IMG/VR virus record: IMGVR_UViG_3300031957_001318 | Span: 1 to 54,503 of that record | Direction: 5' to 3' (one strand) | Origin: a virus | Length of the DNA: 54,503 nucleotides | Shown: positions 1 through 54,503 of the stretch, piece by piece | Position numbering within the stretch: the first letter of the stretch is position 1 | Layout of the letters: each line of letters starts with the position of its first letter | The notes under the pieces: generated by a model | The model's database searches: none | The model's input: the letters and a program-made list of their open reading frames with translations, nothing else | Told to the model about the DNA's origin: nothing | Translations under genes and position numbers: made by a program

Positions 1-91
1 TCCGATAATTATAGCAATCACCGCGTCTATTGTCAGTCCGGCCCATAAAGCGCTTTCCATCAAACCAAGAAACCAATCCACCATAAGAGCC
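1..91. repeat. Terminal direct repeat, left copy (circularisation overlap)
   Basis: Bases 1-91 are identical to bases 54413-54503. The repeat lies inside one gene whose reading frame continues from base 1 into the sequence before the right copy, so joining the copies makes an uninterrupted 142-residue ORF. The repeat is most simply an assembler overlap of a circular or terminally redundant genome; a true short terminal repeat is less likely because it would split a gene. Confidence 0.93.
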
Positions 92-400
92 AATCAATAC
101 CGCTAATATCGCGGCAATGTCGGACAAGACAAATGGTAGCGAGCCAACATACACTTCCGCGCCAATCAATCTGGCGATAGGGTAACACAACCCCGAGGCG
201 ATTACAAGCGCCCCCGCAAGCTGTTCCCTGAGATGGATTATGATAAACGTACCCACGATATTCCACATGGCGAATTTAAGCAGGGTGTAGTCTGGTAGGA
301 TTTGCGCCATAGCATAGCCGCCAAGAACAGCGACGGCCACGCCAGATTTAGACAGCGCCGCAACCACTGCGATTAGTGCAATGATGTACGGCCACACCAT
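1..400 (-). CDS. Multi-pass membrane protein, lysis region (5' part; gene crosses the junction)
   Basis: The ATG at 400 directly follows the stop of the upstream gene (401-403). The frame stays open to base 1 and, on the circle, continues through bases 54412-54384 to a TGA, giving 142 residues. The product begins with hydrophobic segments (about residues 2-34), has further ones around 40-60 and 85-113, and ends in a polar, charged tail. It stands between tail-tip and lysis genes, so a holin, antiholin or other membrane role in lysis is plausible. I recognise no named family. Confidence 0.8.
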   Translation of the reverse strand, partial: MVWPYIIALIAVVAALSKSGVAVAVLGGYAMAQILPDYTLLKFAMWNIVGTFIIIHLREQLAGALVIASGLCYPIARLIGAEVYVGSLPFVLSDIAAILAVLIGSYGGLVSWFDGKRFMGRTDNRRGDCYNYR

Positions 401-613
401 TTATTTATCCCCAGCCTTCGCCGTAATCCCACCAACATTCATGGCGCGCCCGGTTGCCATGACGGCGCACAGATCACGCGCCATAGCCCAAGCCTGCGCG
501 CTACCGTCAAAGTCGCCACGCTGGCACAGATCGTCAGCCGCCGCGATAGCTTCATTGACCATGCGACGTGTCTGCCGCGCGCCCCGGTTTAGTTGCTCTT
601 GATATTCACTCAT
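401..613 (-). CDS. Small conserved phage protein, tail/lysis boundary
   Basis: A 70-residue, largely helical soluble protein with no membrane segment. I chose the second in-frame ATG (613) because an AGGAAA sequence lies at proper distance before it; the ATG at 619 is the alternative. It is followed without gap by the junction-spanning membrane protein, so the two are probably co-translated. Function unknown; a small tail or lysis accessory is a guess from position. Confidence 0.7.
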   Translation of the reverse strand: MSEYQEQLNRGARQTRRMVNEAIAAADDLCQRGDFDGSAQAWAMARDLCAVMATGRAMNVGGITAKAGDK

Positions 614-627
614 TGCCATTTCCTATG

Positions 628-1116
628 TTAAGCCAATCCGCCCATGATCCAGACAGCGGCGTTGCGTGATCCACCACCATTGAGGCGAATTTGGAATGCG
701 TTAAATCCTGACGGAACCGTGATGCTGTCAACCGTCCCATCATGCAAGGTTACATTACCCGCATCAGTGTCAACGATTGCGTACTCCCCGGCTGCGCTAA
801 CCTGCGTAGAGAAAATTTGGTTAACGCCATACGACGAACCGCCGTCCGTCGAGAAAGCGATAGCGTCAAAAAGTTGCCCGCAATAATCAAGTCGCAAAAC
901 CTTTACACGCTCTGCAACTACGCTGGTAGCGCCGGAACCGCCATAAGTATTCCTGCGCCCCAACCAAAGATTATCAAGCGCGATCCCCTGAACCTTTGGC
1001 GCACCTGTAGCCCCGCCCGCCATTTCAATGGGGTTGTCTCTGTTCTGATACATCAACTGCGACGTTAGTGGCGCGTCGGGGTCAATCTGCGTATCGGTAA
1101 TCGGAATGTAAGCCAT
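628..1116 (-). CDS. Tail-tip or tail-fibre protein
   Basis: 162 residues. The N-terminus (MAYIPITDTQIDPDAPLTSQ) resembles the start of many siphovirus tail-fibre or tail-tip proteins that begin with a short adhesion segment before a beta-rich domain. The rest is rich in Gly, Ser, Val and Asp, consistent with a beta-sandwich. It is the last gene of the tail module, directly after the hub protein, so it probably sits at the distal end of the tail. Receptor binding is possible but not shown. Confidence 0.72.
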   Translation of the reverse strand: MAYIPITDTQIDPDAPLTSQLMYQNRDNPIEMAGGATGAPKVQGIALDNLWLGRRNTYGGSGATSVVAERVKVLRLDYCGQLFDAIAFSTDGGSSYGVNQIFSTQVSAAGEYAIVDTDAGNVTLHDGTVDSITVPSGFNAFQIRLNGGGSRNAAVWIMGGLA

Positions 1117-2889
1117 TTAGATAATCACATACGGGCCTGTGCCGTCTCCAAACAAAAGCGTTCCTTCATCAACCATGTAAGCGCCTCTCGCTTTTTGCGC
1201 TGCCGTACTTGAGCTATACACCGGCCTTGTGTTTTCTGTGATGTACGCATAACGCTTATCGAATGGGAACCGCTGCATTGTCAGCTTGACGCGATGCCCT
1301 TCAATAACATCTTCGCGCATTGTAACTTGCGACAGGAATTGCTGCAATTCGCCAGTAGGGGACTGAGACACATTGGAGCGCAAATCAACCACGTCAGCGA
1401 CTTCCAAGTTATCCTTGTAATCGACGGTCAATTCTGTCCTAACCGGAGCGCGTCGAAACCGATCAAGCAACCGCAGTGACAAAATACGCGCGTTCGCATC
1501 ATCGCCATGGTTAAACCAGCGAAAATTAACCGTCTTGAATTTAACGTCCCCGTATGCCTGTGGAAGCTTCTCTACAATGGACCCATTGACATAGCCACGC
1601 GAAAAGTTATTGTCGGACAGGTTTCGAGACGGATCAATCTGAACCGTGTTAAAGATTACGTCCGTGATTCGTTCATCGTCACGGTCCTCTTGCGATGCCT
1701 CAATAACAGCGTTATCGTCAGTGATTAAATACAACGTATCCGTGTCAACTGGCCGGTTCATGCGAAGTCGGATTTTCTGGTTTACGTCATCCCACCAGAT
1801 CGTAACACCCGCAACAGTGATTTCCTCAATCAGTGACGCAACACCAGTCGGCTTTAGAATGTCCGTTGTCAGTACCGTTGATGGTGCCCAACGTGAAACC
1901 TCTTGCTGCCAATCTGCGAAAGTGATAAACGACGGATCGATACCCGCGTAATTCACAAGCAAGTCATAGATCACGTCATCAATACGCTGCCTGCGTGGTG
2001 AGAACGTCAATTGGAACGTGTCATCAACGCTATGTGATGCAATGGACGTTCCAGAAACGCCGCGCTCAGTAACGGTGATAGTATCGCCTGACCGCGTAAA
2101 CTTGATAATCTCGGAGCCGATAGCCGCAAAGCCGCTAGTCGGATACCCATCCGAGGCAGCGATGCCAGCGGGCGTTAGGTTGAACACAGGGTAAACCGTA
2201 GCCGTGTCAATATCGGTGTCAATCTTGGCGCGCGACTGTGCGGGCGCTACGGCTTTGTCATCGTCTGCAAGTTTAAGAATGTCCTTGCCCGTTACAGTGA
2301 CGCGACCCCCATTATCCGATACCTTCATTTCCGTAATTATGAAATGCCGGGTTGACGTGATCGTAACAACGCCATCTTTGATGTACCCCGTAACCTTGCG
2401 CATAGGACGCCCGGCATAGTTAGGGTTGCGTGCCCGTAGACGCCCCCAGAACGTGCCAACGTCTTTCGGATTGTAGCCCACGCCGCTTAGCTGTGCCGCG
2501 CCCGAGATGCGCTCAGACTGGTACTTGTCGCAAAACCTGTCATGGTATGGGAAGTCAGTGAATGTGGCAGTGATCTTACCCCGCTCACCAAGGCCATACA
2601 TCCGTTCGTCAGAACCGGCGATGTTTGCCTTGGCACTACTGCCAGACACAGACACAAGGCAAGGGAATGTAGTCTGCCCCTTCGGATAGTTACTGCGCGG
2701 CGTTACGAATTTATACGTCTTGACAATCTTGTCATAATTCTCTTGATCGGCGCACGTAAAGAACGTATTGAAGCACTTATACGCCACAGACCCGCCGAGT
2801 GCAGCCGTGCATGGCGCAACACCAAACGTCCTAGAGCAGTAGTCTAGATCAAGCTCAATGGATTCGAATGGTTCCTCATTGCTCGACAT
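1117..2889 (-). CDS. Tail hub / baseplate protein with N-terminal cysteine motif
   Basis: 590 residues, the third large tail gene after tape measure and distal tail protein. Near the N-terminus two cysteine pairs occur in the order YCSRTFGVAPCTA and KCFNTFFTCAD, a pattern I associate with tail-tip hub proteins of alphaproteobacterial and marine siphoviruses. The remainder is long and beta-rich, as expected for a gp27-like hub that holds the tail tube end. It overlaps the preceding gene by 14 bases. Confidence 0.78.
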   Translation of the reverse strand: MSSNEEPFESIELDLDYCSRTFGVAPCTAALGGSVAYKCFNTFFTCADQENYDKIVKTYKFVTPRSNYPKGQTTFPCLVSVSGSSAKANIAGSDERMYGLGERGKITATFTDFPYHDRFCDKYQSERISGAAQLSGVGYNPKDVGTFWGRLRARNPNYAGRPMRKVTGYIKDGVVTITSTRHFIITEMKVSDNGGRVTVTGKDILKLADDDKAVAPAQSRAKIDTDIDTATVYPVFNLTPAGIAASDGYPTSGFAAIGSEIIKFTRSGDTITVTERGVSGTSIASHSVDDTFQLTFSPRRQRIDDVIYDLLVNYAGIDPSFITFADWQQEVSRWAPSTVLTTDILKPTGVASLIEEITVAGVTIWWDDVNQKIRLRMNRPVDTDTLYLITDDNAVIEASQEDRDDERITDVIFNTVQIDPSRNLSDNNFSRGYVNGSIVEKLPQAYGDVKFKTVNFRWFNHGDDANARILSLRLLDRFRRAPVRTELTVDYKDNLEVADVVDLRSNVSQSPTGELQQFLSQVTMREDVIEGHRVKLTMQRFPFDKRYAYITENTRPVYSSSTAAQKARGAYMVDEGTLLFGDGTGPYVII

Positions 2890-3673
2890 AAGCGCTCACA
2901 TCCATTGATACAGACATCAAAACCCCGCCTTCTTCATACGTTGGCGACAACTCACCCCCACGCTCTGGACGCCAGCAATATCCCATGTCTTCCGGCATGA
3001 AGTCAGGGTTACCCGCATAAAAGAATGTTCTGCCAGAATTATAGTGATCCTCAAAAACGGCCATGTCGTTATCCACAAAGTCACGTTCCAGCAATCCAAA
3101 ATCAATCGTCGTTTCAGCACCAATACGCTTAATCCGGTTGCCAAGGAATTGCCCGCCAATACTGGTAGAGTTTAGCAGTTCAATCTTCTTGCCGTGATTG
3201 ATGGACAGGTGCCCAGAAATAACACCGCCGTCAATAACCAACCGCCTGCCAAGCTTAATGACACCAATGGATGCAGGCCCGTTGAAAATGTTAAACCGCC
3301 AATACCTAGAGAACGTAAGCGGAAACAGAACAATGATCGTATCATCTGTTAGCGGGCTAAGGAAAACACCAATGGCGGTGTATGTAACCCCGTCCGTCGA
3401 TGTTTGAAGCGTGAAATTAGCCCCCTGCGTTGCCATGTCGTGCGCGGCTATGCACAAGCAATCCGCACCGGCTGAAAAACCACGGTCTACCGTGATGCTA
3501 GCAGATGCAACAGCGGGCGTCCAGAAGTCAAAGGTCGTGTCCTCAATCGCATTAGCGCCTTGGCCGTCACTCGTTTCGCTTGAAACAGTAATAGTCCCAT
3601 CTTCGAACAAGTTACTATACAGCAGCATCGGCTTATCTGTGTCGGTCGCGCCGGATTTGATTTCCATTGTCAT
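2876..3673 (-). CDS. Distal-tail-like protein
   Basis: 265 residues, three bases downstream of the tape-measure stop. The middle (about residues 45-150) reads like a jelly-roll carbohydrate-type domain (DGVTYTAI, FSRYWRFNIF), and the C-terminal part has the GxTxxxDFGLL and YAGNPDF pattern seen in tail-tip assembly proteins. Position between tape measure and hub fits a distal tail protein that closes the tube. Family assignment is by position and style. Confidence 0.7.
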   Translation of the reverse strand: MTMEIKSGATDTDKPMLLYSNLFEDGTITVSSETSDGQGANAIEDTTFDFWTPAVASASITVDRGFSAGADCLCIAAHDMATQGANFTLQTSTDGVTYTAIGVFLSPLTDDTIIVLFPLTFSRYWRFNIFNGPASIGVIKLGRRLVIDGGVISGHLSINHGKKIELLNSTSIGGQFLGNRIKRIGAETTIDFGLLERDFVDNDMAVFEDHYNSGRTFFYAGNPDFMPEDMGYCWRPERGGELSPTYEEGGVLMSVSMDVSAYVEQ

Positions 3674-3676
3674 GAT

Positions 3677-5686
3677 TTATCGCCTGTTGAAAATAACGCG
3701 GCCATCGCCCGACGCTTCATAAAGTTGGTTCGTCCAATCCTCAAACATATCCCGCGCCCAATCCGGCCCGTCAAATGATACCAGAATAGTCCTGCGCGGC
3801 TCCCTTGGTGCCGTTGTGCCAGCGCTGGAACCGCCACCAGCACCGCCGCCGCCGCTTCCTTGTGGGTTCTGGCTTGCGATATTGGCAATCATCGCGCCGG
3901 TCTTGGCGAGCGATGCGGCAGATGCAGCAGCAGCAAGTGGTGGACCGCCAAACTTCATCCCCCAACGCCAAGCGGAAACAGCGGATTCCCAGCCTTCCAT
4001 TACCGCGTTAGCAATTGCTGCCGCCTGACCGATGCGGAATAGCTTCATGCTTTCCGTTTGCATTAGGCTAGACAGGTCGCCAAACATGGTACGATAACCA
4101 GACATACGCTCTTCGCGTTCTGCGCTCCTGATTTCCGCCATGCGGTCTTGGTATTCCTGCTCAATACGAAGGCGCGCCTCGTTATGCCCGCCAATCGCGG
4201 CAAGCTCGCTTTCATTGTATTGCGCCAGCAAGTCTAGCTGTTCCGTGCGCCATGCTTGTAGCGCCTCGGATTCCGTCCGCAGCCCTTCAATGAATTGATC
4301 TAGCTGCGACTGCCGTTGATCCGTGCCACCGCCACCACCAGCGTCAAGTCCTAATGGATCAGTCTCACCAAGCAATAGATTAGGGTCGCGCTCTTTAGCC
4401 GCCGCAGATGCAGCCCCAGCCGCTTCTAGAAGAACGTCGCGCAGGACAATAGCGCGGTCAATAGCGTTAGTGAACCAAGCGCCACCATTCGAAATGGACC
4501 GGAACCGCTCAGCAGTAACAGCCGCCTCGGACGTCTTGATTTCCAATTGCAGCATTTCCGACAACGCGTTTTGGATGCCGACAGGCAATTGCGACATTGA
4601 GATATTGTTCGCCTCGATAAAACCCTGCATCCGACGCAATGCGGCTGTTTGCTGATCAAACGTGCGCGCAGTGCCGATAGCCTGCATGATTTCTTCAAGT
4701 TCAAACGCTTGCGCCCGCGTTACGTCAAACGCTTGCTCAATGCGCAAGATAGCATCACGCAAAGCAGGCCCGGACGCCGCAAGCGCGTAATATTCCCGTG
4801 TCGCATCCGCAGCAAGAGCGGCTTGTTCGCGTAGGGTTCTTTCGATCTCGGCAATCTGCAATTGGCTTAGAGCCTGCGCGGCCTGCCTGACTGATTCCGC
4901 ATACTGGCCATATCTTTCCGTCAATTCCTCAACTGACATACGCAGGATTTCGCCAGTCTGCTGCAGTCCAGATTGCAATTCACTAAGACGGTCCATGCGG
5001 TCACTTAGTGTTTCCGCTTCATCCCCCGCACCGATTGCGGAAATAACCCACTGACCAAGAGCCGCAGCGCCAGCAATAACACCAATCGTCACAAGAGACG
5101 TGGGGTTAACCAGCCCCATTAGGCCGCCACGAAGAGCGGAAAACGCAGATTGCCCTTCCAGCTTCATTTGATTGAAAATACCTGCAACCTGCGTACCTTG
5201 CTGCATGGCGAGGATCAGCGGGCTTTGCCCGCTCGCCATCATCATGGCGATATCTTGAAACTGGAATCCCATGTTCAGGATGTGGCGGTTCGCAGCACCA
5301 ACCTGAGTGCCCATAACACCAGCCGCAGCGCCCGTTGCAAGATAGCCTTGTTGCAACTGTTCTAGCGCCGCATCGGCCTGTTGACTTGAAAGCACCCCCA
5401 ATTGAACAGCGCGCGCGACTTCTTGCTGCGCATTGGCATATGCAAGCTCAGCAGATAGCGCAGTATTGTATTTAGCGGCAAGTTGTTCAATTTCGCGGGC
5501 GTTATCAGCAGCAGCGCGGGCGTTACTGATAAACCGACCATCAGCAGACCGGAACCTAGTGACCAGCTTTGCAGCCCCAATAGCAGCCTTACCCGCCGCC
5601 TGTTCCATGGTCAGAAGGTTGCGCGCGGCACTCAAAGCCTGAGTGCTATCAATCTCAAAACCAAGGCGCGCAATATCGTCAGCCAT
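3677..5686 (-). CDS. Tail tape measure protein
   Basis: 669 residues, the longest tail gene. The N-terminal half is long, Ala/Gln/Glu-rich helix (residues about 15-130 and 220-420), and hydrophobic Gly/Ala stretches occur at about 150-215 (MMMASGQSPLILAMQQG, TSLVTIGVIAGAAALGQWV) and near 590-625. This is the usual tape-measure layout of coiled coil plus membrane-active segments. ATG at 5686 overlaps the stop of the frameshifted chaperone. The length predicts a tail of roughly 100 nm by the common one-residue to 0.15 nm rule. Confidence 0.93.
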   Translation of the reverse strand: MADDIARLGFEIDSTQALSAARNLLTMEQAAGKAAIGAAKLVTRFRSADGRFISNARAAADNAREIEQLAAKYNTALSAELAYANAQQEVARAVQLGVLSSQQADAALEQLQQGYLATGAAAGVMGTQVGAANRHILNMGFQFQDIAMMMASGQSPLILAMQQGTQVAGIFNQMKLEGQSAFSALRGGLMGLVNPTSLVTIGVIAGAAALGQWVISAIGAGDEAETLSDRMDRLSELQSGLQQTGEILRMSVEELTERYGQYAESVRQAAQALSQLQIAEIERTLREQAALAADATREYYALAASGPALRDAILRIEQAFDVTRAQAFELEEIMQAIGTARTFDQQTAALRRMQGFIEANNISMSQLPVGIQNALSEMLQLEIKTSEAAVTAERFRSISNGGAWFTNAIDRAIVLRDVLLEAAGAASAAAKERDPNLLLGETDPLGLDAGGGGGTDQRQSQLDQFIEGLRTESEALQAWRTEQLDLLAQYNESELAAIGGHNEARLRIEQEYQDRMAEIRSAEREERMSGYRTMFGDLSSLMQTESMKLFRIGQAAAIANAVMEGWESAVSAWRWGMKFGGPPLAAAASAASLAKTGAMIANIASQNPQGSGGGGAGGGSSAGTTAPREPRRTILVSFDGPDWARDMFEDWTNQLYEASGDGRVIFNRR

Positions 5687-6071
5687 TCTTACCTAACCTT
5701 GCCTTTTCGTTTTCAGCCTGCCGCGCCCTCCAAGCTGACCGATACGCATTATCCATTCGATAGATTATATCGCGCTCATGCCGATCTAGCAAAAAGCCAC
5801 GATCCGCGCAATAATCCGCCATCATGCTTGGATTTATTGCCGTTTCATTTCCGTAGAACCTGCGCAACTCCCAAAACACATCAACGTATTTTTGAGCATC
5901 CCAGCTTACCGAGTAATCTTCAATCCTATCGCCGCGCCCAGATGCCTGATAATAGCTGCGCTGTGTGTGGTATTCACCGCTACCCTTGCGCTTTTCCCAA
6001 TGGGTATGAGTTTCCCAATAAACCCACCGTTCAGCGTAACGAACGCATTGCGCCGTTACGCTTTGGTAAAA
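5679..6071 (-). CDS. Tail assembly chaperone, downstream frame (T-like), reached by -1 frameshift
   Basis: This frame is open from about 6071 to the stop at 5679 and encodes about 130 residues rich in Trp, Tyr, Arg and Glu. It has no convincing start codon near its 5' end. It is in the -1 frame relative to the upstream chaperone, and the frames overlap at a GAT TTT ACC AAA GCG TAA sequence where a slip on TTT would enter it. This matches the G/GT arrangement of lambda, in which the fusion product guides tube assembly on the tape measure. The exact slip site is inferred. Confidence 0.8.
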   Translation of the reverse strand, partial: FYQSVTAQCVRYAERWVYWETHTHWEKRKGSGEYHTQRSYYQASGRGDRIEDYSVSWDAQKYVDVFWELRRFYGNETAINPSMMADYCADRGFLLDRHERDIIYRMDNAYRSAWRARQAENEKARLGKNG

Positions 6072-6487
6072 TCCGTGATCTTGGCAACCCCTGCGACAAG
6101 CTGGCGCTTCATTTCTGCAACGGACGTGATAACCTTAAGAACGTTCGCGCGGGAGAATTTAGTATCAAGATCACCTAGCTTCTTATCGCCCCAATCCCAA
6201 TCCACAACGCACGTAGCAAGTTGTTCGTCGCTAGGAATGATGCCGCTAATCATGGCAACCACTTCCCCGCCGTCTTCATCCGTCACCTCTTTGCCCGCAA
6301 CCCACTTCCGGCCAAGCAACTCTTTCTGCTTGCGTTCCGCAATCGCAATGGCGTCAGGGTTACGAACGGAGCGGATTTTCCAAACAATGCCCGTCCCCAC
6401 TTCTTCGCCCGTCTCAGGATCACGCCCCTTAATCTCCAGATCAAAAACAGCATCATCCTGCTTGAACAGGTTGCTAATATCAGTCAA
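6056..6487 (-). CDS. Tail assembly chaperone (G-like)
   Basis: 143 residues, acidic N-terminal half with the sequence GTGIVWKIRSVRNPDAIAIA and a helical C-terminal half. It lies between the major tail protein and the tape measure, the fixed place of tail chaperones. Its stop (TAA at 6056-6058) is followed in the -1 frame by an open frame, so a minority product should be the longer GT-type fusion. Chaperones of this kind bind the tape measure and are lost from the mature tail. Confidence 0.85.
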   Translation of the reverse strand: MTDISNLFKQDDAVFDLEIKGRDPETGEEVGTGIVWKIRSVRNPDAIAIAERKQKELLGRKWVAGKEVTDEDGGEVVAMISGIIPSDEQLATCVVDWDWGDKKLGDLDTKFSRANVLKVITSVAEMKRQLVAGVAKITDFTKA

Positions 6488-6506
6488 AGTAACCTCCTTA
6501 GTTTAT

Positions 6507-6986
6507 TTAGATAAGCTCCGGATCAGCCACAATAGGCGCTTGGTTTAGGCCAAGCTGGAACGTCTCGTTGTCGAAATCCTCACCGCCACCGCCGGTGAAG
6601 TTAGGACCACCCACGATACCCCGCGAATACCGAATGGTGTTGGTGTACAGTGCGCTAGGAGCATCGGCGCTTTCCAGCTTGAACGCATAGTTAAACCGCG
6701 TCCCTGCAGCAGTACGAAGCGCATCTTGGCCCGTGTCTTCGTAGTCACGCCCGACCACAATTTCAGTGTCCGACGCCATACGGTAGCCTTTTTTCTTTTG
6801 GCTAACGTCAGTACCGATGTAGTCCTGCGATACGATATTGTCCGTCACGCCGAAGTCAGGCAGCGTTACCACGTTGCCAATTTCCACCCAAGTAAGCGCC
6901 TCAAACCCCGCAAGGTTAAGGTCAGCCGCTTGGGCAGTAGCGCAAATGTACAGTTTACTCTCGCGTTTGATGCCAGTATCGGCCAT
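6507..6986 (-). CDS. Major tail tube protein
   Basis: 159 residues, preceded by a GAAGGAAAGAGG ribosome site. It has the features of tube proteins of the lambda V / phage tail tube type: ETFQLGLNQAP near the C-terminus, and a beta-rich body with KGYRMASDTEIVVGRDYEDTG followed by TAAGTRFNYAFKLE. It is first in the tube-chaperone-tape-measure series. A start at 6986 is supported by the ribosome site. Confidence 0.85.
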   Translation of the reverse strand: MADTGIKRESKLYICATAQAADLNLAGFEALTWVEIGNVVTLPDFGVTDNIVSQDYIGTDVSQKKKGYRMASDTEIVVGRDYEDTGQDALRTAAGTRFNYAFKLESADAPSALYTNTIRYSRGIVGGPNFTGGGGEDFDNETFQLGLNQAPIVADPELI

Positions 6987-7018
6987 CCTCTTTCCTTCGC
7001 TAAGTTAGAATTTCATGC

Positions 7019-7048
7019 TTGACAGTATACCCGTGGTCGTGCTATCTA
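7019..7048 (+). promoter_or_regulatory. Sigma70-like promoter for the 7.1 kb plus-strand gene
   Basis: TTGACA at 7019-7024, an 18-base spacer and TATCTA at 7043-7048, followed 33 bases later by the ATG of the plus-strand gene with AGGAGG before it. The 18-base spacing recurs in other phage promoters in this genome. Confidence 0.65.
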
Positions 7049-7081
7049 GCAAAGCAGGCATAGAACATAGGAGGTTTTGCC

Positions 7082-7396
7082 ATGAGTGAGTACAAGGTTG
7101 GTGATCGTGTGCGACTTCGGCCACATGCTCGGTTTATGAATAATGACATATGTACTGTTTTTAGGGTTTACGATAATCCAAGATGGCCTTTAGATATCCT
7201 TTGTGATAATGGACGTTACACATTTTCTATTTCAAGCGACAACATCGAACCCTACACCGACCCCGAACCCACCACACCCGACCACATCACCCAACTGCGC
7301 GCCATGACCGAGGACGCGCTATCCAAGGGCGACTACAACCAAGCCGCTATCCTCGCAAACGCACTGGCGCAACTCACCCCCAAGCCCACCACCTGA
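7082..7396 (+). CDS. Hypothetical protein of plus-strand island in the tail region
   Basis: 104 residues. The N-terminal 55 residues read like a small beta-barrel (VGDRVRLRPHARF, then ICTVFRVYD), similar in style to SH3-like or KOW folds; a Pro/Thr linker leads to a short helical C-terminus with ALSKGDYNQAAILANALAQL. It runs against the surrounding late genes, has its own promoter and AGGAGG site, and its 3' end overlaps the convergent tail-terminator gene by 23 bases. Function unknown. Confidence 0.72.
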   Translation: MSEYKVGDRVRLRPHARFMNNDICTVFRVYDNPRWPLDILCDNGRYTFSISSDNIEPYTDPEPTTPDHITQLRAMTEDALSKGDYNQAAILANALAQLTPKPTT

Positions 7397-7802
7397 CTTC
7401 AACCGGCAACCGCATCATACCAATCGCGTCATCACGATACGCGGAACCTGCGACAAATGGGGTTTCGCGTATCTTCACGTTTAGGTCTGAATATGTCAGC
7501 CGCAAGTCTTTAGGAAAATGCGCGCGGATCAAGCCAACCACGCCCATGCGCTGCATATGCGTCCAAGTCATCGGCGTGAGGACTGACACCATGAATGTAC
7601 CACGATGAAAGTCTGGCGCGTCTGTTGTAACGTACTCGCGCGACGGATCAAACCGCACGTCATCCGTTAGCAAGAACGCGGTATTTGCAGGCGGGTCATA
7701 TGTCTCGCCCGGTTCGCTGATGTAGTAGCCGCCTGACATGGATGCGAGGCGGTCGCGTAGGGCGGCGTAGATTTTCGCGTCTAGGTTTGTGATTAGTGGC
7801 AT
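7374..7802 (-). CDS. Tail terminator-like protein
   Basis: 142 residues located between the HK97 gp10-like completion gene and the tail tube gene, the usual site of a tail terminator (lambda U, DUF4128 type). Sequence features fit: an N-terminal helix (ITNLDAKIYAALRDRLASM), a central beta segment (TFMVSVLTPM) and a C-terminal strand (RLPVEVRWWAWG). The product would cap the tail tube and join it to the head. Confidence 0.72.
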   Translation of the reverse strand: MPLITNLDAKIYAALRDRLASMSGGYYISEPGETYDPPANTAFLLTDDVRFDPSREYVTTDAPDFHRGTFMVSVLTPMTWTHMQRMGVVGLIRAHFPKDLRLTYSDLNVKIRETPFVAGSAYRDDAIGMMRLPVEVRWWAWG

Positions 7803-7820
7803 TATTGGCTCCGATGGGGA

Positions 7821-7849
7821 TTGACAGGCGAATTGTCATAGTGTAAGGA
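7821..7849 (+). promoter_or_regulatory. Promoter of the TTGACAGGC family (RNA ligase)
   Basis: TTGACA at 7821-7826 followed by GGCGAA, then a 17-base spacer to TAAGGA at 7844-7849. The AGGAGG and ATG of the RNA ligase follow. The TTGACAGGC(A/G)AA start is shared with sites at 13989 and 22511. Confidence 0.6.
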
Positions 7850-7873
7850 TAGCGTGTCAAATAGGAGGTTACT

Positions 7874-8770
7874 ATGACACAGTTTGTTAAGTACATGCAT
7901 CTTGAGCGTTTTGGCTCTGATGAAGTTGATGGCATTGAAGTGGGTAAAACTCTTGTGTTTCCGAAACTTGACGGCACCAATGCACAGGTTTGGCTGAATG
8001 AGGATGGCTCTATCGGATGCGGTTCGCGGAACCGTGTTCTGTCCGTTGATGCTGACAACGCCGGGTTTATGAATTGGGCGATTGATCAGCAGAATATCAA
8101 ACAGTACCTTACGTCGCATCCGAACCATACGCTTTACGGTGAATGGCTTGTCCCGCATAGTCTGAAAACGTACCGCGACGACGCTTGGCGTCGGTTCTAT
8201 GTGTTTGATGTTTTCGACCACGCGGACGGGCGGTTTATCCCGTATGACGATTACAAGGATGGCATCGAGCGGCATGGCCTTGACTTTGTAACGCCAATCG
8301 CCATCGTCAAAAACGGCAGCTTTGATAAGTACCTGCAATGCCTTGACCACAACACGTTTGCCATTAAGGACGGTGAAGGTATTGGCGAAGGTGTCGTTAT
8401 CAAGAACTACGACTTTGAAAACAAGTATGGCCGCGTCGTGTGGGCGAAGATCGTTACCACGGCATTCAAGGAAATGCACGTTGCGGCGATGGGCGCGGCT
8501 GAGATTGGCGGTCTTTGCGTCGAGGAAATCATTGTCAACGATTGCGTCACCAAGCATCTTGTCGATAAAACTCACGCCAAGATTGAAGCCCAAAATTTCG
8601 GCTGGAATAGCAAGATGATCCCGCAACTTCTCGGTATGGTCTGGCATGATCTTATCACCGAGGAAATTTGGGATATTCTGAAGAAACATAAGAACCCGCG
8701 TATTGACTTCCGTGCGTTGCAGCGGTTTTGCATTGCTAAGGTAAAAGAGCTAAGATCGGACTTGTTCTAA
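7874..8770 (+). CDS. RNA ligase (T4 Rnl2-like superfamily)
   Basis: 298 residues of the covalent nucleotidyltransferase superfamily. Motif I is KLDGTN with the adenylated lysine at residue 31. Motif III-like YVFDVF follows at about 117, motif IV is EGVVIKNYD at about 173, and motif V is WAKIV at about 191. A helical C-terminal domain completes it. Such enzymes join 3'-OH and 5'-phosphate RNA ends using ATP. The gene lies antisense among tail genes with its own promoter, and a tRNA-Asn gene begins seven bases after its stop, suggesting one transcript. A DNA ligase is less likely because no oligonucleotide-binding domain or zinc site follows. Confidence 0.9.
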   Translation: MTQFVKYMHLERFGSDEVDGIEVGKTLVFPKLDGTNAQVWLNEDGSIGCGSRNRVLSVDADNAGFMNWAIDQQNIKQYLTSHPNHTLYGEWLVPHSLKTYRDDAWRRFYVFDVFDHADGRFIPYDDYKDGIERHGLDFVTPIAIVKNGSFDKYLQCLDHNTFAIKDGEGIGEGVVIKNYDFENKYGRVVWAKIVTTAFKEMHVAAMGAAEIGGLCVEEIIVNDCVTKHLVDKTHAKIEAQNFGWNSKMIPQLLGMVWHDLITEEIWDILKKHKNPRIDFRALQRFCIAKVKELRSDLF

Positions 8771-8777
8771 TCTTACT

Positions 8778-8853
8778 TGCTGGGTAGCTCAGATGGTAGA
8801 GCGTCCGACTGTTAATCGGATGGTCGCGGGTTCGATCCCCGCCCCAGCAGCCA
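8778..8853 (+). tRNA. tRNA-Asn (anticodon GUU) with encoded CCA
   Basis: A cloverleaf of 76 bases. The acceptor stem is TGCTGGG with CCCAGCA, the D arm is AGCTC/GAGC, the anticodon stem TCCGA/TCGGA holds the loop CTGTTAA with anticodon GTT, and the T arm is GCGGG/CCCGC with TTCGATC. Discriminator G and CCA are encoded. It begins 7 bases after the RNA ligase stop, and the next minus-strand stop codon abuts its end. Confidence 0.97.
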
Positions 8854-9318
8854 TTACCTTCCCATAGCACTGTTAAACAATCTGGATGCGGCATTGCGCA
8901 TGATGCTGCGATAACGCGCGCCAACGCTTTCCACCCAAAATTTGCCGGGCTGGCTGTACAGCCTGCCGAGACTGTCCACCCCGTGGAAGCCATAATTCTG
9001 GCGCATCGCATAGTTGGCTTGATAAACCATTGTGCATTTATCGCCAAGCTTCAATGAACCTATAACATCAAGTGCGCGCTGGTCATTGTACACCGACCCA
9101 TAAGCGGCATTAGGTCCAGCGGGGATTACGCCATTCTTCCCAGCCGTGAGACTAGACCGCAGAAACCCCGTCAAAATAGGTGTTGCATCACGAAGCGCAA
9201 TGAAATAATCAAGCATCCCTAACTGAAACGCTTCCTCGCTTCGTTCCGTTGTTTCCTTTGTCCATTTTCGGACGGACTGTAAAAAACCGCGACTAGTGCC
9301 GAGGTTTCCACCCCTCAT
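8854..9318 (-). CDS. HK97 gp10-like head-tail / tail completion protein
   Basis: About 154 residues. The order of a basic N-terminus, a central helix (AFQLGMLDYFIALRDATPILTGFLRSS) and a C-terminal PGKFWVESVGARYRSIM fits the HK97 gp10 family that connects the tail to the portal adaptor. I use the ATG at 9318, which overlaps the previous stop as ATGA; an ATG at 9327 is possible. The stop abuts the tRNA-Asn gene. Confidence 0.75.
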   Translation of the reverse strand: MRGGNLGTSRGFLQSVRKWTKETTERSEEAFQLGMLDYFIALRDATPILTGFLRSSLTAGKNGVIPAGPNAAYGSVYNDQRALDVIGSLKLGDKCTMVYQANYAMRQNYGFHGVDSLGRLYSQPGKFWVESVGARYRSIMRNAASRLFNSAMGR

Positions 9319-10382
9319 CCGTACCATTCGCGCAACCCCTTCTTATCCAGCTTGTAATCCGCGCGGCACATACAATTGATAATCTGGTGAGGCCCGGCCC
9401 CCAATTCCGTATCATGGGGATACCTTAACGCTGCCCCATCCGGCATGATAAACGGCTCAGATAGACCCCTAACCTGTGTGCCGCTGATAAACATATGCTG
9501 TACACGGTCAATCATGGAACGTCCAGTGTGTCGCCATGTGCGGATTAGGAACTGCTCAGGAACGCCGGTCTTTTCTAGCCCTTGCCGCCACGCGTCAAAC
9601 TTGCCTTGTTCGATTGCACCAATGGTTTCCGTGCGAGCAATACGCAGACCGCGTACCATGAGTTGATTGTTCTCATACCGTCTAAGCAGCGCGTCAATCT
9701 GGGATTGCGTCAACGTCCGGCTTTCAGCGATGATGCGGCGGATGAATGCTAGGTCTCTTGGATTGAGTTTCATCCCCAGCGCGCGGGAAGGATCGGTTGA
9801 CAGGTATTCGCGAAGGTTGCGCACCCATTGCATCTGTTGCGGATCAAGCCCCACAACCCCGCCAGTGCGCCGCCCATTAGCGCCAATGCGCCCCACAAGG
9901 TCACGCGCGATACGGTCAAGTGGCCTGCCTAGAGCATACCCGTCAGCGATCACGTCACGCGCTACGGCTTGCGCTTCCGTTGACAGGCCAACCACCAGAC
10001 GCGCAGACAGGTTCCTAGCATACGTCTCAGCAAGCGGCGACAGGCTGTTATACCGCACCACTGCCCGCGTACCATCCGGGTAAATCCATGTGTTAGACTG
10101 GATGGTCAGCGAGCCGGATTGTGAGTACACTTCCAGAATGATGGCCTGTAAACGTGCATATGCAGCAGGGTCAATATTCAGCGCATTGACCGCCGCGTTA
10201 ATATCACCGGACCGCAGCGCATCCCTTAACTGGCCCATCTGCGCACGGTTGCGAATGTCCTGCATAGCGGTCAAGAACGCGTTACGGATGCGCGGTTCAT
10301 ACAGGCGCACGAGGTCCGCAATTTGCCGCTCATACATGGCGTCTTTTAGGTATTGACTGACTGGTGCGGGTGTGCTAGGCAT
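9315..10382 (-). CDS. Phage head morphogenesis protein (MuF-like)
   Basis: 355 residues. The N-terminal two thirds are helical; the C-terminal part holds the MuF-type pattern RIARTETIGAIEQGKFDAW, then TWRHTGRSMIDRVQHMF and HQIINCMCRADY, which includes the conserved RTE and the NCMCR cysteine motif. MuF proteins bind the portal and are packaged in small copy number. In this genome it lies away from the portal gene, among connector genes, which is less usual. Confidence 0.85.
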   Translation of the reverse strand: MPSTPAPVSQYLKDAMYERQIADLVRLYEPRIRNAFLTAMQDIRNRAQMGQLRDALRSGDINAAVNALNIDPAAYARLQAIILEVYSQSGSLTIQSNTWIYPDGTRAVVRYNSLSPLAETYARNLSARLVVGLSTEAQAVARDVIADGYALGRPLDRIARDLVGRIGANGRRTGGVVGLDPQQMQWVRNLREYLSTDPSRALGMKLNPRDLAFIRRIIAESRTLTQSQIDALLRRYENNQLMVRGLRIARTETIGAIEQGKFDAWRQGLEKTGVPEQFLIRTWRHTGRSMIDRVQHMFISGTQVRGLSEPFIMPDGAALRYPHDTELGAGPHQIINCMCRADYKLDKKGLREWYG

Positions 10383-10423
10383 GGTGAACGTATAGCACAG
10401 AAAGCGTGGAGGCGCAAAGAGGA

Positions 10424-10594
10424 ATGGATATTAGCGAGTTGATTAAGGAAATTCAATTAGCAATGGATCGCGTTGGTGTAGAGCGTGATCGTATTGATGA
10501 CATTATCAGCAACGCAGAACAATTGCGCGATAACTGCCAAACTGCATATGATGACCTCTGGCATGCGCGCGATGCATTGTCGGAACTAGTCTAA
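10424..10594 (+). CDS. Small helical protein of plus-strand island
   Basis: 56 residues, almost entirely charged helix (DISELIKEIQLAMDRVGVE, then NAEQLRDNCQTAYDDLW), likely a coiled coil. I chose the ATG at 10424, after GAGGA. It precedes a DUF551-like gene on the same strand with a gap of 28 bases, and both are antisense to the neighbouring late genes. Function unknown. Confidence 0.55.
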   Translation: MDISELIKEIQLAMDRVGVERDRIDDIISNAEQLRDNCQTAYDDLWHARDALSELV

Positions 10595-10622
10595 CCCAAC
10601 CAAACCGCCAAGGATGCAAAGA

Positions 10623-10922
10623 ATGACCAAATGGCAACCGATTGAAACAGCGCCGCATGGCAAAACATGCCTTATCTTCCTGAAAGATCAATACGGCCAT
10701 CAAAGAATTATCAAAGCAGAGTACTGCGATAAATTTTCTTGGGAAGCCTATTGTGAAAATTTCGAAGAAGAGTGGTGCGACTGGAATGAGGATGCAGGAT
10801 CGTATTACTACCCAGAAGGATGGTATGAAACATGCTGGTATCACAATGACATTTCAGGGATGAGAGTTACAGACACACCAACCCACTGGCAACCACTTCC
10901 CGAACCGCCTAGCGCACAATAA
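10623..10922 (+). CDS. DUF551-like protein
   Basis: 99 residues. It begins with KWQPIETAPHGKTCLIFL and ends with THWQPLPEPP, the two signatures of DUF551, a family of small proteins common on phages and prophages with no known biochemical role. The middle is very rich in Trp, Tyr and acidic residues. The ATG at 10623 fits the AAGGA site; an ATG at 10614 is possible. The 3' end overlaps the convergent connector gene by 14 bases. Confidence 0.78.
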   Translation: MTKWQPIETAPHGKTCLIFLKDQYGHQRIIKAEYCDKFSWEAYCENFEEEWCDWNEDAGSYYYPEGWYETCWYHNDISGMRVTDTPTHWQPLPEPPSAQ

Positions 10923-11259
10923 ACACCGAGGCCACCGGCTCCCCAGCCCCTTTATAATTAATGATCCGCACGACAGACACAACGTCACCGTCGATGCGGA
11001 TCATGTCGTTATTTTCCATATCGACCACGCCTTGGCATAGCACTTGCCTATCGCTGGCAAGCACCGTAGTGCCGTCAACGTATTTTTGCGACACGCCGCT
11101 AACCACCGCGTCAATCCGCGTCCATGTCGTCGTGACGGTCGGAGGGTCCCATTCGTTCGCGCCAGCAACCGTGGTCGACACCCCGATCTCGACAACGCCT
11201 TGATTGTACTTTTCCAGTAGCCGTCCAGCCGTGCCTCGCATACGGTCATAGAGTGGCAT
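10909..11259 (-). CDS. Head-tail joining protein
   Basis: 116 residues. The start MPLYDRMRGTAGRLLEKYNQ and the later beta-rich half (DGTTVLASDRQVLCQGV, MIRIDGDVVSVVRIINY) match head-tail joining proteins of the FII/gp9 style that follow the connector gene. I chose the ATG at 11259, seven bases after GGAG, rather than 11286. It lies between the DnaT-like connector and the MuF gene. Confidence 0.72.
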   Translation of the reverse strand: MPLYDRMRGTAGRLLEKYNQGVVEIGVSTTVAGANEWDPPTVTTTWTRIDAVVSGVSQKYVDGTTVLASDRQVLCQGVVDMENNDMIRIDGDVVSVVRIINYKGAGEPVASVFIVR

Positions 11260-11279
11260 AAAAAAATCTCCTAGGGGTG

Positions 11280-11310
11280 TTGACATGTGGTTTCGGGTGT
11301 GTCATATAGT
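11280..11310 (+). promoter_or_regulatory. Promoter of the 11.3-12.1 kb plus-strand island
   Basis: TTGACA at 11280-11285 and TATAGT at 11305-11310 (19-base spacing; CATATA at 11303 gives 17). It is followed by a leader of more than 250 bases before the main gene. Confidence 0.55.
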
Positions 11311-11356
11311 TTATCAGCTAAACGCAAGGAGACAAAACCAATAGCAACCGCTCACC

Positions 11357-11488
11357 ATGTGCGTCATCATGGTTTCGCAAAATGGAAGGTCGCCATACCT
11401 ACTGGCACAAGTCCGCAAGGGTAAAGTGTTAAGTGGTAAGTCTCAATTTGAGCAAGGTGATAGTTTCAATTGTGAAGAACGCAACTAA
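11357..11488 (+). CDS. Possible leader peptide
   Basis: A 43-codon ORF from ATG 11357 to TAA 11486-11488 in the leader of the 169-residue gene. It has no good ribosome site; the nearest AGGAG is 24 bases upstream. It is basic and polar with no signal or membrane segment. It may be a real small gene, a regulatory leader, or chance. Confidence 0.3.
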   Translation: MCVIMVSQNGRSPYLLAQVRKGKVLSGKSQFEQGDSFNCEERN

Positions 11489-11530
11489 AATCTAGGCAAG
11501 TTGTTCGCCGTTGCTGCATGGTCAATCCTA

Positions 11531-11559
11531 GCTTCCCTTGTCGGGTTAGCTTTATTTTT
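11531..11559 (+). promoter_or_regulatory. Hairpin with U-rich tail in leader (possible attenuator)
   Basis: GCTTCCC pairs with GGG-TTAGC around a short loop (with a bulge), followed by TTTATTTTT at 11551-11559. It lies just before the AGGAGG of the next gene, so it could act as a weak terminator that controls read-through. Confidence 0.4.
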
Positions 11560-11573
11560 ATCAGGAGGAAAGA

Positions 11574-12083
11574 ATGAAGATCGTAGAGGCTATGAAGAAA
11601 GTGAAAGACAATCGCCGCAAGATTGATGATCTTCGTCAGAAGATTGCCAAGAATGCTGCTCGTCTTTCTTACGAAACGTCTCAATATGATAATCCTGAGG
11701 CAAAGGTCAAGGAGTGGCTACAATCCTGCAATGATCTTTCAGTGCAATCCGTTGATCTTCTTGAACGTATCAATAAGACTAACATCAATACGATTGTTGA
11801 AATCGAGATTGGCGGCAAGTCTGTTTCTCGTTCCATTGCTGGCTGGATTTACCGCCGCCGTGAGTTTGCGGCGATTGATGCTGCAACTTGGAAAGCGTTG
11901 ACTGACAATGGCTTGAAAGATGGATTCGCAAAAACGGCATCAGGCGACCAGATGGAAGTTAAAGTCGTGCGTCACTTTAACCCTGAACAGCGAGACCGTA
12001 AGATTTCAGAGTTCTCAGAGGAACCATATTTGATTGATAGCCGACTAGAGGTCATCAACGCTATCACCGATCTCGCGGAATGA
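11574..12083 (+). CDS. Hypothetical helical protein of plus-strand island
   Basis: 169 residues with an excellent ribosome site (AGGAGGAAAGA then ATG). Residues 1-75 are a highly charged helix, probably a coiled coil (VKDNRRKIDDLRQKIAKNAA). The middle carries GGKSVSRSIAGWIYRRREF, and the C-terminal part is mixed. It has its own promoter and an intrinsic terminator directly after the stop, so it forms a single-gene unit antisense to the head-connector genes. I do not recognise the family. Confidence 0.78.
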   Translation: MKIVEAMKKVKDNRRKIDDLRQKIAKNAARLSYETSQYDNPEAKVKEWLQSCNDLSVQSVDLLERINKTNINTIVEIEIGGKSVSRSIAGWIYRRREFAAIDAATWKALTDNGLKDGFAKTASGDQMEVKVVRHFNPEQRDRKISEFSEEPYLIDSRLEVINAITDLAE

Positions 12084-12086
12084 TTT

Positions 12087-12108
12087 AGGCCCCATTGGGG
12101 GCCTTTTT
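12087..12108 (+). terminator. Rho-independent terminator
   Basis: GGCCCC-ATTG-GGGGCC stem followed by TTTTT, four bases after the stop of the 169-residue gene. It ends where the convergent connector gene's stop codon lies. Confidence 0.85.
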
Positions 12109-12635
12109 CACACCACCCGCGCATCAAACGAACGCACACCAGCAGTCCCGCGCACGAAACAGTCAATCCTGCGCATGGCAGCTTCAACACGGGTCTGCAT
12201 GGCCTCATACGATGCCGCATACCGGCTGGCATCATACCCCACTTGGATTTCCCCAACCTTCTCCATGGTGATTGCCGCATCTGCCAGACGGTACGAAGGC
12301 GACAGAACACCCGGCGCGCTAAGTTCTGCCCATGCCAAGTCATACTGAGCCGCGATAACCTCATCCGGGATTTCATCGTCGGCAATCGCGTTACCATCGC
12401 AATCTACCACGTCAGACCGAGGCCACGCACCAACCTGCGACCGGCCTAGTGTTCGTGCACCCTTCCACTTAAGCCCGTTCAGGTACGCAAACGCAGCCCG
12501 CATTGGTACATCCGAAGCGTCTTCATCTGCTACCGTACCGCCATAGTAATTCGCCACATGCAGAATGAAACCCGCTCGCGTTCCGTAGCTGTCTGCACCC
12601 GTAACGCCAGTGCCATTTTCAATTACCAACGCCAT
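12108..12635 (-). CDS. Head-tail connector protein (DnaT-like family)
   Basis: 175 residues. The N-terminus (MALVIENGTGVTGADSYGT) and the helical middle (AAFAYLNGLKWKGAR, then DEVIAAQYDLAWAEL) match the phage family often annotated as putative DnaT-like ssDNA-binding protein, which in siphoviruses occupies the head-tail connector position. Given its place between structural genes, a connector role is more likely than a DNA-binding role. Confidence 0.78.
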   Translation of the reverse strand: MALVIENGTGVTGADSYGTRAGFILHVANYYGGTVADEDASDVPMRAAFAYLNGLKWKGARTLGRSQVGAWPRSDVVDCDGNAIADDEIPDEVIAAQYDLAWAELSAPGVLSPSYRLADAAITMEKVGEIQVGYDASRYAASYEAMQTRVEAAMRRIDCFVRGTAGVRSFDARVV

Positions 12636-13187
12636 TTATGGTCTTTCCTCCCACCATGCCCGGAAAATGCCCGCATTAGGGCCGCTACCGGGGTTTGTTA
12701 AGACAAAATAGTATGTTCCTGCCGGAATGCCGCGCTCATCAGTCAGCCCATTTCCTACGCTCGCAATCTGTGCTGTTGCAGACGCAGCACGCCCAGCAAA
12801 AGCATCAAGAACCGTTCCGCCTGTATGTGTACCGCCCGCAGTAATTGCCACGACTGGTGAATATGCCGGTGCTACAGACATGGAATTGCGCGGGATAATC
12901 GGAAGTGTTTCAGAGAATGTGCCTCCCTCAGTCCCGCCAATCCGTGTTTCAACATCTGCCCAACCGTCAACCATTTCTAGACGTAAATCAAACAAGATTA
13001 CATCTACCGGAACTACAGCCTTGACAACTAGCGTCCCACCGTTAGCAATGGCAATCCGGCGAAACGTCCGAAACTCGCGCCCATCAAAGAAACCAGTCTG
13101 CCCAACATCAACGCGAATTCGGGCATTATCTCCGTCCGCATCGGTCATCAATTTCAGTGGCGGATAGTTACTGTTAAACCGCGTCAT
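12636..13187 (-). CDS. Structural protein, beta-rich
   Basis: 183 residues, beta-rich with many Gly, Thr and Val, and internal strands such as GGTLVVKAVVPVDVILFDLRL. It abuts the connector gene and overlaps the preceding gene by 4 bases, so it is part of the head/connector series. I do not recognise a family; a minor virion or head-fibre protein is a reasonable guess. Confidence 0.65.
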   Translation of the reverse strand: MTRFNSNYPPLKLMTDADGDNARIRVDVGQTGFFDGREFRTFRRIAIANGGTLVVKAVVPVDVILFDLRLEMVDGWADVETRIGGTEGGTFSETLPIIPRNSMSVAPAYSPVVAITAGGTHTGGTVLDAFAGRAASATAQIASVGNGLTDERGIPAGTYYFVLTNPGSGPNAGIFRAWWEERP

Positions 13188-13678
13188 CGGGCTTTGTGCG
13201 TCCTAGTGATAACATACCGCACGTCATAAAGGCTTGCAGTCCCGTTAGCGCGGCAATAGACCGTAGCGCCATTACCTTCCCATGTATCAAGCGTATAAAC
13301 GCCAGTGGAAATTACCATCGTTCTAATCTCGCCCTGACCTTTAGGGAACGTGATGGGTCGGCGATACAGTTCGCCAATAGATCCGCCAATATCAAACCAG
13401 AACTCAATATAAGTCGTGTTAGCGCTAGTCGGCACAACCTTGGCGTCAATGGTAATCAGCAGGGCATCTCCATTCTGACCCGTAATAACAGAACCATCAT
13501 AGAACGACGTAACATCAGCAGGAAGTTGACTTTCAATAACCGACCCTGCGTTATTGGCAACCAGCGTATCAGTGTCAGCCGCAATAAGCTGCGGCGATCC
13601 AGACGTGTATTGCGTATCGACGTAGTTTCCCCATCCCGTCCAAGATGCAGCCGCTACTGGAGAGACAAACCTAACCAT
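13184..13678 (-). CDS. Structural protein, jelly-roll-like
   Basis: 164 residues with alternating strands (SGSPQLIAADTDTLVANNAG, TTYIEFWFDIGGSIGELYRR, KGQGEIRTMVISTGVYTL). This pattern of a shallow jelly roll is found in virion decoration and tail accessory proteins. It shares a 4-base overlap with the next gene and a 1-base overlap with the gene before it. Specific role unknown. Confidence 0.62.
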   Translation of the reverse strand: MVRFVSPVAAASWTGWGNYVDTQYTSGSPQLIAADTDTLVANNAGSVIESQLPADVTSFYDGSVITGQNGDALLITIDAKVVPTSANTTYIEFWFDIGGSIGELYRRPITFPKGQGEIRTMVISTGVYTLDTWEGNGATVYCRANGTASLYDVRYVITRTHKAR

Positions 13679-13941
13679 TACGAACGAACCACGCCAACCG
13701 TAGTGGCCCCGTTAGGCGACAAGACATACACGTCAGCAGCAGGGCCTGAGAAGCTATATTCTCCGTCCCAGTGCTGATAGCTAGCATGAGCAGCACTAGC
13801 TGGGGCAGTGCCGCCAGTCGCAACGATGTAAATCCGCATACCACCCACAAGCGTTTCCGTGGCCGTGAGCGCCGTCACGTTATCGCCAATCTGCACATAA
13901 TCAGCCGCGCTAACCGCAACCCGTACCGTCTCAAGAGCCAT
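13678..13941 (-). CDS. Small structural protein
   Basis: 87 residues, beta-rich and without charged helices (VRVAVSAADYVQIGDNVTAL, GGMRIYIVATGG). Small proteins like this occur as decoration or fibre adaptor proteins next to capsid genes. It begins the connector-side group downstream of the kinase/sulfotransferase insert. No family recognised. Confidence 0.6.
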   Translation of the reverse strand: MALETVRVAVSAADYVQIGDNVTALTATETLVGGMRIYIVATGGTAPASAAHASYQHWDGEYSFSGPAADVYVLSPNGATTVGVVRS

Positions 13942-13988
13942 CTATATCGTCCTCTGTATAGTTTGCCTAGAGTGTAGCAAAAAAGGTG

Positions 13989-14017
13989 TTGACAGGCAAA
14001 GCGAGGGGGTGTAGTGG
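13989..14017 (+). promoter_or_regulatory. Promoter of the TTGACAGGC family (kinase)
   Basis: TTGACA at 13989-13994 followed by GGCAAA, a 17-base spacer and TAGTGG at 14012-14017. The GGAGG and ATG of the kinase follow at 14033-14047. Confidence 0.55.
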
Positions 14018-14044
14018 TGTGGGGTGCAGCAAATGGAGGCAGGT

Positions 14045-14431
14045 ATGGCTGACTTGTATATCATTCGCGGCGTTCCCGGCAGCGGAAAGACTACGCTTGC
14101 GGAAAAGATGAACGATAGCGGGATGATTGACGTCTATTTTGAGGCGGACATGATGATGATTGATCATGACGGCAACTACAAGTTTGACCCGTCTAAATTG
14201 TCTTTCTGCCATGACCAGTGTCAGCGCGCCGTTGATGTTGCCTTGACTGTCGGCCACAACGTTGCTGTCTCAAACACGTTCACGCGGAAATGGGAAATGA
14301 AGCCTTATTTTGATATGGCGAAAAAACACGGCGCGCAAGTTACGGTGATTGTTTGTCAGGGTGACTTTTCCAATGTGCATGGCGTCCCGAATGGGAAGGT
14401 TCAGGCGATGCGCGACAGGTTTGAATACTGA
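14045..14431 (+). CDS. Polynucleotide-kinase-like P-loop protein
   Basis: 128 residues. A Walker A motif GVPGSGKT lies at residues 9-16, followed by FEADMMMID at about 37, then HDQCQRAVDVALTVGHNVAVSNTFTRKWEM, the layout of the AAA_33 / T4 Pnk 5'-kinase and N4BP2-type kinases. The start at 14045 follows GGAGGCAGGT. It could phosphorylate RNA or DNA 5' ends and so prepare ends for the phage RNA ligase; a zeta-toxin-like or other small-molecule kinase is the alternative. It has its own promoter, and its last 31 bases overlap the convergent sulfotransferase gene. Confidence 0.82.
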   Translation: MADLYIIRGVPGSGKTTLAEKMNDSGMIDVYFEADMMMIDHDGNYKFDPSKLSFCHDQCQRAVDVALTVGHNVAVSNTFTRKWEMKPYFDMAKKHGAQVTVIVCQGDFSNVHGVPNGKVQAMRDRFEY

Positions 14432-14880
14432 CCGCACAACCTCCTAAAAACCCGGCTCTCCATTGCGTCCGCCTTGGTGATCCATTTCTTTGATGCGTTC
14501 TCGCGAGGCACCGGGTCAACATACCCGATACTTGCCAAAGCGTCAGAAATTCGCTCAATAGGATATACCTCAATCCCCGGCATATCCATAAACCATTCTT
14601 GTGGCTTGAATGCGGCCTGTTCCGTGCGGTACCGCAGGATATGGCGGCACACGCTATCGACGTCACCAGCCGGATAATAGTAATTAATCGCACTCACTAG
14701 CCGGTCAATAGGATCACGCACAACGGCAATGATACGGCTGGCAGTCATGGGATATGCAGACGCGCGAATGTGGCCTAGATGTGTCATGGGGCCTAGCGTG
14801 GATGCAGCCTTGACTAGGCTAGATGAGCCGGATTTAGGGATTTGTAGGAGGATGGTGTTTAGGTGCGGGATGTATGGCAT
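14401..14880 (-). CDS. Sulfotransferase family protein
   Basis: 159 residues. The PAPS-binding 5'-phosphosulfate loop is LLQIPKSGSSSL (residues 11-22) and the 3'-phosphate motif is VVRDPIDRLVSAINYYYP (about 53-70). Both are typical of cytosolic and carbohydrate sulfotransferases. At 159 residues it is shorter than most family members, but it has both cofactor motifs. It follows the major capsid gene after a strong terminator and so is probably separately expressed. A target on host surface glycan, lipid or a virion protein can only be guessed. Confidence 0.88.
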   Translation of the reverse strand: MPYIPHLNTILLQIPKSGSSSLVKAASTLGPMTHLGHIRASAYPMTASRIIAVVRDPIDRLVSAINYYYPAGDVDSVCRHILRYRTEQAAFKPQEWFMDMPGIEVYPIERISDALASIGYVDPVPRENASKKWITKADAMESRVFRRLCGQYSNLSRIA

Positions 14881-14894
14881 GGCGTCGTACTAAC

Positions 14895-14922
14895 AAAAAA
14901 AGCCCCGCCATCACAGCGGGGC
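14895..14922 (-). terminator. Terminator after the major capsid gene
   Basis: Read on the minus strand, GCCCCGC and GCGGGGC form a 7-base stem around a 7-base loop followed by a run of seven T. It separates the capsid gene from the sulfotransferase gene. Confidence 0.88.
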
Positions 14923-14944
14923 CTATTCTTAAATACCAACCGGA

Positions 14945-15976
14945 TTAGGTCAGCGTACCACGGCGCAGCGTGCCGGGGCGCTGGCAATAATACAGCGGAT
15001 AGGCGTGGACGTGATACTTGGCAAAGCGCGGGGTTTGCGCGAAAGCCGCATCTAGTTCCTGCACGGCGTAGACCGACTGACCCGGAGTGTTGACGTACGG
15101 CATGAATTCATCTGCCGGTGCCATCGCCTTCACAAAGATACCATCACCACCATCAACGAAGAACTTAGCATCGTTAACGCCGATTGCGATTTCCGAGTTA
15201 TCGTCCGAACCGCGATAGTTGATGAAGGTAATCCCGCCGAAGGTGAATTCGGTAAACGGATCAATCCCGCGCATTTCAGCAGCAGCCTGCCAGTTCAGCC
15301 AGAATTTCTCTACGTTGGGATGCTTGATAAGGGCATCATAGAACGCATCACCCACAAGGCCGACGACACGCGACCGACCCACAACCCAAGCGCCTTTAGC
15401 CGAACGCTGAATAGAGCGTTGCAGAGTGCGACAGATACCCGCAACATCAGTACCGTCCTGATCAAGCTCAAACGAAGTCGCAGTGTCCTGCGCCTCACCA
15501 AACTCGGTGTAGTAGTTGTAGTACGTCGAACCGTCAGCCGGGTCCAGAGCAAGACCTTGAATAGCAGCAAGGCGCAGGTATTCCTCGGTGTACTCCATCT
15601 TCTGGCGCATGCTTTGCAGACGGCCAGCAACTTCGCGCTGAACGCTCATCAGTTCGGTCTCGGAGCCAAACTCACGCAGGCCAGCAACCTCATGCGCCCA
15701 GACGGTATCCTGAACCGCAAGGCGGGGGATGGTAAGGCCCAGCATGTCGCGGCTGTAGCGGCTGTTTTGCTCAGGCGCAGAACCGCGCTCAGAGAAACCA
15801 ATAAGGTTCAGAGTGTCGGTCTTACGGTCAACCCAAACGTTTTTAGTGCGAACCGGCTTAGGGGTAAACAGGTTCATCGAACCCAGCATTTGCGGGTTAT
15901 AGTCCATCTTTTCAACCGTCGAAGACAGTTCAAACATGGAGAAGGCATCAGCCTTAAAAATGTCCATAGTAGCCAC
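14945..15976 (-). CDS. Major capsid protein (lambda gpE type)
   Basis: 343 residues of the Phage_cap_E type: N-terminal DIFKADAFSMFELSSTVEKM, a central VWVDRKTDTLNLIGFSERG, the E-loop-like LAVQDTVWAHEVAGLREFG and the C-terminal half with FTEFTFGGITFINYRGSDD and FAKYHVHAYPLYYCQRPGT. It directly follows protease/scaffold and decoration genes, and a strong terminator ends the unit, as expected for the most highly expressed virion gene. Confidence 0.93.
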   Translation of the reverse strand: MATMDIFKADAFSMFELSSTVEKMDYNPQMLGSMNLFTPKPVRTKNVWVDRKTDTLNLIGFSERGSAPEQNSRYSRDMLGLTIPRLAVQDTVWAHEVAGLREFGSETELMSVQREVAGRLQSMRQKMEYTEEYLRLAAIQGLALDPADGSTYYNYYTEFGEAQDTATSFELDQDGTDVAGICRTLQRSIQRSAKGAWVVGRSRVVGLVGDAFYDALIKHPNVEKFWLNWQAAAEMRGIDPFTEFTFGGITFINYRGSDDNSEIAIGVNDAKFFVDGGDGIFVKAMAPADEFMPYVNTPGQSVYAVQELDAAFAQTPRFAKYHVHAYPLYYCQRPGTLRRGTLT

Positions 15977-15987
15977 GTTAGAACTCC

Positions 15988-16347
15988 TTAATCGCGGACA
16001 ACAATATTAAGCGCAAGCAGGGTCGCGTCAAGCTCAGCATTAGTGCCGTCAAAAGTCAGCTTGGACCGCTTGACCTCCGCGTCACGAACAATCACAGTGC
16101 GGTCAACAGCCGCCAGCGCATCAACGCCCTCGTAAAGAATGCCAGCAGCATCTTCCGAACCGTCAGTAGCGTCACCATCCCAAGCGACAGCAGCACCACC
16201 CACAATGGCGTAAACCTGACCGGCAGGGATGGCGGCATCGCCCCAATCGGTGTCACTATCAAAAGCCTGCACTTCGCGCGAACGGTAACCATTCGCTTCC
16301 GATTGCAGAAACTCGGCGGTACGCGCGCCCTCAGTAAGCGTAGCCAT
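15988..16347 (-). CDS. Head decoration protein (lambda gpD-like)
   Basis: 119 residues. The N-terminus EFLQSEANGYRSREVQAFDS and the centre VYAIVGGAAVAWDG, then AAGILYEGVDA and VIVRDAEVKRSKL, match the decoration protein family that stabilises lambda-like capsids at three-fold sites. It lies between the protease/scaffold and capsid genes, its normal place. Twelve bases separate it from the capsid start. Confidence 0.88.
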   Translation of the reverse strand: MATLTEGARTAEFLQSEANGYRSREVQAFDSDTDWGDAAIPAGQVYAIVGGAAVAWDGDATDGSEDAAGILYEGVDALAAVDRTVIVRDAEVKRSKLTFDGTNAELDATLLALNIVVRD

Positions 16348-17432
16348 TATTTCTCATCCTTTTCTTTGTACATACCTTCCCAAGCAGATTTCTTCTTGGT
16401 CTTTTCTTTCATCGCATCCAACACCGGATCAGCCTTAGCAACCGACCGAGCAACAGCAAACGCAGCCTTGATTTCCGCGTCCGTGGTCAGGTCCGCAACA
16501 GCTTCATCGCCATAGACCTTAGCGATGACTTCCCTGCGCATGGTCATAGCGTCCTTGCCGGTAGCGTCGTAATCCTTGACCAGTTCACGGGCCTTATCAG
16601 CAACCGTAGCGCGTTCAAGAACAGCCGCGTCTACCAGCTTGGCGATTTCCTCATCCGACTTAACCAGCTTGTTAGCGTCGGCAGCCTCAATCTTGACAGC
16701 AGCCAGTTCTGTTTTCAGTCCTTCCACTTCTGCCGCGTGTGCATCCAGAATGGCCTTGAATTTGTCAGCGTCCGAGGCATCAACACTAATAGCCTTGTCA
16801 CCGACCATAATCTTGACAATATTCAATTCTTCATCCTCATTGTCAGTTACGGTTAGAGGCGTTGCGCCCCAGTTCTTAGACACGTTGTCAGCCGCGTCCT
16901 TGCCATACGCCCGCCCCCGTGGGACTAGCGCAAGATGGTTGGGGTTGATGTTTCGTTGTACCCCGTCATATTCTTTTCCGTCAGGCGTTACACCCGGCGT
17001 AAAATCAATATCAGCCGTGTATCCGCCTGAATATTGCTTATGCGTCGTGACGGACGCATCCATAGCGCGCCTATCCTTGACAATGAATTCCAGACCTAGC
17101 CAGCCATCATCACCCACACGCGCCCTTGACGATACCTCACCGACCGCGTATTCCGCGTAGTTATCCGGCGTGACCAATTCGTCAGGATGATCCAGCGTAA
17201 CCGGAACATGCGCCCAGCCATTAAGCGCAGCGTCCGAGAACACTTCATCATGCGGGCGGTAGATTTTCAGCACGTCTTTAGGATCACCCATAGGCGCAGC
17301 GTCACCGAGTTCCGCCCGAGTATAGCTTTGAATGCCCGTCCTAGCCACATTGGCACGAACGATCTTATACCCATCCTTGTGGGTTTTAGTCGTTACGTTA
17401 ATCAGGGCATCGGTAAATCTATTCATGCTCAT
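16347..17432 (-). CDS. Prohead protease-scaffold fusion (DUF2213 type)
   Basis: 361 residues. The N-terminal half has the DUF2213 pattern: VYRPHDEVF-like IYRPHDEVF, VPVTLDHPDELV, GEVSSRARVGDDGWLGLE, QYSGGYTADIDFTPG and NINPNHLALVPRGRAY. The C-terminal half is a charged coiled coil (about residues 220-340) as in scaffold domains. The product would shape and then mature the prohead. No active-site residue is assigned with certainty. Confidence 0.87.
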   Translation of the reverse strand: MSMNRFTDALINVTTKTHKDGYKIVRANVARTGIQSYTRAELGDAAPMGDPKDVLKIYRPHDEVFSDAALNGWAHVPVTLDHPDELVTPDNYAEYAVGEVSSRARVGDDGWLGLEFIVKDRRAMDASVTTHKQYSGGYTADIDFTPGVTPDGKEYDGVQRNINPNHLALVPRGRAYGKDAADNVSKNWGATPLTVTDNEDEELNIVKIMVGDKAISVDASDADKFKAILDAHAAEVEGLKTELAAVKIEAADANKLVKSDEEIAKLVDAAVLERATVADKARELVKDYDATGKDAMTMRREVIAKVYGDEAVADLTTDAEIKAAFAVARSVAKADPVLDAMKEKTKKKSAWEGMYKEKDEK

Positions 17433-17455
17433 ATCGTATATTAATGCGCCTCATT

Positions 17456-19402
17456 TTACAAAGCAGGGCCGTAGGCGTGAAGCATTAGGGATTTGGCGTT
17501 CGCGGCAGGAATTGACGTAGCGGCCCACGCAACAAGCCTAGCCGTAGTCGCAAAGTTCCCTCGGACGTTAGCCCCGCCTGAAATATCAGCGCCGCGTTGC
17601 CAGTTGGCGTTGACGATTGGCTCACTACCAGACGGGTACGCCTTTGGGTATGTCCATGTGATTTCGCCAGTCCTGAACAAGGAACCATCGGCAGTAGTAA
17701 CCGCCTCTGCACTAATGTCCATTTCATAGAAGCAAGTCATAAATCCCTGCTCGTCAATGACAAAAGTACCGTTTGCATTAGTCTCACTGCGGGGGACGAG
17801 AACAGGTCCAGCGACACGGCCAGATACTCCCGCTTCCATGGTCTGAACGATGCACACGTTATCTTCTGCATCCACCTCCGCGAACACCGCCCATTCGCCA
17901 TAAGTCCCGGGGTCAAGGTGAACGGCTTCAACGCGATTACCAAAGCAGCCGACGCCAGCCCCGCCACCGTCAAAGCGCACACATGCCGTGGTGTAGGTTG
18001 CCCCCTTGCTATCGTTCGGATCAATGCCAACCGACACAACCCCTGTCACAAGGTTATATGCCGTTGCGGTACTCAAGTACCCGCCATTGCCCTCGGAAAT
18101 CGAAACGGCTTGGTATTCGTTGTTGATGCCTTGCACGTTATTGAAGACGTTATACTGAGCGCCATGGATCAGCTTAAGGGTTGACCCCTCACAATCTTCA
18201 CCAAAGAAGTTACCACCCGTGCAGTGGTGCGCGAAGCAATCGACGACCTCGCCAACGTTCTTGCCCCAGACATTAAAGATGTGGTGCCCGACGCCCTTCT
18301 TGACATTGACCACATCGGCTTGAGTGCCCCAAGCGGCCAGCGCGGCCCCCGTGTTGCCCATGTTGATCCCGGTGATATTCTGAATATCCCAAGCAACACC
18401 AACGGTGTCCTCGTCCACCTCAACCACAGTGCATTGTGTCAGAACGCCCGTACCATCCGCAAACACAGTCGGGTTCTGGCAATCCGTAGCGATAATATCT
18501 CGCGCAACAGGGCGTCCAGTGCAGGTGGAGCCCGCAACCATTTTGCCGGTCGGGATGCCGGTGAAAGAAAGACCCTTAACCACAGGACTATCGCAAGCAT
18601 CAACGATGATGCCGTATTTCAGATGATACCCCGGCGTACTATGCCAACGGATACCGAAATTCTCAAACACGGGACCATCTGTGCCGCTCGCGTCAATCAG
18701 TACGTTATTGGTGCCCTTAGCCGCCGCAGCAAGCGTGGAGTTGAACCCACTCGCAAGGCATTGCAGGTAATCAATGTCACGATTACGGCCACGGATACCA
18801 GCGTAATCAACATCAGAATCAAGACGCTGAGAGAATGCGTTATTACCGCGAATGTTAACGACATATCCAGCCGCAAGGCACGCCTGAATTGCAGCGGTCA
18901 TATCCGTGGTTCCGGGCGTAGTATTTTCCGCCCAATGGTAAGCAAATGCATCACCATCCGGAACAGCATCCGCCATATCAGAGATAGCCGTAGCGCCATC
19001 CGAATACACAACAGACAGCACTACAGCGTCAGTTGATGGGAGTTGCGCCGAATACCAGCTAATCTTGGTCACGTCGCTCGCCCGCGCAGCCCAAGCCGCA
19101 ACAGCCGCCGCCCGGTTAGCATAAGGCTGCGTAACGGTCAGGTCTACCGCGTCCCAATAGTTCGGCTGCGATTCAGAGCCGCCCTTATTTCCCACAATCT
19201 GATAAGCGCCGGGCTTAACCCAAAACTGCACGAACCCGTCAAGACCGCCCGTAATGGGGTTGCTAAGTGCGTCACCGGAAGCGTCGTAAATATCGGCAAG
19301 CGGGAATGTTGACCCATCATTAACGCGGACAGTTACAACCGGCTCTGGAATTACGTTGCCCAGATCGTCGGTTACTGTTTCATTCCAAGGCACAAGCGAC
19401 AT
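17456..19402 (-). CDS. Tailspike-like protein with pectate-lyase-type beta helix
   Basis: 648 residues. The first 110 residues form a head-binding-like domain (FPLADIYDASGDALSNPITG, FVQFWVKPGAYQIVG); from about 165 a right-handed beta helix is indicated by repeated short strands with Asn and Gly turns (IQNITGINMGNTGAA, VWGKNVGEVVDCFAHHC, YNVFNNVQGINNEYQAVSIS). Such proteins bind or cut host surface polysaccharide. It lies between structural genes of the portal and capsid groups, far from the tail tip genes. It could be a separate spike carried on head or neck, or a tail spike in an unusual place. Confidence 0.82.
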   Translation of the reverse strand: MSLVPWNETVTDDLGNVIPEPVVTVRVNDGSTFPLADIYDASGDALSNPITGGLDGFVQFWVKPGAYQIVGNKGGSESQPNYWDAVDLTVTQPYANRAAAVAAWAARASDVTKISWYSAQLPSTDAVVLSVVYSDGATAISDMADAVPDGDAFAYHWAENTTPGTTDMTAAIQACLAAGYVVNIRGNNAFSQRLDSDVDYAGIRGRNRDIDYLQCLASGFNSTLAAAAKGTNNVLIDASGTDGPVFENFGIRWHSTPGYHLKYGIIVDACDSPVVKGLSFTGIPTGKMVAGSTCTGRPVARDIIATDCQNPTVFADGTGVLTQCTVVEVDEDTVGVAWDIQNITGINMGNTGAALAAWGTQADVVNVKKGVGHHIFNVWGKNVGEVVDCFAHHCTGGNFFGEDCEGSTLKLIHGAQYNVFNNVQGINNEYQAVSISEGNGGYLSTATAYNLVTGVVSVGIDPNDSKGATYTTACVRFDGGGAGVGCFGNRVEAVHLDPGTYGEWAVFAEVDAEDNVCIVQTMEAGVSGRVAGPVLVPRSETNANGTFVIDEQGFMTCFYEMDISAEAVTTADGSLFRTGEITWTYPKAYPSGSEPIVNANWQRGADISGGANVRGNFATTARLVAWAATSIPAANAKSLMLHAYGPAL

Positions 19403-19803
19403 TATTCAATGCTCCAATTAGATGTGTTTTCAGCGCGGAAAAGTCCAGCGGCCACTGTTCTTTTACTACCGTTTTCGTTTGCAGGATCGTCATTCAGAAT
19501 ATCGCATTCGAAGTAATTAAGCCGTTTAGTCAATGCGCCACTTTCATTCCTGAAAACCCAGACCGTGAATTTATATCCATTGCCGTGAATTGTAATATCG
19601 CCATCCGTCAGCGTTTTACTGAATTGAACAGCCCCGCCCAATTCTTTCGGCACATCCCAAACGGCAAATACAATTTCTTCTGCCCCGCTAATATCAACAA
19701 GCTGGCCCTCTTCATCGCGCACAGTAAAAATCAACCGAGCATCGTTATGCTTCGGGACTTTTATTGATTGCATGGGTAGATAAAGGTGTCCGTAATTACT
19801 CAT
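19402..19803 (-). CDS. Possible adaptor or baseplate-like N-terminal-domain protein
   Basis: 133 residues. The start at 19803 overlaps the previous stop as ATGA; longer starts are less likely. It shows a single Ig-like/BppU-N style domain: VPKHNDARLIFTVRDEEGQL, then GAEEIVFAVWD, GDITIHGNGYKFTVWVF and TKRLNYFECDI. Such domains attach fibres in other phages. It directly precedes the beta-helix spike gene (1-base overlap), so it may be its adaptor. Confidence 0.68.
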   Translation of the reverse strand: MSNYGHLYLPMQSIKVPKHNDARLIFTVRDEEGQLVDISGAEEIVFAVWDVPKELGGAVQFSKTLTDGDITIHGNGYKFTVWVFRNESGALTKRLNYFECDILNDDPANENGSKRTVAAGLFRAENTSNWSIE

Positions 19804-20141
19804 GAGCATTTCCGCCAAATAGCAGTTAGCTCAATTGTATCGTCAAACACCGCATCCACACAAACCAGCGGATCATAAGGGCGTGCGCCCAGCACCAAAA
19901 CCTTACCGCCGAATACCAGCCTATCACCGCCGCTCGCCGTAACGGCAGGCATCGGTGCACCACCTGCCCCGAACGCCTCTTTGTACCCTTCACCATCCGT
20001 TTCAACGGCGGGCATGACAGCGCCACCGGAGCCGAATAGTTCGCGATAGCCAGTGCCAGCGGTCGTGACGGATGGAACACTCGCCCCGCCGCTACCATTG
20101 GCAATGTAGATCGTGAATGAGGGTGAAAACAGGATTGGCAT
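19800..20141 (-). CDS. Glycine-rich repeat structural protein
   Basis: 113 residues. Three imperfect repeats of about 22 residues are visible (SGGASVPSVTTAGTGYRELF, SGGAVMPAVETDGEGYKEAF, AGGAPMPAVTASGG), followed by a C-terminal beta segment (RLVFGGKVLVLG). Its stop overlaps the next gene. It belongs to the structural series ahead of the spike; function unknown. Confidence 0.65.
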   Translation of the reverse strand: MPILFSPSFTIYIANGSGGASVPSVTTAGTGYRELFGSGGAVMPAVETDGEGYKEAFGAGGAPMPAVTASGGDRLVFGGKVLVLGARPYDPLVCVDAVFDDTIELTAIWRKCS

Positions 20142-20512
20142 TAGCTAGCGGGCGCAGTTACCGTAAAGCCGTCAAGCCGAAGTGTTTCATCCGCCACAAG
20201 TACCACAGAAGACAGTGTAATATCACCAGTCCCAACCGCGATAGTCGTCACGGTTCCAGTTAGCACAGCATCGCCGCCGCTTGTCTTGGCGACGTACTTA
20301 GCGATAGTCCCTCCCGTAACTGAGCTATCTTCCGTGATAGCATTGGCCGTGGCAACACCACCAACCGCCGACCCGAACGCAGGAGTACCGAACGTTACAG
20401 TTGCAACCTCTACGTTCCCGCTTGTCTGAAACTCAATAGTGCCCCCATCAAGAAGACCTGCAACAGCATCAGCCGCAGCGTTACGAGCGTTTACTTCAAG
20501 TGTGACTGCCAT
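20141..20512 (-). CDS. Small beta-rich structural protein
   Basis: 123 residues rich in Thr, Val, Ala and Gly with almost no aromatic residues and few lysines. Strand-turn patterns run through it (VATVTFGTPAFGS, AVLTGTVTTIAVGTGDITLS). It overlaps its neighbours by one base on each side. It resembles small virion proteins near fibre genes; no family is recognised. Confidence 0.62.
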   Translation of the reverse strand: MAVTLEVNARNAAADAVAGLLDGGTIEFQTSGNVEVATVTFGTPAFGSAVGGVATANAITEDSSVTGGTIAKYVAKTSGGDAVLTGTVTTIAVGTGDITLSSVVLVADETLRLDGFTVTAPAS

Positions 20513-21156
20513 TATTCTCTACCTTGCAATTTGCGGATCATCGTAATATGTTCTGGATTATCGCGGTATTGTACAACCGGGATTTCAACGGTTTTTACTT
20601 CCGTCTTAACTGCCGATCTAGCTTCGTCCAAAGCGGCCTTTAGCTTTTTATTTTCAGCACGGGCTTTCTTTAGCGCTGCAATTGTTTTGTCACTGTCCTT
20701 TTCCACGGTTATGGTTTTCATCACCACGCGCGGCACATCAACGGGGCGGTCTCGGTATTCAACGGCAGGCTTTTTCGCTAGATCGGATTCAAGTCTTTTG
20801 ATCTTGTCGATAGCCGATTTGAGCGCTTTTGTAGTCTCTTCGCTGTCCTGCGTTTTGGTAATAACCTTGGTAACTTGTTTGGGCACTTCCTTGATTACGT
20901 CGCGGTAGACGATGCGCTCCGGGCCGAGGATGTTTACCCGCTTTTCCACCACGCGCTCAGGACCGTCACGATAAACAACGCGCTCAGGCCCCGGCACCTC
21001 CTTTTCCACCACCTTAACGACGCGCTCAGGCACTTTAACCTCGCGCACCACTTCCACAGGCGGCAAATCACGCAGCCGCTTAATCTCAGCCTCAGCCGCG
21101 CGCAGTTTTTCTTGCAGGTCGTTAATGTCTTTACGCAGTTGCGGGATTGATGTCAT
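20512..21156 (-). CDS. Coiled-coil protein with PERVVYRD repeats
   Basis: 214 residues. N-terminal (1-35) and C-terminal (about 150-190) coiled coils flank a central Val/Glu/Pro repeat region with PERVVKVVEKEVPGPERVVY, GPERVVEKR and GPERIVYRD, and a further YRDRPVDVP and VVQYRDNPEH. Repeats of this type form extended rods in phage structural or scaffold-like proteins. It overlaps the portal stop by 26 bases, so expression is coupled to the portal. Function unknown. Confidence 0.72.
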   Translation of the reverse strand: MTSIPQLRKDINDLQEKLRAAEAEIKRLRDLPPVEVVREVKVPERVVKVVEKEVPGPERVVYRDGPERVVEKRVNILGPERIVYRDVIKEVPKQVTKVITKTQDSEETTKALKSAIDKIKRLESDLAKKPAVEYRDRPVDVPRVVMKTITVEKDSDKTIAALKKARAENKKLKAALDEARSAVKTEVKTVEIPVVQYRDNPEHITMIRKLQGRE

Positions 21157-22486
21157 TGTCTTCCTCCTGCCCTTCCTCGCCTAGCGTTCCGCCCGCGTCG
21201 ATCCAGTCCCAATAATGCCCCTCTAGCCCCGGGAACACGCCATTCTCAGTGAACGCATTAATAACCGATTGCGTCATAACCTCGGCGGGAATTGCGCCGC
21301 TGGAAATTAGCTTCTGCACGCTGGACGAAATCTTGTCTGCCAATTCCGCGCGTTCTTTGTCAGACTGTTGCCAGAGGCTATTCCAATTGTAATGGATTTC
21401 AGCAGGACGAGCGCCAAGAGCATCCCAGATAATGCATTCATCCAGCACCGACATAGCTGGTTGCAACTCATTGGATTGCAGCGTGTTGACGTAATCGTAA
21501 TACGCGCTAAGCTCAAGATCACCAGTAGCGCCAAGACCACCCGCACCAGTGCCAAACAGGATAGCGCGCGGCATCCGAGCGGCAGCGCTGGCGTCCTCTT
21601 GTGCCTTTTCGATAACGTCAGGCAAGGTAGCAAACGAAGTCGTGGATTGGTCTAACCGCTCGCCCTTGTCATCTGAAATATTAGGATCGCCCGCGTCCAG
21701 CAGGCCCATGCTCATATTGCTAAGGCCCATGTTGAACACACGGGCGCGCGTCAATACTTGCGTCTCGCCTTCGCTGTCCTCTAGCAGCTTGGCAAGGTTC
21801 TGAATGTACAGAATACGCACACGCGCGTCATGCGTCATTCCAGAGACGTTATGAATAATGCTATCATAACGCTTAATAGCAGGCAGGGTTGACGCTAGTA
21901 CGCTTTCACTTTCCGAACCGAAAACGTAGTCTTGCGGAAGCTCTTTACCCTTGAATTTCACCAGCCGCGACGGGTGAATGCGCCGCAATTCAGCGGTTGA
22001 CATAACCTCGTAATATTGCGGCTCCCCATACCCGTCTTGCAGCGGGTCGGTCTGAATAGGCCCTTCCGCAATCTCATTCTTTGTCAGCAGAACGATACGG
22101 GAAATGCCGCCATTCTTGGCGCGCCGTGGGTCTAGCGGTTCATCCGTGCGATCTTCATCGCCCTTAATCGAAATATAGAGATAAGCCTCACCATACAGTC
22201 GCCCAAGTTGGAATGCGCGCTCAGACTTCTTAAGCCATCCAATCCGCTTTTCCGTAGCCTCAATACGACTGATCTGATCCGCCTCAGCCTGCCACGCACG
22301 GCCTTTTCGAAAGCAGTCCTCGGCCACCTGATCCACAACGCGCCGCGCAAGCCATGACGTGCGATACGCCGCGACGTACTCCTGCGTGCGGTCGTGCGTC
22401 GGCAAGGTATAGGTGACACTCTCGCTCTTGTCGCGGTCAGTCCCCATGCCAGTAACCAGTGATGTGAGGCCGTCATTGATATGCAT
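21131..22486 (-). CDS. Portal protein (DUF1073 type)
   Basis: 451 residues. Features of the DUF1073 portal family: an N-terminal SWLARRVVDQVAEDCFRKGR, a LGRLYGEAYLYI strand, ELRRIHPSRLVKFKGKELP, the wing/stem SESVLASTLPAIKRYDSI, and the C-terminal RMPRAILFGTGAGGLGATGD followed by the YYDYVNTLQ helix. It would form the dodecameric ring for DNA entry. It is separated from the large terminase gene by a 2.1 kb plus-strand island. Confidence 0.92.
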   Translation of the reverse strand: MHINDGLTSLVTGMGTDRDKSESVTYTLPTHDRTQEYVAAYRTSWLARRVVDQVAEDCFRKGRAWQAEADQISRIEATEKRIGWLKKSERAFQLGRLYGEAYLYISIKGDEDRTDEPLDPRRAKNGGISRIVLLTKNEIAEGPIQTDPLQDGYGEPQYYEVMSTAELRRIHPSRLVKFKGKELPQDYVFGSESESVLASTLPAIKRYDSIIHNVSGMTHDARVRILYIQNLAKLLEDSEGETQVLTRARVFNMGLSNMSMGLLDAGDPNISDDKGERLDQSTTSFATLPDVIEKAQEDASAAARMPRAILFGTGAGGLGATGDLELSAYYDYVNTLQSNELQPAMSVLDECIIWDALGARPAEIHYNWNSLWQQSDKERAELADKISSSVQKLISSGAIPAEVMTQSVINAFTENGVFPGLEGHYWDWIDAGGTLGEEGQEEDNDINPATA

Positions 22487-22510
22487 AGGCGATAGTGTAG
22501 CAGAAGGCGC

Positions 22511-22539
22511 TTGACAGGCAAATCAGGGCGTGGTATCAA
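22511..22539 (+). promoter_or_regulatory. Promoter of the TTGACAGGC family (22.6-24.7 kb cluster)
   Basis: TTGACA at 22511-22516 followed by GGCAAA, a 17-base spacer and TATCAA at 22534-22539. It lies between the divergent portal gene and the first ORF of the plus-strand cluster. Confidence 0.62.
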
Positions 22540-22565
22540 CGCGGCGTAGACACAGGAGCAACACC

Positions 22566-22739
22566 ATGCAATACCACGTTAAACGTATCGACAGCATGTT
22601 TTCCAAGGTCATGTGGGGCGATTGCGACATGACGCGGGCGCTACTGATCCGCTTGTATGATGACCACGATACTGCTGGTATGGTGTTTCATCCTATTGCG
22701 CAAGAAATGTGTGACAAGGCTAATGGGGTGAAAACGTGA
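22566..22739 (+). CDS. Small hypothetical protein, first gene of plus-strand cluster
   Basis: 57 residues starting MQYHVKRIDSMFSKVMWGDC, followed by a polar helix. CAGGAG lies at proper distance before the ATG at 22566. Its TGA overlaps the GTG of the next ORF, starting a chain of ten coupled ORFs. No family recognised. Confidence 0.65.
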   Translation: MQYHVKRIDSMFSKVMWGDCDMTRALLIRLYDDHDTAGMVFHPIAQEMCDKANGVKT

Positions 22740-22819
22740 AACACATCCTATGGGTACTCGCCCTGCTATCGTGCGGGTGTGATCTTGACAAGGCTAGGGA
22801 GATGATGAATGAGCGGTGA
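22736..22819 (+). CDS. 27-residue lipoprotein-like microprotein
   Basis: GTG start inside the stop of the previous gene. The product is a basic N-terminus, a hydrophobic run (ILWVLALLSCGC) with a possible lipobox cysteine, and a short polar tail (DLDKAREMMNER). Its 3' end overlaps the next ORF by 11 bases. A membrane-anchored peptide, perhaps an envelope-targeted host modifier, is possible. Too short for family recognition. Confidence 0.55.
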   Translation: MKHILWVLALLSCGCDLDKAREMMNER

Positions 22820-23060
22820 GTGGGGCGATTGGATTGAGCATGACGGCAAGGGGTGTCCGTGCGTGGGGATGTATGTGCGGGTTGTGCATGAGTTTTGGGA
22901 AAGCCAATGGGAAGGGGTCGCAAAGGGTGGCCCGTCTTGGGATTGGGATTCCGATTACGAACGCATCATCCGCTATCGCATCCGCCGCCCCCGCGCCCTT
23001 CTCGACATGATCGACCGGGCGGCAGAGTTGGACAAGCTGGGCGAATTGGAGGAAATGTAA
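22809..23060 (+). CDS. Hypothetical phage protein
   Basis: 83 residues. It begins MSGEWGDWIEHDGKGCPCVG, a pattern common in small phage proteins of accessory clusters, and continues with VRVVHEFWESQWEG and a basic helix (RRPRALLDMIDRAAELDKL). It overlaps genes on both sides. Function unknown. Confidence 0.7.
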   Translation: MSGEWGDWIEHDGKGCPCVGMYVRVVHEFWESQWEGVAKGGPSWDWDSDYERIIRYRIRRPRALLDMIDRAAELDKLGELEEM

Positions 23061-23242
23061 TGCGAGTTAAACTTAGCGAAACCGGTAAGTCTGTGTACGA
23101 TGACGAGCCAGAAAATCCGCACGGCATCACTGGCACTATCGACGCAAACTATACGCCGTGGGATAATGAGTTTATCGTGTGCGTTCGCTGGGATAACGGC
23201 GAGGTAAACAGTTATCGGGATTGTGATTTGGAGATGATTTGA
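23060..23242 (+). CDS. Hypothetical small protein
   Basis: 60 residues, beginning MRVKLSETGKSVYDDEPENP, with a beta-rich centre (ITGTIDANYTP, FIVCVRWDNGEVNSYRD) that resembles small SH3-like folds. ATG overlaps the previous TAA and its TGA overlaps the next ATG, so it is translationally coupled on both sides. Confidence 0.65.
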   Translation: MRVKLSETGKSVYDDEPENPHGITGTIDANYTPWDNEFIVCVRWDNGEVNSYRDCDLEMI

Positions 23243-23388
23243 TGCGTAAGCAGGTTTACCTATTCGCCTATGGATATTGGGCTGATATCATCAAAGAAAC
23301 AGATACCCATATTGGTGCTATTGATATTGACGGCATTAATACGGTTGTGGTAAAGGATGGTATGGAGTTAGTCAGATGGGCGCAGTAA
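23242..23388 (+). CDS. Hypothetical small protein
   Basis: 48 residues, MRKQVYLFAYGYWADIIKET at the start and an acidic to hydrophobic second half (GAIDIDGINTVVVKDG). ATG overlaps the preceding stop. Its last 13 bases overlap the next membrane microprotein ORF. No function can be assigned. Confidence 0.6.
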   Translation: MRKQVYLFAYGYWADIIKETDTHIGAIDIDGINTVVVKDGMELVRWAQ

Positions 23389-23474
23389 TCCACTGGTACG
23401 AAATCCTAACCTCCGTATGTATCTTTTTCTTTTGCTGGGCGATTGAGGAGCAGTTTCATGATGGATCGGATTGA
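23376..23474 (+). CDS. 32-residue membrane microprotein
   Basis: A single likely transmembrane segment (WYEILTSVCIFFFCWAI) followed by an acidic tail. It begins inside the previous ORF. One of several single-membrane-pass tiny ORFs in this cluster. No functional evidence. Confidence 0.45.
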   Translation: MGAVIHWYEILTSVCIFFFCWAIEEQFHDGSD

Positions 23475-23486
23475 GGCGGCGGGTTA

Positions 23487-23798
23487 ATGCCCCGCAAACG
23501 ACACCACGTCATAGCAACGATCCGCGACCGAAAAGGCCGTGTACTTGCTATGGCGTGTAACTCATACGATAAGACGCATCCCTTGCAGGCTAAGTATGCT
23601 TCGTTGTGTGGATTGCCTCATAAGCAGTACCTTCACGCAGAAGTCGCGGCAATCCTAAAGGTACGGGACATCAGCCGGGCTTGGAGTATTCGCGTGGAAC
23701 GGTACAACGCAAAGGGTGAGCCGGTGAACGCTAAGCCTTGCGTTATCTGTGCGAAGGTGATAGAAGCGGTTGGGATTAGTAATGTGGAATGGACATAG
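23487..23798 (+). CDS. Zinc-dependent cytidine/deoxycytidylate deaminase-like protein
   Basis: 103 residues. The deaminase zinc motifs are present: HAEVAAIL (His and catalytic Glu at about residues 51-53) and KPCVICAKVIEAVGI (PCxxC at about 83-87). The fold order is short but complete enough for a single-domain deaminase. It may convert dCMP to dUMP for the ThyX pathway, or deaminate a free base, nucleoside or nucleic acid; the sequence cannot decide. Confidence 0.82.
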   Translation: MPRKRHHVIATIRDRKGRVLAMACNSYDKTHPLQAKYASLCGLPHKQYLHAEVAAILKVRDISRAWSIRVERYNAKGEPVNAKPCVICAKVIEAVGISNVEWT

Positions 23799-23810
23799 GA
23801 GGAATACAGC

Positions 23811-24188
23811 GTGAATTTACTAGACCACATCAAAGCAGATCGTGAGGCGGGGACGCCGGGGCCGTGGGCGTACGAGGCACACGGCGATACAATGCAGTAT
23901 GGTGTCGGGGTATGCCACGCCCTTAGCGATATCGAAATGGCATTCCCTCTATCTGGTCAGGTTGATTCAGATGTGATGGTGACCGACCCGGTTTGCGTGG
24001 AGGTTAACTGCCAAACCAACGCCCGCCGCATCGCCCGGGTTCCAGACATCGAAACCGCCCTTCTAGCGGCTGGTGAGTTGGCGGATGCTACTGCCGAGGA
24101 TCTGGCGTCGTGGCCAAAGCACATGGTTCAGGACACACGGCTTGCCAACGCCCTCGCCGCCTTCCGCAGCGCAATTGAGGTGAAGTGA
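23811..24188 (+). CDS. Hypothetical phage protein (early accessory type)
   Basis: 125 residues with GTG start after AGGAGG. It begins LLDHIKADREAGTPGPWAYE and contains NARRIARVPDIETALLAAGE near the middle, a pattern common in accessory proteins of phages and prophages. The TGA overlaps the next ATG. Function unknown. Confidence 0.72.
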   Translation: MNLLDHIKADREAGTPGPWAYEAHGDTMQYGVGVCHALSDIEMAFPLSGQVDSDVMVTDPVCVEVNCQTNARRIARVPDIETALLAAGELADATAEDLASWPKHMVQDTRLANALAAFRSAIEVK

Positions 24189-24268
24189 TGATGGAAGTTT
24201 ATTGGCTGACGCCTATTTCTTTGTTCTGGTTTACTTTTGGCTTTGTCGTTGGGCGGGTCGGCAAATGA
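24188..24268 (+). CDS. 26-residue membrane microprotein
   Basis: ATG overlaps the previous TGA (GTGATG). One hydrophobic segment (WLTPISLFWFTFGFVVG) then a basic end. Its TGA overlaps the next ATG as ATGA. Likely translated by coupling; role unknown. Confidence 0.5.
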   Translation: MMEVYWLTPISLFWFTFGFVVGRVGK

Positions 24269-24423
24269 CCATCAAAACAGCGATTTACGGATACATCGGC
24301 GTCTTAATCGGTCTATCATTGGCTATGACTTTAACGTGGATTAACGCGGATTTTTCACTGGCGTATCATATTGGTGCGACTATTGGATATTGGTGTGCGG
24401 TGTATGTGGGAATGACCAAATGA
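24265..24423 (+). CDS. 52-residue two-pass membrane protein
   Basis: ATG 24265 overlaps the preceding stop. Two hydrophobic segments (about residues 6-24 and 32-49) with short loops suggest a hairpin membrane protein. The stop overlaps the next ATG. No family recognised; a small holin-like or envelope-modifying protein is conceivable. Confidence 0.55.
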   Translation: MTIKTAIYGYIGVLIGLSLAMTLTWINADFSLAYHIGATIGYWCAVYVGMTK

Positions 24424-24638
24424 CCATCACAACGGAAGAACTGCAACGGCTAGTGGATAATGCGCAGGGTATCGGCACAGATCACCGGCTGGTATACCTC
24501 GCCCGCCGCGTCCTTGCTGCGGAGAAGATGGTGGAGGCGGGTTCCAAGATGGCTGATGCGGCAGAGATTGGCGACATTACGTCAGACGAAGTGACTGCAT
24601 GGGACGCCGCCATCTCAGCATACGAGGCCACCAAATGA
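24420..24638 (+). CDS. Hypothetical phage protein
   Basis: 72 residues, helical: MTITTEELQRLVDNAQGIGT, then YLARRVLAAEKMVEAGSKMA and AWDAAISAYEATK. The start overlaps the previous gene as ATGA, and its own stop overlaps the ATG of a truncated zinc-ribbon ORF. Similar helical proteins are common in phage accessory regions. No function assigned. Confidence 0.68.
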   Translation: MTITTEELQRLVDNAQGIGTDHRLVYLARRVLAAEKMVEAGSKMADAAEIGDITSDEVTAWDAAISAYEATK

Positions 24639-24688
24639 CCAACCTGCTACCGTGCCCGTTCTGCGCTAAACCCAACTCAGGGTCTTAA
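24635..24688 (+). pseudogene. Truncated zinc-ribbon (Lar-like) remnant
   Basis: The ORF starts MTNLLPCPFCAKPN, the hallmark of Lar-type restriction-alleviation and related zinc-ribbon proteins (LLPCPFCG), but stops after 17 residues. The second CxxC pair is missing. Its last 23 bases overlap the convergent terminase gene, so the rest was probably lost when the terminase and this cluster became adjoined. Confidence 0.6.
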
Positions 24689-26042
24689 TAGGCTTCCCAT
24701 CCGTCACAGCGTCAAACATGGGGTCTAACTGGTCGTCATGTTTGCCGTTGGGGAAGTAACTCGCCTCTTGCAAGAAATCAGATAGCCACGGCGCATTCCG
24801 TGGCAAAAACACGTTTCCGCTTTCAACGTATGGGGCGGCATCTAAGGCGCGCGTGACTTTATCCGTGCCACGCTGCACCCCTAACACGGGCAGACCCTCG
24901 CGCCTTAGCGTCTGGATCAGGTCAGTGCCAGATACCTTGTCCTCGACCTTCATGTGACGCAGCTTGCCGTTGCTGACTGCCCTGTGTTTATTCCAGAATG
25001 CGCGCGCTTGGTCTCTTAGCTCAGGGCTTTCCCATTTACCCCTGATCTGGTCGATTAGATACCGCTGGCCTTCCTTTGTACGTCCCCAGCATTGCAACAC
25101 AGAGTAATCGTTTTCCTCTTTCGTCTTTTGTGCCGTATCCGCATAGATACCCCGCCATTCAAACGCGGGTTCAATCGTGTAGTACTGCCACCATGAGTCC
25201 TTAAAGATACCACCGCCAATAGGTGCTGGACGCTGCATGTACTGCCCCGCGAACACATAGCTGTTGGATTTCTCCATACGGCGCAGGTTGTCAATTTCAA
25301 AGTTGCTATTCTCAGGCCAGAAGCTATTCCCATCCGGGTCAATCGCCGGGATAACTAGGTGATGCCATTTCTCGCCATTACCTCCATCTAGCAGGAACCC
25401 CGACAAGTCCTCTTCGTGCAAGCGCTGCATGATTAGGATGATCGGCGTTTCTCTAGAGTTCTTACGGCTTTCTAGCGTCGTCGTGAACCAGTTAAGCACG
25501 TTCTGCCGCATGGTATCGGATGCAGCCTCACCGGCCTTGTGCGGGTCATCGACTACGATCGCGCCGCCGAAGTAATCGCGCATTTTGCCAGCGCCGAAAC
25601 CAGTGATCGTGCCGCCTGCGCCGGTTGCGTAAACGTGTCCACCATCTTTAGTTTTGAAGTGATCCTTGGCATTTGTATCGTTGCGATACTTAGGTGCCCC
25701 GAACACCGCCGCGAAAGCCTCATGGCTCATAATCTCGCGTATCTCTGCCGTGTTAGCCGTTGCAAGCGTTTGGGCATAGCTGGCATGAATAAACTCGGCA
25801 TCTGGGAATATCCCCATGCACCACGCGATAAACGCCTTAACCGCCACCTCAGTTTTACCAGAGCGTGGCGGCACGTTAATGATAAGGCGATTAATGTCAC
25901 CCGTTACAACACGTTCCAATGTACGGCAAAGTTCCTTATGGAAAGGCGCTTCCATAAGGTTTTGTTTTCGTCGCTTCTGGAACATGTATTTAGTGAATTC
26001 CAGAAGGTCAGTCTGGAGTGTTGCGATTTCCTCCGGGGTCAT
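24666..26042 (-). CDS. terL: Terminase large subunit
   Basis: 458 residues. Walker A is VPPRSGKTE (residues 57-65), Walker B is AIVVDD (161-166), and the nuclease domain has YADTAQKTKEENDYSV (about 305) and GKHDDQLD (about 437-444). The protein would cut concatemers and drive DNA into the prohead by ATP hydrolysis. The portal gene is separated from it by the plus-strand cluster. Headful or cos type cannot be told from this reading. Confidence 0.96.
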   Translation of the reverse strand: MTPEEIATLQTDLLEFTKYMFQKRRKQNLMEAPFHKELCRTLERVVTGDINRLIINVPPRSGKTEVAVKAFIAWCMGIFPDAEFIHASYAQTLATANTAEIREIMSHEAFAAVFGAPKYRNDTNAKDHFKTKDGGHVYATGAGGTITGFGAGKMRDYFGGAIVVDDPHKAGEAASDTMRQNVLNWFTTTLESRKNSRETPIILIMQRLHEEDLSGFLLDGGNGEKWHHLVIPAIDPDGNSFWPENSNFEIDNLRRMEKSNSYVFAGQYMQRPAPIGGGIFKDSWWQYYTIEPAFEWRGIYADTAQKTKEENDYSVLQCWGRTKEGQRYLIDQIRGKWESPELRDQARAFWNKHRAVSNGKLRHMKVEDKVSGTDLIQTLRREGLPVLGVQRGTDKVTRALDAAPYVESGNVFLPRNAPWLSDFLQEASYFPNGKHDDQLDPMFDAVTDGKPIKTLSWV

Positions 26043-26080
26043 GCGTCAGGGTGTAGCATGGTGCGTGGGTGGGAGGCAAG

Positions 26081-26161
26081 TTAGCGGTTATTTGCCCAGA
26101 TACAGACTGCCAAGCCAATAAAGAATGCCAGCATCATTGCGGCGTCTGCGTATGTGGTCAT
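26081..26161 (-). CDS. 26-residue membrane microprotein
   Basis: The ATG at 26161 follows a GGAGGCG site. The product has one hydrophobic segment (MMLAFFIGLAVCIW) and a short polar end. It lies between the 170-residue gene and the terminase gene. It could be a real small membrane protein; no homologue is recognised. Confidence 0.5.
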   Translation of the reverse strand: MTTYADAAMMLAFFIGLAVCIWANNR

Positions 26162-26183
26162 TGAATCGCCTCCATCTTCACGC

Positions 26184-26696
26184 TTAGCTGACAGTAGCGA
26201 GCCATTTATTAACCTCCTTAAATGTGCCCATAACAGGCTCACCGTCTAGCGTGTCAATGGTTCCAATCTTATTATCGCCATTGATGTACACGCCAACAGT
26301 CTCGCGCTTTGGTTCAGGTTTGATGCGGTAGGCGCGATGTGGCGCGAATTGGCTAATAATATATTGACCGCATGTCACCCAAACTCGTTCATCACTTCGC
26401 CACGCCTCAATATCTCGTTTTTCATGCGCAGCCAGCAACAGCGCGCCTTTTTCTTCTGGGGATAGGTCGCTCCATGTTTTAGGTTCATGTGCGGCGCGGG
26501 AGATTAGGCGTACATCATTCATCGAGTAACGAATAGGATCAATGCTGCCTTTCCCATCCCACCAAGAGAATCCGTACCTGCCTCCGACAACCTCAGTAAC
26601 TGTGTACTTTATACCCTCACTGCCAAACTCCACCACATCCCCCGGCTTAACGTCCAGTTCACGCAGCGTTCCAACGTCTCCGATTTTAGCAGTCAT
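26184..26696 (-). CDS. Hypothetical phage protein
   Basis: 170 residues. The N-terminal half has a beta-barrel style (DVKPGDVVEFGSEGIKYTVT, then GRYGFSWWDG); the middle has EKGALLLAAHEKRDIEAW and VWVTCGQYIISQFAPHRAYR, reminiscent of phage early proteins built from repeated small modules. It overlaps the upstream membrane protein by 4 bases. Function unknown. Confidence 0.75.
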   Translation of the reverse strand: MTAKIGDVGTLRELDVKPGDVVEFGSEGIKYTVTEVVGGRYGFSWWDGKGSIDPIRYSMNDVRLISRAAHEPKTWSDLSPEEKGALLLAAHEKRDIEAWRSDERVWVTCGQYIISQFAPHRAYRIKPEPKRETVGVYINGDNKIGTIDTLDGEPVMGTFKEVNKWLATVS

Positions 26697-26860
26697 TCAC
26701 ACTCTCCAATCCAAGCAAAGTTACCATTGTTAGGGCAGTAAAGCGCATATCCGCGTTCGATAGCTTGCGATTGCCACAGATGATCTGGCGTTGCAAACCA
26801 TGCAACTGCTAAAAACAGCCCCCAAAAACCGGCCATCAATCCAACAAGAAACCCCATCAT
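26693..26860 (-). CDS. Small membrane protein
   Basis: 55 residues. The ATGATG start at 26860 overlaps the preceding stop, with GGAGGG upstream. A hydrophobic N-terminal segment (FLVGLMAGFWGLFLAVAWFA) precedes a soluble tail with GYALYCPNNGNFAWIGECE. Such N-anchored proteins with a conserved C-terminal tail are common in phage early regions. Its TGA overlaps the next start. Confidence 0.68.
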   Translation of the reverse strand: MMGFLVGLMAGFWGLFLAVAWFATPDHLWQSQAIERGYALYCPNNGNFAWIGECE

Positions 26861-26946
26861 CACATCCCTCCAAATCCAAATCCCAAAAACAGAGTCCCGA
26901 CCATCAGGACAACCAGTGCAATCGTTCCTAGCATATCTCGGATCAT
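26860..26946 (-). CDS. 28-residue membrane microprotein
   Basis: ATG overlaps the preceding TGA (ATGA) and the stop overlaps the next ATGATG. The product is a single hydrophobic helix (MLGTIALVVLMVGTLFLGFG). The tight coupling on both sides supports real translation. Role unknown. Confidence 0.55.
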   Translation of the reverse strand: MIRDMLGTIALVVLMVGTLFLGFGFGGM

Positions 26947-27188
26947 GCCGCAACCCTAAGTTTGGTGTATTCGCGCAGGTTAGCCGCCGCAGGAGTGCCA
27001 CCAGTGGGCGGGCTGGGCGGTTCTGGCGTGGTGTGTGATCCGGTCGCCCAGATCAGTTGACGGATGCCGAAGTAAGTATCCGACCATAGCTCTTCGCGGT
27101 CGCCACGGGATAAGATGATAGGCTGCGCGTGTCCCCATGGATCGCGTGGTGCTGGCCGGTAGTCTGATAGGTTGATGATGTTAGTCAT
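26943..27188 (-). CDS. Hypothetical early protein
   Basis: 81 residues. It begins MTNIINLSDYRPAPRDPWGH, a start shared by many small alphaproteobacterial phage and plasmid proteins, and has a long Pro/Thr-rich second half (TTPEPPSPPTGGTPAAANL) that is probably unstructured. It is coupled by ATGA to the microprotein after it. Confidence 0.66.
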   Translation of the reverse strand: MTNIINLSDYRPAPRDPWGHAQPIILSRGDREELWSDTYFGIRQLIWATGSHTTPEPPSPPTGGTPAAANLREYTKLRVAA

Positions 27189-27352
27189 TTCCTAACCCAA
27201 TATCCTGATTTCTTCCATTTATCCCAAGTGCTTTTGTTCGCTGCGGTCATCCACCCGTCACTATGGCAAACAACACTGCCATCTTCTCTTTGCACAACTA
27301 TCCATTCTCTGCCTTCGTTGAACCAGAAACCAGTGTCGGACGGTTCACTCAT
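27185..27352 (-). CDS. Hypothetical small protein
   Basis: 55 residues, rich in Trp and polar residues (FWFNEGREWIVVQREDGSVV, WDKWKKSGYWVRK). The ATG at 27352 lies inside the end of the preceding gene (ATGAGTGA overlap), and its TGA overlaps the next ATG. Function unknown. Confidence 0.62.
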   Translation of the reverse strand: MSEPSDTGFWFNEGREWIVVQREDGSVVCHSDGWMTAANKSTWDKWKKSGYWVRK

Positions 27353-27587
27353 TGGTCAGCGCCTCCCATGCGGCTAGGGTTCTCTGTATCCCGCTAATTT
27401 CGTATGTGTCGCCAGTCAATGCAGATAGATCATGCATCGCATCTCTTAGGTCTGCCACCAACGCCACAAGCTCAGGTGCGTCGGCACGTATGTAGCGGGT
27501 GTCATTTGGCGAGTACACGTCTGTAACTGACCATCCGCATGGGCTGCCATACATGTTGTATATCCAAATAACCTTCGGCGCTTCCAT
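27345..27587 (-). CDS. Hypothetical phage protein
   Basis: 80 residues. It begins MEAPKVIWIYNMYGSPCGWS and has YIRADAPELVALVADLRDAM in the middle, a pattern frequent in small phage proteins with a C-terminal helix. One base separates its ATG from the stop of the preceding membrane protein gene. Role unknown. Confidence 0.68.
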   Translation of the reverse strand: MEAPKVIWIYNMYGSPCGWSVTDVYSPNDTRYIRADAPELVALVADLRDAMHDLSALTGDTYEISGIQRTLAAWEALTNE

Positions 27588-27588
27588 G

Positions 27589-27729
27589 TTAGTTGTCCTT
27601 ATTGTAGATTGCTGACATCATATTGACCATGCATAAGAACGCCATAAACTCCCACTCTTCGCCGATATACCAAAATACTGACGTAAAACCAAGACAAATA
27701 AAGCCTAAAAACAAGTGTACGATAGCCAT
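27589..27729 (-). CDS. 46-residue membrane protein
   Basis: ATG at 27729 after AGG-rich sequence. Hydrophobic segments at about residues 3-22 and 27-40 (IVHLFLGFICLGFTSVFWY, FMAFLCMVNMMSAI). The stop overlaps the region just before the next ATG. A longer ORF in another frame here (27599-27997) is a shadow. Confidence 0.6.
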   Translation of the reverse strand: MAIVHLFLGFICLGFTSVFWYIGEEWEFMAFLCMVNMMSAIYNKDN

Positions 27730-27740
27730 CCTTCAACCTC

Positions 27741-28034
27741 CTACGGTTTCTTGCAAACGGTCCATCCGCTTGCATCCTTACCATTGACATACACCACGCC
27801 GTCACGGATTGCAACCTTTTTCTGCCAGTCTTGCGGTCGCACTCGGATATAACGCATGGTAGCCGGATCGCGGAACAGGACCGTATGGCCCTGTTCGATC
27901 TGAGATATCGCGAACTGATACCGCGCAATATCAGCAATTCGTGACTTACCGGAACGATTGCCGTACATGATTGTGATCCTTGCGTTAGTTTGGCCATTTT
28001 CGTGCATAGTGGTGGCGAATTTGGCGCGGGTCAT
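27741..28034 (-). CDS. Hypothetical phage protein
   Basis: 97 residues. Basic N-terminus (ITIMYGNRSGKSRIADIARY) then QGHTVLFRDPATMRYIRVRP and GVVYVNGKDASGWTV. The GNRSGKS stretch resembles part of a P-loop but the rest of an NTPase fold is absent, so I do not call an ATPase. ATG overlaps the previous TGA. Function unknown. Confidence 0.66.
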   Translation of the reverse strand: MTRAKFATTMHENGQTNARITIMYGNRSGKSRIADIARYQFAISQIEQGHTVLFRDPATMRYIRVRPQDWQKKVAIRDGVVYVNGKDASGWTVCKKP

Positions 28035-28312
28035 GCAAACACACCTTTAAGAAGCGACAGATTATACTCAAGCTCTCGTTTCTGACGATCCTTAGCGCCA
28101 TGCAAATGATCAGGATGGAAAAATACTTCCGGCGCAAGGCCCTTCTTTGGCAACCTACCAAGAGCGCCTTTCTTGACCGCATCCATAAGCTCCTTGCGGA
28201 CATATGATGGAATTTTACCATTGATAACTTTGCTTCCCCCGGCGCGAATCTTCATCGCGTTAGGGCCGATGCCGCCATCAAGCTCGGTCATCTGTGCAAT
28301 AGTGAGTGCCAT
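28031..28312 (-). CDS. Hypothetical basic protein
   Basis: 93 residues; ATG 28312 follows GGAGATACGAAG. Lysine- and glycine-rich (NAMKIRAGGSKVINGKIPSY, KKGALGRLPKKGLAP), ending in a helix. It could bind nucleic acid, from charge alone. It is the first gene after the promoter at 28340 and couples to the next ORF. Confidence 0.66.
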   Translation of the reverse strand: MALTIAQMTELDGGIGPNAMKIRAGGSKVINGKIPSYVRKELMDAVKKGALGRLPKKGLAPEVFFHPDHLHGAKDRQKRELEYNLSLLKGVFA

Positions 28313-28339
28313 CTTCGTATCTCCTTTGCTGTTGATACG

Positions 28340-28368
28340 ACTATGCACCATGCGGACAGGGTGCGCAA
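28340..28368 (-). promoter_or_regulatory. Minus-strand promoter
   Basis: TTGCGC at 28368-28363, a 17-base spacer and CATAGT at 28345-28340. It drives the genes downstream of 28312 (leftward). The -10 sequence and spacing match the site at 28741-28769. Confidence 0.55.
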
Positions 28369-28377
28369 GAGTTATTT

Positions 28378-28566
28378 TTACTTTTTATGGCTTTTCCAAG
28401 TTTGAATCACGGCCTTAGCCATAAGGGCGCTATATCCTGCGCCCCTAAGCTTACCCACGCACCAATCTTCGCTAGCGCTGTATCTTTCATAACACCTTCT
28501 GACGGCACATAACCTCAGAAACCTTCTATTTATAGACCTGTCAGGCGTTACCCTAAACCAATTCAT
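28378..28566 (-). CDS. Hypothetical basic protein
   Basis: 62 residues, Arg/Cys-rich (DRSINRRFLRLCAVRRCYER, then WCVGKLRGAGYSALMAKAV). ATG 28566 overlaps the previous TGA. The pattern of basic helices and three cysteines suggests a small nucleic-acid or metal-binding protein, not proven. Confidence 0.6.
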   Translation of the reverse strand: MNWFRVTPDRSINRRFLRLCAVRRCYERYSASEDWCVGKLRGAGYSALMAKAVIQTWKSHKK

Positions 28567-28715
28567 CACGGCTTTCCATGAATTTCAACCATGCGGTCGA
28601 GATTATCACCGGCTTCCCGCAAATCTTTTTCAGTAATTTTCCCAGCAGCTTTAGCATGAAGGGCCATGATGAAATCGCGTGCAGCCTGACATTGGGGTTT
28701 GTTGGTCTTTTCCAT
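28566..28715 (-). CDS. Hypothetical helical protein
   Basis: 49 residues, ATG at 28715 after GGAGAACGCAG. One charged amphipathic helix (CQAARDFIMALHAKAAGKIT, DLREAGDNLDRMVEIHG). This frame, not the longer overlapping 28553-28738 frame, is preferred because of the ribosome site and coupling. Role unknown. Confidence 0.6.
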   Translation of the reverse strand: MEKTNKPQCQAARDFIMALHAKAAGKITEKDLREAGDNLDRMVEIHGKP

Positions 28716-28740
28716 CTGCGTTCTCCTTGTCTATGCAAAC

Positions 28741-28769
28741 ACTATGCACCACACCAGCACCACGGTCAA
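28741..28769 (-). promoter_or_regulatory. Minus-strand promoter
   Basis: TTGACC at 28769-28764, a 17-base spacer and CATAGT at 28746-28741, before the 49-residue gene. Confidence 0.6.
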
Positions 28770-28908
28770 CAAGAAAATGCGCCTAACCTCATTTTTTACC
28801 GTTTGGTAAGCAGGCCGTTATTTTTGCCCGTAGAGCGGCCATCTATGCGTTAGGGCAGCCTAACCTATAAAAACGCGACTTGCGCCTGTACGGCGCCACG
28901 CAATCGCT
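28770..28908. other. Non-coding stretch with GGTTAGG repeats and a hairpin
   Basis: No ORF is supported. CCTAACC (GGTTAGG on minus) occurs near 28782 and 28856, and a GTTAGGGCAGCCTAAC palindrome spans about 28848-28863. A GCGCC/GGCGC hairpin at about 28882-28898 followed on minus by GCG and five T may end the transcript of the 28.9 kb gene. The GGTTAG unit is shared with the proposed origin at 32.0-32.3 kb. Confidence 0.5.
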
Positions 28909-29262
28909 CTACGCGCCATCACCGCCAGACTTCGCCCGTAGTGCCGCAAGAACCGCGCTCTGGTGATCTACTGGCGACATAGTGCCGTCCGGACTAGACA
29001 ACTCCTGACGCGCAACGGGCTTCCCATCCTCGCGCTCAATGGCCGTATGGATCAACCGCAACACATCCGCGCGCACATGCTGCAAGGCTTGTTCTTCGCG
29101 CTCGGTCAGGTCACGTGTAACAGCAGAAAGTAACCGCTCCTCGATAGCCATGGCGGCATCGCGGTTGCGCTTTCGTTGCTCGATCTGTTCGCGGGTCAGT
29201 CCTCCGGGGTTACCCGATTGGCCCGGCTGGAACTGTGTATTTTTGTTTGGAAACTCGCCCAT
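28909..29262 (-). CDS. DUF5681-like protein, candidate small terminase or DNA-binding protein
   Basis: 117 residues. The N-terminus FQPGQSGNPGGLTREQIEQR is the DUF5681 signature; that domain is found near terminase genes and in small-terminase-like proteins. The rest is charged helix (LLSAVTRDLTEREEQALQHV) with an acidic, likely disordered tail. Position upstream of terL and the helical form fit TerS, but no helix-turn-helix is plain, so the name is tentative. Confidence 0.65.
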   Translation of the reverse strand: MGEFPNKNTQFQPGQSGNPGGLTREQIEQRKRNRDAAMAIEERLLSAVTRDLTEREEQALQHVRADVLRLIHTAIEREDGKPVARQELSSPDGTMSPVDHQSAVLAALRAKSGGDGA

Positions 29263-29313
29263 TGTGCACCTGCGCTCAGGTTTTACCGCGCATGAGTTTA
29301 AGCGTGTACATAA

Positions 29314-29766
29314 TCACCCCCAAATATCCTCTTCATCACCTTCATCAACAGGAGCCAGCGCCTTGAACACATCCATCCCAGCTACCTCTGCCTCTAGATG
29401 CCATTCCTCAAGAGCGTATTCACCGGCCTGAGCTAAATAATACACGCCCGACTTATCAAATTCCAGAAGCCCGTCCTTGTAGCACCGATTGACGGCATCC
29501 TGCGCATTGATAGGACTACGGAAGCCAAAAGCAGACGTAAGCCGCCTATTGTTCGCGGACGGCTGATTGGTCCACTGGAACGGCCCCTGTTCGTATGCGT
29601 AGTTTAGCACACGGGCAAGCGATTTTTCCAATGGGCGCGGCTCACCGAACCAGTCAGGGATACGACCATCGGCGCGGATAACTGCAGCGTCGTGTTCATA
29701 CTGCCGCTGCATTGCCTCGCGCAGATCGTCCTGTTCGTTTGGTTGTGTTTGGTCAAATAGGTCCAT
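29314..29766 (-). CDS. Hypothetical phage protein (possible winged-helix)
   Basis: 150 residues from ATG 29766. The middle (AFGFRSPINAQDAVNRCYKD, then GLLEFDKSGVYYLAQAG) looks like a winged helix or small DNA-binding fold; the C-terminus is acidic. It has weak ribosome-site support and lies downstream of a strong UUCG hairpin. A role in DNA binding or regulation is plausible but not certain. Confidence 0.65.
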   Translation of the reverse strand: MDLFDQTQPNEQDDLREAMQRQYEHDAAVIRADGRIPDWFGEPRPLEKSLARVLNYAYEQGPFQWTNQPSANNRRLTSAFGFRSPINAQDAVNRCYKDGLLEFDKSGVYYLAQAGEYALEEWHLEAEVAGMDVFKALAPVDEGDEEDIWG

Positions 29767-29806
29767 AGGGAGGTGATAGCGTATTGTGGTGTGGTTGTAA
29801 AGATAG

Positions 29807-29824
29807 GCCCCGCCGAAGCGGGGC
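29807..29824 (-). terminator. Hairpin with UUCG loop (probable terminator)
   Basis: On minus, GCCCCGC-TTCG-GCGGGGC gives a seven-base stem with a very stable UUCG loop, immediately after the gene ending at 29832. The following tract (CTATCTTT) is poor in U, so it may be a terminator, a stabilising 3' hairpin or both. Confidence 0.6.
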
Positions 29825-29831
29825 TGTTGTG

Positions 29832-30092
29832 TCAAATGCCATACAACTCTCGATGTTTATCCATCTGCGATCTTTTCCATTCATAGATCGCGTCGTAAAT
29901 GCAGTCGTAGTTCTCTGTCGCATCGCCATCAATTCCTTGCGTCCATACGGTTTCTTTTTTGCTGTGTCCTAGGCGGATTGTTGCTCCGTCACCATAAAGT
30001 CCCATAAGGCAAGCTGCTGCTGCGTAATCGTGCGCGCTTGCTTGGTACTTACCAGTTGCGTCAAAAATCTTGATTTGCGGTGCTGCGGCCAT
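29832..30092 (-). CDS. Hypothetical phage protein
   Basis: 86 residues from ATG 30092 after GGAAGATAGAA. Contains SAHDYAAAACLMGLYGDGAT, TIRLGHSKKETVWTQG and a C-terminal YDAIYEWKRSQMDKH. The balance of strands and helices suggests a small mixed fold. It follows the promoter at 30138. Function unknown. Confidence 0.66.
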   Translation of the reverse strand: MAAAPQIKIFDATGKYQASAHDYAAAACLMGLYGDGATIRLGHSKKETVWTQGIDGDATENYDCIYDAIYEWKRSQMDKHRELYGI

Positions 30093-30137
30093 TTCTATCT
30101 TCCTTCTCTCTGGCGTAATCGCCGTTTCCATGTCCTA

Positions 30138-30166
30138 TGTATGCCATGGCGCGATGCGTGACGCAA
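30138..30166 (-). promoter_or_regulatory. Minus-strand promoter
   Basis: TTGCGT at 30166-30161, a 17-base spacer and CATACA at 30143-30138, placed before the gene starting at 30092. Confidence 0.5.
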
Positions 30167-30179
30167 GAGGAAAAATGCA

Positions 30180-30314
30180 CTACTGGCTAGATTTTTTCAT
30201 CTGCACCAACTTATACCCCAGCAGTTTGATTGCCGTCCTTTGATCCGGCGCAAGCTCGCGCGTCGGGGGCCATGCGTAGCCCAGACGGGCCTCGATGATC
30301 TGGCGGGCGGTCAT
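30180..30314 (-). CDS. Small hypothetical protein
   Basis: 44 residues, basic, with a Pro-rich centre (YAWPPTRELAPDQRTAIKLL). ATG overlaps the stop of the 254-residue gene (ATGA), so it is likely coupled. It was not long enough to stand out, but the frame has no competing gene. Role unknown. Confidence 0.55.
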   Translation of the reverse strand: MTARQIIEARLGYAWPPTRELAPDQRTAIKLLGYKLVQMKKSSQ

Positions 30315-31075
30315 TCCCCGGCCTCCCTTGCATCGGCGGCGGCGAGGATGGCGCCACGGATGGCCACGCGCATTGACACGTCGTCGTGTCCGTACTCATA
30401 GCGATCACCGCCGGGCGCAAAATCTTCGACCATCTCCGCCGCCTCCCGCATCCCCTCGACCACCTTGGCGCGGTCACGGGCTGTGAGGGCGTCGGGCTGG
30501 GGCTGGGCCGGGTTGACTGGCTTGCCGAACTTGTCCCGCTCCAACGTCGCCGCGATCAGCGCGTCACGCTCGGCCTGCGCGGCGGGGTTTGGTTCGAGGG
30601 CGGCGAGGATGCGACGGGCGTAGTCGGCCTGGGCTGCGGCCTTTGCGGCCTCCATACTCACAGCCTCAGTGCCGTTGAAGTAGCAGTCTGAACCATCGTC
30701 ATGGGTGCGGTGAAGCCACGCATACCACCTTACTCCGCCAATCTTATCTTTCCAGCCGCCTTCGATTTCATACTCGCCCGTTTCACACTGGGCTGCCGAA
30801 TGAAGATCGCTTCCGTTCCACTCCAACGCGCGCACCCTCACCTCCCCTTCCATAGCGGCGGCAAGCTGGGCCTCGGCGGCGGTGGCGCGGGCTTTGTTCT
30901 CGTTGGCACGGGACTCCTGCTCATTCACCTCGCGTTGCAGAGCCTCTTTCTCGGCGCGCAGGGCGGTTATGGCGTCGGCGGCATCATCTGCCCAATTCGG
31001 GAAGCCACTCCCGCCGATCTGCCTCAGCGACTCCTCCAGCGCGTCCAGCGTCTCTTTCGACAGGTCAGCGGTCAT
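30311..31075 (-). CDS. Ead/Ea22-like early protein
   Basis: 254 residues. A long coiled coil (about residues 30-72, ALRAEKEALQREVNEQESRA) is followed by a middle block RVRALEWNGSDLHSAAQCET and VRWYAWLHRTHDDGSDCYF, then a helical C-terminus (AKVVEGMREAAEMVEDFAP). This combination is common in early accessory proteins of phages, sometimes called Ead or Ea22. No biochemical role is known for it. It overlaps neighbours by 4 and 11 bases. Confidence 0.72.
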   Translation of the reverse strand: MTADLSKETLDALEESLRQIGGSGFPNWADDAADAITALRAEKEALQREVNEQESRANENKARATAAEAQLAAAMEGEVRVRALEWNGSDLHSAAQCETGEYEIEGGWKDKIGGVRWYAWLHRTHDDGSDCYFNGTEAVSMEAAKAAAQADYARRILAALEPNPAAQAERDALIAATLERDKFGKPVNPAQPQPDALTARDRAKVVEGMREAAEMVEDFAPGGDRYEYGHDDVSMRVAIRGAILAAADAREAGE

Positions 31076-31340
31076 GGCGGGTCTCCTTCCGGGCGCGGTG
31101 GGCGGCGAGGGCGGTCATGAGCGCGCCCTGCAAGTCGGTGTCAGGCACGCACTCGATGCCGTGGTCTCGGTCGATGGTGGCAACCGCCCCCGCCAGCCGC
31201 TCCGCATCCGCCTCAGCCGCTTCCAACGCATCCGCCATCTTCATCAACAGATCATCAGCGCGATAATCGCCAAGCATGACACGCGGCAGGACTTCACTGC
31301 CCTCAGCGCGTCGTGCGGATTCGATAAGTTTGTTTGTCAT
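31065..31340 (-). CDS. Hypothetical early protein
   Basis: 91 residues: a basic N-terminus (MTNKLIESARRAEGSEVL), then DDLLMKMADALEAAEADAER in a helix and an acidic/basic tail (HRARKETRHDR). It overlaps genes on both sides. The helical form suggests a small interaction protein. No family is recognised. Confidence 0.65.
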   Translation of the reverse strand: MTNKLIESARRAEGSEVLPRVMLGDYRADDLLMKMADALEAAEADAERLAGAVATIDRDHGIECVPDTDLQGALMTALAAHRARKETRHDR

Positions 31341-31609
31341 TGTTCACCTCGTGCTTTGGCTAGAGCGGCGTTGATACCCTGCATATCAAACCGACCGTCA
31401 ATATCAAGCCACATCGCGGCCATTTCAAGCGCGCGATACAACTCAGGCGCGGCGGCGAACACATGCGGCCCGTGCGATCCGAAGTAGCCACCGATAGCCA
31501 CATACGCATCACTCCAACCTGTGCCATCATAATCAGTATCCAAGTCTGCGTTTTCAATCCGCGCGTGTTGCGGTTCATCATCGCAGCGCCAAACTACTTC
31601 CAGTTTCAT
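31337..31609 (-). CDS. Hypothetical early protein
   Basis: 90 residues. N-terminal strand region (MKLEVVWRCDDEPQHARIEN), followed by AYVAIGGYFGSHGPHVFAAA and a helical C-terminus (AAPELYRALEMAAMWLDIDG). The AAPELYRALE motif is frequent in small phage proteins. A promoter lies 30 bases upstream. Role unknown. Confidence 0.68.
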   Translation of the reverse strand: MKLEVVWRCDDEPQHARIENADLDTDYDGTGWSDAYVAIGGYFGSHGPHVFAAAPELYRALEMAAMWLDIDGRFDMQGINAALAKARGEQ

Positions 31610-31639
31610 TATGCAGTCCTCCGTTGGTGTTCTGTCTAG

Positions 31640-31668
31640 GGTATGCCATGGGTGGCGGGTGGTGTCAA
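31640..31668 (-). promoter_or_regulatory. Minus-strand promoter
   Basis: TTGACA at 31668-31663, a 17-base spacer and CATACC at 31645-31640, ahead of the gene at 31609. Confidence 0.55.
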
Positions 31669-31671
31669 GCG

Positions 31672-31902
31672 TTATTCGACACGCCAGATGCGGACACCAC
31701 CGTCAACTGTCCTGCCTGCGAACTTAACGCCGTTCTTGTATGCATATGCATTTGCAGCGGCATACGGCTTGCACTGAGGCCCGATCTTCTCGCCATCAAA
31801 GAACAGACTATCCCCAACCGCCATTTCACCAAACGGATACTTTGGCTTTCTGCCTCTGGTTGATGCTTTCGGATTGAACTCAATTCCGGTTTCTATTTTC
31901 AT
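31672..31902 (-). CDS. Hypothetical early protein
   Basis: 76 residues. Contains TRGRKPKYPFGEMAVGDSLF, an element often found in small conserved phage and bacterial proteins, and NGVKFAGRTVDGGVRIWRVE at the C-terminus, suggesting a compact alpha/beta fold. It is the first leftward gene from the origin region and has its own promoter. A DNA-binding or regulatory role is possible because of the RGRKPKY basic patch. Confidence 0.68.
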   Translation of the reverse strand: MKIETGIEFNPKASTRGRKPKYPFGEMAVGDSLFFDGEKIGPQCKPYAAANAYAYKNGVKFAGRTVDGGVRIWRVE

Positions 31903-31928
31903 AGCAATTTCTCCATTTTTGAAATTAA

Positions 31929-31957
31929 TAAATAGTGCATAAATATAGCAATGTCAA
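31929..31957 (-). promoter_or_regulatory. Leftward promoter at the origin region
   Basis: TTGACA at 31957-31952, a 17-base spacer and TATTTA at 31934-31929, 27 bases before the ATG at 31902. Together with the plus promoter at 32280 it makes a divergent pair. Confidence 0.72.
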
Positions 31958-32011
31958 GTCGTGATGTCCGGGATTACAAATTCAAAAAACGTGAAAGTAA
32001 TATTCTTTCGC

Positions 32012-32260
32012 CCTAACCGATGGTTAGACTCGGTAGGGGTCTGGGTTAGAAATTTCAAAGCCGCTAAGTCCCTTTACTTACTTACTTTTCTTTAAAGGTA
32101 AGGTAAGGTAATGACTTTCTAACCACTTTCTGAGAATACGTCAACCTATACGCGCGCCCGCACACGCGCCCGCGCACGCGCGCATTGCCTCGCTCGTTTT
32201 TTGGTTGGTTAGTTAGAAAAGCCATTAAGTAGTTGTTTTTTCTTGATTGTAGTCTAACCG
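32012..32260. other. Candidate replication origin with GGTTAG repeats and CG-rich alternating tract
   Basis: No ORF is supported between 31903 and 32331. The unit GGTTAG or its complement occurs six times: 32013-18 and 32022-27 (an inverted pair), 32044-49, 32119-24, 32207-12 and 32254-59, usually followed by A(A/C). Between them lie a TTAC/GTAA repeat region (about 32074-32112) and an alternating purine-pyrimidine tract (32150-32183) of CG and CA steps. This lies at the divergence of the two transcription arms and next to the primase-helicase gene, typical for an iteron-type origin. Confidence 0.6.
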
Positions 32261-32279
32261 TTTGGCGCGATATGGCCTC

Positions 32280-32309
32280 TTGACTACCTGTACACACCCA
32301 TGCTATACC
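32280..32309 (+). promoter_or_regulatory. Promoter of the replication arm
   Basis: TTGACT at 32280-32285, an 18-base spacer and TATACC at 32304-32309, followed by GGAGGACAC and the ATG of the primase-helicase gene. Confidence 0.7.
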
Positions 32310-32331
32310 GTTCCCCGCACATGGAGGACAC

Positions 32332-34908
32332 ATGCTAGACGACTTCATCAAAGCCATGCACGACGCGGGGATTGGACCTGTACACCCTGACCGCATCGTT
32401 GCAGACGACACAATTCACAGGTACGAGGTAGACGGAGACCGACGCGGAACCAAGAACGGGGTTTACCGCTTGGCCGTGGATGGCGACTTCGGCTATGGAT
32501 TTTTTATGAGCCATAAGACGGGCGAGGTCCACAAGTGGCACACTAAGGCTAAACGCAATTGGTCTGCGGATGAGAAGAAAGCGCACAAAGAGCGGATTGA
32601 GGCGCGACGGGTTGAAGCAGAGCGGCAACGTAAGATGGCGGCTGATGCGGCAACTGAGGAAGCGCAAGAACGATGGGCGCGGGCTAGCCGTGATGGAACG
32701 TCTCAATACTGCATCGACAAGGGTATTGATGTTAAGGGCGTCCGGTATGACGGCGACGAGTTGCTGGTGCCTATGTGGCGCGATGGTCGGATGGTATCTG
32801 TTCAGCGTGTGATGCCGGACGGAACGAAATTGTTCATCAAGGGAAGTGACCACGTTGGGGCTTACTTCTCGATTGGCACTGACACTAGCACGATTGCGAT
32901 CTGCGAGGGTGTGGCGACTGGGGCTGTAGTGCATCGGCTGACTGGGTGGGCTGTTATCTGCGCGTTTAACGCGGGGAATTTGAAACCCGTAGCGAAGACG
33001 ATGCGCGATAAATACCCGGATGCGCGGATCGTAATCACGGCTGACAATGACCATGAGACAGCGGCGCGGCGTCCTGAGTTGGGTAATCCGGGGATGGATA
33101 AGGCGGCACAGGCGGCTGTTGCTATTGGTGGCGCGCAGGTGATTGCACCGCCTAGTGATGAAGGCGTGTCCGATTGGGACGACTACGCGCGGGCTTCGGG
33201 TGATGATGCGGCGCGGGATGCGTTGACGGCTGTTGCTAGTGTGGTGCCTGTGGCGGAATCGGACGATTGGGAACCTGTCAGTGAACCGCCTGCTACTCGG
33301 GATGATCCTTTTGATGAAATCAGACCGATGGGGCACAATCGCGGAGAGTATTATTTCTTTCCTAGGTCAACTGGCCAGATCATGTCATTCAGCGCGACGG
33401 CACTGTCACGCGCGGCGAACCTATACCAGTTGGCGGGCCGTGGTTTTTGGTTAGCACTTTATGCGCCAGAAACGTCAATGGGGACGATTGCGGACTATGC
33501 CAGCGCGGAATTGATTGCAGAATGTCATCGTCGCGGGGTGTTCAGTATCGAGAACGTGCGCGGCGTTGGGGTATGGCGAGATAAGGGGAAGTATTTGGTA
33601 AACTGCGGCGATGTGATCGTGGGTGAGGGTGTGAGGATGCATCCTAGCGCATATGAGGGCGCGGCGGTATATGAGGCTGGGCCTAGGGTTATTGACCTTG
33701 ACGTCGAACCACTGGCAACGCGTGACGCGGCTGAGTTTCGCGCGTTGTGTAATATGCCAACTTGGAAGCGGGCGCAGTTTGGTGACTTGCTGGCCGGGTT
33801 CTGTGTTATCAGCATGGTCGGATCGGCGTTGAAATGGCGTCCTCATATCGCTGTAAGCGGCCAGAGGGGAGCGGGCAAGTCAACCGTTATGGACGAGATT
33901 ATCAAGCGCGCATTGGGTGACATTGCTATCAAGCGAGACGGTGGCACGACTGAGGCGGGCGTTAGGAAGGCAATCGGCATGTCTGGGCGTCCGTTCGTGA
34001 TGGATGAGGCAGAGAGTGAGGGGCAGGCGCGTCTGGAGATGGATAAAATCCTGTTCCTTATCCGTCGTGCGTCGTCGGGCAGTATTGTCGAGAACGCAAA
34101 CGCAACGTATGTTATCCGGTCATGCTTCGTGCTGGCTGCTATCAACCCACGGATTGAGCAGGGCGCAGATAGGGCGCGGTTTACACAATTGGAGTTGATG
34201 CAGAATAAGCGGCCAGATGCGGCAGACCATTATCAACGGTTGCTGGATAAGATTGACACTGTGTTGACTGGAGACTTTCCAGCTAGGCTGATGGCTAGGA
34301 CTGTGGCTAATCTTGACGTTTTGATTGATAACGTCAAGACGTTCGGTGATGCGATTGCGCGGATGATCGGGGATAAGCGGTCAGGGGATCAGCTAGGGCC
34401 TATGATTGCGGGTGCTTATTCACTTGTCAGCACTAAGCGGGTAACGATGGAATTTGCAACTGATTGGATCAACAAACAGGAATGGGATTGGCACGAAGGC
34501 GGGAACGACAAGACCGACGCCGAGGCGCTGGTTGAGCATATCCTTATGAGCCGCGTGCGTTATGACCAAGACGGCATGGGGCGCGAGAGTACTATTGGTG
34601 ATCTTGTGACTAAGGCGGCTGGCAATCCAGACGCGGCTAAGGGTCTCGGGGCTTACGGCATCAAGGTTGACGGGGATAGGTTGGTTATCAGCAATTCCAG
34701 CCCCGGATTGCGTAAGGTTTTGGATCAAACACCTTGGGCAGTATGGCGGCGCACGTTGTCGGATTATGTTGGGGCTGATAACTACGGTAACAAGATCGTG
34801 TATTTCGGAAGCGGGTTGAGTAGTAAGGCGGTTAGTATTCCGCTGGCATCGGCGGTTGGTATGAGTGACGTTAGCGGCGATGACGATTGGGATATGGAGG
34901 GTTTTTGA
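32332..34908 (+). CDS. Toprim primase with P-loop ATPase (DUF927-like) domain
   Basis: 858 residues. A Toprim domain is indicated by ICEGVATGAVV (about residue 187) and RIVITADNDHE (about 232). A linker leads to an ATPase region with Walker A SGQRGAGKSTVMDE (about 508-520). This fits primase-helicase fusions of phages that use a DUF927-like C-terminal ATPase. The N-terminal 80 residues resemble the DNA-primase companion fold (YGFFMSHKTGEVHKWH). The protein would prime and unwind DNA at the nearby origin. No polymerase gene was found. Confidence 0.87.
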   Translation: MLDDFIKAMHDAGIGPVHPDRIVADDTIHRYEVDGDRRGTKNGVYRLAVDGDFGYGFFMSHKTGEVHKWHTKAKRNWSADEKKAHKERIEARRVEAERQRKMAADAATEEAQERWARASRDGTSQYCIDKGIDVKGVRYDGDELLVPMWRDGRMVSVQRVMPDGTKLFIKGSDHVGAYFSIGTDTSTIAICEGVATGAVVHRLTGWAVICAFNAGNLKPVAKTMRDKYPDARIVITADNDHETAARRPELGNPGMDKAAQAAVAIGGAQVIAPPSDEGVSDWDDYARASGDDAARDALTAVASVVPVAESDDWEPVSEPPATRDDPFDEIRPMGHNRGEYYFFPRSTGQIMSFSATALSRAANLYQLAGRGFWLALYAPETSMGTIADYASAELIAECHRRGVFSIENVRGVGVWRDKGKYLVNCGDVIVGEGVRMHPSAYEGAAVYEAGPRVIDLDVEPLATRDAAEFRALCNMPTWKRAQFGDLLAGFCVISMVGSALKWRPHIAVSGQRGAGKSTVMDEIIKRALGDIAIKRDGGTTEAGVRKAIGMSGRPFVMDEAESEGQARLEMDKILFLIRRASSGSIVENANATYVIRSCFVLAAINPRIEQGADRARFTQLELMQNKRPDAADHYQRLLDKIDTVLTGDFPARLMARTVANLDVLIDNVKTFGDAIARMIGDKRSGDQLGPMIAGAYSLVSTKRVTMEFATDWINKQEWDWHEGGNDKTDAEALVEHILMSRVRYDQDGMGRESTIGDLVTKAAGNPDAAKGLGAYGIKVDGDRLVISNSSPGLRKVLDQTPWAVWRRTLSDYVGADNYGNKIVYFGSGLSSKAVSIPLASAVGMSDVSGDDDWDMEGF

Positions 34909-35267
34909 TGCGCGTATTGGTGTGTGGTGGCCGGGATTTTGATAATGAGGCATGGATTTATGACGCATTGAATAAGGTCTATGCAAAATATGGTGATAAC
35001 TTAGAGATAATCACAGGCGCATGTCCAGAAGGTGCAGACAATATTGCAGAAAAATGGGCTAAAGAAATGCAAGTTGACTATCGTGGATTGCCCGCAAAAT
35101 GGACTAAACAAGGACGCTCGGCAGGCCCAATCCGCAACAAGCGGATGCGCGACACCACGCAACCTGACGCATGCATTGCATTTCCCGGAGGTAATGGCAC
35201 TAAGGGAATGATTGCGCTTATGCGCGAGATTGGGATTGAGCCTTGGCTAGTCGGGTGGAGTGAATAA
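34908..35267 (+). CDS. SLOG-family protein (DUF2493 / YspA-like)
   Basis: 119 residues. The start is taken as ATG 34908, which overlaps the previous stop. Features are MRVLVCGGRDF, ITGACPEGADNIAEKWAKE and a C-terminal DACIAFPGGNGTKGM. The GGRDF and PGGxGT motifs are the nucleotide-binding signature of SLOG proteins. They bind or process nucleotide-derived signals in bacteria, but the role in phages is not settled. Confidence 0.85.
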   Translation: MRVLVCGGRDFDNEAWIYDALNKVYAKYGDNLEIITGACPEGADNIAEKWAKEMQVDYRGLPAKWTKQGRSAGPIRNKRMRDTTQPDACIAFPGGNGTKGMIALMREIGIEPWLVGWSE

Positions 35268-35539
35268 TGCGCGACGAATTTAACCTTGGATATTTTGACG
35301 GCGAAACGTGGGCAGATAGGGCGGAACGTCTTGGATTGGCGCTAGGCTTTCCGAAATGTTGTGTTGCCGAATGGATTAATGAAATTGATTTGCCGAGCCA
35401 CCAACGAAGAAAATTAGACGGAACCGGGTATATTCCGTGCAGAAAGTGCAATGAAAAGACCGAAGATGAATTAGTTTCTGTTATTAACACTAACCGTCTT
35501 TGTTACACTCCATTTCCTATTGATCCTTGGAGTTCGTGA
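35267..35539 (+). CDS. Hypothetical protein, cysteine-rich
   Basis: 90 residues. ATG overlaps the previous stop. FGxPKCC-like motif (ALGFPKCCVAEWINEI) followed by YIPCRKCNEKTEDELVSVIN, giving two CxxC or CC pairs that may bind zinc. The rest is polar. It is in the main replication operon. No family name is certain. Confidence 0.68.
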   Translation: MRDEFNLGYFDGETWADRAERLGLALGFPKCCVAEWINEIDLPSHQRRKLDGTGYIPCRKCNEKTEDELVSVINTNRLCYTPFPIDPWSS

Positions 35540-36937
35540 ATGACCCACGTCACGCTATACGATGACCAAACCGCATTCGTTTCTGACATTCAATCCGCCA
35601 TGCGACGAACTAAGAACGTTCTAGCGTGCCTGCCAACTGGCGGTGGAAAAACTAGGGTTGCGGCGCATATGATTGACCGTATCAGGCTTAAGGGTAATCG
35701 CGCTGGCTTTATGGTGCCGAGGCGAGAACTTCTAAGGCAGACAACCGAGACAATGAATGAGTTTCGTATTCCTCATGGACACATCGCGGCGGGCTATCCT
35801 GTCAATCCTTTTTCCAAGGTGCAGTTGATTACGTCAGGAACGCTTGCCCGTAGGTTGGACAAAGCGCCTAATCTTTCGGTCTTATTTGTCGATGAGTGTC
35901 ATTTTGGCGGTGCCGAATTGGATCGGATTATCAGGCACTATCAGGCGCAAGGTACGTGGGTAATCGGACTGTCTGCAACGCCAATGAAAACTTCCGGTCA
36001 AGGGATGGGCGATTGGTATAACGAGTTGGTGCAAGGGCCTAGTATTCGCTGGCTCATGGATCATGGGCGGTTGTCTGATTATCGATTGTTTGCGCCGAAT
36101 AGGCCGGACCTTAGCGGCATCAAGACGGTTGCTGGTGACTATGCTAAGGGTGAATTGGCGAGTTACATGGAGAGTGACAGGGTTCTGATCGGGAACGCGG
36201 CAAAGCACTACAAAGCGCATGCAATGGGCCGTTTGAATGTGGTGTTCTGCACGTCGATCAAGCACGCTGAGATTACATGCCAAGTGTTCAAAGACGCGGG
36301 TATTCCTAGCGCAGTTGTGCACGGGAAAATGGCGGATGATGAAATCGCGGCAACAGTGAAGGCATTTGCTAGGCGCGAGATTTTGGCGCTGTGTAGCGTT
36401 GACTTGTTGACATTTGGGTTCGACTTGGCTCAGGCGGCACGGATGGATGTGACGGTTGAGTGCTTATCAGACTTGCGGCCCACTAAGTCATTGCCGTTGC
36501 AATTGCAGAAGTGGGGCAGGGCGTTGCGGATGAAAAAAGAGCCTGCTTTGATATTCGACCATGCCGGGAACAGCCATGACAGTATGCACGGGTTGCCTGA
36601 TACTGATAGGGAGTGGACGCTAGAGGCTAGGGATAAGAAAAAGCGCGGCGATGCAGAAAAGACTGAACCAACCCGCCAATGCCAAGAGTGTTTTTTCGTG
36701 CATCGTCCGTCCCCATGCTGCCCTAACTGCGGGTTTGAATATCCTGTCATGGGGCGCATGATCGAGGAGGTAGAAGGCGAACTAGAGGAGGTCACAGGAC
36801 GCCAGATGACACCGAAACAGGAAATCGGGTTTATCGCCCGCACTGAGGGGTTGCAAGGGTTGATCGCTTATGGTAAGTCTAAGGGGTATTCGCCGGGGTG
36901 GGCGAGGAAGCAGGCGCAGATTAGGAGGATGGTGTGA
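35540..36937 (+). CDS. SF2 DNA helicase (DECH-box)
   Basis: 465 residues. Motif I is LPTGGGKTR (about residues 31-39), motif II is FVDECHFGG (about 116-124), motif III is LSATP, and motif VI lies around QLQKWGRALRMKK. A C-terminal zinc finger-like CQECFFVHRPSPCCPNCGF (about 373-391) is attached. It resembles restart or restriction-type SF2 helicases of phages (UvsW/type III Res-like). It would unwind DNA in replication, repair or recombination. Confidence 0.92.
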   Translation: MTHVTLYDDQTAFVSDIQSAMRRTKNVLACLPTGGGKTRVAAHMIDRIRLKGNRAGFMVPRRELLRQTTETMNEFRIPHGHIAAGYPVNPFSKVQLITSGTLARRLDKAPNLSVLFVDECHFGGAELDRIIRHYQAQGTWVIGLSATPMKTSGQGMGDWYNELVQGPSIRWLMDHGRLSDYRLFAPNRPDLSGIKTVAGDYAKGELASYMESDRVLIGNAAKHYKAHAMGRLNVVFCTSIKHAEITCQVFKDAGIPSAVVHGKMADDEIAATVKAFARREILALCSVDLLTFGFDLAQAARMDVTVECLSDLRPTKSLPLQLQKWGRALRMKKEPALIFDHAGNSHDSMHGLPDTDREWTLEARDKKKRGDAEKTEPTRQCQECFFVHRPSPCCPNCGFEYPVMGRMIEEVEGELEEVTGRQMTPKQEIGFIARTEGLQGLIAYGKSKGYSPGWARKQAQIRRMV

Positions 36938-37131
36938 ACCCCGGCGACATCCCCTACAAAACGCCAGACGACGAAACCGCAATTGACAGGGCTAAACATT
37001 TCTGCCGATCAAGTAGTTTAACACCAAACGATGTAAAGATTGTCAAGCGTGATGGGTTTGTGATGGTTGTGGTTAAGCGCGCTGGCGTGACAATACGATT
37101 GGATAAGGAGTATATCAATGGCGCGAAGTGA
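36934..37131 (+). CDS. Small hypothetical protein
   Basis: 65 residues with GTG start overlapping the helicase stop. Contains DRAKHFCRSSSLTPNDVKIV and FVMVVVKRAGVTIRLDKEYI, a mixed fold. It overlaps the VRR-NUC gene by 14 bases. Probably co-translated with the helicase. Function unknown. Confidence 0.66.
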   Translation: MNPGDIPYKTPDDETAIDRAKHFCRSSSLTPNDVKIVKRDGFVMVVVKRAGVTIRLDKEYINGAK

Positions 37132-37435
37132 GGCGAATGTCATGAATGATTGCATGATTGCGTTATCCAAGGCCGGTTGTCTCATTTGGCGCAACAATAC
37201 CGGAGTATTGCCTGATAAGAATGGGCGTCCGATTAAGTTTGGACTGTGCAAGGGTAGTTCTGACTTGATCGGGATTTGTCCTGATGGCGTGTTTTTAGCT
37301 GTTGAATGCAAGACGGAAACTGGTAGAGTGAGGCCGGAACAGACGCGGTTTATTGAGGCTGTACTTAAGCAGGGAGGTCGCGCTGGCATTGCAAGAAACG
37401 CACAAGACGCACTTGACATTATGCGACGTAACTGA
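37118..37435 (+). CDS. VRR-NUC domain nuclease
   Basis: 105 residues. It fits the VRR-NUC family: N-terminal RSEANVMNDCMIALSKAGCL, the core WRNNTGVLPDKNGRPIKFGL, then GSSDLIGICPDGVFLAVECK with the catalytic D and ExK, and a C-terminal QTRFIEAVLKQGGRAGIARN. These stand-alone enzymes act on branched or structured DNA, for example in junction resolution. It is close to helicase and exonuclease genes, which fits a recombination role. Confidence 0.9.
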   Translation: MARSEANVMNDCMIALSKAGCLIWRNNTGVLPDKNGRPIKFGLCKGSSDLIGICPDGVFLAVECKTETGRVRPEQTRFIEAVLKQGGRAGIARNAQDALDIMRRN

Positions 37436-37565
37436 ACGCGCGGCAATCATTGCAGAGGCGTGCCAAGTGTCGCAAGGTAAGGCTGAGAAAATGACGGCTG
37501 AACAGAACGGGTTTCGGTCGTGGGGTGATATGGTTAATCGCATAGGAGGCGATGATGGAAGTTAA
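37389..37565 (+). CDS. Small helical protein, start uncertain
   Basis: 58 residues if the TTG at 37389 is the start (GGAGG 11 bases upstream). Charged helix DVTERAAIIAEACQVSQGKA and then EQNGFRSWGDMVNRIGG. It overlaps the VRR-NUC gene by 47 bases, and its own end overlaps the next ORF. A shorter start near the middle is possible. Function unknown. Confidence 0.5.
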   Translation: MQETHKTHLTLCDVTERAAIIAEACQVSQGKAEKMTAEQNGFRSWGDMVNRIGGDDGS

Positions 37566-37728
37566 GATTAATGTAAAAGGACCGGCTGGTTGCGGAAAAT
37601 CGCAATTAATTGATGACATCATTGAGATGATGCGAGATACCTATGGAACTTGCGCTGTTCAGACAAAGGACTGGAAAGAAGATGACCATGATGTAACAAT
37701 TGACGTGTATATGGAGGATGATGATTAA
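37555..37728 (+). CDS. 57-residue P-loop microprotein
   Basis: ATG at 37555 (or 37552). It carries a perfect Walker A loop VKGPAGCGKSQLIDDIIEMM early on, followed by a beta strand (TCAVQTKD) and an acidic end (VYMEDDD), with no Walker B or further motifs. It lies between a small helical protein and the YqaJ exonuclease. Tiny P-loop proteins are known from other phages as uncharacterised families. It may bind ATP or GTP in complex with another subunit. Confidence 0.65.
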   Translation: MEVKINVKGPAGCGKSQLIDDIIEMMRDTYGTCAVQTKDWKEDDHDVTIDVYMEDDD

Positions 37729-37730
37729 CA

Positions 37731-38423
37731 ATGCATCCTAACTGCACTATCCACAACGTCGATCAAGGCAGTCCAGAATGGCACGAAGCCCGCAACGGAC
37801 TAATCACGGCATCCGAGGTCAAACTTATCCTCACGCCGAAATTTAAAATGGCGGATAACGAAAAAACCCGACAGCACATTTACGAATTGGCGGCGCAACG
37901 TATCTCGGGCTATACAGAGCCGACATACATCGGTGATGAGATGCTGCGCGGTCATGCGGACGAGGTAACAGCGCGTGACCTCTATAGCGAACACTATGCG
38001 CCTGTAACTGAATGCGGGTTTATCACGAGGGATATTGGCGGCTCTGTTCTGGGGTATAGTCCGGACGGCATTGGCTTGATTGATGATTTCGGAATTGAGT
38101 GCAAGTCGAGGCGTCAGAAATATCAGGTGCAGGTGATCACTGCCAACGAGGTTCCAGAAGAACACATGTTGCAAGTGCAAGCTGGTCTATTGGTAACGGG
38201 TTGGGATCGGCTGGCGTATATCAGTTATTGCGGCGGGTTGCCTATGTGGGTGATTGACGCTGAACCTATTGCGGCATATCAGGACGCGATTACGGAAGCG
38301 GTCATGAAAACGGAGGAAAAGATTAAGGAAACCATGGATCGGTATTATGAGCGGCTGAGTAAGGCCAAGGTGATCGAGACTGAGCGGGATATTGACGCGA
38401 CAGATGTAGAAATTTACACCTGA
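37731..38423 (+). CDS. YqaJ-type exonuclease (lambda exonuclease-like recombinase)
   Basis: 230 residues. It begins with DQGSPEWHEARNGLITASEV, a YqaJ hallmark, then GHADEVTARDLYSE, VLGYSPDGIGLIDDFGIECK with the catalytic D and ExK, and HMLQVQAGLLVTGWDRL. It probably resects DNA ends for single-strand annealing or replication repair, together with SSB (40.0 kb). An annealing partner such as RecT was not found by eye. Confidence 0.92.
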   Translation: MHPNCTIHNVDQGSPEWHEARNGLITASEVKLILTPKFKMADNEKTRQHIYELAAQRISGYTEPTYIGDEMLRGHADEVTARDLYSEHYAPVTECGFITRDIGGSVLGYSPDGIGLIDDFGIECKSRRQKYQVQVITANEVPEEHMLQVQAGLLVTGWDRLAYISYCGGLPMWVIDAEPIAAYQDAITEAVMKTEEKIKETMDRYYERLSKAKVIETERDIDATDVEIYT

Positions 38424-38437
38424 CTTTGTTAATTCAC

Positions 38438-38521
38438 CGGCATCCTTTAAACTTGTCGGGCTAGGGAGCGCGCCAACGCTCGACCTAGCCCTATCAACGG
38501 CAAGAGAAAAGGATATCGCCG
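38438..38521 (+). promoter_or_regulatory. Long hairpin sequestering the GIY-YIG start
   Basis: A nested stem-loop: 38438-41 with 38518-21, 38442-48 with 38508-14 (this covers the AAGGAT ribosome site), 38452-57 with 38499-504, 38458-65 with 38484-91, and 38466-70 with 38477-81, loop 38471-76. In total about 30 base pairs. The GTG start at 38521 is at the base of the stem. It should block translation of the endonuclease from transcripts in which the whole stem forms. Confidence 0.85.
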
Positions 38522-39285
38522 TGACTAAGATTGAGATAACACCTAAGTATTCTGAGGTCAAGCCACAGGGTTATTATGTATATGTCCACAAAAGAGCAAC
38601 GAATGGAACGCCATTTTACGTTGGAAAGGGCAAGGGTAGACGGGCGTGGGATAGGAGTAAGAGTGATTGCAGATCAGATCATTGGATAAATTGTGCATTA
38701 AAAAATGGCGTTATTGTTGATGTGATTTGTGACGGCATGGATGAAAAATCAGCCTACAAGATGGAAGCTGATGTTATATCATCATTTAGATCGGAATGCA
38801 TTGATCTCGTAAACCAATCAGAAGGCGGCATAGGCCCTATCGGATTAGTTGTTTCCGAAGCTACTAAGGAAAAGATATCAAGTGCTTTTCAATTTAAAGT
38901 GTGGAATGATGATGGCGAGGAGTTTCGCAACACTTGCGCGGCAGCTAGGGAAATGCGAAACAGGGGTTATCCAAGGGCGGCGGCATCTGGTATTTTTGCA
39001 GCAATAAAGGGCGAAAAAAGTAAGACGGCATATGGTTATGCTTGGTCTAATATTTGCGTTCCAGACAAGCCAAAATCAACTGGTTATCACGCATCAAATG
39101 AAGGCAAGATGCTTCCAGTTTTATGTGTTGACACTGGTATGAAATTCGTGTCATGTAGTGAGGCTGCAAGATGGGTTGCCAGCGTTGGAAGGCCTAGCGC
39201 AAGGGGTTACCGTATATCTTCTTGTGCAAAAGGTGAATCAATGACAGCGTATGGAATGAAATGGAGGTCCTTAGAAAGTGAATAA
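38521..39285 (+). CDS. GIY-YIG homing endonuclease with NUMOD-like repeats
   Basis: 254 residues. The GIY-YIG nuclease domain lies at 15-115: YYVYVHKRATNGTPFYVGKG is the GIY and YVG pair, followed by Arg in GRRAWDRS and the conserved Glu/Asn region (LVNQSEGGIG). Downstream repeats at about 125-250 (KVWNDDGEEFRNTCAAARE, FVSCSEAARWVASVGRPSARG) are NUMOD-like DNA-binding modules. It sits between YqaJ and the 192-residue gene, overlapping the latter by 8 bases. Probably a free-standing homing enzyme. Confidence 0.9.
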   Translation: MTKIEITPKYSEVKPQGYYVYVHKRATNGTPFYVGKGKGRRAWDRSKSDCRSDHWINCALKNGVIVDVICDGMDEKSAYKMEADVISSFRSECIDLVNQSEGGIGPIGLVVSEATKEKISSAFQFKVWNDDGEEFRNTCAAAREMRNRGYPRAAASGIFAAIKGEKSKTAYGYAWSNICVPDKPKSTGYHASNEGKMLPVLCVDTGMKFVSCSEAARWVASVGRPSARGYRISSCAKGESMTAYGMKWRSLESE

Positions 39286-39856
39286 AGATGTAACTCAGGC
39301 GATTGCCGCCCGCTCTGATCAGCTAAATGCTGATGATTTAGTAAGCGGCCCTATGACTATCAAGATCACAGACGTTAATGTTAAATCGTCATCAGATCAG
39401 CCTATTGAAATCTCGTTTGAAGGTAGCGCGAAGCTATTTCGCCCCTGCAAGACAGCCGCCAGATGCCTAGCCGCTGTCTGGGGTCCGAACGCTGCACAGT
39501 GGACGGGGTTGCATTGCACGATCTACAATGACCCAACCGTGACTTGGGCTGGCGCTGCGGTTGGTGGAATTCGTGTGTCGCATATGGAGGGCCTTGATAA
39601 GCCGCGCCAATTGAGCCTGAGCAAGACTAGAGGAAAGAAATCTACTGTCACCATTCAACCGCTTGTGATGAATGATGCGCCTGCCGTTGATAATACAGCC
39701 GTACTTGATGAAGCCCGCGCCGAAGCCGCAAAAGGTAAGGACGTGTTTACTGTTTGGTGGAAGGCGAATAAACAACATCACGACGCGGTAATGCCTATCA
39801 TGGGTGAATTGAAGGCGTTGATGGAAAAGGCTATTGATGATGAAGTGCCACTTTAA
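39278..39856 (+). CDS. Conserved phage protein, recombination region
   Basis: 192 residues with GTG start after GGAGGTCC inside the end of the endonuclease gene. Contains MTIKITDVNVKSSSDQPIEI, then SAKLFRPCKTAARCLAAVWG and TIYNDPTVTWAGAAVGGIRV, a pattern shared by an uncharacterised family that often stands near exonuclease and SSB genes. A role in recombination or DNA binding is suggested by neighbours only. Confidence 0.75.
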   Translation: MNKDVTQAIAARSDQLNADDLVSGPMTIKITDVNVKSSSDQPIEISFEGSAKLFRPCKTAARCLAAVWGPNAAQWTGLHCTIYNDPTVTWAGAAVGGIRVSHMEGLDKPRQLSLSKTRGKKSTVTIQPLVMNDAPAVDNTAVLDEARAEAAKGKDVFTVWWKANKQHHDAVMPIMGELKALMEKAIDDEVPL

Positions 39857-39868
39857 GGAGGATATTTA

Positions 39869-40027
39869 ATGGAAACCGACGATAAAGTATATCGCGATTG
39901 GATTGAGTGGTTTTATGCTAATGCAGATTTCGGCCCAGCACATAGCGATGTAATGATTATGATGATGGATGATTTTGAAGAAGAAACGGGTAAAAGTCTA
40001 CCTGACTATGTAAAGGAAGGCTACTAA
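39869..40027 (+). CDS. Small acidic protein
   Basis: 52 residues, beginning [20 protein letters not shown] and with [15 protein letters not shown] at the end, very acidic. A GGAGG lies before the ATG and its TAA overlaps the ATG of ssb, so it is likely coupled to SSB. It may be a DNA mimic or a small regulator; no evidence beyond composition. Confidence 0.62.
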
Positions 40028-40470
40028 TGGCAGGTTCCGTAAATAAATGCATCATCATCGGCAATCTTGGCCGTGACCCTGAGATCCGCTCATTCTCAAA
40101 CGGTGGACGTGTTGCAAACCTGCGCATTGCCACGTCTGAGACTTGGAAGGATAAGAATACAGGTGAGCGTAAGGAAAAAACAGAGTGGCATTCAGTTGCC
40201 ATCATGAATGACGCACTTGTCGGAATTGTCGATCAATACATCAAAAAAGGCAGCAAGGTCTACATTGAAGGGCAGCTAGAGACCCGAAAATGGCAGGATC
40301 AATCTGGTGCTGATAAATATAGCACTGAGATTGTGTTGCGCCCGTACAACGGCGTTCTGACGATGCTTGATAGCGCCGGGTCTCGTTCTAACGGCGGATA
40401 TAGTGAGCCTAGTAATGGTCCGACTGTGGGCAGTGGGCTTGACGATGACGGCGATTCCATTCCATTTTGA
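40027..40470 (+). CDS. ssb: Single-stranded DNA-binding protein
   Basis: 147 residues. The OB-fold shows [20 protein letters not shown], then [40 protein letters not shown] and a [13 protein letters not shown]. The tail is disordered and ends in DDDGDSIPF, the conserved acidic tip that recruits other replication proteins. It would coat single-stranded DNA during phage replication and recombination. Confidence 0.96.
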
Positions 40471-40485
40471 CGCTGTAAATAATAC

Positions 40486-40515
40486 TTGACACCCACACAC
40501 CGCGCCTTGTATGGT
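40486..40515 (+). promoter_or_regulatory. Promoter with overlapping hairpin, before GIY-YIG gene 2
   Basis: TTGACA at 40486-40491, an 18-base spacer and TATGGT at 40510-40515. A ten-base-pair palindrome (40497-40506 with 40513-40522, loop TTGTAT) covers the -10 box and could be a protein-binding site or an RNA hairpin. Confidence 0.65.
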
Positions 40516-40542
40516 GCGGTGTAGTCATATGGAGGTTAGCGC

Positions 40543-41088
40543 GTGACATATAAGCGCAAGGAAGTTATTGGCGGACTATTGAAAGATGTTTCTTTTACAG
40601 GCTTCCCTAGGAACATCACAATATACGGAATTGGAACACCAGAAACAGTTTATGTTGGAAGCACAAATCAGACTATAGAGTCTCGCATTCGTGCGCATGT
40701 TTCAATGGCTGTAGCAGGAAGTGACACGCCGATCCACATTTGGATGATGGAAAGAAAGTGTGAGTTTGATGTAATTCACTTGGAAACATGCGCAGCTGAT
40801 CGGCGTGAAGAAAGGGAACGGTACTGGATTTCACATTTTGGCGATGGCCTCCTAAATGTAACAGATGGTGGTCCCGGTATGTCTGGCAATCTATTTGCGG
40901 GAACCGGCCATGCTGAGAAAATTGCAAATAAATTGCGTCTAGGAACCAATTTCGCTTGTGAGGTATGCGGGGTAGAATTTTGGAGAAAGCCAAGGGATAT
41001 AAAACTTGGAAATACTAGGTTCTGTTCTCGCGCCTGCTATCAGTTCTGGCAAAAAGGTAAGCCTAAAAGAAGGGTTAAGAATAAATGA
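40543..41088 (+). CDS. GIY-YIG endonuclease with C-terminal zinc finger
   Basis: 181 residues, GTG start after GGAGGTTAGCGC. The nuclease domain is at about 26-110: ITIYGIGTPETVYVGSTNQT is the GIY and YVG pair, ESRIRAH supplies the Arg, and LLNVTDGGPG fits the end of the domain. A C-terminal zinc finger has CEVCGVEFWRKP and FCSRACYQFW. This combination is typical of homing endonucleases that bind via a short zinc-finger region. It precedes the methyltransferase gene with a 4-base overlap. Confidence 0.88.
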   Translation: MTYKRKEVIGGLLKDVSFTGFPRNITIYGIGTPETVYVGSTNQTIESRIRAHVSMAVAGSDTPIHIWMMERKCEFDVIHLETCAADRREERERYWISHFGDGLLNVTDGGPGMSGNLFAGTGHAEKIANKLRLGTNFACEVCGVEFWRKPRDIKLGNTRFCSRACYQFWQKGKPKRRVKNK

Positions 41089-41738
41089 CCGCAATAAAGA
41101 AAGAAGTTGTTATAGGAGATTGCCGACTTATCCTAGGCGATTGCATGGAAGTGATGCCTACGCTGGGCAAGGTTGATGCGGTGGTTACTGATCCGCCGTA
41201 TGGTATTGGGATTACAAAAAGTAATAGGCTTGCTGTTTCACGGGGGATGGGTGGTAAGTCTTGGGATGATGAAGTGCCTGACATTACTGCGCTTCCTAAT
41301 GTTTCAAAGATCATTTGGGGCGGTAACTACTTTGATCTTCAGCCGTGCCGTGGTTTTTTAATCTGGGATAAGAATAACGCTGGCAGAGATTTTGCGGATG
41401 TTGAATTTGCATGGACTAACATTGATATGGTGGCACGCAGAATGGTTTACCGCCCTATGAATATGGATGGAGGCAAACAACACCCCACCCAAAAACCAAT
41501 CGCCCTTATGCAATGGTGCCTTGGCTTCCTTCCTAATGCAGACACCATCCTAGACCCATTCATGGGCAGCGGAACAACAGGTGTTGCTTGCGTGAACCTT
41601 GGTCGTAAGTTCATCGGCATTGAACTTGACGAGGATTACTTTGACATTGCGTGCCGTCGCATTCAAGAAGCGTATAATCAGCCGCGTTTGGCACTTGACG
41701 AACCCGCGAAACCTGTGCAACAGTCTATTGAGTTTTAA
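41085..41738 (+). CDS. DNA methyltransferase (N4/N6-type)
   Basis: 217 residues. Motif IV is DPPYG (36-40), motif I is DPFMGSGTTGVA (about 161-172) and motif X-like sequences lie between them (HPTQKPIALMQWCLG). The order (IV before I) is the beta class. No target-recognition domain of a restriction system is nearby, so it may be an orphan that protects phage DNA from host restriction or marks it for packaging or repair. Confidence 0.93.
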   Translation: MTAIKKEVVIGDCRLILGDCMEVMPTLGKVDAVVTDPPYGIGITKSNRLAVSRGMGGKSWDDEVPDITALPNVSKIIWGGNYFDLQPCRGFLIWDKNNAGRDFADVEFAWTNIDMVARRMVYRPMNMDGGKQHPTQKPIALMQWCLGFLPNADTILDPFMGSGTTGVACVNLGRKFIGIELDEDYFDIACRRIQEAYNQPRLALDEPAKPVQQSIEF

Positions 41739-41749
41739 AGGAGGACAAA

Positions 41750-41977
41750 ATGCCAGTAACAACCTACAACAGCGAAATTGAGGCGCAGGTTAGCTATACG
41801 ATGGACCGGCAGCGTTTCAGCGATGAGGAGCCGGGCGACATTCCGACGAATATGGAGTTGCATGACTTGTGGATGTTCGGGCGCGCGTGGCGATGGTCTG
41901 AAGTTGTCGATACGTTCGGCAACAAAGGCGCGCGCGCGATTGAGCGGTTTATTTTTGACAATGTGGAGGTGGAGTGA
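41750..41977 (+). CDS. Hypothetical protein
   Basis: 75 residues, acidic, beginning MPVTTYNSEIEAQVSYTMDR, with DLWMFGRAWRWSEVVDTFGN and a short helical C-terminus. GGAGGACAAA is upstream. The stop overlaps the next ATG. No family recognised. Confidence 0.68.
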   Translation: MPVTTYNSEIEAQVSYTMDRQRFSDEEPGDIPTNMELHDLWMFGRAWRWSEVVDTFGNKGARAIERFIFDNVEVE

Positions 41978-42285
41978 TGGAATACGAGGTTGGCAAATGG
42001 TACGGCTGGAATGGTGGAGAGTGTCCGGTGCACCGATCCAGTAAAGTAGAAGCTATTTTTTCCGATGGCAGCGGGGCTGGTGAAGTTGTGTTTGCTAGGG
42101 ATTACGGATGGAATGGGCCATACTATCCCATCGCCTTCCGCATCATCAAGGAACACAAAGAGCCGCGTGAGTTTTGGATTAGCGAAAACGATGGTTACGC
42201 ACACCCAACAGAAGAAAGCGCGCTGTCCGATCCATTGACCGCTAAGCACGGCTATATCCACGTCCGCGAGGTACTACCCAAATGA
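41977..42285 (+). CDS. Hypothetical protein
   Basis: 102 residues. Starts MEYEVGKWYGWNGGECPVHR and contains YGWNGPYYPIAFRIIKEHKE, which reads like a compact beta-rich fold; the C-terminal part has YAHPTEESALSDPLTAKHGY. ATG overlaps the previous TGA and the stop overlaps the next ATG. Function unknown. Confidence 0.7.
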   Translation: MEYEVGKWYGWNGGECPVHRSSKVEAIFSDGSGAGEVVFARDYGWNGPYYPIAFRIIKEHKEPREFWISENDGYAHPTEESALSDPLTAKHGYIHVREVLPK

Positions 42286-42473
42286 CTAAACCCCACAACG
42301 TAGCGTCCATCACAATCACGCCGGGTGAGGACTTCCACCTTACCGTTAAGACCAGTGATGGCGGGGTCCTGCGCCTTAGTGGTGAAAACGCAATCCCGTG
42401 CTTTTTCACTATTGCCAATCTGGTGACTGACGATTACGATACTGACACTGACGAAAAACAACAGGTGCATTGA
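42282..42473 (+). CDS. Small hypothetical protein
   Basis: 63 residues, beta-rich N-terminus (ASITITPGEDFHLTVKTSDG) and an acidic end (DDYDTDTDEKQQVH). ATG overlaps the previous TGA, so it is coupled. No family name. Confidence 0.65.
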   Translation: MTKPHNVASITITPGEDFHLTVKTSDGGVLRLSGENAIPCFFTIANLVTDDYDTDTDEKQQVH

Positions 42474-42718
42474 TGATCTCCTACGCAACCCACAAAGACC
42501 CAGCCCGTATGCTGCGAATGGCGGTTCTTGACGATGCAACGCCTGCCGAGCGTGGTACAGTGCTGGAATACTGGCGCGGGGCAACGAATGTTGATCCGCA
42601 AGGAAAGCGGGCAGACGCATTCCGAACGGCGCGGCGACTTGCGGATGCTGGGCGCGTTGTGCTTATGCAGAAAAAGCACGGCATTGATGATTATTCTTAT
42701 AGGGCGGTGGTGGTGTGA
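42473..42718 (+). CDS. Hypothetical protein
   Basis: 81 residues from ATG 42473. Starts MISYATHKDPARMLRMAVLD, then GTVLEYWRGATNVDPQGKRA and RRLADAGRVVLMQKKHG, a mixed alpha/beta pattern that is frequent in small phage proteins. Coupled to the HD phosphohydrolase downstream. No function assigned. Confidence 0.66.
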   Translation: MISYATHKDPARMLRMAVLDDATPAERGTVLEYWRGATNVDPQGKRADAFRTARRLADAGRVVLMQKKHGIDDYSYRAVVV

Positions 42719-43248
42719 TGGAACGCTACGGAGACTGGATGCAGACGTACAGCGGAAAGCAATTCTGGCCGCTTGACCCAAAACCAGATGAAATTTTCAT
42801 GGAGGACATTGCACATGCGTTGTCTCTAATGTGTCGCTATGGCGGTCATTCTATCATGTTCTATTCTGTTGCTGAACATTGCTGCCATATCCATGATTAT
42901 CTTGACGATGAATTCAAGACGTGGGGACTGATGCATGATGCAAGCGAGGCTTACATTGTTGACATTCCGCGACCATTGAAGCCTTTCCTTGCTGGATACA
43001 AGGACGCAGAACGCAAAGTTATGGACGCGGTTTGCGATAGATTTGGGATGGATCATCATGAGCCTCCAATTGTGAAGAATGCCGACACCAGAATTCTTGG
43101 CGATGAGCAGAGGCAAGTAATGTCAGCTCCGCCTGCCCCGTGGTATCACACTGGCGATCCACTTGGCGTTAAAATTCAGTTTTGGGCACCAGAACGGGCT
43201 GAAAGCGAATTCCTTGATAGGGCCTATGCACGGGGGCTGCTGAAATGA
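42718..43248 (+). CDS. HD-domain phosphohydrolase (YfbR-like nucleotidase)
   Basis: 176 residues from ATG 42718. The HD signature is VAEHCCHIHDYLDDEF and LMHDASEAYIVDIPRPLKP, typical of YfbR-type 5'-deoxynucleotidases. These hydrolyse dNMPs and shape nucleotide pools. It stands directly before dUTPase and ribonucleotide reductase, so a pyrimidine-metabolism role is likely. The substrate cannot be told from sequence alone. Confidence 0.88.
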   Translation: MERYGDWMQTYSGKQFWPLDPKPDEIFMEDIAHALSLMCRYGGHSIMFYSVAEHCCHIHDYLDDEFKTWGLMHDASEAYIVDIPRPLKPFLAGYKDAERKVMDAVCDRFGMDHHEPPIVKNADTRILGDEQRQVMSAPPAPWYHTGDPLGVKIQFWAPERAESEFLDRAYARGLLK

Positions 43249-43673
43249 TTCTCCCCTACAAACTACTCCACCCAGCCGCCAAACCGCCCAAATTCTCCCA
43301 CGAAACGGACGCATGCTTTGATCTTACCGCCGCCGTCCGATACGACACAGACGGTAACAGCCGAGTCTATGACACGGGACTTGCCTTCCAAATCCCGAAA
43401 GGTTATTATGTCGAACTCGCCATTAGGAGCGGACTAGCATTTTCTGGAGGCTTTATTCTGGCCAATGGAGTCGGGATTATCGACTCTGGTTACATTGCGT
43501 CCGTTAAGTGCAAGCTTGTTTATCTTGGCGAGGGAAATCCAGATTGGCCGCGTGTCGGTGATAGAATTGCGCAGGGTCGCCTCGTGCGGCTTACAAAAAC
43601 GGAATTGCAAGAGGTACAAGAACTTGACGAAACAGAACGGGGAGAAAATGGGCTTGGGTCAACGGGGCGATAA
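43245..43673 (+). CDS. dut: dUTPase
   Basis: 142 residues with the dUTPase motifs in order: DACFDLTAA (motif I), IRSGLAFSGG (motif II), GVGIIDSGYIASVK (motif III), GDRIAQGRLV (motif IV) and the C-terminal RGENGLGSTGR (motif V). The trimeric enzyme hydrolyses dUTP to dUMP, the substrate of ThyX, and keeps uracil out of phage DNA. It overlaps nrdJ by 26 bases. Confidence 0.95.
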   Translation: MILPYKLLHPAAKPPKFSHETDACFDLTAAVRYDTDGNSRVYDTGLAFQIPKGYYVELAIRSGLAFSGGFILANGVGIIDSGYIASVKCKLVYLGEGNPDWPRVGDRIAQGRLVRLTKTELQEVQELDETERGENGLGSTGR

Positions 43674-45420
43674 CTATAAGCCGTTTCATAACCCAATGGC
43701 GGCGCAGATTTGGGATATGAAATACCGCCTGAAAGAACAGGATGGAACGCCGGTTGATATGACCGTGCAAGACACTTGGCGTCGTGTCGCTAAGGCTCTG
43801 TCTGTAAATGAGCCAGAACAAAAGGGCGCTTTTTATAGCGTCCTCGAAAACTTCTCTTTCATCCCTGCTGGTCGTATCAACGCAGGTGCTGGCACTGATC
43901 GGAATGTGACCCTGTTCAACTGCTTTGTCATGGGAACTATTCCTGACAGCCTTTCCGGAATCATGGACGCACTGAAAGAAGCCGCTATGACCATGCAGGC
44001 GGGTGGCGGCATCGGCTATGACTTCTCGACGCTGCGCCCGGCTGGCGCGCCCGTTAAGGGTGTTGCTGCTGACGCAAGCGGACCTCTTACGTTTATGGAC
44101 GTTTGGGACAGCATGTGCCGAACGATCATGTCGGCGGGTGTCAGGCGCGGCGCTATGATGGCAACCATGCGTGTTGACCATCCTGATATTGAGAAATTCA
44201 TTGATGCCAAGCGTGACCCTACCCGGCTTCGCATGTTCAATATGTCTGTGCTGGCAACCGATGCGTTTATGGACGCTGTGCGCAAAAATGAGAAGTTCCC
44301 GCTGCAATTTGGCGGGAAGGTCTACAAGTACGTTTCCGCGCGTGGTCTGTGGGATCACATCATGCAGGCGACATATGCTTATGCAGAGCCGGGTGTTATC
44401 TTCATTGACCGCATCAATGAGGAAAATAATCTGCGCTATGTGGAAACTATTGCATGTACCAATCCCTGCGGCGAGCAACCGTTGCCGCCTTATGGCGCTT
44501 GCCTGCTGGGGTCTATCAACCTTGCGGCGATGATTGATAATGATGGCGGGATCAACTTCACCAAACTGCGCAACACTGTAGCCGTTGCCGTTCGCATGAT
44601 GGATAACGTGATTGACGTGTCCAAATTCCCATTGCCGGAACAAGAGGCCGAGGCGCAAGCCAAGCGCCGGATCGGTCTTGGTGTTACTGGTCTTGCGGAT
44701 GCGCTGGCGCTTGGCGGCATTGTGTACGGATCGGATGCGGCTGTTGCATGGACTGATGACGTGATGCGTGAGATTGCGGTGGCGTCCTATTACACGTCCG
44801 CCATGCTTGCCAAAGAAAAAGGCGCATTCCCGCTTTTCGATCTTGACGAGTTTATGAAGTCGCCAATGATGCAGCGTATGCCACACGAGGTGCAGGATGC
44901 GGTTCGCAAATACGGCATTCGTAACGCGCTGCTTACGTCAATCGCTCCGACTGGCACGATCAGTCTTTACGCTGGCAACGTGTCGTCTGGGATCGAGCCT
45001 ATCTTCGCGCTGGAATATGACCGCAAGGTGATGCAGAAAGATGGTTCTAAGGTCACTGAGACTGTGCGAGACTACGCGGTTGACAAGTGGCGTCGGATGT
45101 ATGGTGATGCGCCGTTGCCAGCGTCGTTTGTGACGGCTCAAACCCTTGCGCCGATTGATCACGTCAAGATGCAGGCTGTTGCTCAGAAGTGGGTGGACTC
45201 TAGCATTTCCAAGACTATCAACTGCCCGGAAGACATTAGCTTTGATGACTTCAAGGACGTGTATATGACGGCGTGGGAAATGGGCTGTAAGGGCTGCACT
45301 ACATATCGCCCGAATGATGTAACTGGGTCTGTGCTTGAGGTTAAGAAAGAGCCTGAGAATGGCGCGTGTGAGTTGAAGGTTGATCCCTCGACGGGGCAAC
45401 TGATCAGATCTTGTGAATAG
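43648..45420 (+). CDS. nrdJ: Class II (adenosylcobalamin-dependent) ribonucleotide reductase
   Basis: 590 residues from ATG 43648 (in-frame extension upstream to 43465 is inside dUTPase and is not used). Key features are the LFNCFVMG cysteine near residue 92, CTNPCGEQPLPPYGACLLGS with the NPCGE active-site motif, MSAGVRRGAMMATMRVDHPD, and the C-terminal CKGCTTYRP redox pair. The lack of a partner small-subunit gene and the sequence style indicate the vitamin B12-dependent class. It makes dNTP precursors for replication. Confidence 0.93.
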   Translation: MGLGQRGDNYKPFHNPMAAQIWDMKYRLKEQDGTPVDMTVQDTWRRVAKALSVNEPEQKGAFYSVLENFSFIPAGRINAGAGTDRNVTLFNCFVMGTIPDSLSGIMDALKEAAMTMQAGGGIGYDFSTLRPAGAPVKGVAADASGPLTFMDVWDSMCRTIMSAGVRRGAMMATMRVDHPDIEKFIDAKRDPTRLRMFNMSVLATDAFMDAVRKNEKFPLQFGGKVYKYVSARGLWDHIMQATYAYAEPGVIFIDRINEENNLRYVETIACTNPCGEQPLPPYGACLLGSINLAAMIDNDGGINFTKLRNTVAVAVRMMDNVIDVSKFPLPEQEAEAQAKRRIGLGVTGLADALALGGIVYGSDAAVAWTDDVMREIAVASYYTSAMLAKEKGAFPLFDLDEFMKSPMMQRMPHEVQDAVRKYGIRNALLTSIAPTGTISLYAGNVSSGIEPIFALEYDRKVMQKDGSKVTETVRDYAVDKWRRMYGDAPLPASFVTAQTLAPIDHVKMQAVAQKWVDSSISKTINCPEDISFDDFKDVYMTAWEMGCKGCTTYRPNDVTGSVLEVKKEPENGACELKVDPSTGQLIRSCE

Positions 45421-45445
45421 CTTGCAATACTTGCAATTATGCAGT

Positions 45446-45478
45446 CGCCACCTATATAATGTAGGTGGCGGTTTTTCT
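45446..45478 (+). terminator. Terminator after nrdJ
   Basis: CGCCACCTA and TAGGTGGCG form a perfect 9-base stem (45446-54 with 45462-70, loop TATAATG), followed by GTTTTTCT. Confidence 0.9.
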
Positions 45479-45488
45479 ATGAGGGGTC

Positions 45489-45935
45489 ATGAATAGGAAT
45501 AGAGAAGGATACTTAGTTTCGGAAACGCATAGGGAATGCACTAATTGCGGAAGCATTTTCGAAAAGACAAGCAAGATGACGCTTTGCAAGAAATGTAATA
45601 GCACTAGAGTTAAGTCGCAAACTCCAGAGTGGAGAATGTTTCAGAGGGCTAAGGCTAGATGCAAGACTAGTGGGCTTGAGTTTTCAATTGACATTGACGA
45701 CATACACATTCCGGATACATGCCCAATCCTCGGTATGGAAATAAACATGAATAGCGGCAGGCCGGGTGCATACAAAAACTCACCAAGTCTAGATCGAAAG
45801 GATAACGACAAAGGATACATTAAGGGTAACGTATGGGTTATATCTCAGCTTGCAAACGCCATGAAGGGTGCCGCAAGCGTTAGTGACCTACATAAGTTCG
45901 CAGATTGGATCAATAGTGAGTTTCCGCGTTCTTAA
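45489..45935 (+). CDS. HNH endonuclease (homing type)
   Basis: 148 residues with GAGGGG before the ATG. Two N-terminal CxxC pairs (CTNCGSIFEKTSKMTLCKKC) form a zinc ribbon, followed by a core with CPILGMEINMNSGRPGAYKN, SLDRKDNDKGYIKGNVWVIS and LANAMKGAAS, typical of phage HNH homing enzymes. The gene is bounded on both sides by terminators, as a mobile insert between nrdJ and the downstream operon. Confidence 0.85.
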   Translation: MNRNREGYLVSETHRECTNCGSIFEKTSKMTLCKKCNSTRVKSQTPEWRMFQRAKARCKTSGLEFSIDIDDIHIPDTCPILGMEINMNSGRPGAYKNSPSLDRKDNDKGYIKGNVWVISQLANAMKGAASVSDLHKFADWINSEFPRS

Positions 45936-45952
45936 GGCTTGACACACCACTG

Positions 45953-45985
45953 CGCCTATGCTACCCACGGCATAGGCGTTTTTTT
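45953..45985 (+). terminator. Strong terminator after HNH gene
   Basis: CGCCTATGC (45953-61) pairs with GCATAGGCG (45970-78), loop of 8, followed by seven T. A TTGACA at 45939-44 lies just upstream, so a promoter may overlap; the hairpin then could act as its own early stop. Confidence 0.87.
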
Positions 45986-45999
45986 ATGGAGGTAATGCT

Positions 46000-46170
46000 G
46001 TGGTCAGATACGAGATTGAGCGTGGCGTTAACGCGCCGTGTCAACTTGTTTCCATCGTAAGTGGAAAGTCGTTTGGCGGAAAGGTTGACACTGAGTTTCG
46101 AAATTTTGTATGCGAAGGAACGCATGCTTACTGTATGAGCGTTAAGGAAAAATTGGAGGTAATGCCGTGA
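46000..46170 (+). CDS. Small hypothetical protein
   Basis: 56 residues, GTG start (46000) after GGAGGTAATGCT. Beta-rich (YEIERGVNAPCQLVSIVSGK) with cysteines in the second half. Its stop overlaps the GTG of the next gene. No family recognised. Confidence 0.65.
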   Translation: MVRYEIERGVNAPCQLVSIVSGKSFGGKVDTEFRNFVCEGTHAYCMSVKEKLEVMP

Positions 46171-46559
46171 TTGTTAAAGAGGGTATGTACTGCAAGACTG
46201 ATGACGGGAAAAAAGTTGGCCCGGTCCGTCGCACAAGCCAAAGACTTACTGACCCGTGGCCGTTTGTTTGCGACTACGATGGGACGAGCACTGAATTGCT
46301 ATATATCAGGGCTAACGGTGAAACTCAGAACGGTACAGGAGACTATACCACGCCGGACCTCATATCCGAATGGCCGTCCGATGGCCCTGTACGCACGGTA
46401 ACACGGCGGGAGATTGTGCCGGGAGTGTATGGGGCAGTCCGTGTGGATTGTCTTGGTTACACTGTCGTGATGCCGTCTCGGTCTCCCACCGAACTCCGCG
46501 CCGCCGCTGCAACCCTTATCGAAATCGCTGATGCGTTGGAGGATGGTAAAGATGAGTGA
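46167..46559 (+). CDS. Hypothetical phage protein
   Basis: 130 residues from GTG 46167, good ribosome site. N-terminal part has MIVKEGMYCKTDDGKKVGPV and PWPFVCDYDG; the C-terminal part PTELRAAAATLIEIADALED is a helix. The first half resembles small KOW or SH3-like modules. The stop overlaps the next start. Function unknown. Confidence 0.7.
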   Translation: MIVKEGMYCKTDDGKKVGPVRRTSQRLTDPWPFVCDYDGTSTELLYIRANGETQNGTGDYTTPDLISEWPSDGPVRTVTRREIVPGVYGAVRVDCLGYTVVMPSRSPTELRAAAATLIEIADALEDGKDE

Positions 46560-46737
46560 GTACGCATATCCGCAGGTAACGCAAGATGGTATCACGGGCG
46601 GCATGACCCTGCGCGATTGGTTTGCTGGGCAAGCGCTGGCAGGGCTTACCACCCTTGACGCTGACTGCGGCACGAAGGGTGTGGCGCACGATGCCTACGC
46701 CTTCGCCGACGCCATGCTAGAGGCCCGCGATAAATGA
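46552..46737 (+). CDS. Small phage protein
   Basis: 61 residues. ATG 46552 overlaps the preceding stop (ATGAGTGA). GGMTLRDWFAGQALAGLTT is a pattern frequent in small phage and prophage proteins; the rest is helical (AYAFADAMLEARDK). Coupled to the next microprotein by ATGA. Role unknown. Confidence 0.7.
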   Translation: MSEYAYPQVTQDGITGGMTLRDWFAGQALAGLTTLDADCGTKGVAHDAYAFADAMLEARDK

Positions 46738-46811
46738 CCCACGCCATCATCATCTTCGCAATCATCATCACGCCCGCCGTCTGGGCTGTATCGGGGTATG
46801 TTTGGGTATGA
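46734..46811 (+). CDS. 25-residue membrane microprotein
   Basis: ATG 46734 overlaps the previous TGA, and the TGA 46809-11 overlaps the ATG of thyX (46808). It is a single hydrophobic helix (AIIIFAIIITPAVWAVSGYV). The two ATGA couplings support that it is translated. Role unknown. Confidence 0.58.
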   Translation: MTHAIIIFAIIITPAVWAVSGYVWV

Positions 46812-47479
46812 AAGCAGAATATGTAGACCATATGGGCGATGACCTTAGCGTGGTGAATGCCGCGCGGGTTTCTTTTGATAAGGTCAGTGAGTGGGACGAA
46901 CACGCCAGCCAGCAACTAGGCGCACAGACTCTGCTCGGCCCAGACACCCGCCTAATCAATTACCTAGCCCGTCACAATCATTGGACGCCGTTCGCTCATA
47001 CGTCCATCACCCTACGAATGGGCGCTCCCGTTCCGATCCGCACGCAATGCTTTAAGCACAAGCAAGGATTTGTCGAAAACGAGGAAAGCCGACGCTATAT
47101 CAGTTCTAGGCCAGAGGTGTTTATTCCAAAGCACTTTCGATCTGCGCCAGAAGGAAGCGTAAAGCAAGGTAGCGGCGGAATTCACCACGACAGCGATTGG
47201 TGGCTGGAACAATACAAGTGGCGCACTAAGGAGGCGGTTGACGCTTACATGGCTATGATTGATGATCATGTTTGCCCTGAGCAAGCGCGTTTCATCCTTC
47301 CGCAAGGCTGTGTCGTTAACTGGATTTGGACCGGCAATCTTGCATCTTACGCGCGTTTCTATAAAGAACGTACTTACGAAAAGGCGCAAGAGGAAGTGCA
47401 AGACCTTGCACGCGCTGTTGCTGATATTATCAAGCCGCTTTACCCGCATTCGTGGGCGGCTCTAACGGAGGCTGTATGA
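46808..47479 (+). CDS. thyX: Flavin-dependent thymidylate synthase
   Basis: 223 residues from ATG 46808. The ThyX fold is shown by NYLARHNHWTPFAHTSITLR and IRTQCFKHKQGFVENEESRR, where the usual RHRxxSxNxxSxR signature is KHKQGFVENEESRRY. The change of RHR to KHK and S to F is notable but the rest fits. It converts dUMP to dTMP with flavin and folate, independent of ThyA. It is part of the dNTP cluster. Confidence 0.93.
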   Translation: MKAEYVDHMGDDLSVVNAARVSFDKVSEWDEHASQQLGAQTLLGPDTRLINYLARHNHWTPFAHTSITLRMGAPVPIRTQCFKHKQGFVENEESRRYISSRPEVFIPKHFRSAPEGSVKQGSGGIHHDSDWWLEQYKWRTKEAVDAYMAMIDDHVCPEQARFILPQGCVVNWIWTGNLASYARFYKERTYEKAQEEVQDLARAVADIIKPLYPHSWAALTEAV

Positions 47480-47718
47480 AACACAAGGAGTGGACGCAAG
47501 ACCAACGTGACTATATGTTCCGTGTAGGTTATACCCCGTCAACTACGGATGAAATCCTAACCATGAATTACTGCATTGCATGGATGGCAGCATGGAATAA
47601 GCCGTTTGAGGAATGGCGCGATGCAGGGTTTAACAATCATATGTATTCGCGCATCAAGCCGAAACGAAAACAAAAGCTACTTCGGTTGAATATTGAAAAA
47701 ATGGAGGTCAACCAATGA
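47476..47718 (+). CDS. Hypothetical protein
   Basis: 80 residues, ATG 47476 with GGAGGCT upstream. Polar helices with KHKEWTQDQRDYMFRVGYTP and AWNKPFEEWRDAGFNNHM, ending basic (KPKRKQKLLRL). Overlaps both neighbours by 4 bases. It may be an accessory protein to the replication genes; no family is recognised. Confidence 0.7.
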   Translation: MKHKEWTQDQRDYMFRVGYTPSTTDEILTMNYCIAWMAAWNKPFEEWRDAGFNNHMYSRIKPKRKQKLLRLNIEKMEVNQ

Positions 47719-48788
47719 AACTCACAACCGAGAAAAAACCGCTACTGGCAGCGCTGTCAAACCTCAGCAAAGTAGTAGAGCGCAAGAACACCATGCCTGT
47801 ATTGGGCAATATCCTTATGGCTATCAAGGATGGTGAGTTGCATATGCGAGCGACTGACCTTGATATTGAGGCGGGTGTTGCAGTTGAGTGCGAGGCGACA
47901 GAACCCGGCGCAACGACTGTATCGGCGTCTATGCTTCTGGATATTGTCAAGAAGGCACCGGACGGGGCGCTTATTAAACTCGCACACGCCAACGAAACTC
48001 TAACCGTGTCCTATGGCCGATCCAGCTTCAAGCTTGCAACACTGTCAGCCGATGATTTTCCTGTCATGGCATCGGATCAATACAGTTATAGCCTAAGCCT
48101 AGATGACGGGGAACTTGCGTACCTACTGAAACCGGCATTCGCGCAATCGACTGAGGAAACGCGATACTACCTTAACGGTATCTATCTACACCCAACCGAT
48201 GCGGGTATCACGAGTGTTGCAACGGACGGGCATAAACTTGCACGCTGCATTATTGACCGGCAAGAGGACTTTGCGGGCATCATCATCCCGCGCAAAACGG
48301 TTGCTATTCTTAAGGGCATTGATGGGCCTGTAACGATTGACGTTAGCGAAACCAAAATCCGTGTTTCGTCGCGCGCTATGGTTATCGTGTCCAAGGTTGT
48401 GGATGGCACGTTTCCGAATTACTCGGCTGTTATCCCCACGGACTACACCAGCCGCGCGCAGGTCAACGGAGATGATATTCGCAAGGCCTCTGATCGAGTT
48501 GCGACTGTATCAGACGGCAAGGCACGAGCTGTGAAGCTGTCATTCAAGGATGGCGGTATTGGTCTTTCGTCACGCAGCGGGATTGACGAGGCGCACGACG
48601 AGATTGACGCGGACGTTGATGGGGAACATATTGAACTTGGCGTGAATGCTGGATACTTAAAAGACACCATGGCCGAGTGTGATAGCGCCACAGTGACGAT
48701 TGAGTACAGTGGAAAGGGTGGCCCTATGGTGTTCCGACCGGACGATGACGCCGGGTTTATGGCGCTTGTGATGCCGTTTAGGGGGTAA
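47715..48788 (+). CDS. dnaN: DNA polymerase III beta subunit (sliding clamp)
   Basis: 357 residues, a full three-domain clamp: MKLTTEKKPLLAALSNLSKV, VVERKNTMPVLGNILM, the middle YLNGIYLHPTDAGITSVATD then GHKLARCI, and the C-terminal MALVMPFRG. The length and the ATDGHKLA motif are typical of DnaN. No DNA polymerase gene was found in this genome, so the clamp probably tethers the host replicase or other host enzymes on phage DNA. Confidence 0.95.
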   Translation: MKLTTEKKPLLAALSNLSKVVERKNTMPVLGNILMAIKDGELHMRATDLDIEAGVAVECEATEPGATTVSASMLLDIVKKAPDGALIKLAHANETLTVSYGRSSFKLATLSADDFPVMASDQYSYSLSLDDGELAYLLKPAFAQSTEETRYYLNGIYLHPTDAGITSVATDGHKLARCIIDRQEDFAGIIIPRKTVAILKGIDGPVTIDVSETKIRVSSRAMVIVSKVVDGTFPNYSAVIPTDYTSRAQVNGDDIRKASDRVATVSDGKARAVKLSFKDGGIGLSSRSGIDEAHDEIDADVDGEHIELGVNAGYLKDTMAECDSATVTIEYSGKGGPMVFRPDDDAGFMALVMPFRG

Positions 48789-48792
48789 AAAT

Positions 48793-48978
48793 ATGGATAA
48801 TGATATGACTATGACAAAAGAACAAATGGCAATGTGCTTCAACGAGTGGATGCAGCGATATGTTGATGATCCACAATCATTTGAAGTGGAATTCCAAACG
48901 GTTGCGCGCTTTTTGACAGAAGATGATCCTACATACGGCGATGAGTGCGCGGCTTACATGTTTAGCATTCTGGAATAA
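48793..48978 (+). CDS. Small acidic protein
   Basis: 61 residues, very acidic and Met-rich at the start (MDNDMTMTKEQMAMCFNEWM), helical. It follows dnaN by 4 bases in the same operon. A small regulator or clamp-binding protein is possible, but no clear clamp-binding motif is visible. Function unknown. Confidence 0.65.
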   Translation: MDNDMTMTKEQMAMCFNEWMQRYVDDPQSFEVEFQTVARFLTEDDPTYGDECAAYMFSILE

Positions 48979-49004
48979 AAACAACCCACCCCGCGTTTTT
49001 CCTG

Positions 49005-49034
49005 TTGACGGATGGCGCGGGGTTTGTGTATGGT
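49005..49034 (+). promoter_or_regulatory. Promoter of the PRTase-like gene
   Basis: TTGACG at 49005-49010, an 18-base spacer and TATGGT at 49029-49034, followed by AGGAGG and the ATG at 49059. The -10 box TATGGT and spacing equal those at 40486-40515. Confidence 0.65.
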
Positions 49035-49058
49035 GGGGGTATCAGATAGGAGGTTGAT

Positions 49059-49397
49059 ATGGCATGGCAGCGGATGACGGAACAAGAATGGCGCGAGCAT
49101 TTTTTCCGTGCATTAGATGATATTGAGGCATCACAGTTTGACTTTGTAACTGGCGCAGGCCGTTCTGGCGCTGTTGCTGCGGTTTATGCCTCTCACTATC
49201 TTGGACTTCCATTTAAGCCGCACAAGTCAGGAAATTACACCGATGATAGTGCGGTGCTCATTGTTGATACTGTTGAGTACACTGGCAAGACGCTAAGGAA
49301 AGCAAAATCTTGGTATGAACGAAAAGGACTGATTGCTGTGACGGCATATGCAATCAAGGAAGAACACGGGCATTACTTCAAAATGTGGTATGAATAA
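49059..49397 (+). CDS. Phosphoribosyltransferase-like protein
   Basis: 112 residues. The type I PRTase loop VLIVDTVEYTGKTLRKA (the VDxxxxTGxTL signature) lies at about residues 67-83, preceded by a Rossmann-type half (FDFVTGAGRSGAVAAVYASH, LGLPF). It is shorter than most PRTases but the PRPP-binding core is present. A role in nucleotide salvage or nucleobase modification is likely; substrate is not known. Own promoter and terminator. Confidence 0.85.
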   Translation: MAWQRMTEQEWREHFFRALDDIEASQFDFVTGAGRSGAVAAVYASHYLGLPFKPHKSGNYTDDSAVLIVDTVEYTGKTLRKAKSWYERKGLIAVTAYAIKEEHGHYFKMWYE

Positions 49398-49400
49398 CAA

Positions 49401-49430
49401 AAAAAAGCCCGCCTCACTGGCGGGTTTCTT
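49401..49430. terminator. Bidirectional terminator
   Basis: CCCGCC (49409-14) and GGCGGG (49420-25), loop TCACT, with A-run on the left and TTTCTT on the right, between convergent genes. It can work for both strands. Confidence 0.88.
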
Positions 49431-49740
49431 CATACTCAATCAGCAAGTCCAAGAAGTGCCGCGCTTTCTTCAAATCCTGTACACCACCCTTGTCTTTCCA
49501 TCTGGTGACATACTTGATAACAGACCCCTCCATGAAACCAATCCCATTCGCCATGCAATATTCTACCGGCTGAATGGCTTTCGTCTTGTAGTGGTCGCCG
49601 CCTTCTTGGTGTTGTAGAGCGCTTTTTGCAAATGGATTCATGGATACGATAGGACCATTATACCCCGCGTCCATCCTGCACCATGGGCATTCTGTTCCAG
49701 AATAGATACCATGCGTCATGCAATTCCGCTGTACACTCAT
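49414..49740 (-). CDS. DUF3310 (SaV-like) protein
   Basis: 108 residues. The C-terminal half is DUF3310: HYKTKAIQPVEYCMANGIGF, then GSVIKYVTRWKDKGGVQDLK and ARHFLDLLIEYE. DUF3310 proteins are common in phages; a nucleotide-binding or kinase-related role is proposed in the SaV-like group. The N-terminal part has a CxxC (ECPWCRM). ATG 49740 follows GGAGGGG. Confidence 0.85.
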   Translation of the reverse strand: MSVQRNCMTHGIYSGTECPWCRMDAGYNGPIVSMNPFAKSALQHQEGGDHYKTKAIQPVEYCMANGIGFMEGSVIKYVTRWKDKGGVQDLKKARHFLDLLIEYEETRQ

Positions 49741-49742
49741 AT

Positions 49743-50840
49743 TCAACCCCTCCTAATCGGCTCAATAGCCTGCATAATCAACCCGTCTTTATCGCAGAAC
49801 GTCAACGACTGCAAAGCGCGCCTAGACGAGAACCCGGACCCGTATTCATCGGCAGGGCAGAACGCGCGCAAAGACCACCACTTAACGCCGGGGAAGTCCT
49901 TGATGCTGTCGTGGTGAATGTGCCCTGTGAGCAAGTGCCTATCACGCGCCATAGACCATTCAGGGCAAGTGTCTGCAAGGTGCATGGCTAGGCGTTGCGC
50001 TGGGTGACGGTCGCCATGATGCGATGCCACAAGTGCCACGCCATGCCTAATCCAATATGTATCCCGTTGCGCATCCTCAATCGTTACCATTGGTGCAAGA
50101 CGATACCTAGCGGCAAGGGCAAAGTGTAGGATCAAATGCGAGTGTTGATCGTGATTCCCTCGCTGGACCCTAACCGTAACCTTTGAATGCCGCTCTGCCA
50201 GCCCGTCGATCACATTGCAGATCGCATGAATGGCAACCTCAGATACCTTGTACAACCGTCCGTCAGTATCCACCACATGCTTGCGGGATTGCGTGTGCCC
50301 CTCGTTATCGTCGGCGTGCAACGTATCCCCGCCAAGGATCAGCACGGCATGGTCGCTCGCTGGAGTGCGAGACCATAGACGATCAAACGCCGTGATAAGG
50401 TCAGTGCGCGCTAGGTCTAGGTCATAATCCTGTCCGCCCGTTTCACGCCCCCACGCCTTCATGCCGAAATGCGCATCCATCAGCGGGTATACAGTGAGCA
50501 GCCCATCACCAACCGGCTTGATAGGATTAGGCCGATACGTTGGCACGTTCTGGAATGCGTCACGGATGGTTTCTAGATGATCCTCTGTGGCGGTTTCCGG
50601 CACGTCAAACACATAGTAGGTCGAGCGATCATCCTGTTTAACCCACATGGCCCTAGGAGTACCCGCCGCGCCATCTGACTGTGCGGCTTGCTTGGCGATT
50701 GGGTCCGCGTCAACCCATCGCCGCGCACGCTCCCAGCGGCTACGGGCAGACCTGTAAGAAATACCAAGACGGCTTGCAACTTGCCTTAGCGTTAGGCCGG
50801 ATTGTTTCAGGTCGTAGACTTGTTTTTGTTCTGGCGTCAC
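49743..50840 (-). CDS. Metallophosphoesterase with N-terminal helix-turn-helix
   Basis: 365 residues, GTG start at 50840 overlapping the upstream stop. An N-terminal sigma/resolvase-type HTH (GLTLRQVASRLGISYRSARS) at about 15-40 is joined to a calcineurin-like phosphoesterase with PLMDAHFGMK, LILGGDTLHADD, VQRGNHDQHSH, VALVASHHGDRH and HLLTGHIHHDS. It could be a DNA-end nuclease or phosphatase with a DNA-binding module; Mre11-like function is not shown. Confidence 0.88.
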   Translation of the reverse strand: MTPEQKQVYDLKQSGLTLRQVASRLGISYRSARSRWERARRWVDADPIAKQAAQSDGAAGTPRAMWVKQDDRSTYYVFDVPETATEDHLETIRDAFQNVPTYRPNPIKPVGDGLLTVYPLMDAHFGMKAWGRETGGQDYDLDLARTDLITAFDRLWSRTPASDHAVLILGGDTLHADDNEGHTQSRKHVVDTDGRLYKVSEVAIHAICNVIDGLAERHSKVTVRVQRGNHDQHSHLILHFALAARYRLAPMVTIEDAQRDTYWIRHGVALVASHHGDRHPAQRLAMHLADTCPEWSMARDRHLLTGHIHHDSIKDFPGVKWWSLRAFCPADEYGSGFSSRRALQSLTFCDKDGLIMQAIEPIRRG

Positions 50841-51100
50841 CAGATATCCTCCGAATATAGGTCTCGCTGGCAGGTTGTTCCATTTGGAATTTGCCCAGCA
50901 ACCCAAGCAATTTGCATGGCCTGCACACGGTTTACAAATCGGCCCTTGCTTGTCAGAAATCCTTGACAAACGTAATGAATTGCACCTTTTGGCAAGAATT
51001 GCTCAGCGCAGCGCAAAACCTGCCCATGACGGGCAGGCTTCGGTAGACTAATGGTAACACCATCGTATTGAATGGCGGCGGCGGTGATACGTTCGGTCAT
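50837..51100 (-). CDS. Hypothetical phage protein
   Basis: 87 residues, mixed, beginning with TERITAAAIQYDGVTISLPK and containing GAIHYVCQGFLTSKGRFVNR and QAMQIAWVAGQI, a pattern found in conserved small phage proteins. Coupled to the phosphoesterase and to the gene upstream by 4-base overlaps. No function known. Confidence 0.75.
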   Translation of the reverse strand: MTERITAAAIQYDGVTISLPKPARHGQVLRCAEQFLPKGAIHYVCQGFLTSKGRFVNRVQAMQIAWVAGQIPNGTTCQRDLYSEDIW

Positions 51101-51285
51101 TCTCCATATTCCCCGCGCATGGCACCAATGATGCAGTCGAACATTACAAATATTGTTTCAGCATCAACATTCATTCCTTTAAGCGTCAGGAACCAATCTT
51201 CAAACGTACTGTCAGTATCGTTTTTCCACCAATCGTTTTCAGCATTCCACTCTTTGAATGCCTCAATATCGTCACCGCTAATCAT
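51097..51285 (-). CDS. Small acidic protein
   Basis: 62 residues, Trp- and Asp-rich (EAFKEWNAENDWWKNDTDST), ending in a helix (VDAETIFVMFDCIIGAMRG). Overlaps neighbours by 4 bases. Possibly a small regulator or DNA mimic; composition is the only hint. Confidence 0.65.
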   Translation of the reverse strand: MISGDDIEAFKEWNAENDWWKNDTDSTFEDWFLTLKGMNVDAETIFVMFDCIIGAMRGEYGE

Positions 51286-51563
51286 GTATCAAACCCCCAA
51301 TGCAGTTGTTCAAAACCACTACCATTCACAAGCATACAAGTAAAACCAGTCGGCAATTCCGCGACAATCAGGAAAGCGCCGGTTAGCGGATTTGCATAAG
51401 TAACAATGCGCGCGCCGTCCGAAACACCCTCCGACGCTGCAACATATCCGTTGTTTTCATGGTATTCATCAGCGACATGACGCGGCACACAATCGAGCGC
51501 ATAGGCTGGCGCGGTTGCGCAGGTTGACAGGGCGGCGCACAGGGCCAGTGTGGCGAACTTCAC
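51282..51563 (-). CDS. Small secreted protein with signal peptide
   Basis: 93 residues, GTG start at 51563 after GGAGGGAATGAA. Residues 1-20 form a signal peptide (KFATLALCAALSTCATAPAYA), followed by a mature domain with cysteines (DCVPRHVADEYHENNGYVAA, ELPTGFTCMLVNGSGFE). It resembles periplasmic or secreted accessory proteins encoded by phages. It may act in the envelope during infection, for instance in exclusion or lysis. Confidence 0.75.
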   Translation of the reverse strand: MKFATLALCAALSTCATAPAYALDCVPRHVADEYHENNGYVAASEGVSDGARIVTYANPLTGAFLIVAELPTGFTCMLVNGSGFEQLHWGFDT

Positions 51564-51564
51564 T

Positions 51565-51741
51565 TCATTCCCTCCAATACCACTCCCACGAGCGGCGGCA
51601 ATGGCGCTCTGTGAAAATCCAAACCCACACGCGCCAGAATGTGGACCTGTCTTGCAACGCATAAGCGCGGCTGCAAAGCGACTGTGATTTATCCTTGAAA
51701 ATAGCGTCATGCATCACGCGAGACAAATCACTGATATGCAT
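51565..51741 (-). CDS. 58-residue basic protein
   Basis: ATG at 51741 after a GGAGG site. N-terminal MHISDLSRVMHDAIFKDKSQ, then a Trp- and Arg-rich half (FWRVWVWIFTERHCRRSWEW). It ends directly before the start of the secreted protein gene and is probably coupled to it. Not recognised; could bind nucleic acid or membranes. Confidence 0.62.
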   Translation of the reverse strand: MHISDLSRVMHDAIFKDKSQSLCSRAYALQDRSTFWRVWVWIFTERHCRRSWEWYWRE

Positions 51742-51882
51742 ATTAGCCTCCTGAGCAATATGGCCGGTTTCTATGCCTCAAGGCTAGGAGGTATCGCCAA
51801 GGCAAAGGATCACCGGAAACCATGGATACCGTAGCATGTAGTTAGGTGGATGTAAAGAAGCCCGCGCGGTGGCGGGCTTAGT
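51742..51882. other. Intergenic region with terminator
   Basis: No gene is supported. A minus-strand hairpin (AAGCCCGC and GCGGGCTT, 51858-51879) follows the lipoprotein gene and acts probably as its terminator. The U tract after it is short (CTTTA). Confidence 0.6.
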
Positions 51883-52134
51883 TTAGAAGCGAACAGTGTT
51901 TCCCTTGAACCATCCAGAGCAAACAACGCCATCAACTGGCGTTCCATTTGGCGAGATGGCGGTAAACGCAGTCCTAAACGTATCGCGTTCGTCGCAACCA
52001 AACAACGAATACCCAGTTACTTGGATATTTGTATACCCCATCTGTTCAAGTGTTTGCCGTGCACCGTCAGCATCGGAACACGCCGAAAGAATGACGGAGC
52101 TAGCGATAAGAGCGGCAGCCAAAATACTTTTCAT
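51883..52134 (-). CDS. Phage lipoprotein
   Basis: 83 residues from ATG 52134 (52137 also possible). Signal peptide with lipobox LSAC (residues 15-18 from the second Met), then a mature domain SDADGARQTLEQMGYTNIQV, SLFGCDERDTFRTAFTAISP and GVVCSGWFKGNTVRF. I recognise the pattern of a small cysteine-containing lipoprotein common in prophages of many bacteria. A superinfection-exclusion or surface role has been suggested for such proteins. Confidence 0.82.
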   Translation of the reverse strand: MKSILAAALIASSVILSACSDADGARQTLEQMGYTNIQVTGYSLFGCDERDTFRTAFTAISPNGTPVDGVVCSGWFKGNTVRF

Positions 52135-52143
52135 CATCTCACC

Positions 52144-52350
52144 TCAAAACGTAATCGTGATTTTGTCGCCGGGGTAGAAGCGGTAGGTGGCATCTGTATC
52201 ATTGAATTCGCCGAAGTTATCATGCACTTCACCAAATGTAGAAATCCAAATGCTGTTCCCGCTTTCAGTCTTCACAATCAAATCACCATCACTATCAATA
52301 AACGCCACACACTCGCCGCGATCCTTTTCGTCATCATACTCAAACTTCAT
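52144..52350 (-). CDS. Hypothetical acidic protein
   Basis: 68 residues from ATG 52350 (GGAGG seven bases upstream). Acidic, beta-rich (KDRGECVAFIDSDGDLIVKT, GNSIWISTFGEV, ATYRFYPGDKITITF). It is the first gene after the promoter at 52383-52411. Function unknown. Confidence 0.72.
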   Translation of the reverse strand: MKFEYDDEKDRGECVAFIDSDGDLIVKTESGNSIWISTFGEVHDNFGEFNDTDATYRFYPGDKITITF

Positions 52351-52382
52351 AGCCAAACCTCCTTTTTCATGCTGGCCCTTAC

Positions 52383-52411
52383 CTCATACACCACCCCTAA
52401 TCCCATGTCAA
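52383..52411 (-). promoter_or_regulatory. Minus-strand promoter
   Basis: TTGACA at 52411-52406, a 17-base spacer and TATGAG at 52388-52383. It starts immediately after a terminator (52413-52436) and drives the 68-residue and lipoprotein genes. Confidence 0.7.
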
Positions 52412-52412
52412 C

Positions 52413-52436
52413 AAAAAAGACCCGCCTAAGCGAGCC
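52413..52436 (-). terminator. Terminator of the small-RNA region
   Basis: On minus, GGCTCGC and GCGGGTC form a seven-pair stem (two G-U pairs) with loop TTAG, followed by TTTTTT. It ends the transcript of the region 52413-52550. Confidence 0.78.
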
Positions 52437-52550
52437 TTTGCATTGTAGTCTATGTTATGTCGTCGCTTCTAATTCAAGGCGGGTACAGGGGTCTGCGATT
52501 GGTAGTACATCGAAAATCCAGTTCCGCCATGTTAATGCCTCGCTGTTAGT
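52413..52550 (-). ncRNA. Candidate small RNA (about 138 nt)
   Basis: Upstream there is a minus-strand TTGACG (52586-52581), 18-base spacer and TACCCT (52562-52557); downstream the hairpin plus T run at 52413-52436. Between them the start AGCGAGGCATT and the end AATGC..CTCGCT pair with each other, and an inner GGCGG..CCCGCC can pair. A short ORF of 18 codons (ATG 52530) with GAGG at fair distance lies inside. So it may be a small regulatory RNA, a leader or a dual-function RNA. Confidence 0.5.
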
Positions 52551-52556
52551 GGTATA

Positions 52557-52586
52557 AGGGTAGCACGTCGCAGCGGATTGCGTCAA
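52557..52586 (-). promoter_or_regulatory. Promoter of the candidate small RNA
   Basis: TTGACG at 52586-52581 overlaps the stop of the o-spanin gene, with 18 bases to TACCCT at 52562-52557. Spacing equals other phage promoters here. Confidence 0.55.
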
Positions 52587-52810
52587 GGCACCAAAAACGA
52601 AAAATCAGGGCAAGCGTTCACAAAGTCGGCATAGGCGATGCCGATATCTGCAATGGTCTGCGCCGTGTCATCGTGTGACCGCGTTGGCAGGCTGTTACCC
52701 CATGTCTCGCATAGGGTTGCCTCAGTCTCGGAACCCCGCATCATCAAGTTCCCGCAACCGCTGAGCGCGATCAACGTTAACCCTGCGACGAATGTCCTTA
52801 GCGTTTTCAT
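52583..52810 (-). CDS. Rz1: Rz1-like o-spanin lipoprotein
   Basis: 75 residues from ATG 52810 (GGAGG eight bases upstream). A short signal peptide with lipobox LSGC (FVAGLTLIALSGC) is followed by a mature part with CETWGNSLPTRSHDDTAQTI and a C-terminal VNACPDF. It begins inside the Rz-like gene in another frame, the classic embedded spanin arrangement. It would sit in the outer membrane and, with Rz, fuse the membranes at the end of lysis. Confidence 0.87.
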   Translation of the reverse strand: MKTLRTFVAGLTLIALSGCGNLMMRGSETEATLCETWGNSLPTRSHDDTAQTIADIGIAYADFVNACPDFSFLVP

Positions 52811-52943
52811 AGTCATCCTCCATGGCGTCTTGGTTAGCGTCACTCTCGCCAGACGCGCGGCCTCGCCAGTATGCCACAAGAGCGCCAAGGATAGCAACCC
52901 CTAAAGTCCCTAGGATTGTGGGGATAAGGTCTAGGCCGAACAT
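52722..52943 (-). CDS. Rz: Rz-like i-spanin
   Basis: 73 residues: one N-terminal membrane segment (LIPTILGTLGVAILGALVAYW) and a charged helical periplasmic part (ENAKDIRRRVNVDRAQRLRE). Together with the embedded o-spanin gene this is a spanin pair. It overlaps the 62-residue gene by 13 bases. It is at the short end for Rz-like proteins, which is common for alphaproteobacterial phages. Confidence 0.85.
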   Translation of the reverse strand: MFGLDLIPTILGTLGVAILGALVAYWRGRASGESDANQDAMEDDYENAKDIRRRVNVDRAQRLRELDDAGFRD

Positions 52944-53119
52944 GCGTCACCAAACTTAGCCATAGCGTTAGCTGCGATATCATCAAGAACCGCGTTAAGA
53001 TCATCTAGTGACTTGCCGCGCAGGGCCTCTTGGTATGCCGCCTTAGCAACATCCTTCAGCATAGGTCCGATAAGTTCAACGTCTTTGATGCTGATACTAA
53101 TGCTTGCGATATCTGCCAT
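52931..53119 (-). CDS. Hypothetical protein of the lysis cassette
   Basis: 62 residues, helical and moderately acidic (IKDVELIGPMLKDVAKAAYQ, DLNAVLDDIAANAMAKFG). It lies between the holin-like and spanin genes, with overlaps on both sides. No membrane segment. Function unknown. Confidence 0.7.
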   Translation of the reverse strand: MADIASISISIKDVELIGPMLKDVAKAAYQEALRGKSLDDLNAVLDDIAANAMAKFGDACSA

Positions 53120-53319
53120 TACTCACTCCCTTGCGGAACCAGTCGCCCCACGATACCCAACACCATAAGAACAGCCGTCACGGTAGACGCCAGATCATCC
53201 GGAACCCTAGCCTTCAAATCATCCGGCACGAACAGCCACGCACCCTGAATAGCCCCAGCGAGCGCCATAGCCTGCACAGACCACCACCGCCACGCTTTCT
53301 TTGCATCCCTCACAAGCAT
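53119..53319 (-). CDS. Holin-like protein
   Basis: 66 residues from ATG 53319 (overlapping the endolysin end). Basic N-terminus (MLVRDAKKAWRWWSVQ), a first membrane segment (AMALAGAIQGAWLFVP), a short loop, and a second membrane segment (LASTVTAVLMVLGIVGRLVP). Two-pass form and position between endolysin and spanins fit a class II holin or holin-like family of alphaproteobacterial phages. It would control lysis time. Confidence 0.8.
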   Translation of the reverse strand: MLVRDAKKAWRWWSVQAMALAGAIQGAWLFVPDDLKARVPDDLASTVTAVLMVLGIVGRLVPQGSE

Positions 53320-53320
53320 A

Positions 53321-54028
53321 TCAATCCACCTTAAACCAACCGAGAATAATCGACAGTAGGTTAGGGCGCTCTGCGGGGCGTTTTGTCGGACGCGCAGGCA
53401 CAACCGAATAGCCCGAAGCAACCAGAGCGTCACGCCACTTGACGGCCCAATCCGCATACTTCCGCGCTTCAAACGTGCCGTTAACAACCCGCCGCGCCTG
53501 CACGAAATCCAGCTTGCCAGCGTTCGTGTAGTCTGCCAAAGACTTACCAGTAAACATGCCGTTCAACATGCCGTCAAATAGCGCTGGAACCCCATACTCT
53601 AGCGTTGCAGCCTTAGCTGGATCATCAGCCAAACCAAACTTAGCGTAGTTATCCTTTCCGGTAAGCTGCGGCAACCCGCCCCCACGGTAAATCCACCCGT
53701 CGCCGCTCGCCTCATTGCCGTTGCCAAGCATATTGGCGTAAGCGGCACTGGCAAGGGCCTTCGGGCTTCTGGCAAGCTCTTGTTCACGCCCTGCCAGACG
53801 CTTGAACACTTGGCTAATACGCTCAGCGCTGTAGTACATATTTTCGCGCTTGCTGTAATCCATACCGCTTTCGCCTTGCGCCGTGGCAAGGATGTAAGCA
53901 AGATGGTCAACCGAAACGCCGCGATTTACGCCCGCCGAGACAATCGCGTTGATTGTGTCAACTTGCTTTTGACTTAGCGATCCGCCAATGATTTGACGCG
54001 CATCGCTGAAAAATTCATCCATATCCAT
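53321..54028 (-). CDS. Endolysin (glycoside hydrolase family 19 chitinase-like)
   Basis: 235 residues without a signal peptide. The GH19-type core is present: ATAQGESGMDYSKRENMYYS with the catalytic Glu, AYANMLGNGNEASGDGWIYR and RGGGLPQLTGKDNYAKFG, and the C-terminal RRVVNGTFEARKYADWAVKW. These enzymes cut peptidoglycan glycan chains as phage lysins. The C-terminal tail is hydrophobic (LLSIILGWF), maybe a membrane-binding tail. GGAGTG precedes the start. Confidence 0.93.
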   Translation of the reverse strand: MDMDEFFSDARQIIGGSLSQKQVDTINAIVSAGVNRGVSVDHLAYILATAQGESGMDYSKRENMYYSAERISQVFKRLAGREQELARSPKALASAAYANMLGNGNEASGDGWIYRGGGLPQLTGKDNYAKFGLADDPAKAATLEYGVPALFDGMLNGMFTGKSLADYTNAGKLDFVQARRVVNGTFEARKYADWAVKWRDALVASGYSVVPARPTKRPAERPNLLSIILGWFKVD

Positions 54029-54042
54029 ATTCTACACTCCTG

Positions 54043-54156
54043 CTAATGGATTCCTACCGCCCTAAGTATTAGCATGAAACTATCAGCAAACCAATTCAGC
54101 ATACTGACAAGCGCCATGCAAACAAGTGTGAATGTCGGCAGGATTTTAGTCATCAT
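54043..54156 (-). CDS. 37-residue membrane microprotein
   Basis: ATG 54156 overlaps the previous gene's stop (ATGATG). One or two short hydrophobic segments (ILPTFTLVCMALVSML, SFMLILRAVG). It is in the lysis region directly before the endolysin and may be an accessory holin or antiholin; evidence is position only. Confidence 0.58.
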   Translation of the reverse strand: MMTKILPTFTLVCMALVSMLNWFADSFMLILRAVGIH

Positions 54157-54380
54157 TGCAGAGCGTCCGAAATTAGACCAATGATAGCCCGACCCTGATC
54201 GCTTCCAAGGAATGCCACGACCACTAGAACCGCTAGAAAGTGCTTCCATTTTCCCATTACATAAACAAAAGGCCCCAAGGATTCATCATGCTCAGGAAAC
54301 CGATCCAGCACATAACGGACGTTCTGTAGCTCTTCCTCTGAAAGCGGCTCCTTGCTCCAGCCGCGCCTGTCATTGCTCAT
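54153..54380 (-). CDS. Single-pass membrane protein, lysis region
   Basis: 75 residues. A soluble, charged N-terminal part (SNDRRGWSKEPLSEEELQNV, FPEHDESLGPFVYVM) and one membrane segment near the C-terminus (WKHFLAVLVVVAFLGSDQG). Likely anchored in the inner membrane with its N-terminus outside or inside the cytoplasm not known. Its stop overlaps the next start. Antiholin or holin accessory role is a guess. Confidence 0.7.
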   Translation of the reverse strand: MSNDRRGWSKEPLSEEELQNVRYVLDRFPEHDESLGPFVYVMGKWKHFLAVLVVVAFLGSDQGRAIIGLISDALQ

Positions 54381-54383
54381 TTG

Positions 54384-54503
54384 TCACCGGCCTTTTTCTT
54401 CAACGCGCGTATTCCGATAATTATAGCAATCACCGCGTCTATTGTCAGTCCGGCCCATAAAGCGCTTTCCATCAAACCAAGAAACCAATCCACCATAAGA
54501 GCC
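54384..54503 (-). CDS. 3' end of the junction-spanning membrane protein
   Basis: Bases 54384-54412 supply the last codons (through TGA at 54384-86) of the 142-residue membrane protein whose start is at 400; bases 54413-54503 duplicate 1-91. It is not a separate gene. Three bases after its stop the ATG of the single-pass protein follows. Confidence 0.85.
   Translation of the reverse strand, partial: GSYGGLVSWFDGKRFMGRTDNRRGDCYNYRNTRVEEKGR
54413..54503. repeat. Terminal direct repeat, right copy
   Basis: Identical to bases 1-91. One copy should be removed when the sequence is treated as circular. Confidence 0.93.

Follow-up and report, generated by a model that had tools for sequence, protein, structure and literature searches.

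An exchangeable RNA ligase–tRNA unit between phage virion genes that may counter host tRNA cleavage

A gene for an Rnl2-type RNA ligase and a tRNA-Asn gene lie side by side between two virion genes in a 54,503-nt viral genome record (the window, meaning the whole stretch analysed), and relatives carry the same unit with another tRNA or with an unrelated ligase. This retention of the pairing with changing partners suggests that the two genes work together, probably in undoing host attacks on tRNA. We favour, with some reserve, the reading that the unit is a swappable moron that counters host tRNA cleavage through a predicted sealing chemistry and a predicted tRNA target.

Results

The spacer from the ligase stop codon to tRNA-Asn is exactly 7 bp, and the stop codon of the minus-strand neck gene starts one base past the tRNA end (Table 1). 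Because the spacer is so short, the tRNA would most likely be cut from the ligase transcript, probably by host RNase P. Both the ligase–tRNA island and a second island encoding a kinase lie on the plus strand, as antisense inserts among minus-strand head, neck and tail genes. The initial annotation had placed these separate islands in a late operon; the islands stand, while operon membership is contradicted by their orientation opposite to the virion genes.

Table 1 Features of the ligase–tRNA and kinase islands in the window
Feature	Position	Strand	Basis
Virion gene, other border of the unit	7374–7802	−	Synteny
Promoter-like box TTGACAGGCGAA, ligase–tRNA island	7821–7832	+	Exact TTGACAGGCRAA match; 53 bp before ligase ATG
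Ribosome-binding site AGGAGG for ligase	7863–7868	+	Read directly from the sequence
Rnl2-type RNA ligase, 298 aa	7874–8770	+	Pfam PF09414 3e-21; phrog_548 1.1e-44; motifs; fold
tRNA-Asn(GUU), encoded CCA	8778–8853	+	ARAGORN; Rfam RF00005 71.9 bits
Neck/tail-completion gene bordering the unit	8854–9327	−	phrog_169 6.9e-9; sequence
Promoter-like box TTGACAGGCAAA, kinase island	13989–14000	+	Exact TTGACAGGCRAA match; 56 bp before kinase ORF
Small Pnk-type P-loop kinase, 128 aa, without phosphatase domain	14045–14431	+	AAA_33 1.1e-12; phrog_2071 1e-31; T4 Pnk profile 3.7e-5; fold
Third TTGACAGGCAAA box	22511–22522	+	55 bp before plus-strand ORF at 22566

The ligase had first been called Rnl2-like from the motifs KLDGTN and EGVVIKNYD, and both are present in the 298-aa frame. 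Residues K31-D33-G34, E90, F111, E172 and K192, belonging to motifs I, III, IIIa, IV and V, are invariant across 25 relatives. A Foldseek search with the structural model placed 2hvr, 2hvq and 1s68 at the top (E 4e-12 to 3e-9) and the Rnl1 structure 5tt6 at 6e-8, a ranking by which the predicted fold is closer to T4 Rnl2 than to Rnl1 or DNA ligases. The Pfam, PHROG and fold matches thus all fit the Rnl2 type, and on sequence and model the protein is an Rnl2-type RNA ligase with predicted sealing activity. Single-sequence search found no PDB relatives of the ligase, and such searches of the PDB were not useful overall. Ligase relatives in genome contigs are scattered across many phyla, and a prophage search that used the minor head protein against genome contigs gave no relatives; therefore no host is proposed. 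GenBank phages offer no near DNA match to the window's first 25 kb.

In every sampled genome of the lineage whose virion block contains an RNA ligase, a tRNA follows directly (5/5). The window combines Rnl2 with tRNA-Asn, and L053 (present again as L077/L157) combines Rnl2 (62% identity) with tRNA-CAU. RtcB stands before tRNA-Pro at the neck slot in L159 and L189 (PF01139 4.6e-61 in L159), and at a different slot in L254 (RtcB 77%). The RtcB domain with its catalytic Cys/His motifs was confirmed in all three of these relatives (GVGFDIACGN, with Y for F in L189; GSGNH; VHNHHNFAW; STVHGAGR). Neither ligase nor tRNA occurs at the slot in the 31 other lineage contigs that span it, and a count test gives p=2.7e-6 when shared descent is ignored. 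The spacer measures 7 bp in three of the five cases, and in all four cases at the neck slot the distance between tRNA end and neck stop codon is 0–2 bp. The presence of two non-homologous ligases and three kinds of tRNA speaks against a single inherited accident. The clearly distinct combinations number only three, with common ancestry of the locus, and the RtcB–tRNA-Pro cases count as one origin. Of the co-occurrence in related phages on which the original proposal depended, that of ligase and tRNA is borne out and extends to an unrelated ligase. Adjacency as a general trait of the ligase family was rejected, since no tRNA lies within 100 bp of the same-family ligase at about 116 other loci (some 77 in viruses, 39 in genomes).

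The tRNAs of the lineage look complete, with encoded CCA and 59–72 bits in Rfam. Identity between tRNA-Asn and tRNA-CAU is 63%, against an average of 58% (sd 6) for pairs with different anticodons, which speaks neither for nor against the two being orthologues with switched identity. The tRNA-Asn anticodon loop, CTGTTAA, is identical to that of the two other phage tRNA-Asn genes compared, and no resistance-type (escape) change is evident in it, a point against our favoured reading. The tRNA-Pro of the lineage carries A37, as does that of L074; L112 and L154 carry G37. Such tRNAs might simply supply phage codons, the ligase being an unrelated neighbour in the same slot and under the same promoter that serves a different RNA, such as nicked mRNA or rRNA. 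We give this account a minor but real share of the probability. Phage tRNAs are common, most same-family ligases have no adjoining tRNA, and phages with tRNA-Pro(UGG) use the Pro codon CCA more often (1.32% versus 0.63% and 0.44%). Yet asparagine has a single isoacceptor, and its codons make up 3.99% in the window versus 3.36% and 3.73% in relatives that lack tRNA-Asn. Codon supply also sits poorly with the absence of any tRNA from the 31 contigs without a ligase, with the recurrence of the pairing around a non-homologous enzyme and with its shift as a pair in L254.

The virion block is rich in exchangeable cargo. In L187, L190, L193 and most other relatives the border genes abut or overlap without an insert, the pattern of a phage moron that is missing from the same junction in related genomes, and in other relatives the slot holds homing endonucleases (GIY-YIG-like and HNH-like) and unknown genes. 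The kinase and other genes occupy similar islands. Hot slots of this kind could take up any promoter-borne gene, so that a ligase and a tRNA met accidentally once or twice and persisted by drift. That history is unlikely in our judgement, given three combinations, two unrelated ligases, tight spacing and ligase frames that remain open with intact motifs at 62–79% identity.

The initial annotation had noted similar promoters at the ligase and the kinase, and the two indeed share an exact TTGACAGGCRAA box at nearly the same distance. The window holds three exact sites, all on the plus strand, where dinucleotide shuffles give a mean of 0.04 and reach three in 0/100; the pattern was derived from two of these sites, and only the third (22511) is independent. 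With two mismatches permitted, there is no excess in the window. The element TTGAC[A/T] lies 53–77 bp upstream of the first ORF in all six plus-strand islands examined (about 0.05 expected per 60 bp), with a weak −10, and the box TTGACAGGCAAA also precedes RtcB–tRNA-Pro in L254. No clear terminator is found behind the tRNA. This, together with the position of the tRNA right behind the ligase and its variable identity, could mean that the tRNA serves the ligase mRNA, an RNase P cut trimming and stabilising the transcript and blocking antisense read-through, with tRNA identity hardly relevant. We hold this improbable: the other plus-strand islands of the block have no tRNA, and the tRNAs are complete by the measures given above. 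Least credible is tRNA-dependent lysogeny, in which a phage inserts itself into a tRNA gene of the host and makes up for the loss with a tRNA of its own (PMC10865867). Having just one tRNA gene, whose isotype varies, agrees with this on the surface, but neither a tyrosine (PF00589) nor a serine (PF00239) integrase was found in the records of the window, L053 and L046.

The Pnk-type P-loop protein, first noted some 5 kb away, is encoded 5.2 kb from the ligase–tRNA unit on the same strand. Its best start is ATG 14045, the listed GTG 14024 being an earlier in-frame alternative. Profile matches (1ly1 3.7e-5; 4gp7 1e-5) and fold matches support its assignment to the polynucleotide-kinase group (T4 Pnk/Pnkp/N4BP2) of P-loop kinases, as opposed to an unrelated kinase, with activity predicted. 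The P-loop reads GVPGSGKTT, and G12, G14, K15 and D35, the general-base Asp, are invariant. In T4 Pnk the acceptor/lid residues R38, D85 and R126 are essential; here an Asn aligns with D85, and nothing clearly corresponds to R38 or R126. By fold the protein comes closest to L-seryl-tRNA(Sec) kinase, so that any substrate assignment is tentative. The 128-aa ORF is a kinase domain only, with no linked 3′-phosphatase, and the kinase is absent from L053, the one near-complete relative, which has both ligase and tRNA. Elsewhere in related phages the two enzymes are encoded as neighbours. In the four ligase records where the kinase scores over the cut-off it lies within about 1.5 kb of the ligase (4/4), Pyxpy02 and MW202692 contain ligase–kinase gene pairs, and an RNA ligase also occurs in 20 of 39 kinase-relative records, mostly ≤6 kb away in those that were scored; the linkage p-values are rough, as they assume random positions inside each record and use midpoints worked out by hand, with several near-duplicate records omitted. 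Missing from a near-complete relative, and without a 3′-phosphatase and several T4 Pnk residues, the kinase is the weaker part of the set, and we infer its membership only.

Discussion

Phage T4 repairs tRNA with Rnl1 and a bifunctional kinase/3′-phosphatase after PrrC has cut tRNA-Lys. The window likewise encodes a phage RNA ligase and a Pnk-type kinase, with tRNA as their probable object. The initial reading of a T4-like repair set nevertheless has to be given up: the ligase is Rnl2-like and coupled to a tRNA gene in one unit, and the kinase consists of a single domain encoded in a separate island, absent from L053. Neither an Rnl1-type ligase nor a kinase–HAD 3′-phosphatase fusion was found. 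The kinases of Pseudomonas phage Pyxpy02 and Aeromonas phages belong to the same family (phrog_2071, about 40–43% identity) and have the same type of partner, an RNA ligase, but there the two genes are directly adjacent on one strand, whereas in the window they occupy separate antisense islands. As in phage morons, extra genes with their own promoter-like box stand between virion genes and are missing in relatives; the present unit differs in its antisense orientation to the virion operon and in having no clear terminator past the tRNA.

Cluster K1 mycobacteriophages, about 60 kb in size, also carry one tRNA (tRNA-Trp) and one RNA ligase (RtcB), for which protection against host tRNA cleavage was proposed (PMC3203893). 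In those phages the tRNA gene maps close to the left end and rtcB belongs to the right-hand operon, whereas the present lineage keeps the two adjacent in an antisense unit and varies the ligase family. The same enzyme families and the same proposed role are found in jumbo phages, whose RNA-repair complement includes Rnl1, Rnl2, RtcB, Pnk, phosphoesterases and tRNAs (PMC7824862), and in Lacusarx, where rtcB lies within a 24-tRNA region (PMC5648845). Those are large genomes with many scattered parts, in contrast to the two-gene exchangeable cassette described here.

We propose that the ligase and the tRNA form a single transcription unit that would give the infected cell both one RNA ligase and one tRNA. 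Its most likely purpose would be sustained translation under host tRNA cleavage, the tRNA refilling the attacked species and the ligase resealing cleaved copies. That tRNA-Asn is itself the cleaved species, as first suggested, is a conjecture, and relatives carry other tRNAs. The lineage retains the pairing while exchanging its halves: the ligase is either Rnl2 or RtcB, and the tRNA is Asn, CAU or Pro. Breaks with 5′-phosphate/3′-OH ends are joined by Rnl2, and RtcB joins 5′-OH ends with 2′,3′-cyclic or 3′-phosphate ends. Since the two enzymes seal different end types, each cassette may fit a different host nuclease, and the separate kinase could provide the 5′-phosphate that Rnl2 requires. 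A bolder version, which we put forward tentatively and consider doubtful, is a modular anti-tRNase cassette in which each tRNA is paired with the sealing chemistry suited to the break of one nuclease. If so, a joint swap of tRNA and ligase family would adapt the phage to another nuclease, and the cassette might serve as a record of the attacked host tRNA and of its mode of cleavage.

It has long been asked why phages should encode single tRNAs. If tRNA and RNA ligase stay paired through the exchange of both, the view that phages use their tRNAs against defences that cut tRNA becomes a specific prediction, naming tRNA-Asn, tRNA-CAU and tRNA-Pro as the tRNAs and the end chemistries of Rnl2 versus RtcB as the breaks. 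The compact unit is suited to expression tests, and the signature of an RNA ligase, a short spacer and a tRNA may serve as a guide to unknown host tRNases.

Ligase–tRNA cassettes recur with both members exchanged

The window, a stand-alone 54,503-bp IMG/VR virus record, encodes virion proteins on the minus strand of its first half (terminase, portal, capsid (phrog_29), head morphogenesis, neck and tail), interspersed with short plus-strand islands. One of these islands consists of an RNA ligase gene and, 7 bp behind it, a tRNA-Asn gene whose end directly adjoins the stop of the convergently oriented neck gene. The initial annotation had pointed to this adjacency, and the pairing recurs in four related records, also with an unrelated ligase. 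In the near-complete relative L053 (capsid 84%, ligase 62% relative to the window), the ligase occupies the same site and is followed after 7 bp by a CAU tRNA that abuts the neck stop. L159 and L189 carry RtcB (PF01139, 4.6e-61), a ligase of a fold unrelated to Rnl2, instead of Rnl2 at the neck site, with a tRNA-Pro(UGG) after spacers of 53 and 68 bp, respectively. In L254, RtcB (77%), a 7-bp spacer and tRNA-Pro lie elsewhere, flanked by a head gene and the capsid gene. The cassette tRNAs pass Rfam (59–72 bits).

The neck junction is covered by 35 distinct contigs of the lineage: four have a ligase, all with a tRNA, and 31 have neither. With the window included, a tRNA accompanies the ligase in 5/5 versus 0/31 (p = 2.7e-6), but these contigs do not count as independent cases, and the fair unit is the three combinations. 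Outside the lineage, ligases of the same family have no tRNA within 100 bp (~77 viral and 39 genome loci). The border genes abut or overlap in relatives without the insert, and the ligase–tRNA units are therefore insertions.

Coordinates of features in the window and in related records
Feature	Position	Strand	Remark
Rnl2-type RNA ligase	7874-8770	+	ligase–tRNA island
tRNA-Asn	8778-8853	+	ligase–tRNA island
DUF6847 gene	11574-12083	+	antisense island gene; E 1.1e-7
Terminator-like stem	~12089-12110		GGCCCC...GGGGCC TTTTT, 3′ of the DUF6847 gene
Pnk-type kinase	14045-14431	+	separate island
Small sulfotransferase-like protein	14401-14880	-	among virion genes; Sulfotransfer_2 E 0.0026, under cut-off; L053 homologue (61%) elsewhere in operon
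HTH-metallophosphoesterase-like protein (phrog_704)	49743-50969	-	PHROGs label: DNA repair exonuclease
RtcB–tRNA-Pro cassette	L254:4150-5900		slot equivalent to the window's kinase slot
Endonuclease-like genes	L155:769-1434, L264:6444-7139, L188:2066-2746		neck slot

Islands share a promoter-like box

TTGAC[A/T] lies 53–77 bp upstream of the first ORF in all six islands examined in the window, and TTGACAGGCRAA occurs exactly at three of its islands against 0.04 expected, bearing out the box proposed to be common to the ligase and kinase islands. This repeated placement suggests that the boxes are promoters; a sigma-70 scan of the window did not pick up the sites because of their poor -10 match. 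A TTGACAGGCAAAGC box upstream of the L254 cassette also precedes, almost identically, the window's kinase, as though islands carrying their own promoter could move from slot to slot.

Ligase and kinase assignments

Pfam RNA_ligase (3e-21), phrog_548 (1.1e-44), motif residues unchanged in 25 relatives and an AlphaFold2 model (pLDDT 88, pTM 0.66) with T4 Rnl2 as top match all agree with the original Rnl2-type assignment of the ligase, which is probably active. What T4 Rnl2 acts on in vivo is not known to be settled, so membership of this family does not by itself imply tRNA repair.

The kinase is a single domain of 128 residues that falls in phrog_2071 (1e-31) and is less similar to the phage polynucleotide kinase family. 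A profile built from 23 relatives matches T4 Pnk and the Clostridium Pnkp kinase, and the model (pLDDT 92) matches L-seryl-tRNA(Sec) kinase, T4 Pnk and Pnkp. The P-loop and catalytic Asp are retained, but for T4 Pnk R38, D85 and R126 this small family offers no clear equivalent, D85 being Asn. On profile and model, "Pnk-type" is right as a term of kinship and implies no substrate. The kinase's WEMKPY...HGV motif also resembles N4BP2 kinases, a label borne by some phage records.

The proposed grouping of kinase with ligase stands for distant phages, where linkage indicates that the two belong together, but a second case was not found in the window's own lineage. The kinase exceeds the cut-off in 4/50 ligase-bearing records, each time within ~1.5 kb of the ligase and once ~12 bp behind it; conversely, RNA ligases occur in 20 of 39 records with kinase relatives, in many cases a few kb off. 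In Pyxpy02, ligase and kinase share a 4-bp overlap and a phosphoesterase is encoded close by on that strand, and MW202692 has the order nucleotidyltransferase–ligase–kinase. Within the lineage, L053 has ligase and tRNA and no kinase; L002, a 7.7-kb fragment, has the kinase (63%) antisense among virion genes; and absence from L159, L189 and L254 is uninformative because these records are short.

A possible role in tRNA repair

Several observations weaken a repair reading. The neck slot of three relatives holds genes resembling, by eye, GIY-YIG or HNH endonucleases, and such homing-endonuclease-like genes count against it, as do the roughly doubled Pro CCA codons in tRNA-Pro phages (few genes) and the ordinary anticodon loop of the window's tRNA-Asn. 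Apart from this, ATA codons are nearly absent from virion genes of the window (0.08%) versus 0.5–0.6% in L053, L159 and L189. The tRNA-Pro of L159, L189 and L254 has A37, as in L074; bacterial tRNA-Pro usually has G37.

Under the repair reading, the cassette probably works from one transcript, from which the ligase would be translated and the tRNA freed by RNase P, as the 7-bp spacing suggests; the tRNA would replenish the pool and the ligase reseal. Rnl2 requires 5′-P/3′-OH ends and RtcB 3′-P or 2′,3′-cyclic phosphate (PMC7824862). No kinase is needed for RtcB, while Rnl2 may need one; the window has the kinase and L053 lacks it. These differences in end chemistry and kinase need would fit different nucleases. 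Cyclic-phosphate ends would require a 3′-phosphatase as well, and the HTH-metallophosphoesterase, whose homologue lies 268 bp behind an Rnl2 ligase in L075, is a possible candidate for 3′-end healing.

That phages counter tRNA cleavage with RNA ligases, kinases and tRNAs has already been established or proposed, in T4, in jumbo phages (PMC7824862), in Lacusarx (PMC5648845), in Rhodococcus CB phages (PMC13313380) and in Cluster K1 mycobacteriophages; in the last, tRNA and RtcB co-occur and the countermeasure idea was voiced (PMC3203893). The open-access literature searched contained no account of an adjacent ligase–tRNA unit with both members exchanged within a lineage. This recurring pairing with both halves exchanged is the main new result.

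What the first reader, a model, noticed from the sequence alone, without database searches (positions are those of the whole stretch)
38438..38521. Thirty-base-pair hairpin that buries the ribosome site of a GIY-YIG endonuclease
Five nested stems run from 38438 to 38521. The AAGGAT site pairs with ATCCTTT and the GTG start is in the closing stem. In T4, hairpins that hide the ribosome site delay homing endonuclease expression until a late promoter makes a shorter transcript. The same principle is probable here, and the structure is very long.
Basis: partly seen in the sequence, partly recalled or inferred. Interest (0 to 1): 0.68.

Follow-up and report, generated by a model that had tools for sequence, protein, structure and literature searches.

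The report
Hairpin hiding a phage nuclease's start
In the genome of an uncultured phage, the messenger RNA just before a selfish DNA-cutting gene can fold into a long hairpin that covers the ribosome's landing site and start codon; this probably keeps the gene quiet on read-through transcripts, a kind of control already known from phage T4 and its relatives.

Summary
RNA 38434-38524 folds into a 33-bp imperfect hairpin (-42.3 kcal/mol, z about -5, none of 200 shuffles as stable). AAAGGAT (38508-38514) pairs with ATCCTTT (38442-38448), and the GTG start (38521-38523) pairs with CAC (38435-38437). The gene is a free-standing GIY-YIG homing endonuclease whose predicted nuclease domain matches I-TevI. 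It sits between a YqaJ exonuclease gene and its usual downstream neighbour; the nearest relatives without the endonuclease have no comparable hairpin there. Clearing the start site costs about 15 kcal/mol, rank 3 of 111 called starts in the window. A transcript that begins after about 38444 frees it.

Burial of the ribosome site is well supported by computation, and translational repression on exonuclease read-through RNA is the best reading. The T4 'late promoter' half is not supported: no promoter stands out from chance. Release by RNase III cleavage, or constant low translation, stay open. Endonuclease relatives do not bury the site more often than other genes, although a few (L072, L145, Motura) do so with unrelated sequences. 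The mechanism is textbook (I-TevI, segB, mobE): a new member of a known kind, in a phage outside the T4 group.

The parts
38434..38524 (+). 33-bp imperfect RNA hairpin covering the SD and start codon of the endonuclease gene
   Evidence: MFE -42.3 kcal/mol, z -5.3, 0 of 200 shuffles as stable
38442..38448 (+). anti-Shine-Dalgarno arm ATCCTTT
   Evidence: pairs with 38508-38514; 14 of 2000 shuffled 5' flanks do as well
38458..38491 (+). inner stem-loop GGGCTAGG-GAGCG / CGCTC-GA-CCTAGCCC
   Evidence: no T run after it, so not an intrinsic terminator
38508..38514 (+). Shine-Dalgarno AAAGGAT, 6 nt before the GTG
   Evidence: sequence; clearing SD to start costs about 15 kcal/mol
38521..39285 (+). 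free-standing GIY-YIG homing endonuclease gene (254 aa, GTG start)
   Evidence: phrog_314 E 8.9e-15; conserved Y21, YVGKG, R41, E82, N98; model matches the I-TevI catalytic domain, Z 9.8
37731..38423 (+). upstream YqaJ/RecE-type exonuclease gene; its read-through RNA would carry the hairpin
   Evidence: PF09588 E 1.5e-12
39278..39856 (+). downstream gene (phrog_11517), overlapping the endonuclease end; neighbour of the exonuclease gene in relatives

Best explanation
The hairpin is a cis-acting translational silencer of a free-standing GIY-YIG homing endonuclease gene. Shown by computation: the endonuclease gene lies between two genes that are neighbours in relatives, and in RNA that reads through from the exonuclease gene the Shine-Dalgarno and start codon are locked in a stem that costs about 15 kcal/mol to open. 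Inferred: such read-through RNA yields little endonuclease. A ribosome that stops at the exonuclease stop codon (38421-38423) should not open the stem, because its leading edge would reach only to about 38433. RNA whose 5' end lies between about 38444 and 38507, from an internal start or from cleavage in the hairpin, would be translated. I cannot choose between these routes and a constant trickle of translation.
For: Fold and z-score. SD and start codon both paired. Opening cost 14.9 kcal/mol, rank 3 of 111 called starts in the window, mean 7.2; 7 of 282 SD-bearing control genes from other phage loci reach its cost. Anti-SD arm unlikely by chance (14 of 2000). Cost falls to 3-8 kcal/mol when the RNA starts at or after 38444. 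No comparable hairpin at the same junction in L024 or L027, which lack the endonuclease. SD-covering hairpins are documented for T4 I-TevI, I-TevII, I-TevIII and segB and Aeh1 mobE (PMC2988022, PMC3014915). Relatives L072 and L145 have unrelated hairpins over the SD.
Against: No homologous leader was found, so no covariation test. Burial is not significantly more common in endonuclease relatives than in other genes (108 against 476 starts, P 0.11; 49 against 282 with an SD, P 0.19). No internal promoter above chance. With RNA from 38300 or 38350 the predicted cost falls to about 11 kcal/mol, although ribosomes would cover the exonuclease part. Nothing was measured.
Confidence: 0.62

Rival explanations
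1. The hairpin is mainly an RNase III processing or RNA-stability element between the exonuclease and endonuclease messages, as between the early genes of T7 (from general knowledge). Cleavage would leave a protected 3' end on the exonuclease RNA and free the ribosome site of the endonuclease, so the net effect on translation could be positive.
For: Six collinear stacks of 33 bp in all are long enough for RNase III (general knowledge). A cut in the stem between about 38444 and 38507 lowers the opening cost. It lies between two genes on one strand.
Against: Bulges break the stem, and its longest unbroken run is short. A processing signal does not need an arm that matches the SD so exactly, and 5' flanks do this rarely by chance (14 of 2000).
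Confidence: 0.2
2. The hairpin has no selected role in control: a stable intergenic fold that came with the endonuclease insertion and covers the SD by accident.
For: Burial is not significantly enriched in the endonuclease family. 7 of 282 ordinary control genes are as deeply buried. Other places of the window fold more strongly for their composition.
Against: z -5 and 0 of 200 shuffles, exact 7-bp pairing over the SD, and start codon paired too; 14 of 2000 by flank shuffling.
Confidence: 0.13
3. The inverted repeat works as DNA: an operator or homing-site-like sequence bound by the endonuclease or another protein, as in I-TevI autorepression.
For: Inner arms GGGCTAGG / CCTAGCCC are a perfect 8-bp inverted repeat. 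I-TevI binds an operator that overlaps its own late promoter (PMC2988022).
Against: No promoter above chance is seen at the repeat, and the flanking repeats found are short and imperfect. The outer stems match RNA features (SD, start codon) that an operator does not need.
Confidence: 0.04
4. It is an intrinsic terminator of the exonuclease message.
For: G+C-rich inner stem-loop shortly after the exonuclease stop codon. Some endonuclease relatives do sit after terminators (L117, L118, L034).
Against: No T run follows the stem on either strand, and the terminator scan does not list it.
Confidence: 0.01

Closest known systems
SD-sequestering hairpins of free-standing phage homing endonuclease genes: T4 segB (GIY-YIG) and Aeromonas phage Aeh1 mobE (HNH) (PMC2988022, PMC3014915)
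   Same: Free-standing endonuclease gene inside a run of phage genes on one strand; stable hairpin over the SD on RNA from upstream.
   Different: A phage outside the T4 group; the start codon is paired as well; no late promoter inside the hairpin was found; repression not measured.
[quoted passage not shown]
   Same: SD buried on read-through RNA; I-TevI-like nuclease domain.
   Different: Not in an intron: no group I match, and the neighbouring genes have complete ends.
Hairpin before seg43(25) of Aeromonas phage 25 (PMC2988022)
   Same: Strong hairpin just upstream of a GIY-YIG gene; the second GIY-YIG gene of this window (40543-41088) has this layout.
   Different: In the gene under study the SD and start codon lie inside the stem; in seg43(25) the SD is free.

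Membership tests
SD-sequestering leader hairpin of phage homing endonuclease genes (I-TevI, segB, mobE type) | Stable RNA structure that pairs the SD of the endonuclease gene | tested here: met
SD-sequestering leader hairpin of phage homing endonuclease genes (I-TevI, segB, mobE type) | Gene lies downstream of other genes on the same strand, so that upstream RNA can carry the hairpin | tested here: met
   Exonuclease gene ends at 38423, 97 nt before the GTG, same strand. That they share a transcript is inferred.
SD-sequestering leader hairpin of phage homing endonuclease genes (I-TevI, segB, mobE type) | Late promoter whose RNA lacks the 5' arm | tested here: inconclusive
   Best candidate 8 of 12, as good in 29% of shuffles; no T4-type late promoter on this strand. 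The phage's own late promoters are unknown.
SD-sequestering leader hairpin of phage homing endonuclease genes (I-TevI, segB, mobE type) | Measured repression of translation by the hairpin | not testable with these tools
   needs reporter fusions and structure probing
Free-standing GIY-YIG homing endonuclease gene | GIY-YIG nuclease domain with its conserved residues | tested here: met
   Pfam PF01541 itself does not reach its cut-off.
Free-standing GIY-YIG homing endonuclease gene | Not inside an intron, and absent from the same site in relatives | tested here: met
   No intron RNA; absent from the junction in related loci
Free-standing GIY-YIG homing endonuclease gene | Cuts a target in relatives that lack it and is copied into it | not testable with these tools
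   needs cleavage and co-infection assays

The most novel reading that the evidence does not exclude
Outside the T4 group, phage homing endonuclease genes have repeatedly and independently gained leaders that bury the ribosome site (this window, L072, L145, Motura), and here release comes from cleavage of the long stem and not from a late promoter.
Probability: 0.12. Interest if true: 0.5.

Novelty: new member of a known kind. Interest (0 to 1): 0.3.

Why it matters
It would extend a control circuit known from T4-like phages to an unrelated phage, which suggests that keeping a homing endonuclease silent on host-gene RNA is a general need. A case without an obvious late promoter makes the release step a direct question. 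It does not change what is known about the mechanism.

Tried and rejected
Close homologues of the endonuclease or its leader: none in IMG/VR or GTDB genomes with the window protein as query, no DNA match in phage records, so no covariation test. Rfam: no RNA family here even at E <= 5. Intrinsic terminator: no T run. Group I intron: rejected. Internal sigma-70 or T4 late promoter: nothing above chance. Family-wide burial of the start site: 108 endonuclease starts against 476 controls, no significant excess. Leader hairpins in general (gaps of 40-130 nt) were stronger before endonucleases than before other genes (27 against 111, P 0.002), but most of them leave the SD free, some are terminators, and the samples are not independent. 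The paper on the mobE hairpin (PMC2655525) is not held, so it is cited through two reviews. Repeats flanking the insertion: only short imperfect ones.

Full report
Observation. The + strand at 38434-38524 folds into a hairpin of 33 pairs in six collinear stacks (MFE -42.3 kcal/mol, z -5.3; -43.0 and z -4.9 with flanks; none of 200 shuffles as stable). The Shine-Dalgarno AAAGGAT (38508-38514) pairs over its full length with ATCCTTT (38442-38448), and the GTG start (38521-38523) pairs with CAC (38435-38437). GTG is the only start codon available in frame before the conserved YYVYVHKR. Other places in the window fold more strongly for their composition, so stability alone is not the point; the placement is.

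The gene. The 254-aa product matches phrog_314 (homing endonuclease, E 8.9e-15) and keeps Y21, YVGKG, R41, E82 and N98 in its relatives. Pfam's GIY-YIG model does not reach its cut-off, but the predicted nuclease domain is closest to solved GIY-YIG domains, with the I-TevI catalytic domain first (Z 9.8, 85 residues, 2.4 A), and the C-terminus resembles the DNA-binding domains of I-HmuI (Z 7.6) and I-TevI (Z 5.5). The model is moderate overall (mean pLDDT 73) with the two end domains well predicted.

The place. The gene lies between a YqaJ-type exonuclease gene and a phrog_11517 gene. These two genes are close together in 26 related loci, often with 20-70 nt between the matches. At this junction the closest relative, L024, has a DnaQ-like exonuclease gene and L027 has nothing (18 nt); neither has a comparable hairpin. 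No clear DnaQ-like copy is left in the window. No intron RNA is detectable, and both neighbours have complete ends. The hairpin thus came with, or after, the endonuclease gene (inference).

Strength of burial. Clearing the SD through the start codon costs 14.9 kcal/mol, third of 111 called starts in the window (mean 7.2; some of those calls are surely spurious). By a slightly different measure 7 of 282 SD-bearing control genes from other phage loci reach its cost. With the core hairpin kept and the 5' flank shuffled, 14 of 2000 flanks bury the site as well. If the RNA begins at 38444 or later the cost drops to 3-8 kcal/mol. The hairpin starts 11 nt after the exonuclease stop codon, so ribosomes that finish the exonuclease should not open it (inference from the usual footprint of a ribosome).

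Comparison. Over 108 distinct endonuclease starts (49 with an SD), burial is not significantly more common than in 476 control genes. Single members show it with unrelated sequences: L072 (after a capsid-like gene; outer stem over AGGAGCGATT; z -7.3), L145 (15-bp perfect stem over the SD; z -7.4) and Achromobacter phage Motura, L037 (SD and start in a local stem; z -2.0). Others have a hairpin next to a free SD, or a terminator that ends at the start codon. Leader hairpins recur in this group; SD burial is one variant and not a family rule.

Mechanism. T4 I-TevI, I-TevII, I-TevIII and segB and Aeh1 mobE have SD-covering hairpins on RNA from upstream promoters, and late promoters that leave out the 5' arm (PMC2988022; PMC3014915). 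The first half fits here. For the second half I found no support: the best candidate, TTGTTA-16-TAAACT with a start near 38461, would be well placed, but shuffles give as good a site 29% of the time. RNase III cleavage of the long stem would have the same effect and is a serious rival. Constant low translation is possible too.

Verdict. A real and well-placed hairpin over the ribosome site of a real GIY-YIG gene, a new member of a known kind, with the release step unknown.

Noticed in passing
window 40486-40533, before the gene 40543-41088: A second GIY-YIG gene has an inverted repeat ACACCGCGCC-N6-GGTGCGGTGT that overlaps the best promoter-like site of the region (TTGACA-18-TATGGT, 10 of 12). 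Its SD is not buried (rank 42 of 111), a layout like seg43(25).
   Followed up: partly
L024 5690-5790: In the closest relative the SSB gene is followed by an intrinsic terminator and a TTGACG where the window has the inverted repeat and TTGACA, so a promoter after SSB may be older than the second endonuclease gene.
   Followed up: partly
L003 4209-4943 and L024 3310-4010: A DnaQ-like exonuclease gene fills the junction that the endonuclease gene occupies in the window; no clear copy is left in the window.
   Followed up: partly
L072 1421-1495: GIY-YIG gene after a capsid-like gene, with a near-perfect hairpin over the SD (z -7.3) and a TATAAT near the loop; a cleaner candidate for this mechanism than the window.
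   Followed up: partly
L145 600-690: GIY-YIG gene with its SD in a 15-bp perfect stem (z -7.4); the loop holds TTTGCGACAACTATGAAAAA, nearly a copy of the gene's own start ATGCGACAAACTATGAAAAA.
   Followed up: no
L117 and L118 near 1492; L102 near 1498: GIY-YIG genes whose ATG directly follows the T run of a terminator-like hairpin, mostly without an SD.
   Followed up: no
window 10941-11050: Strongest fold for its composition in the + strand scan of the window (z to -8.6), in a stretch where a - strand ORF was called.
   Followed up: no
window 7874-8853: An RNA ligase ORF (phrog_548, 7874-8770 +) directly precedes a tRNA-Asn gene (8778-8853 +), but overlaps a - strand ORF (7802-8689); perhaps a tRNA repair gene.
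   Followed up: no
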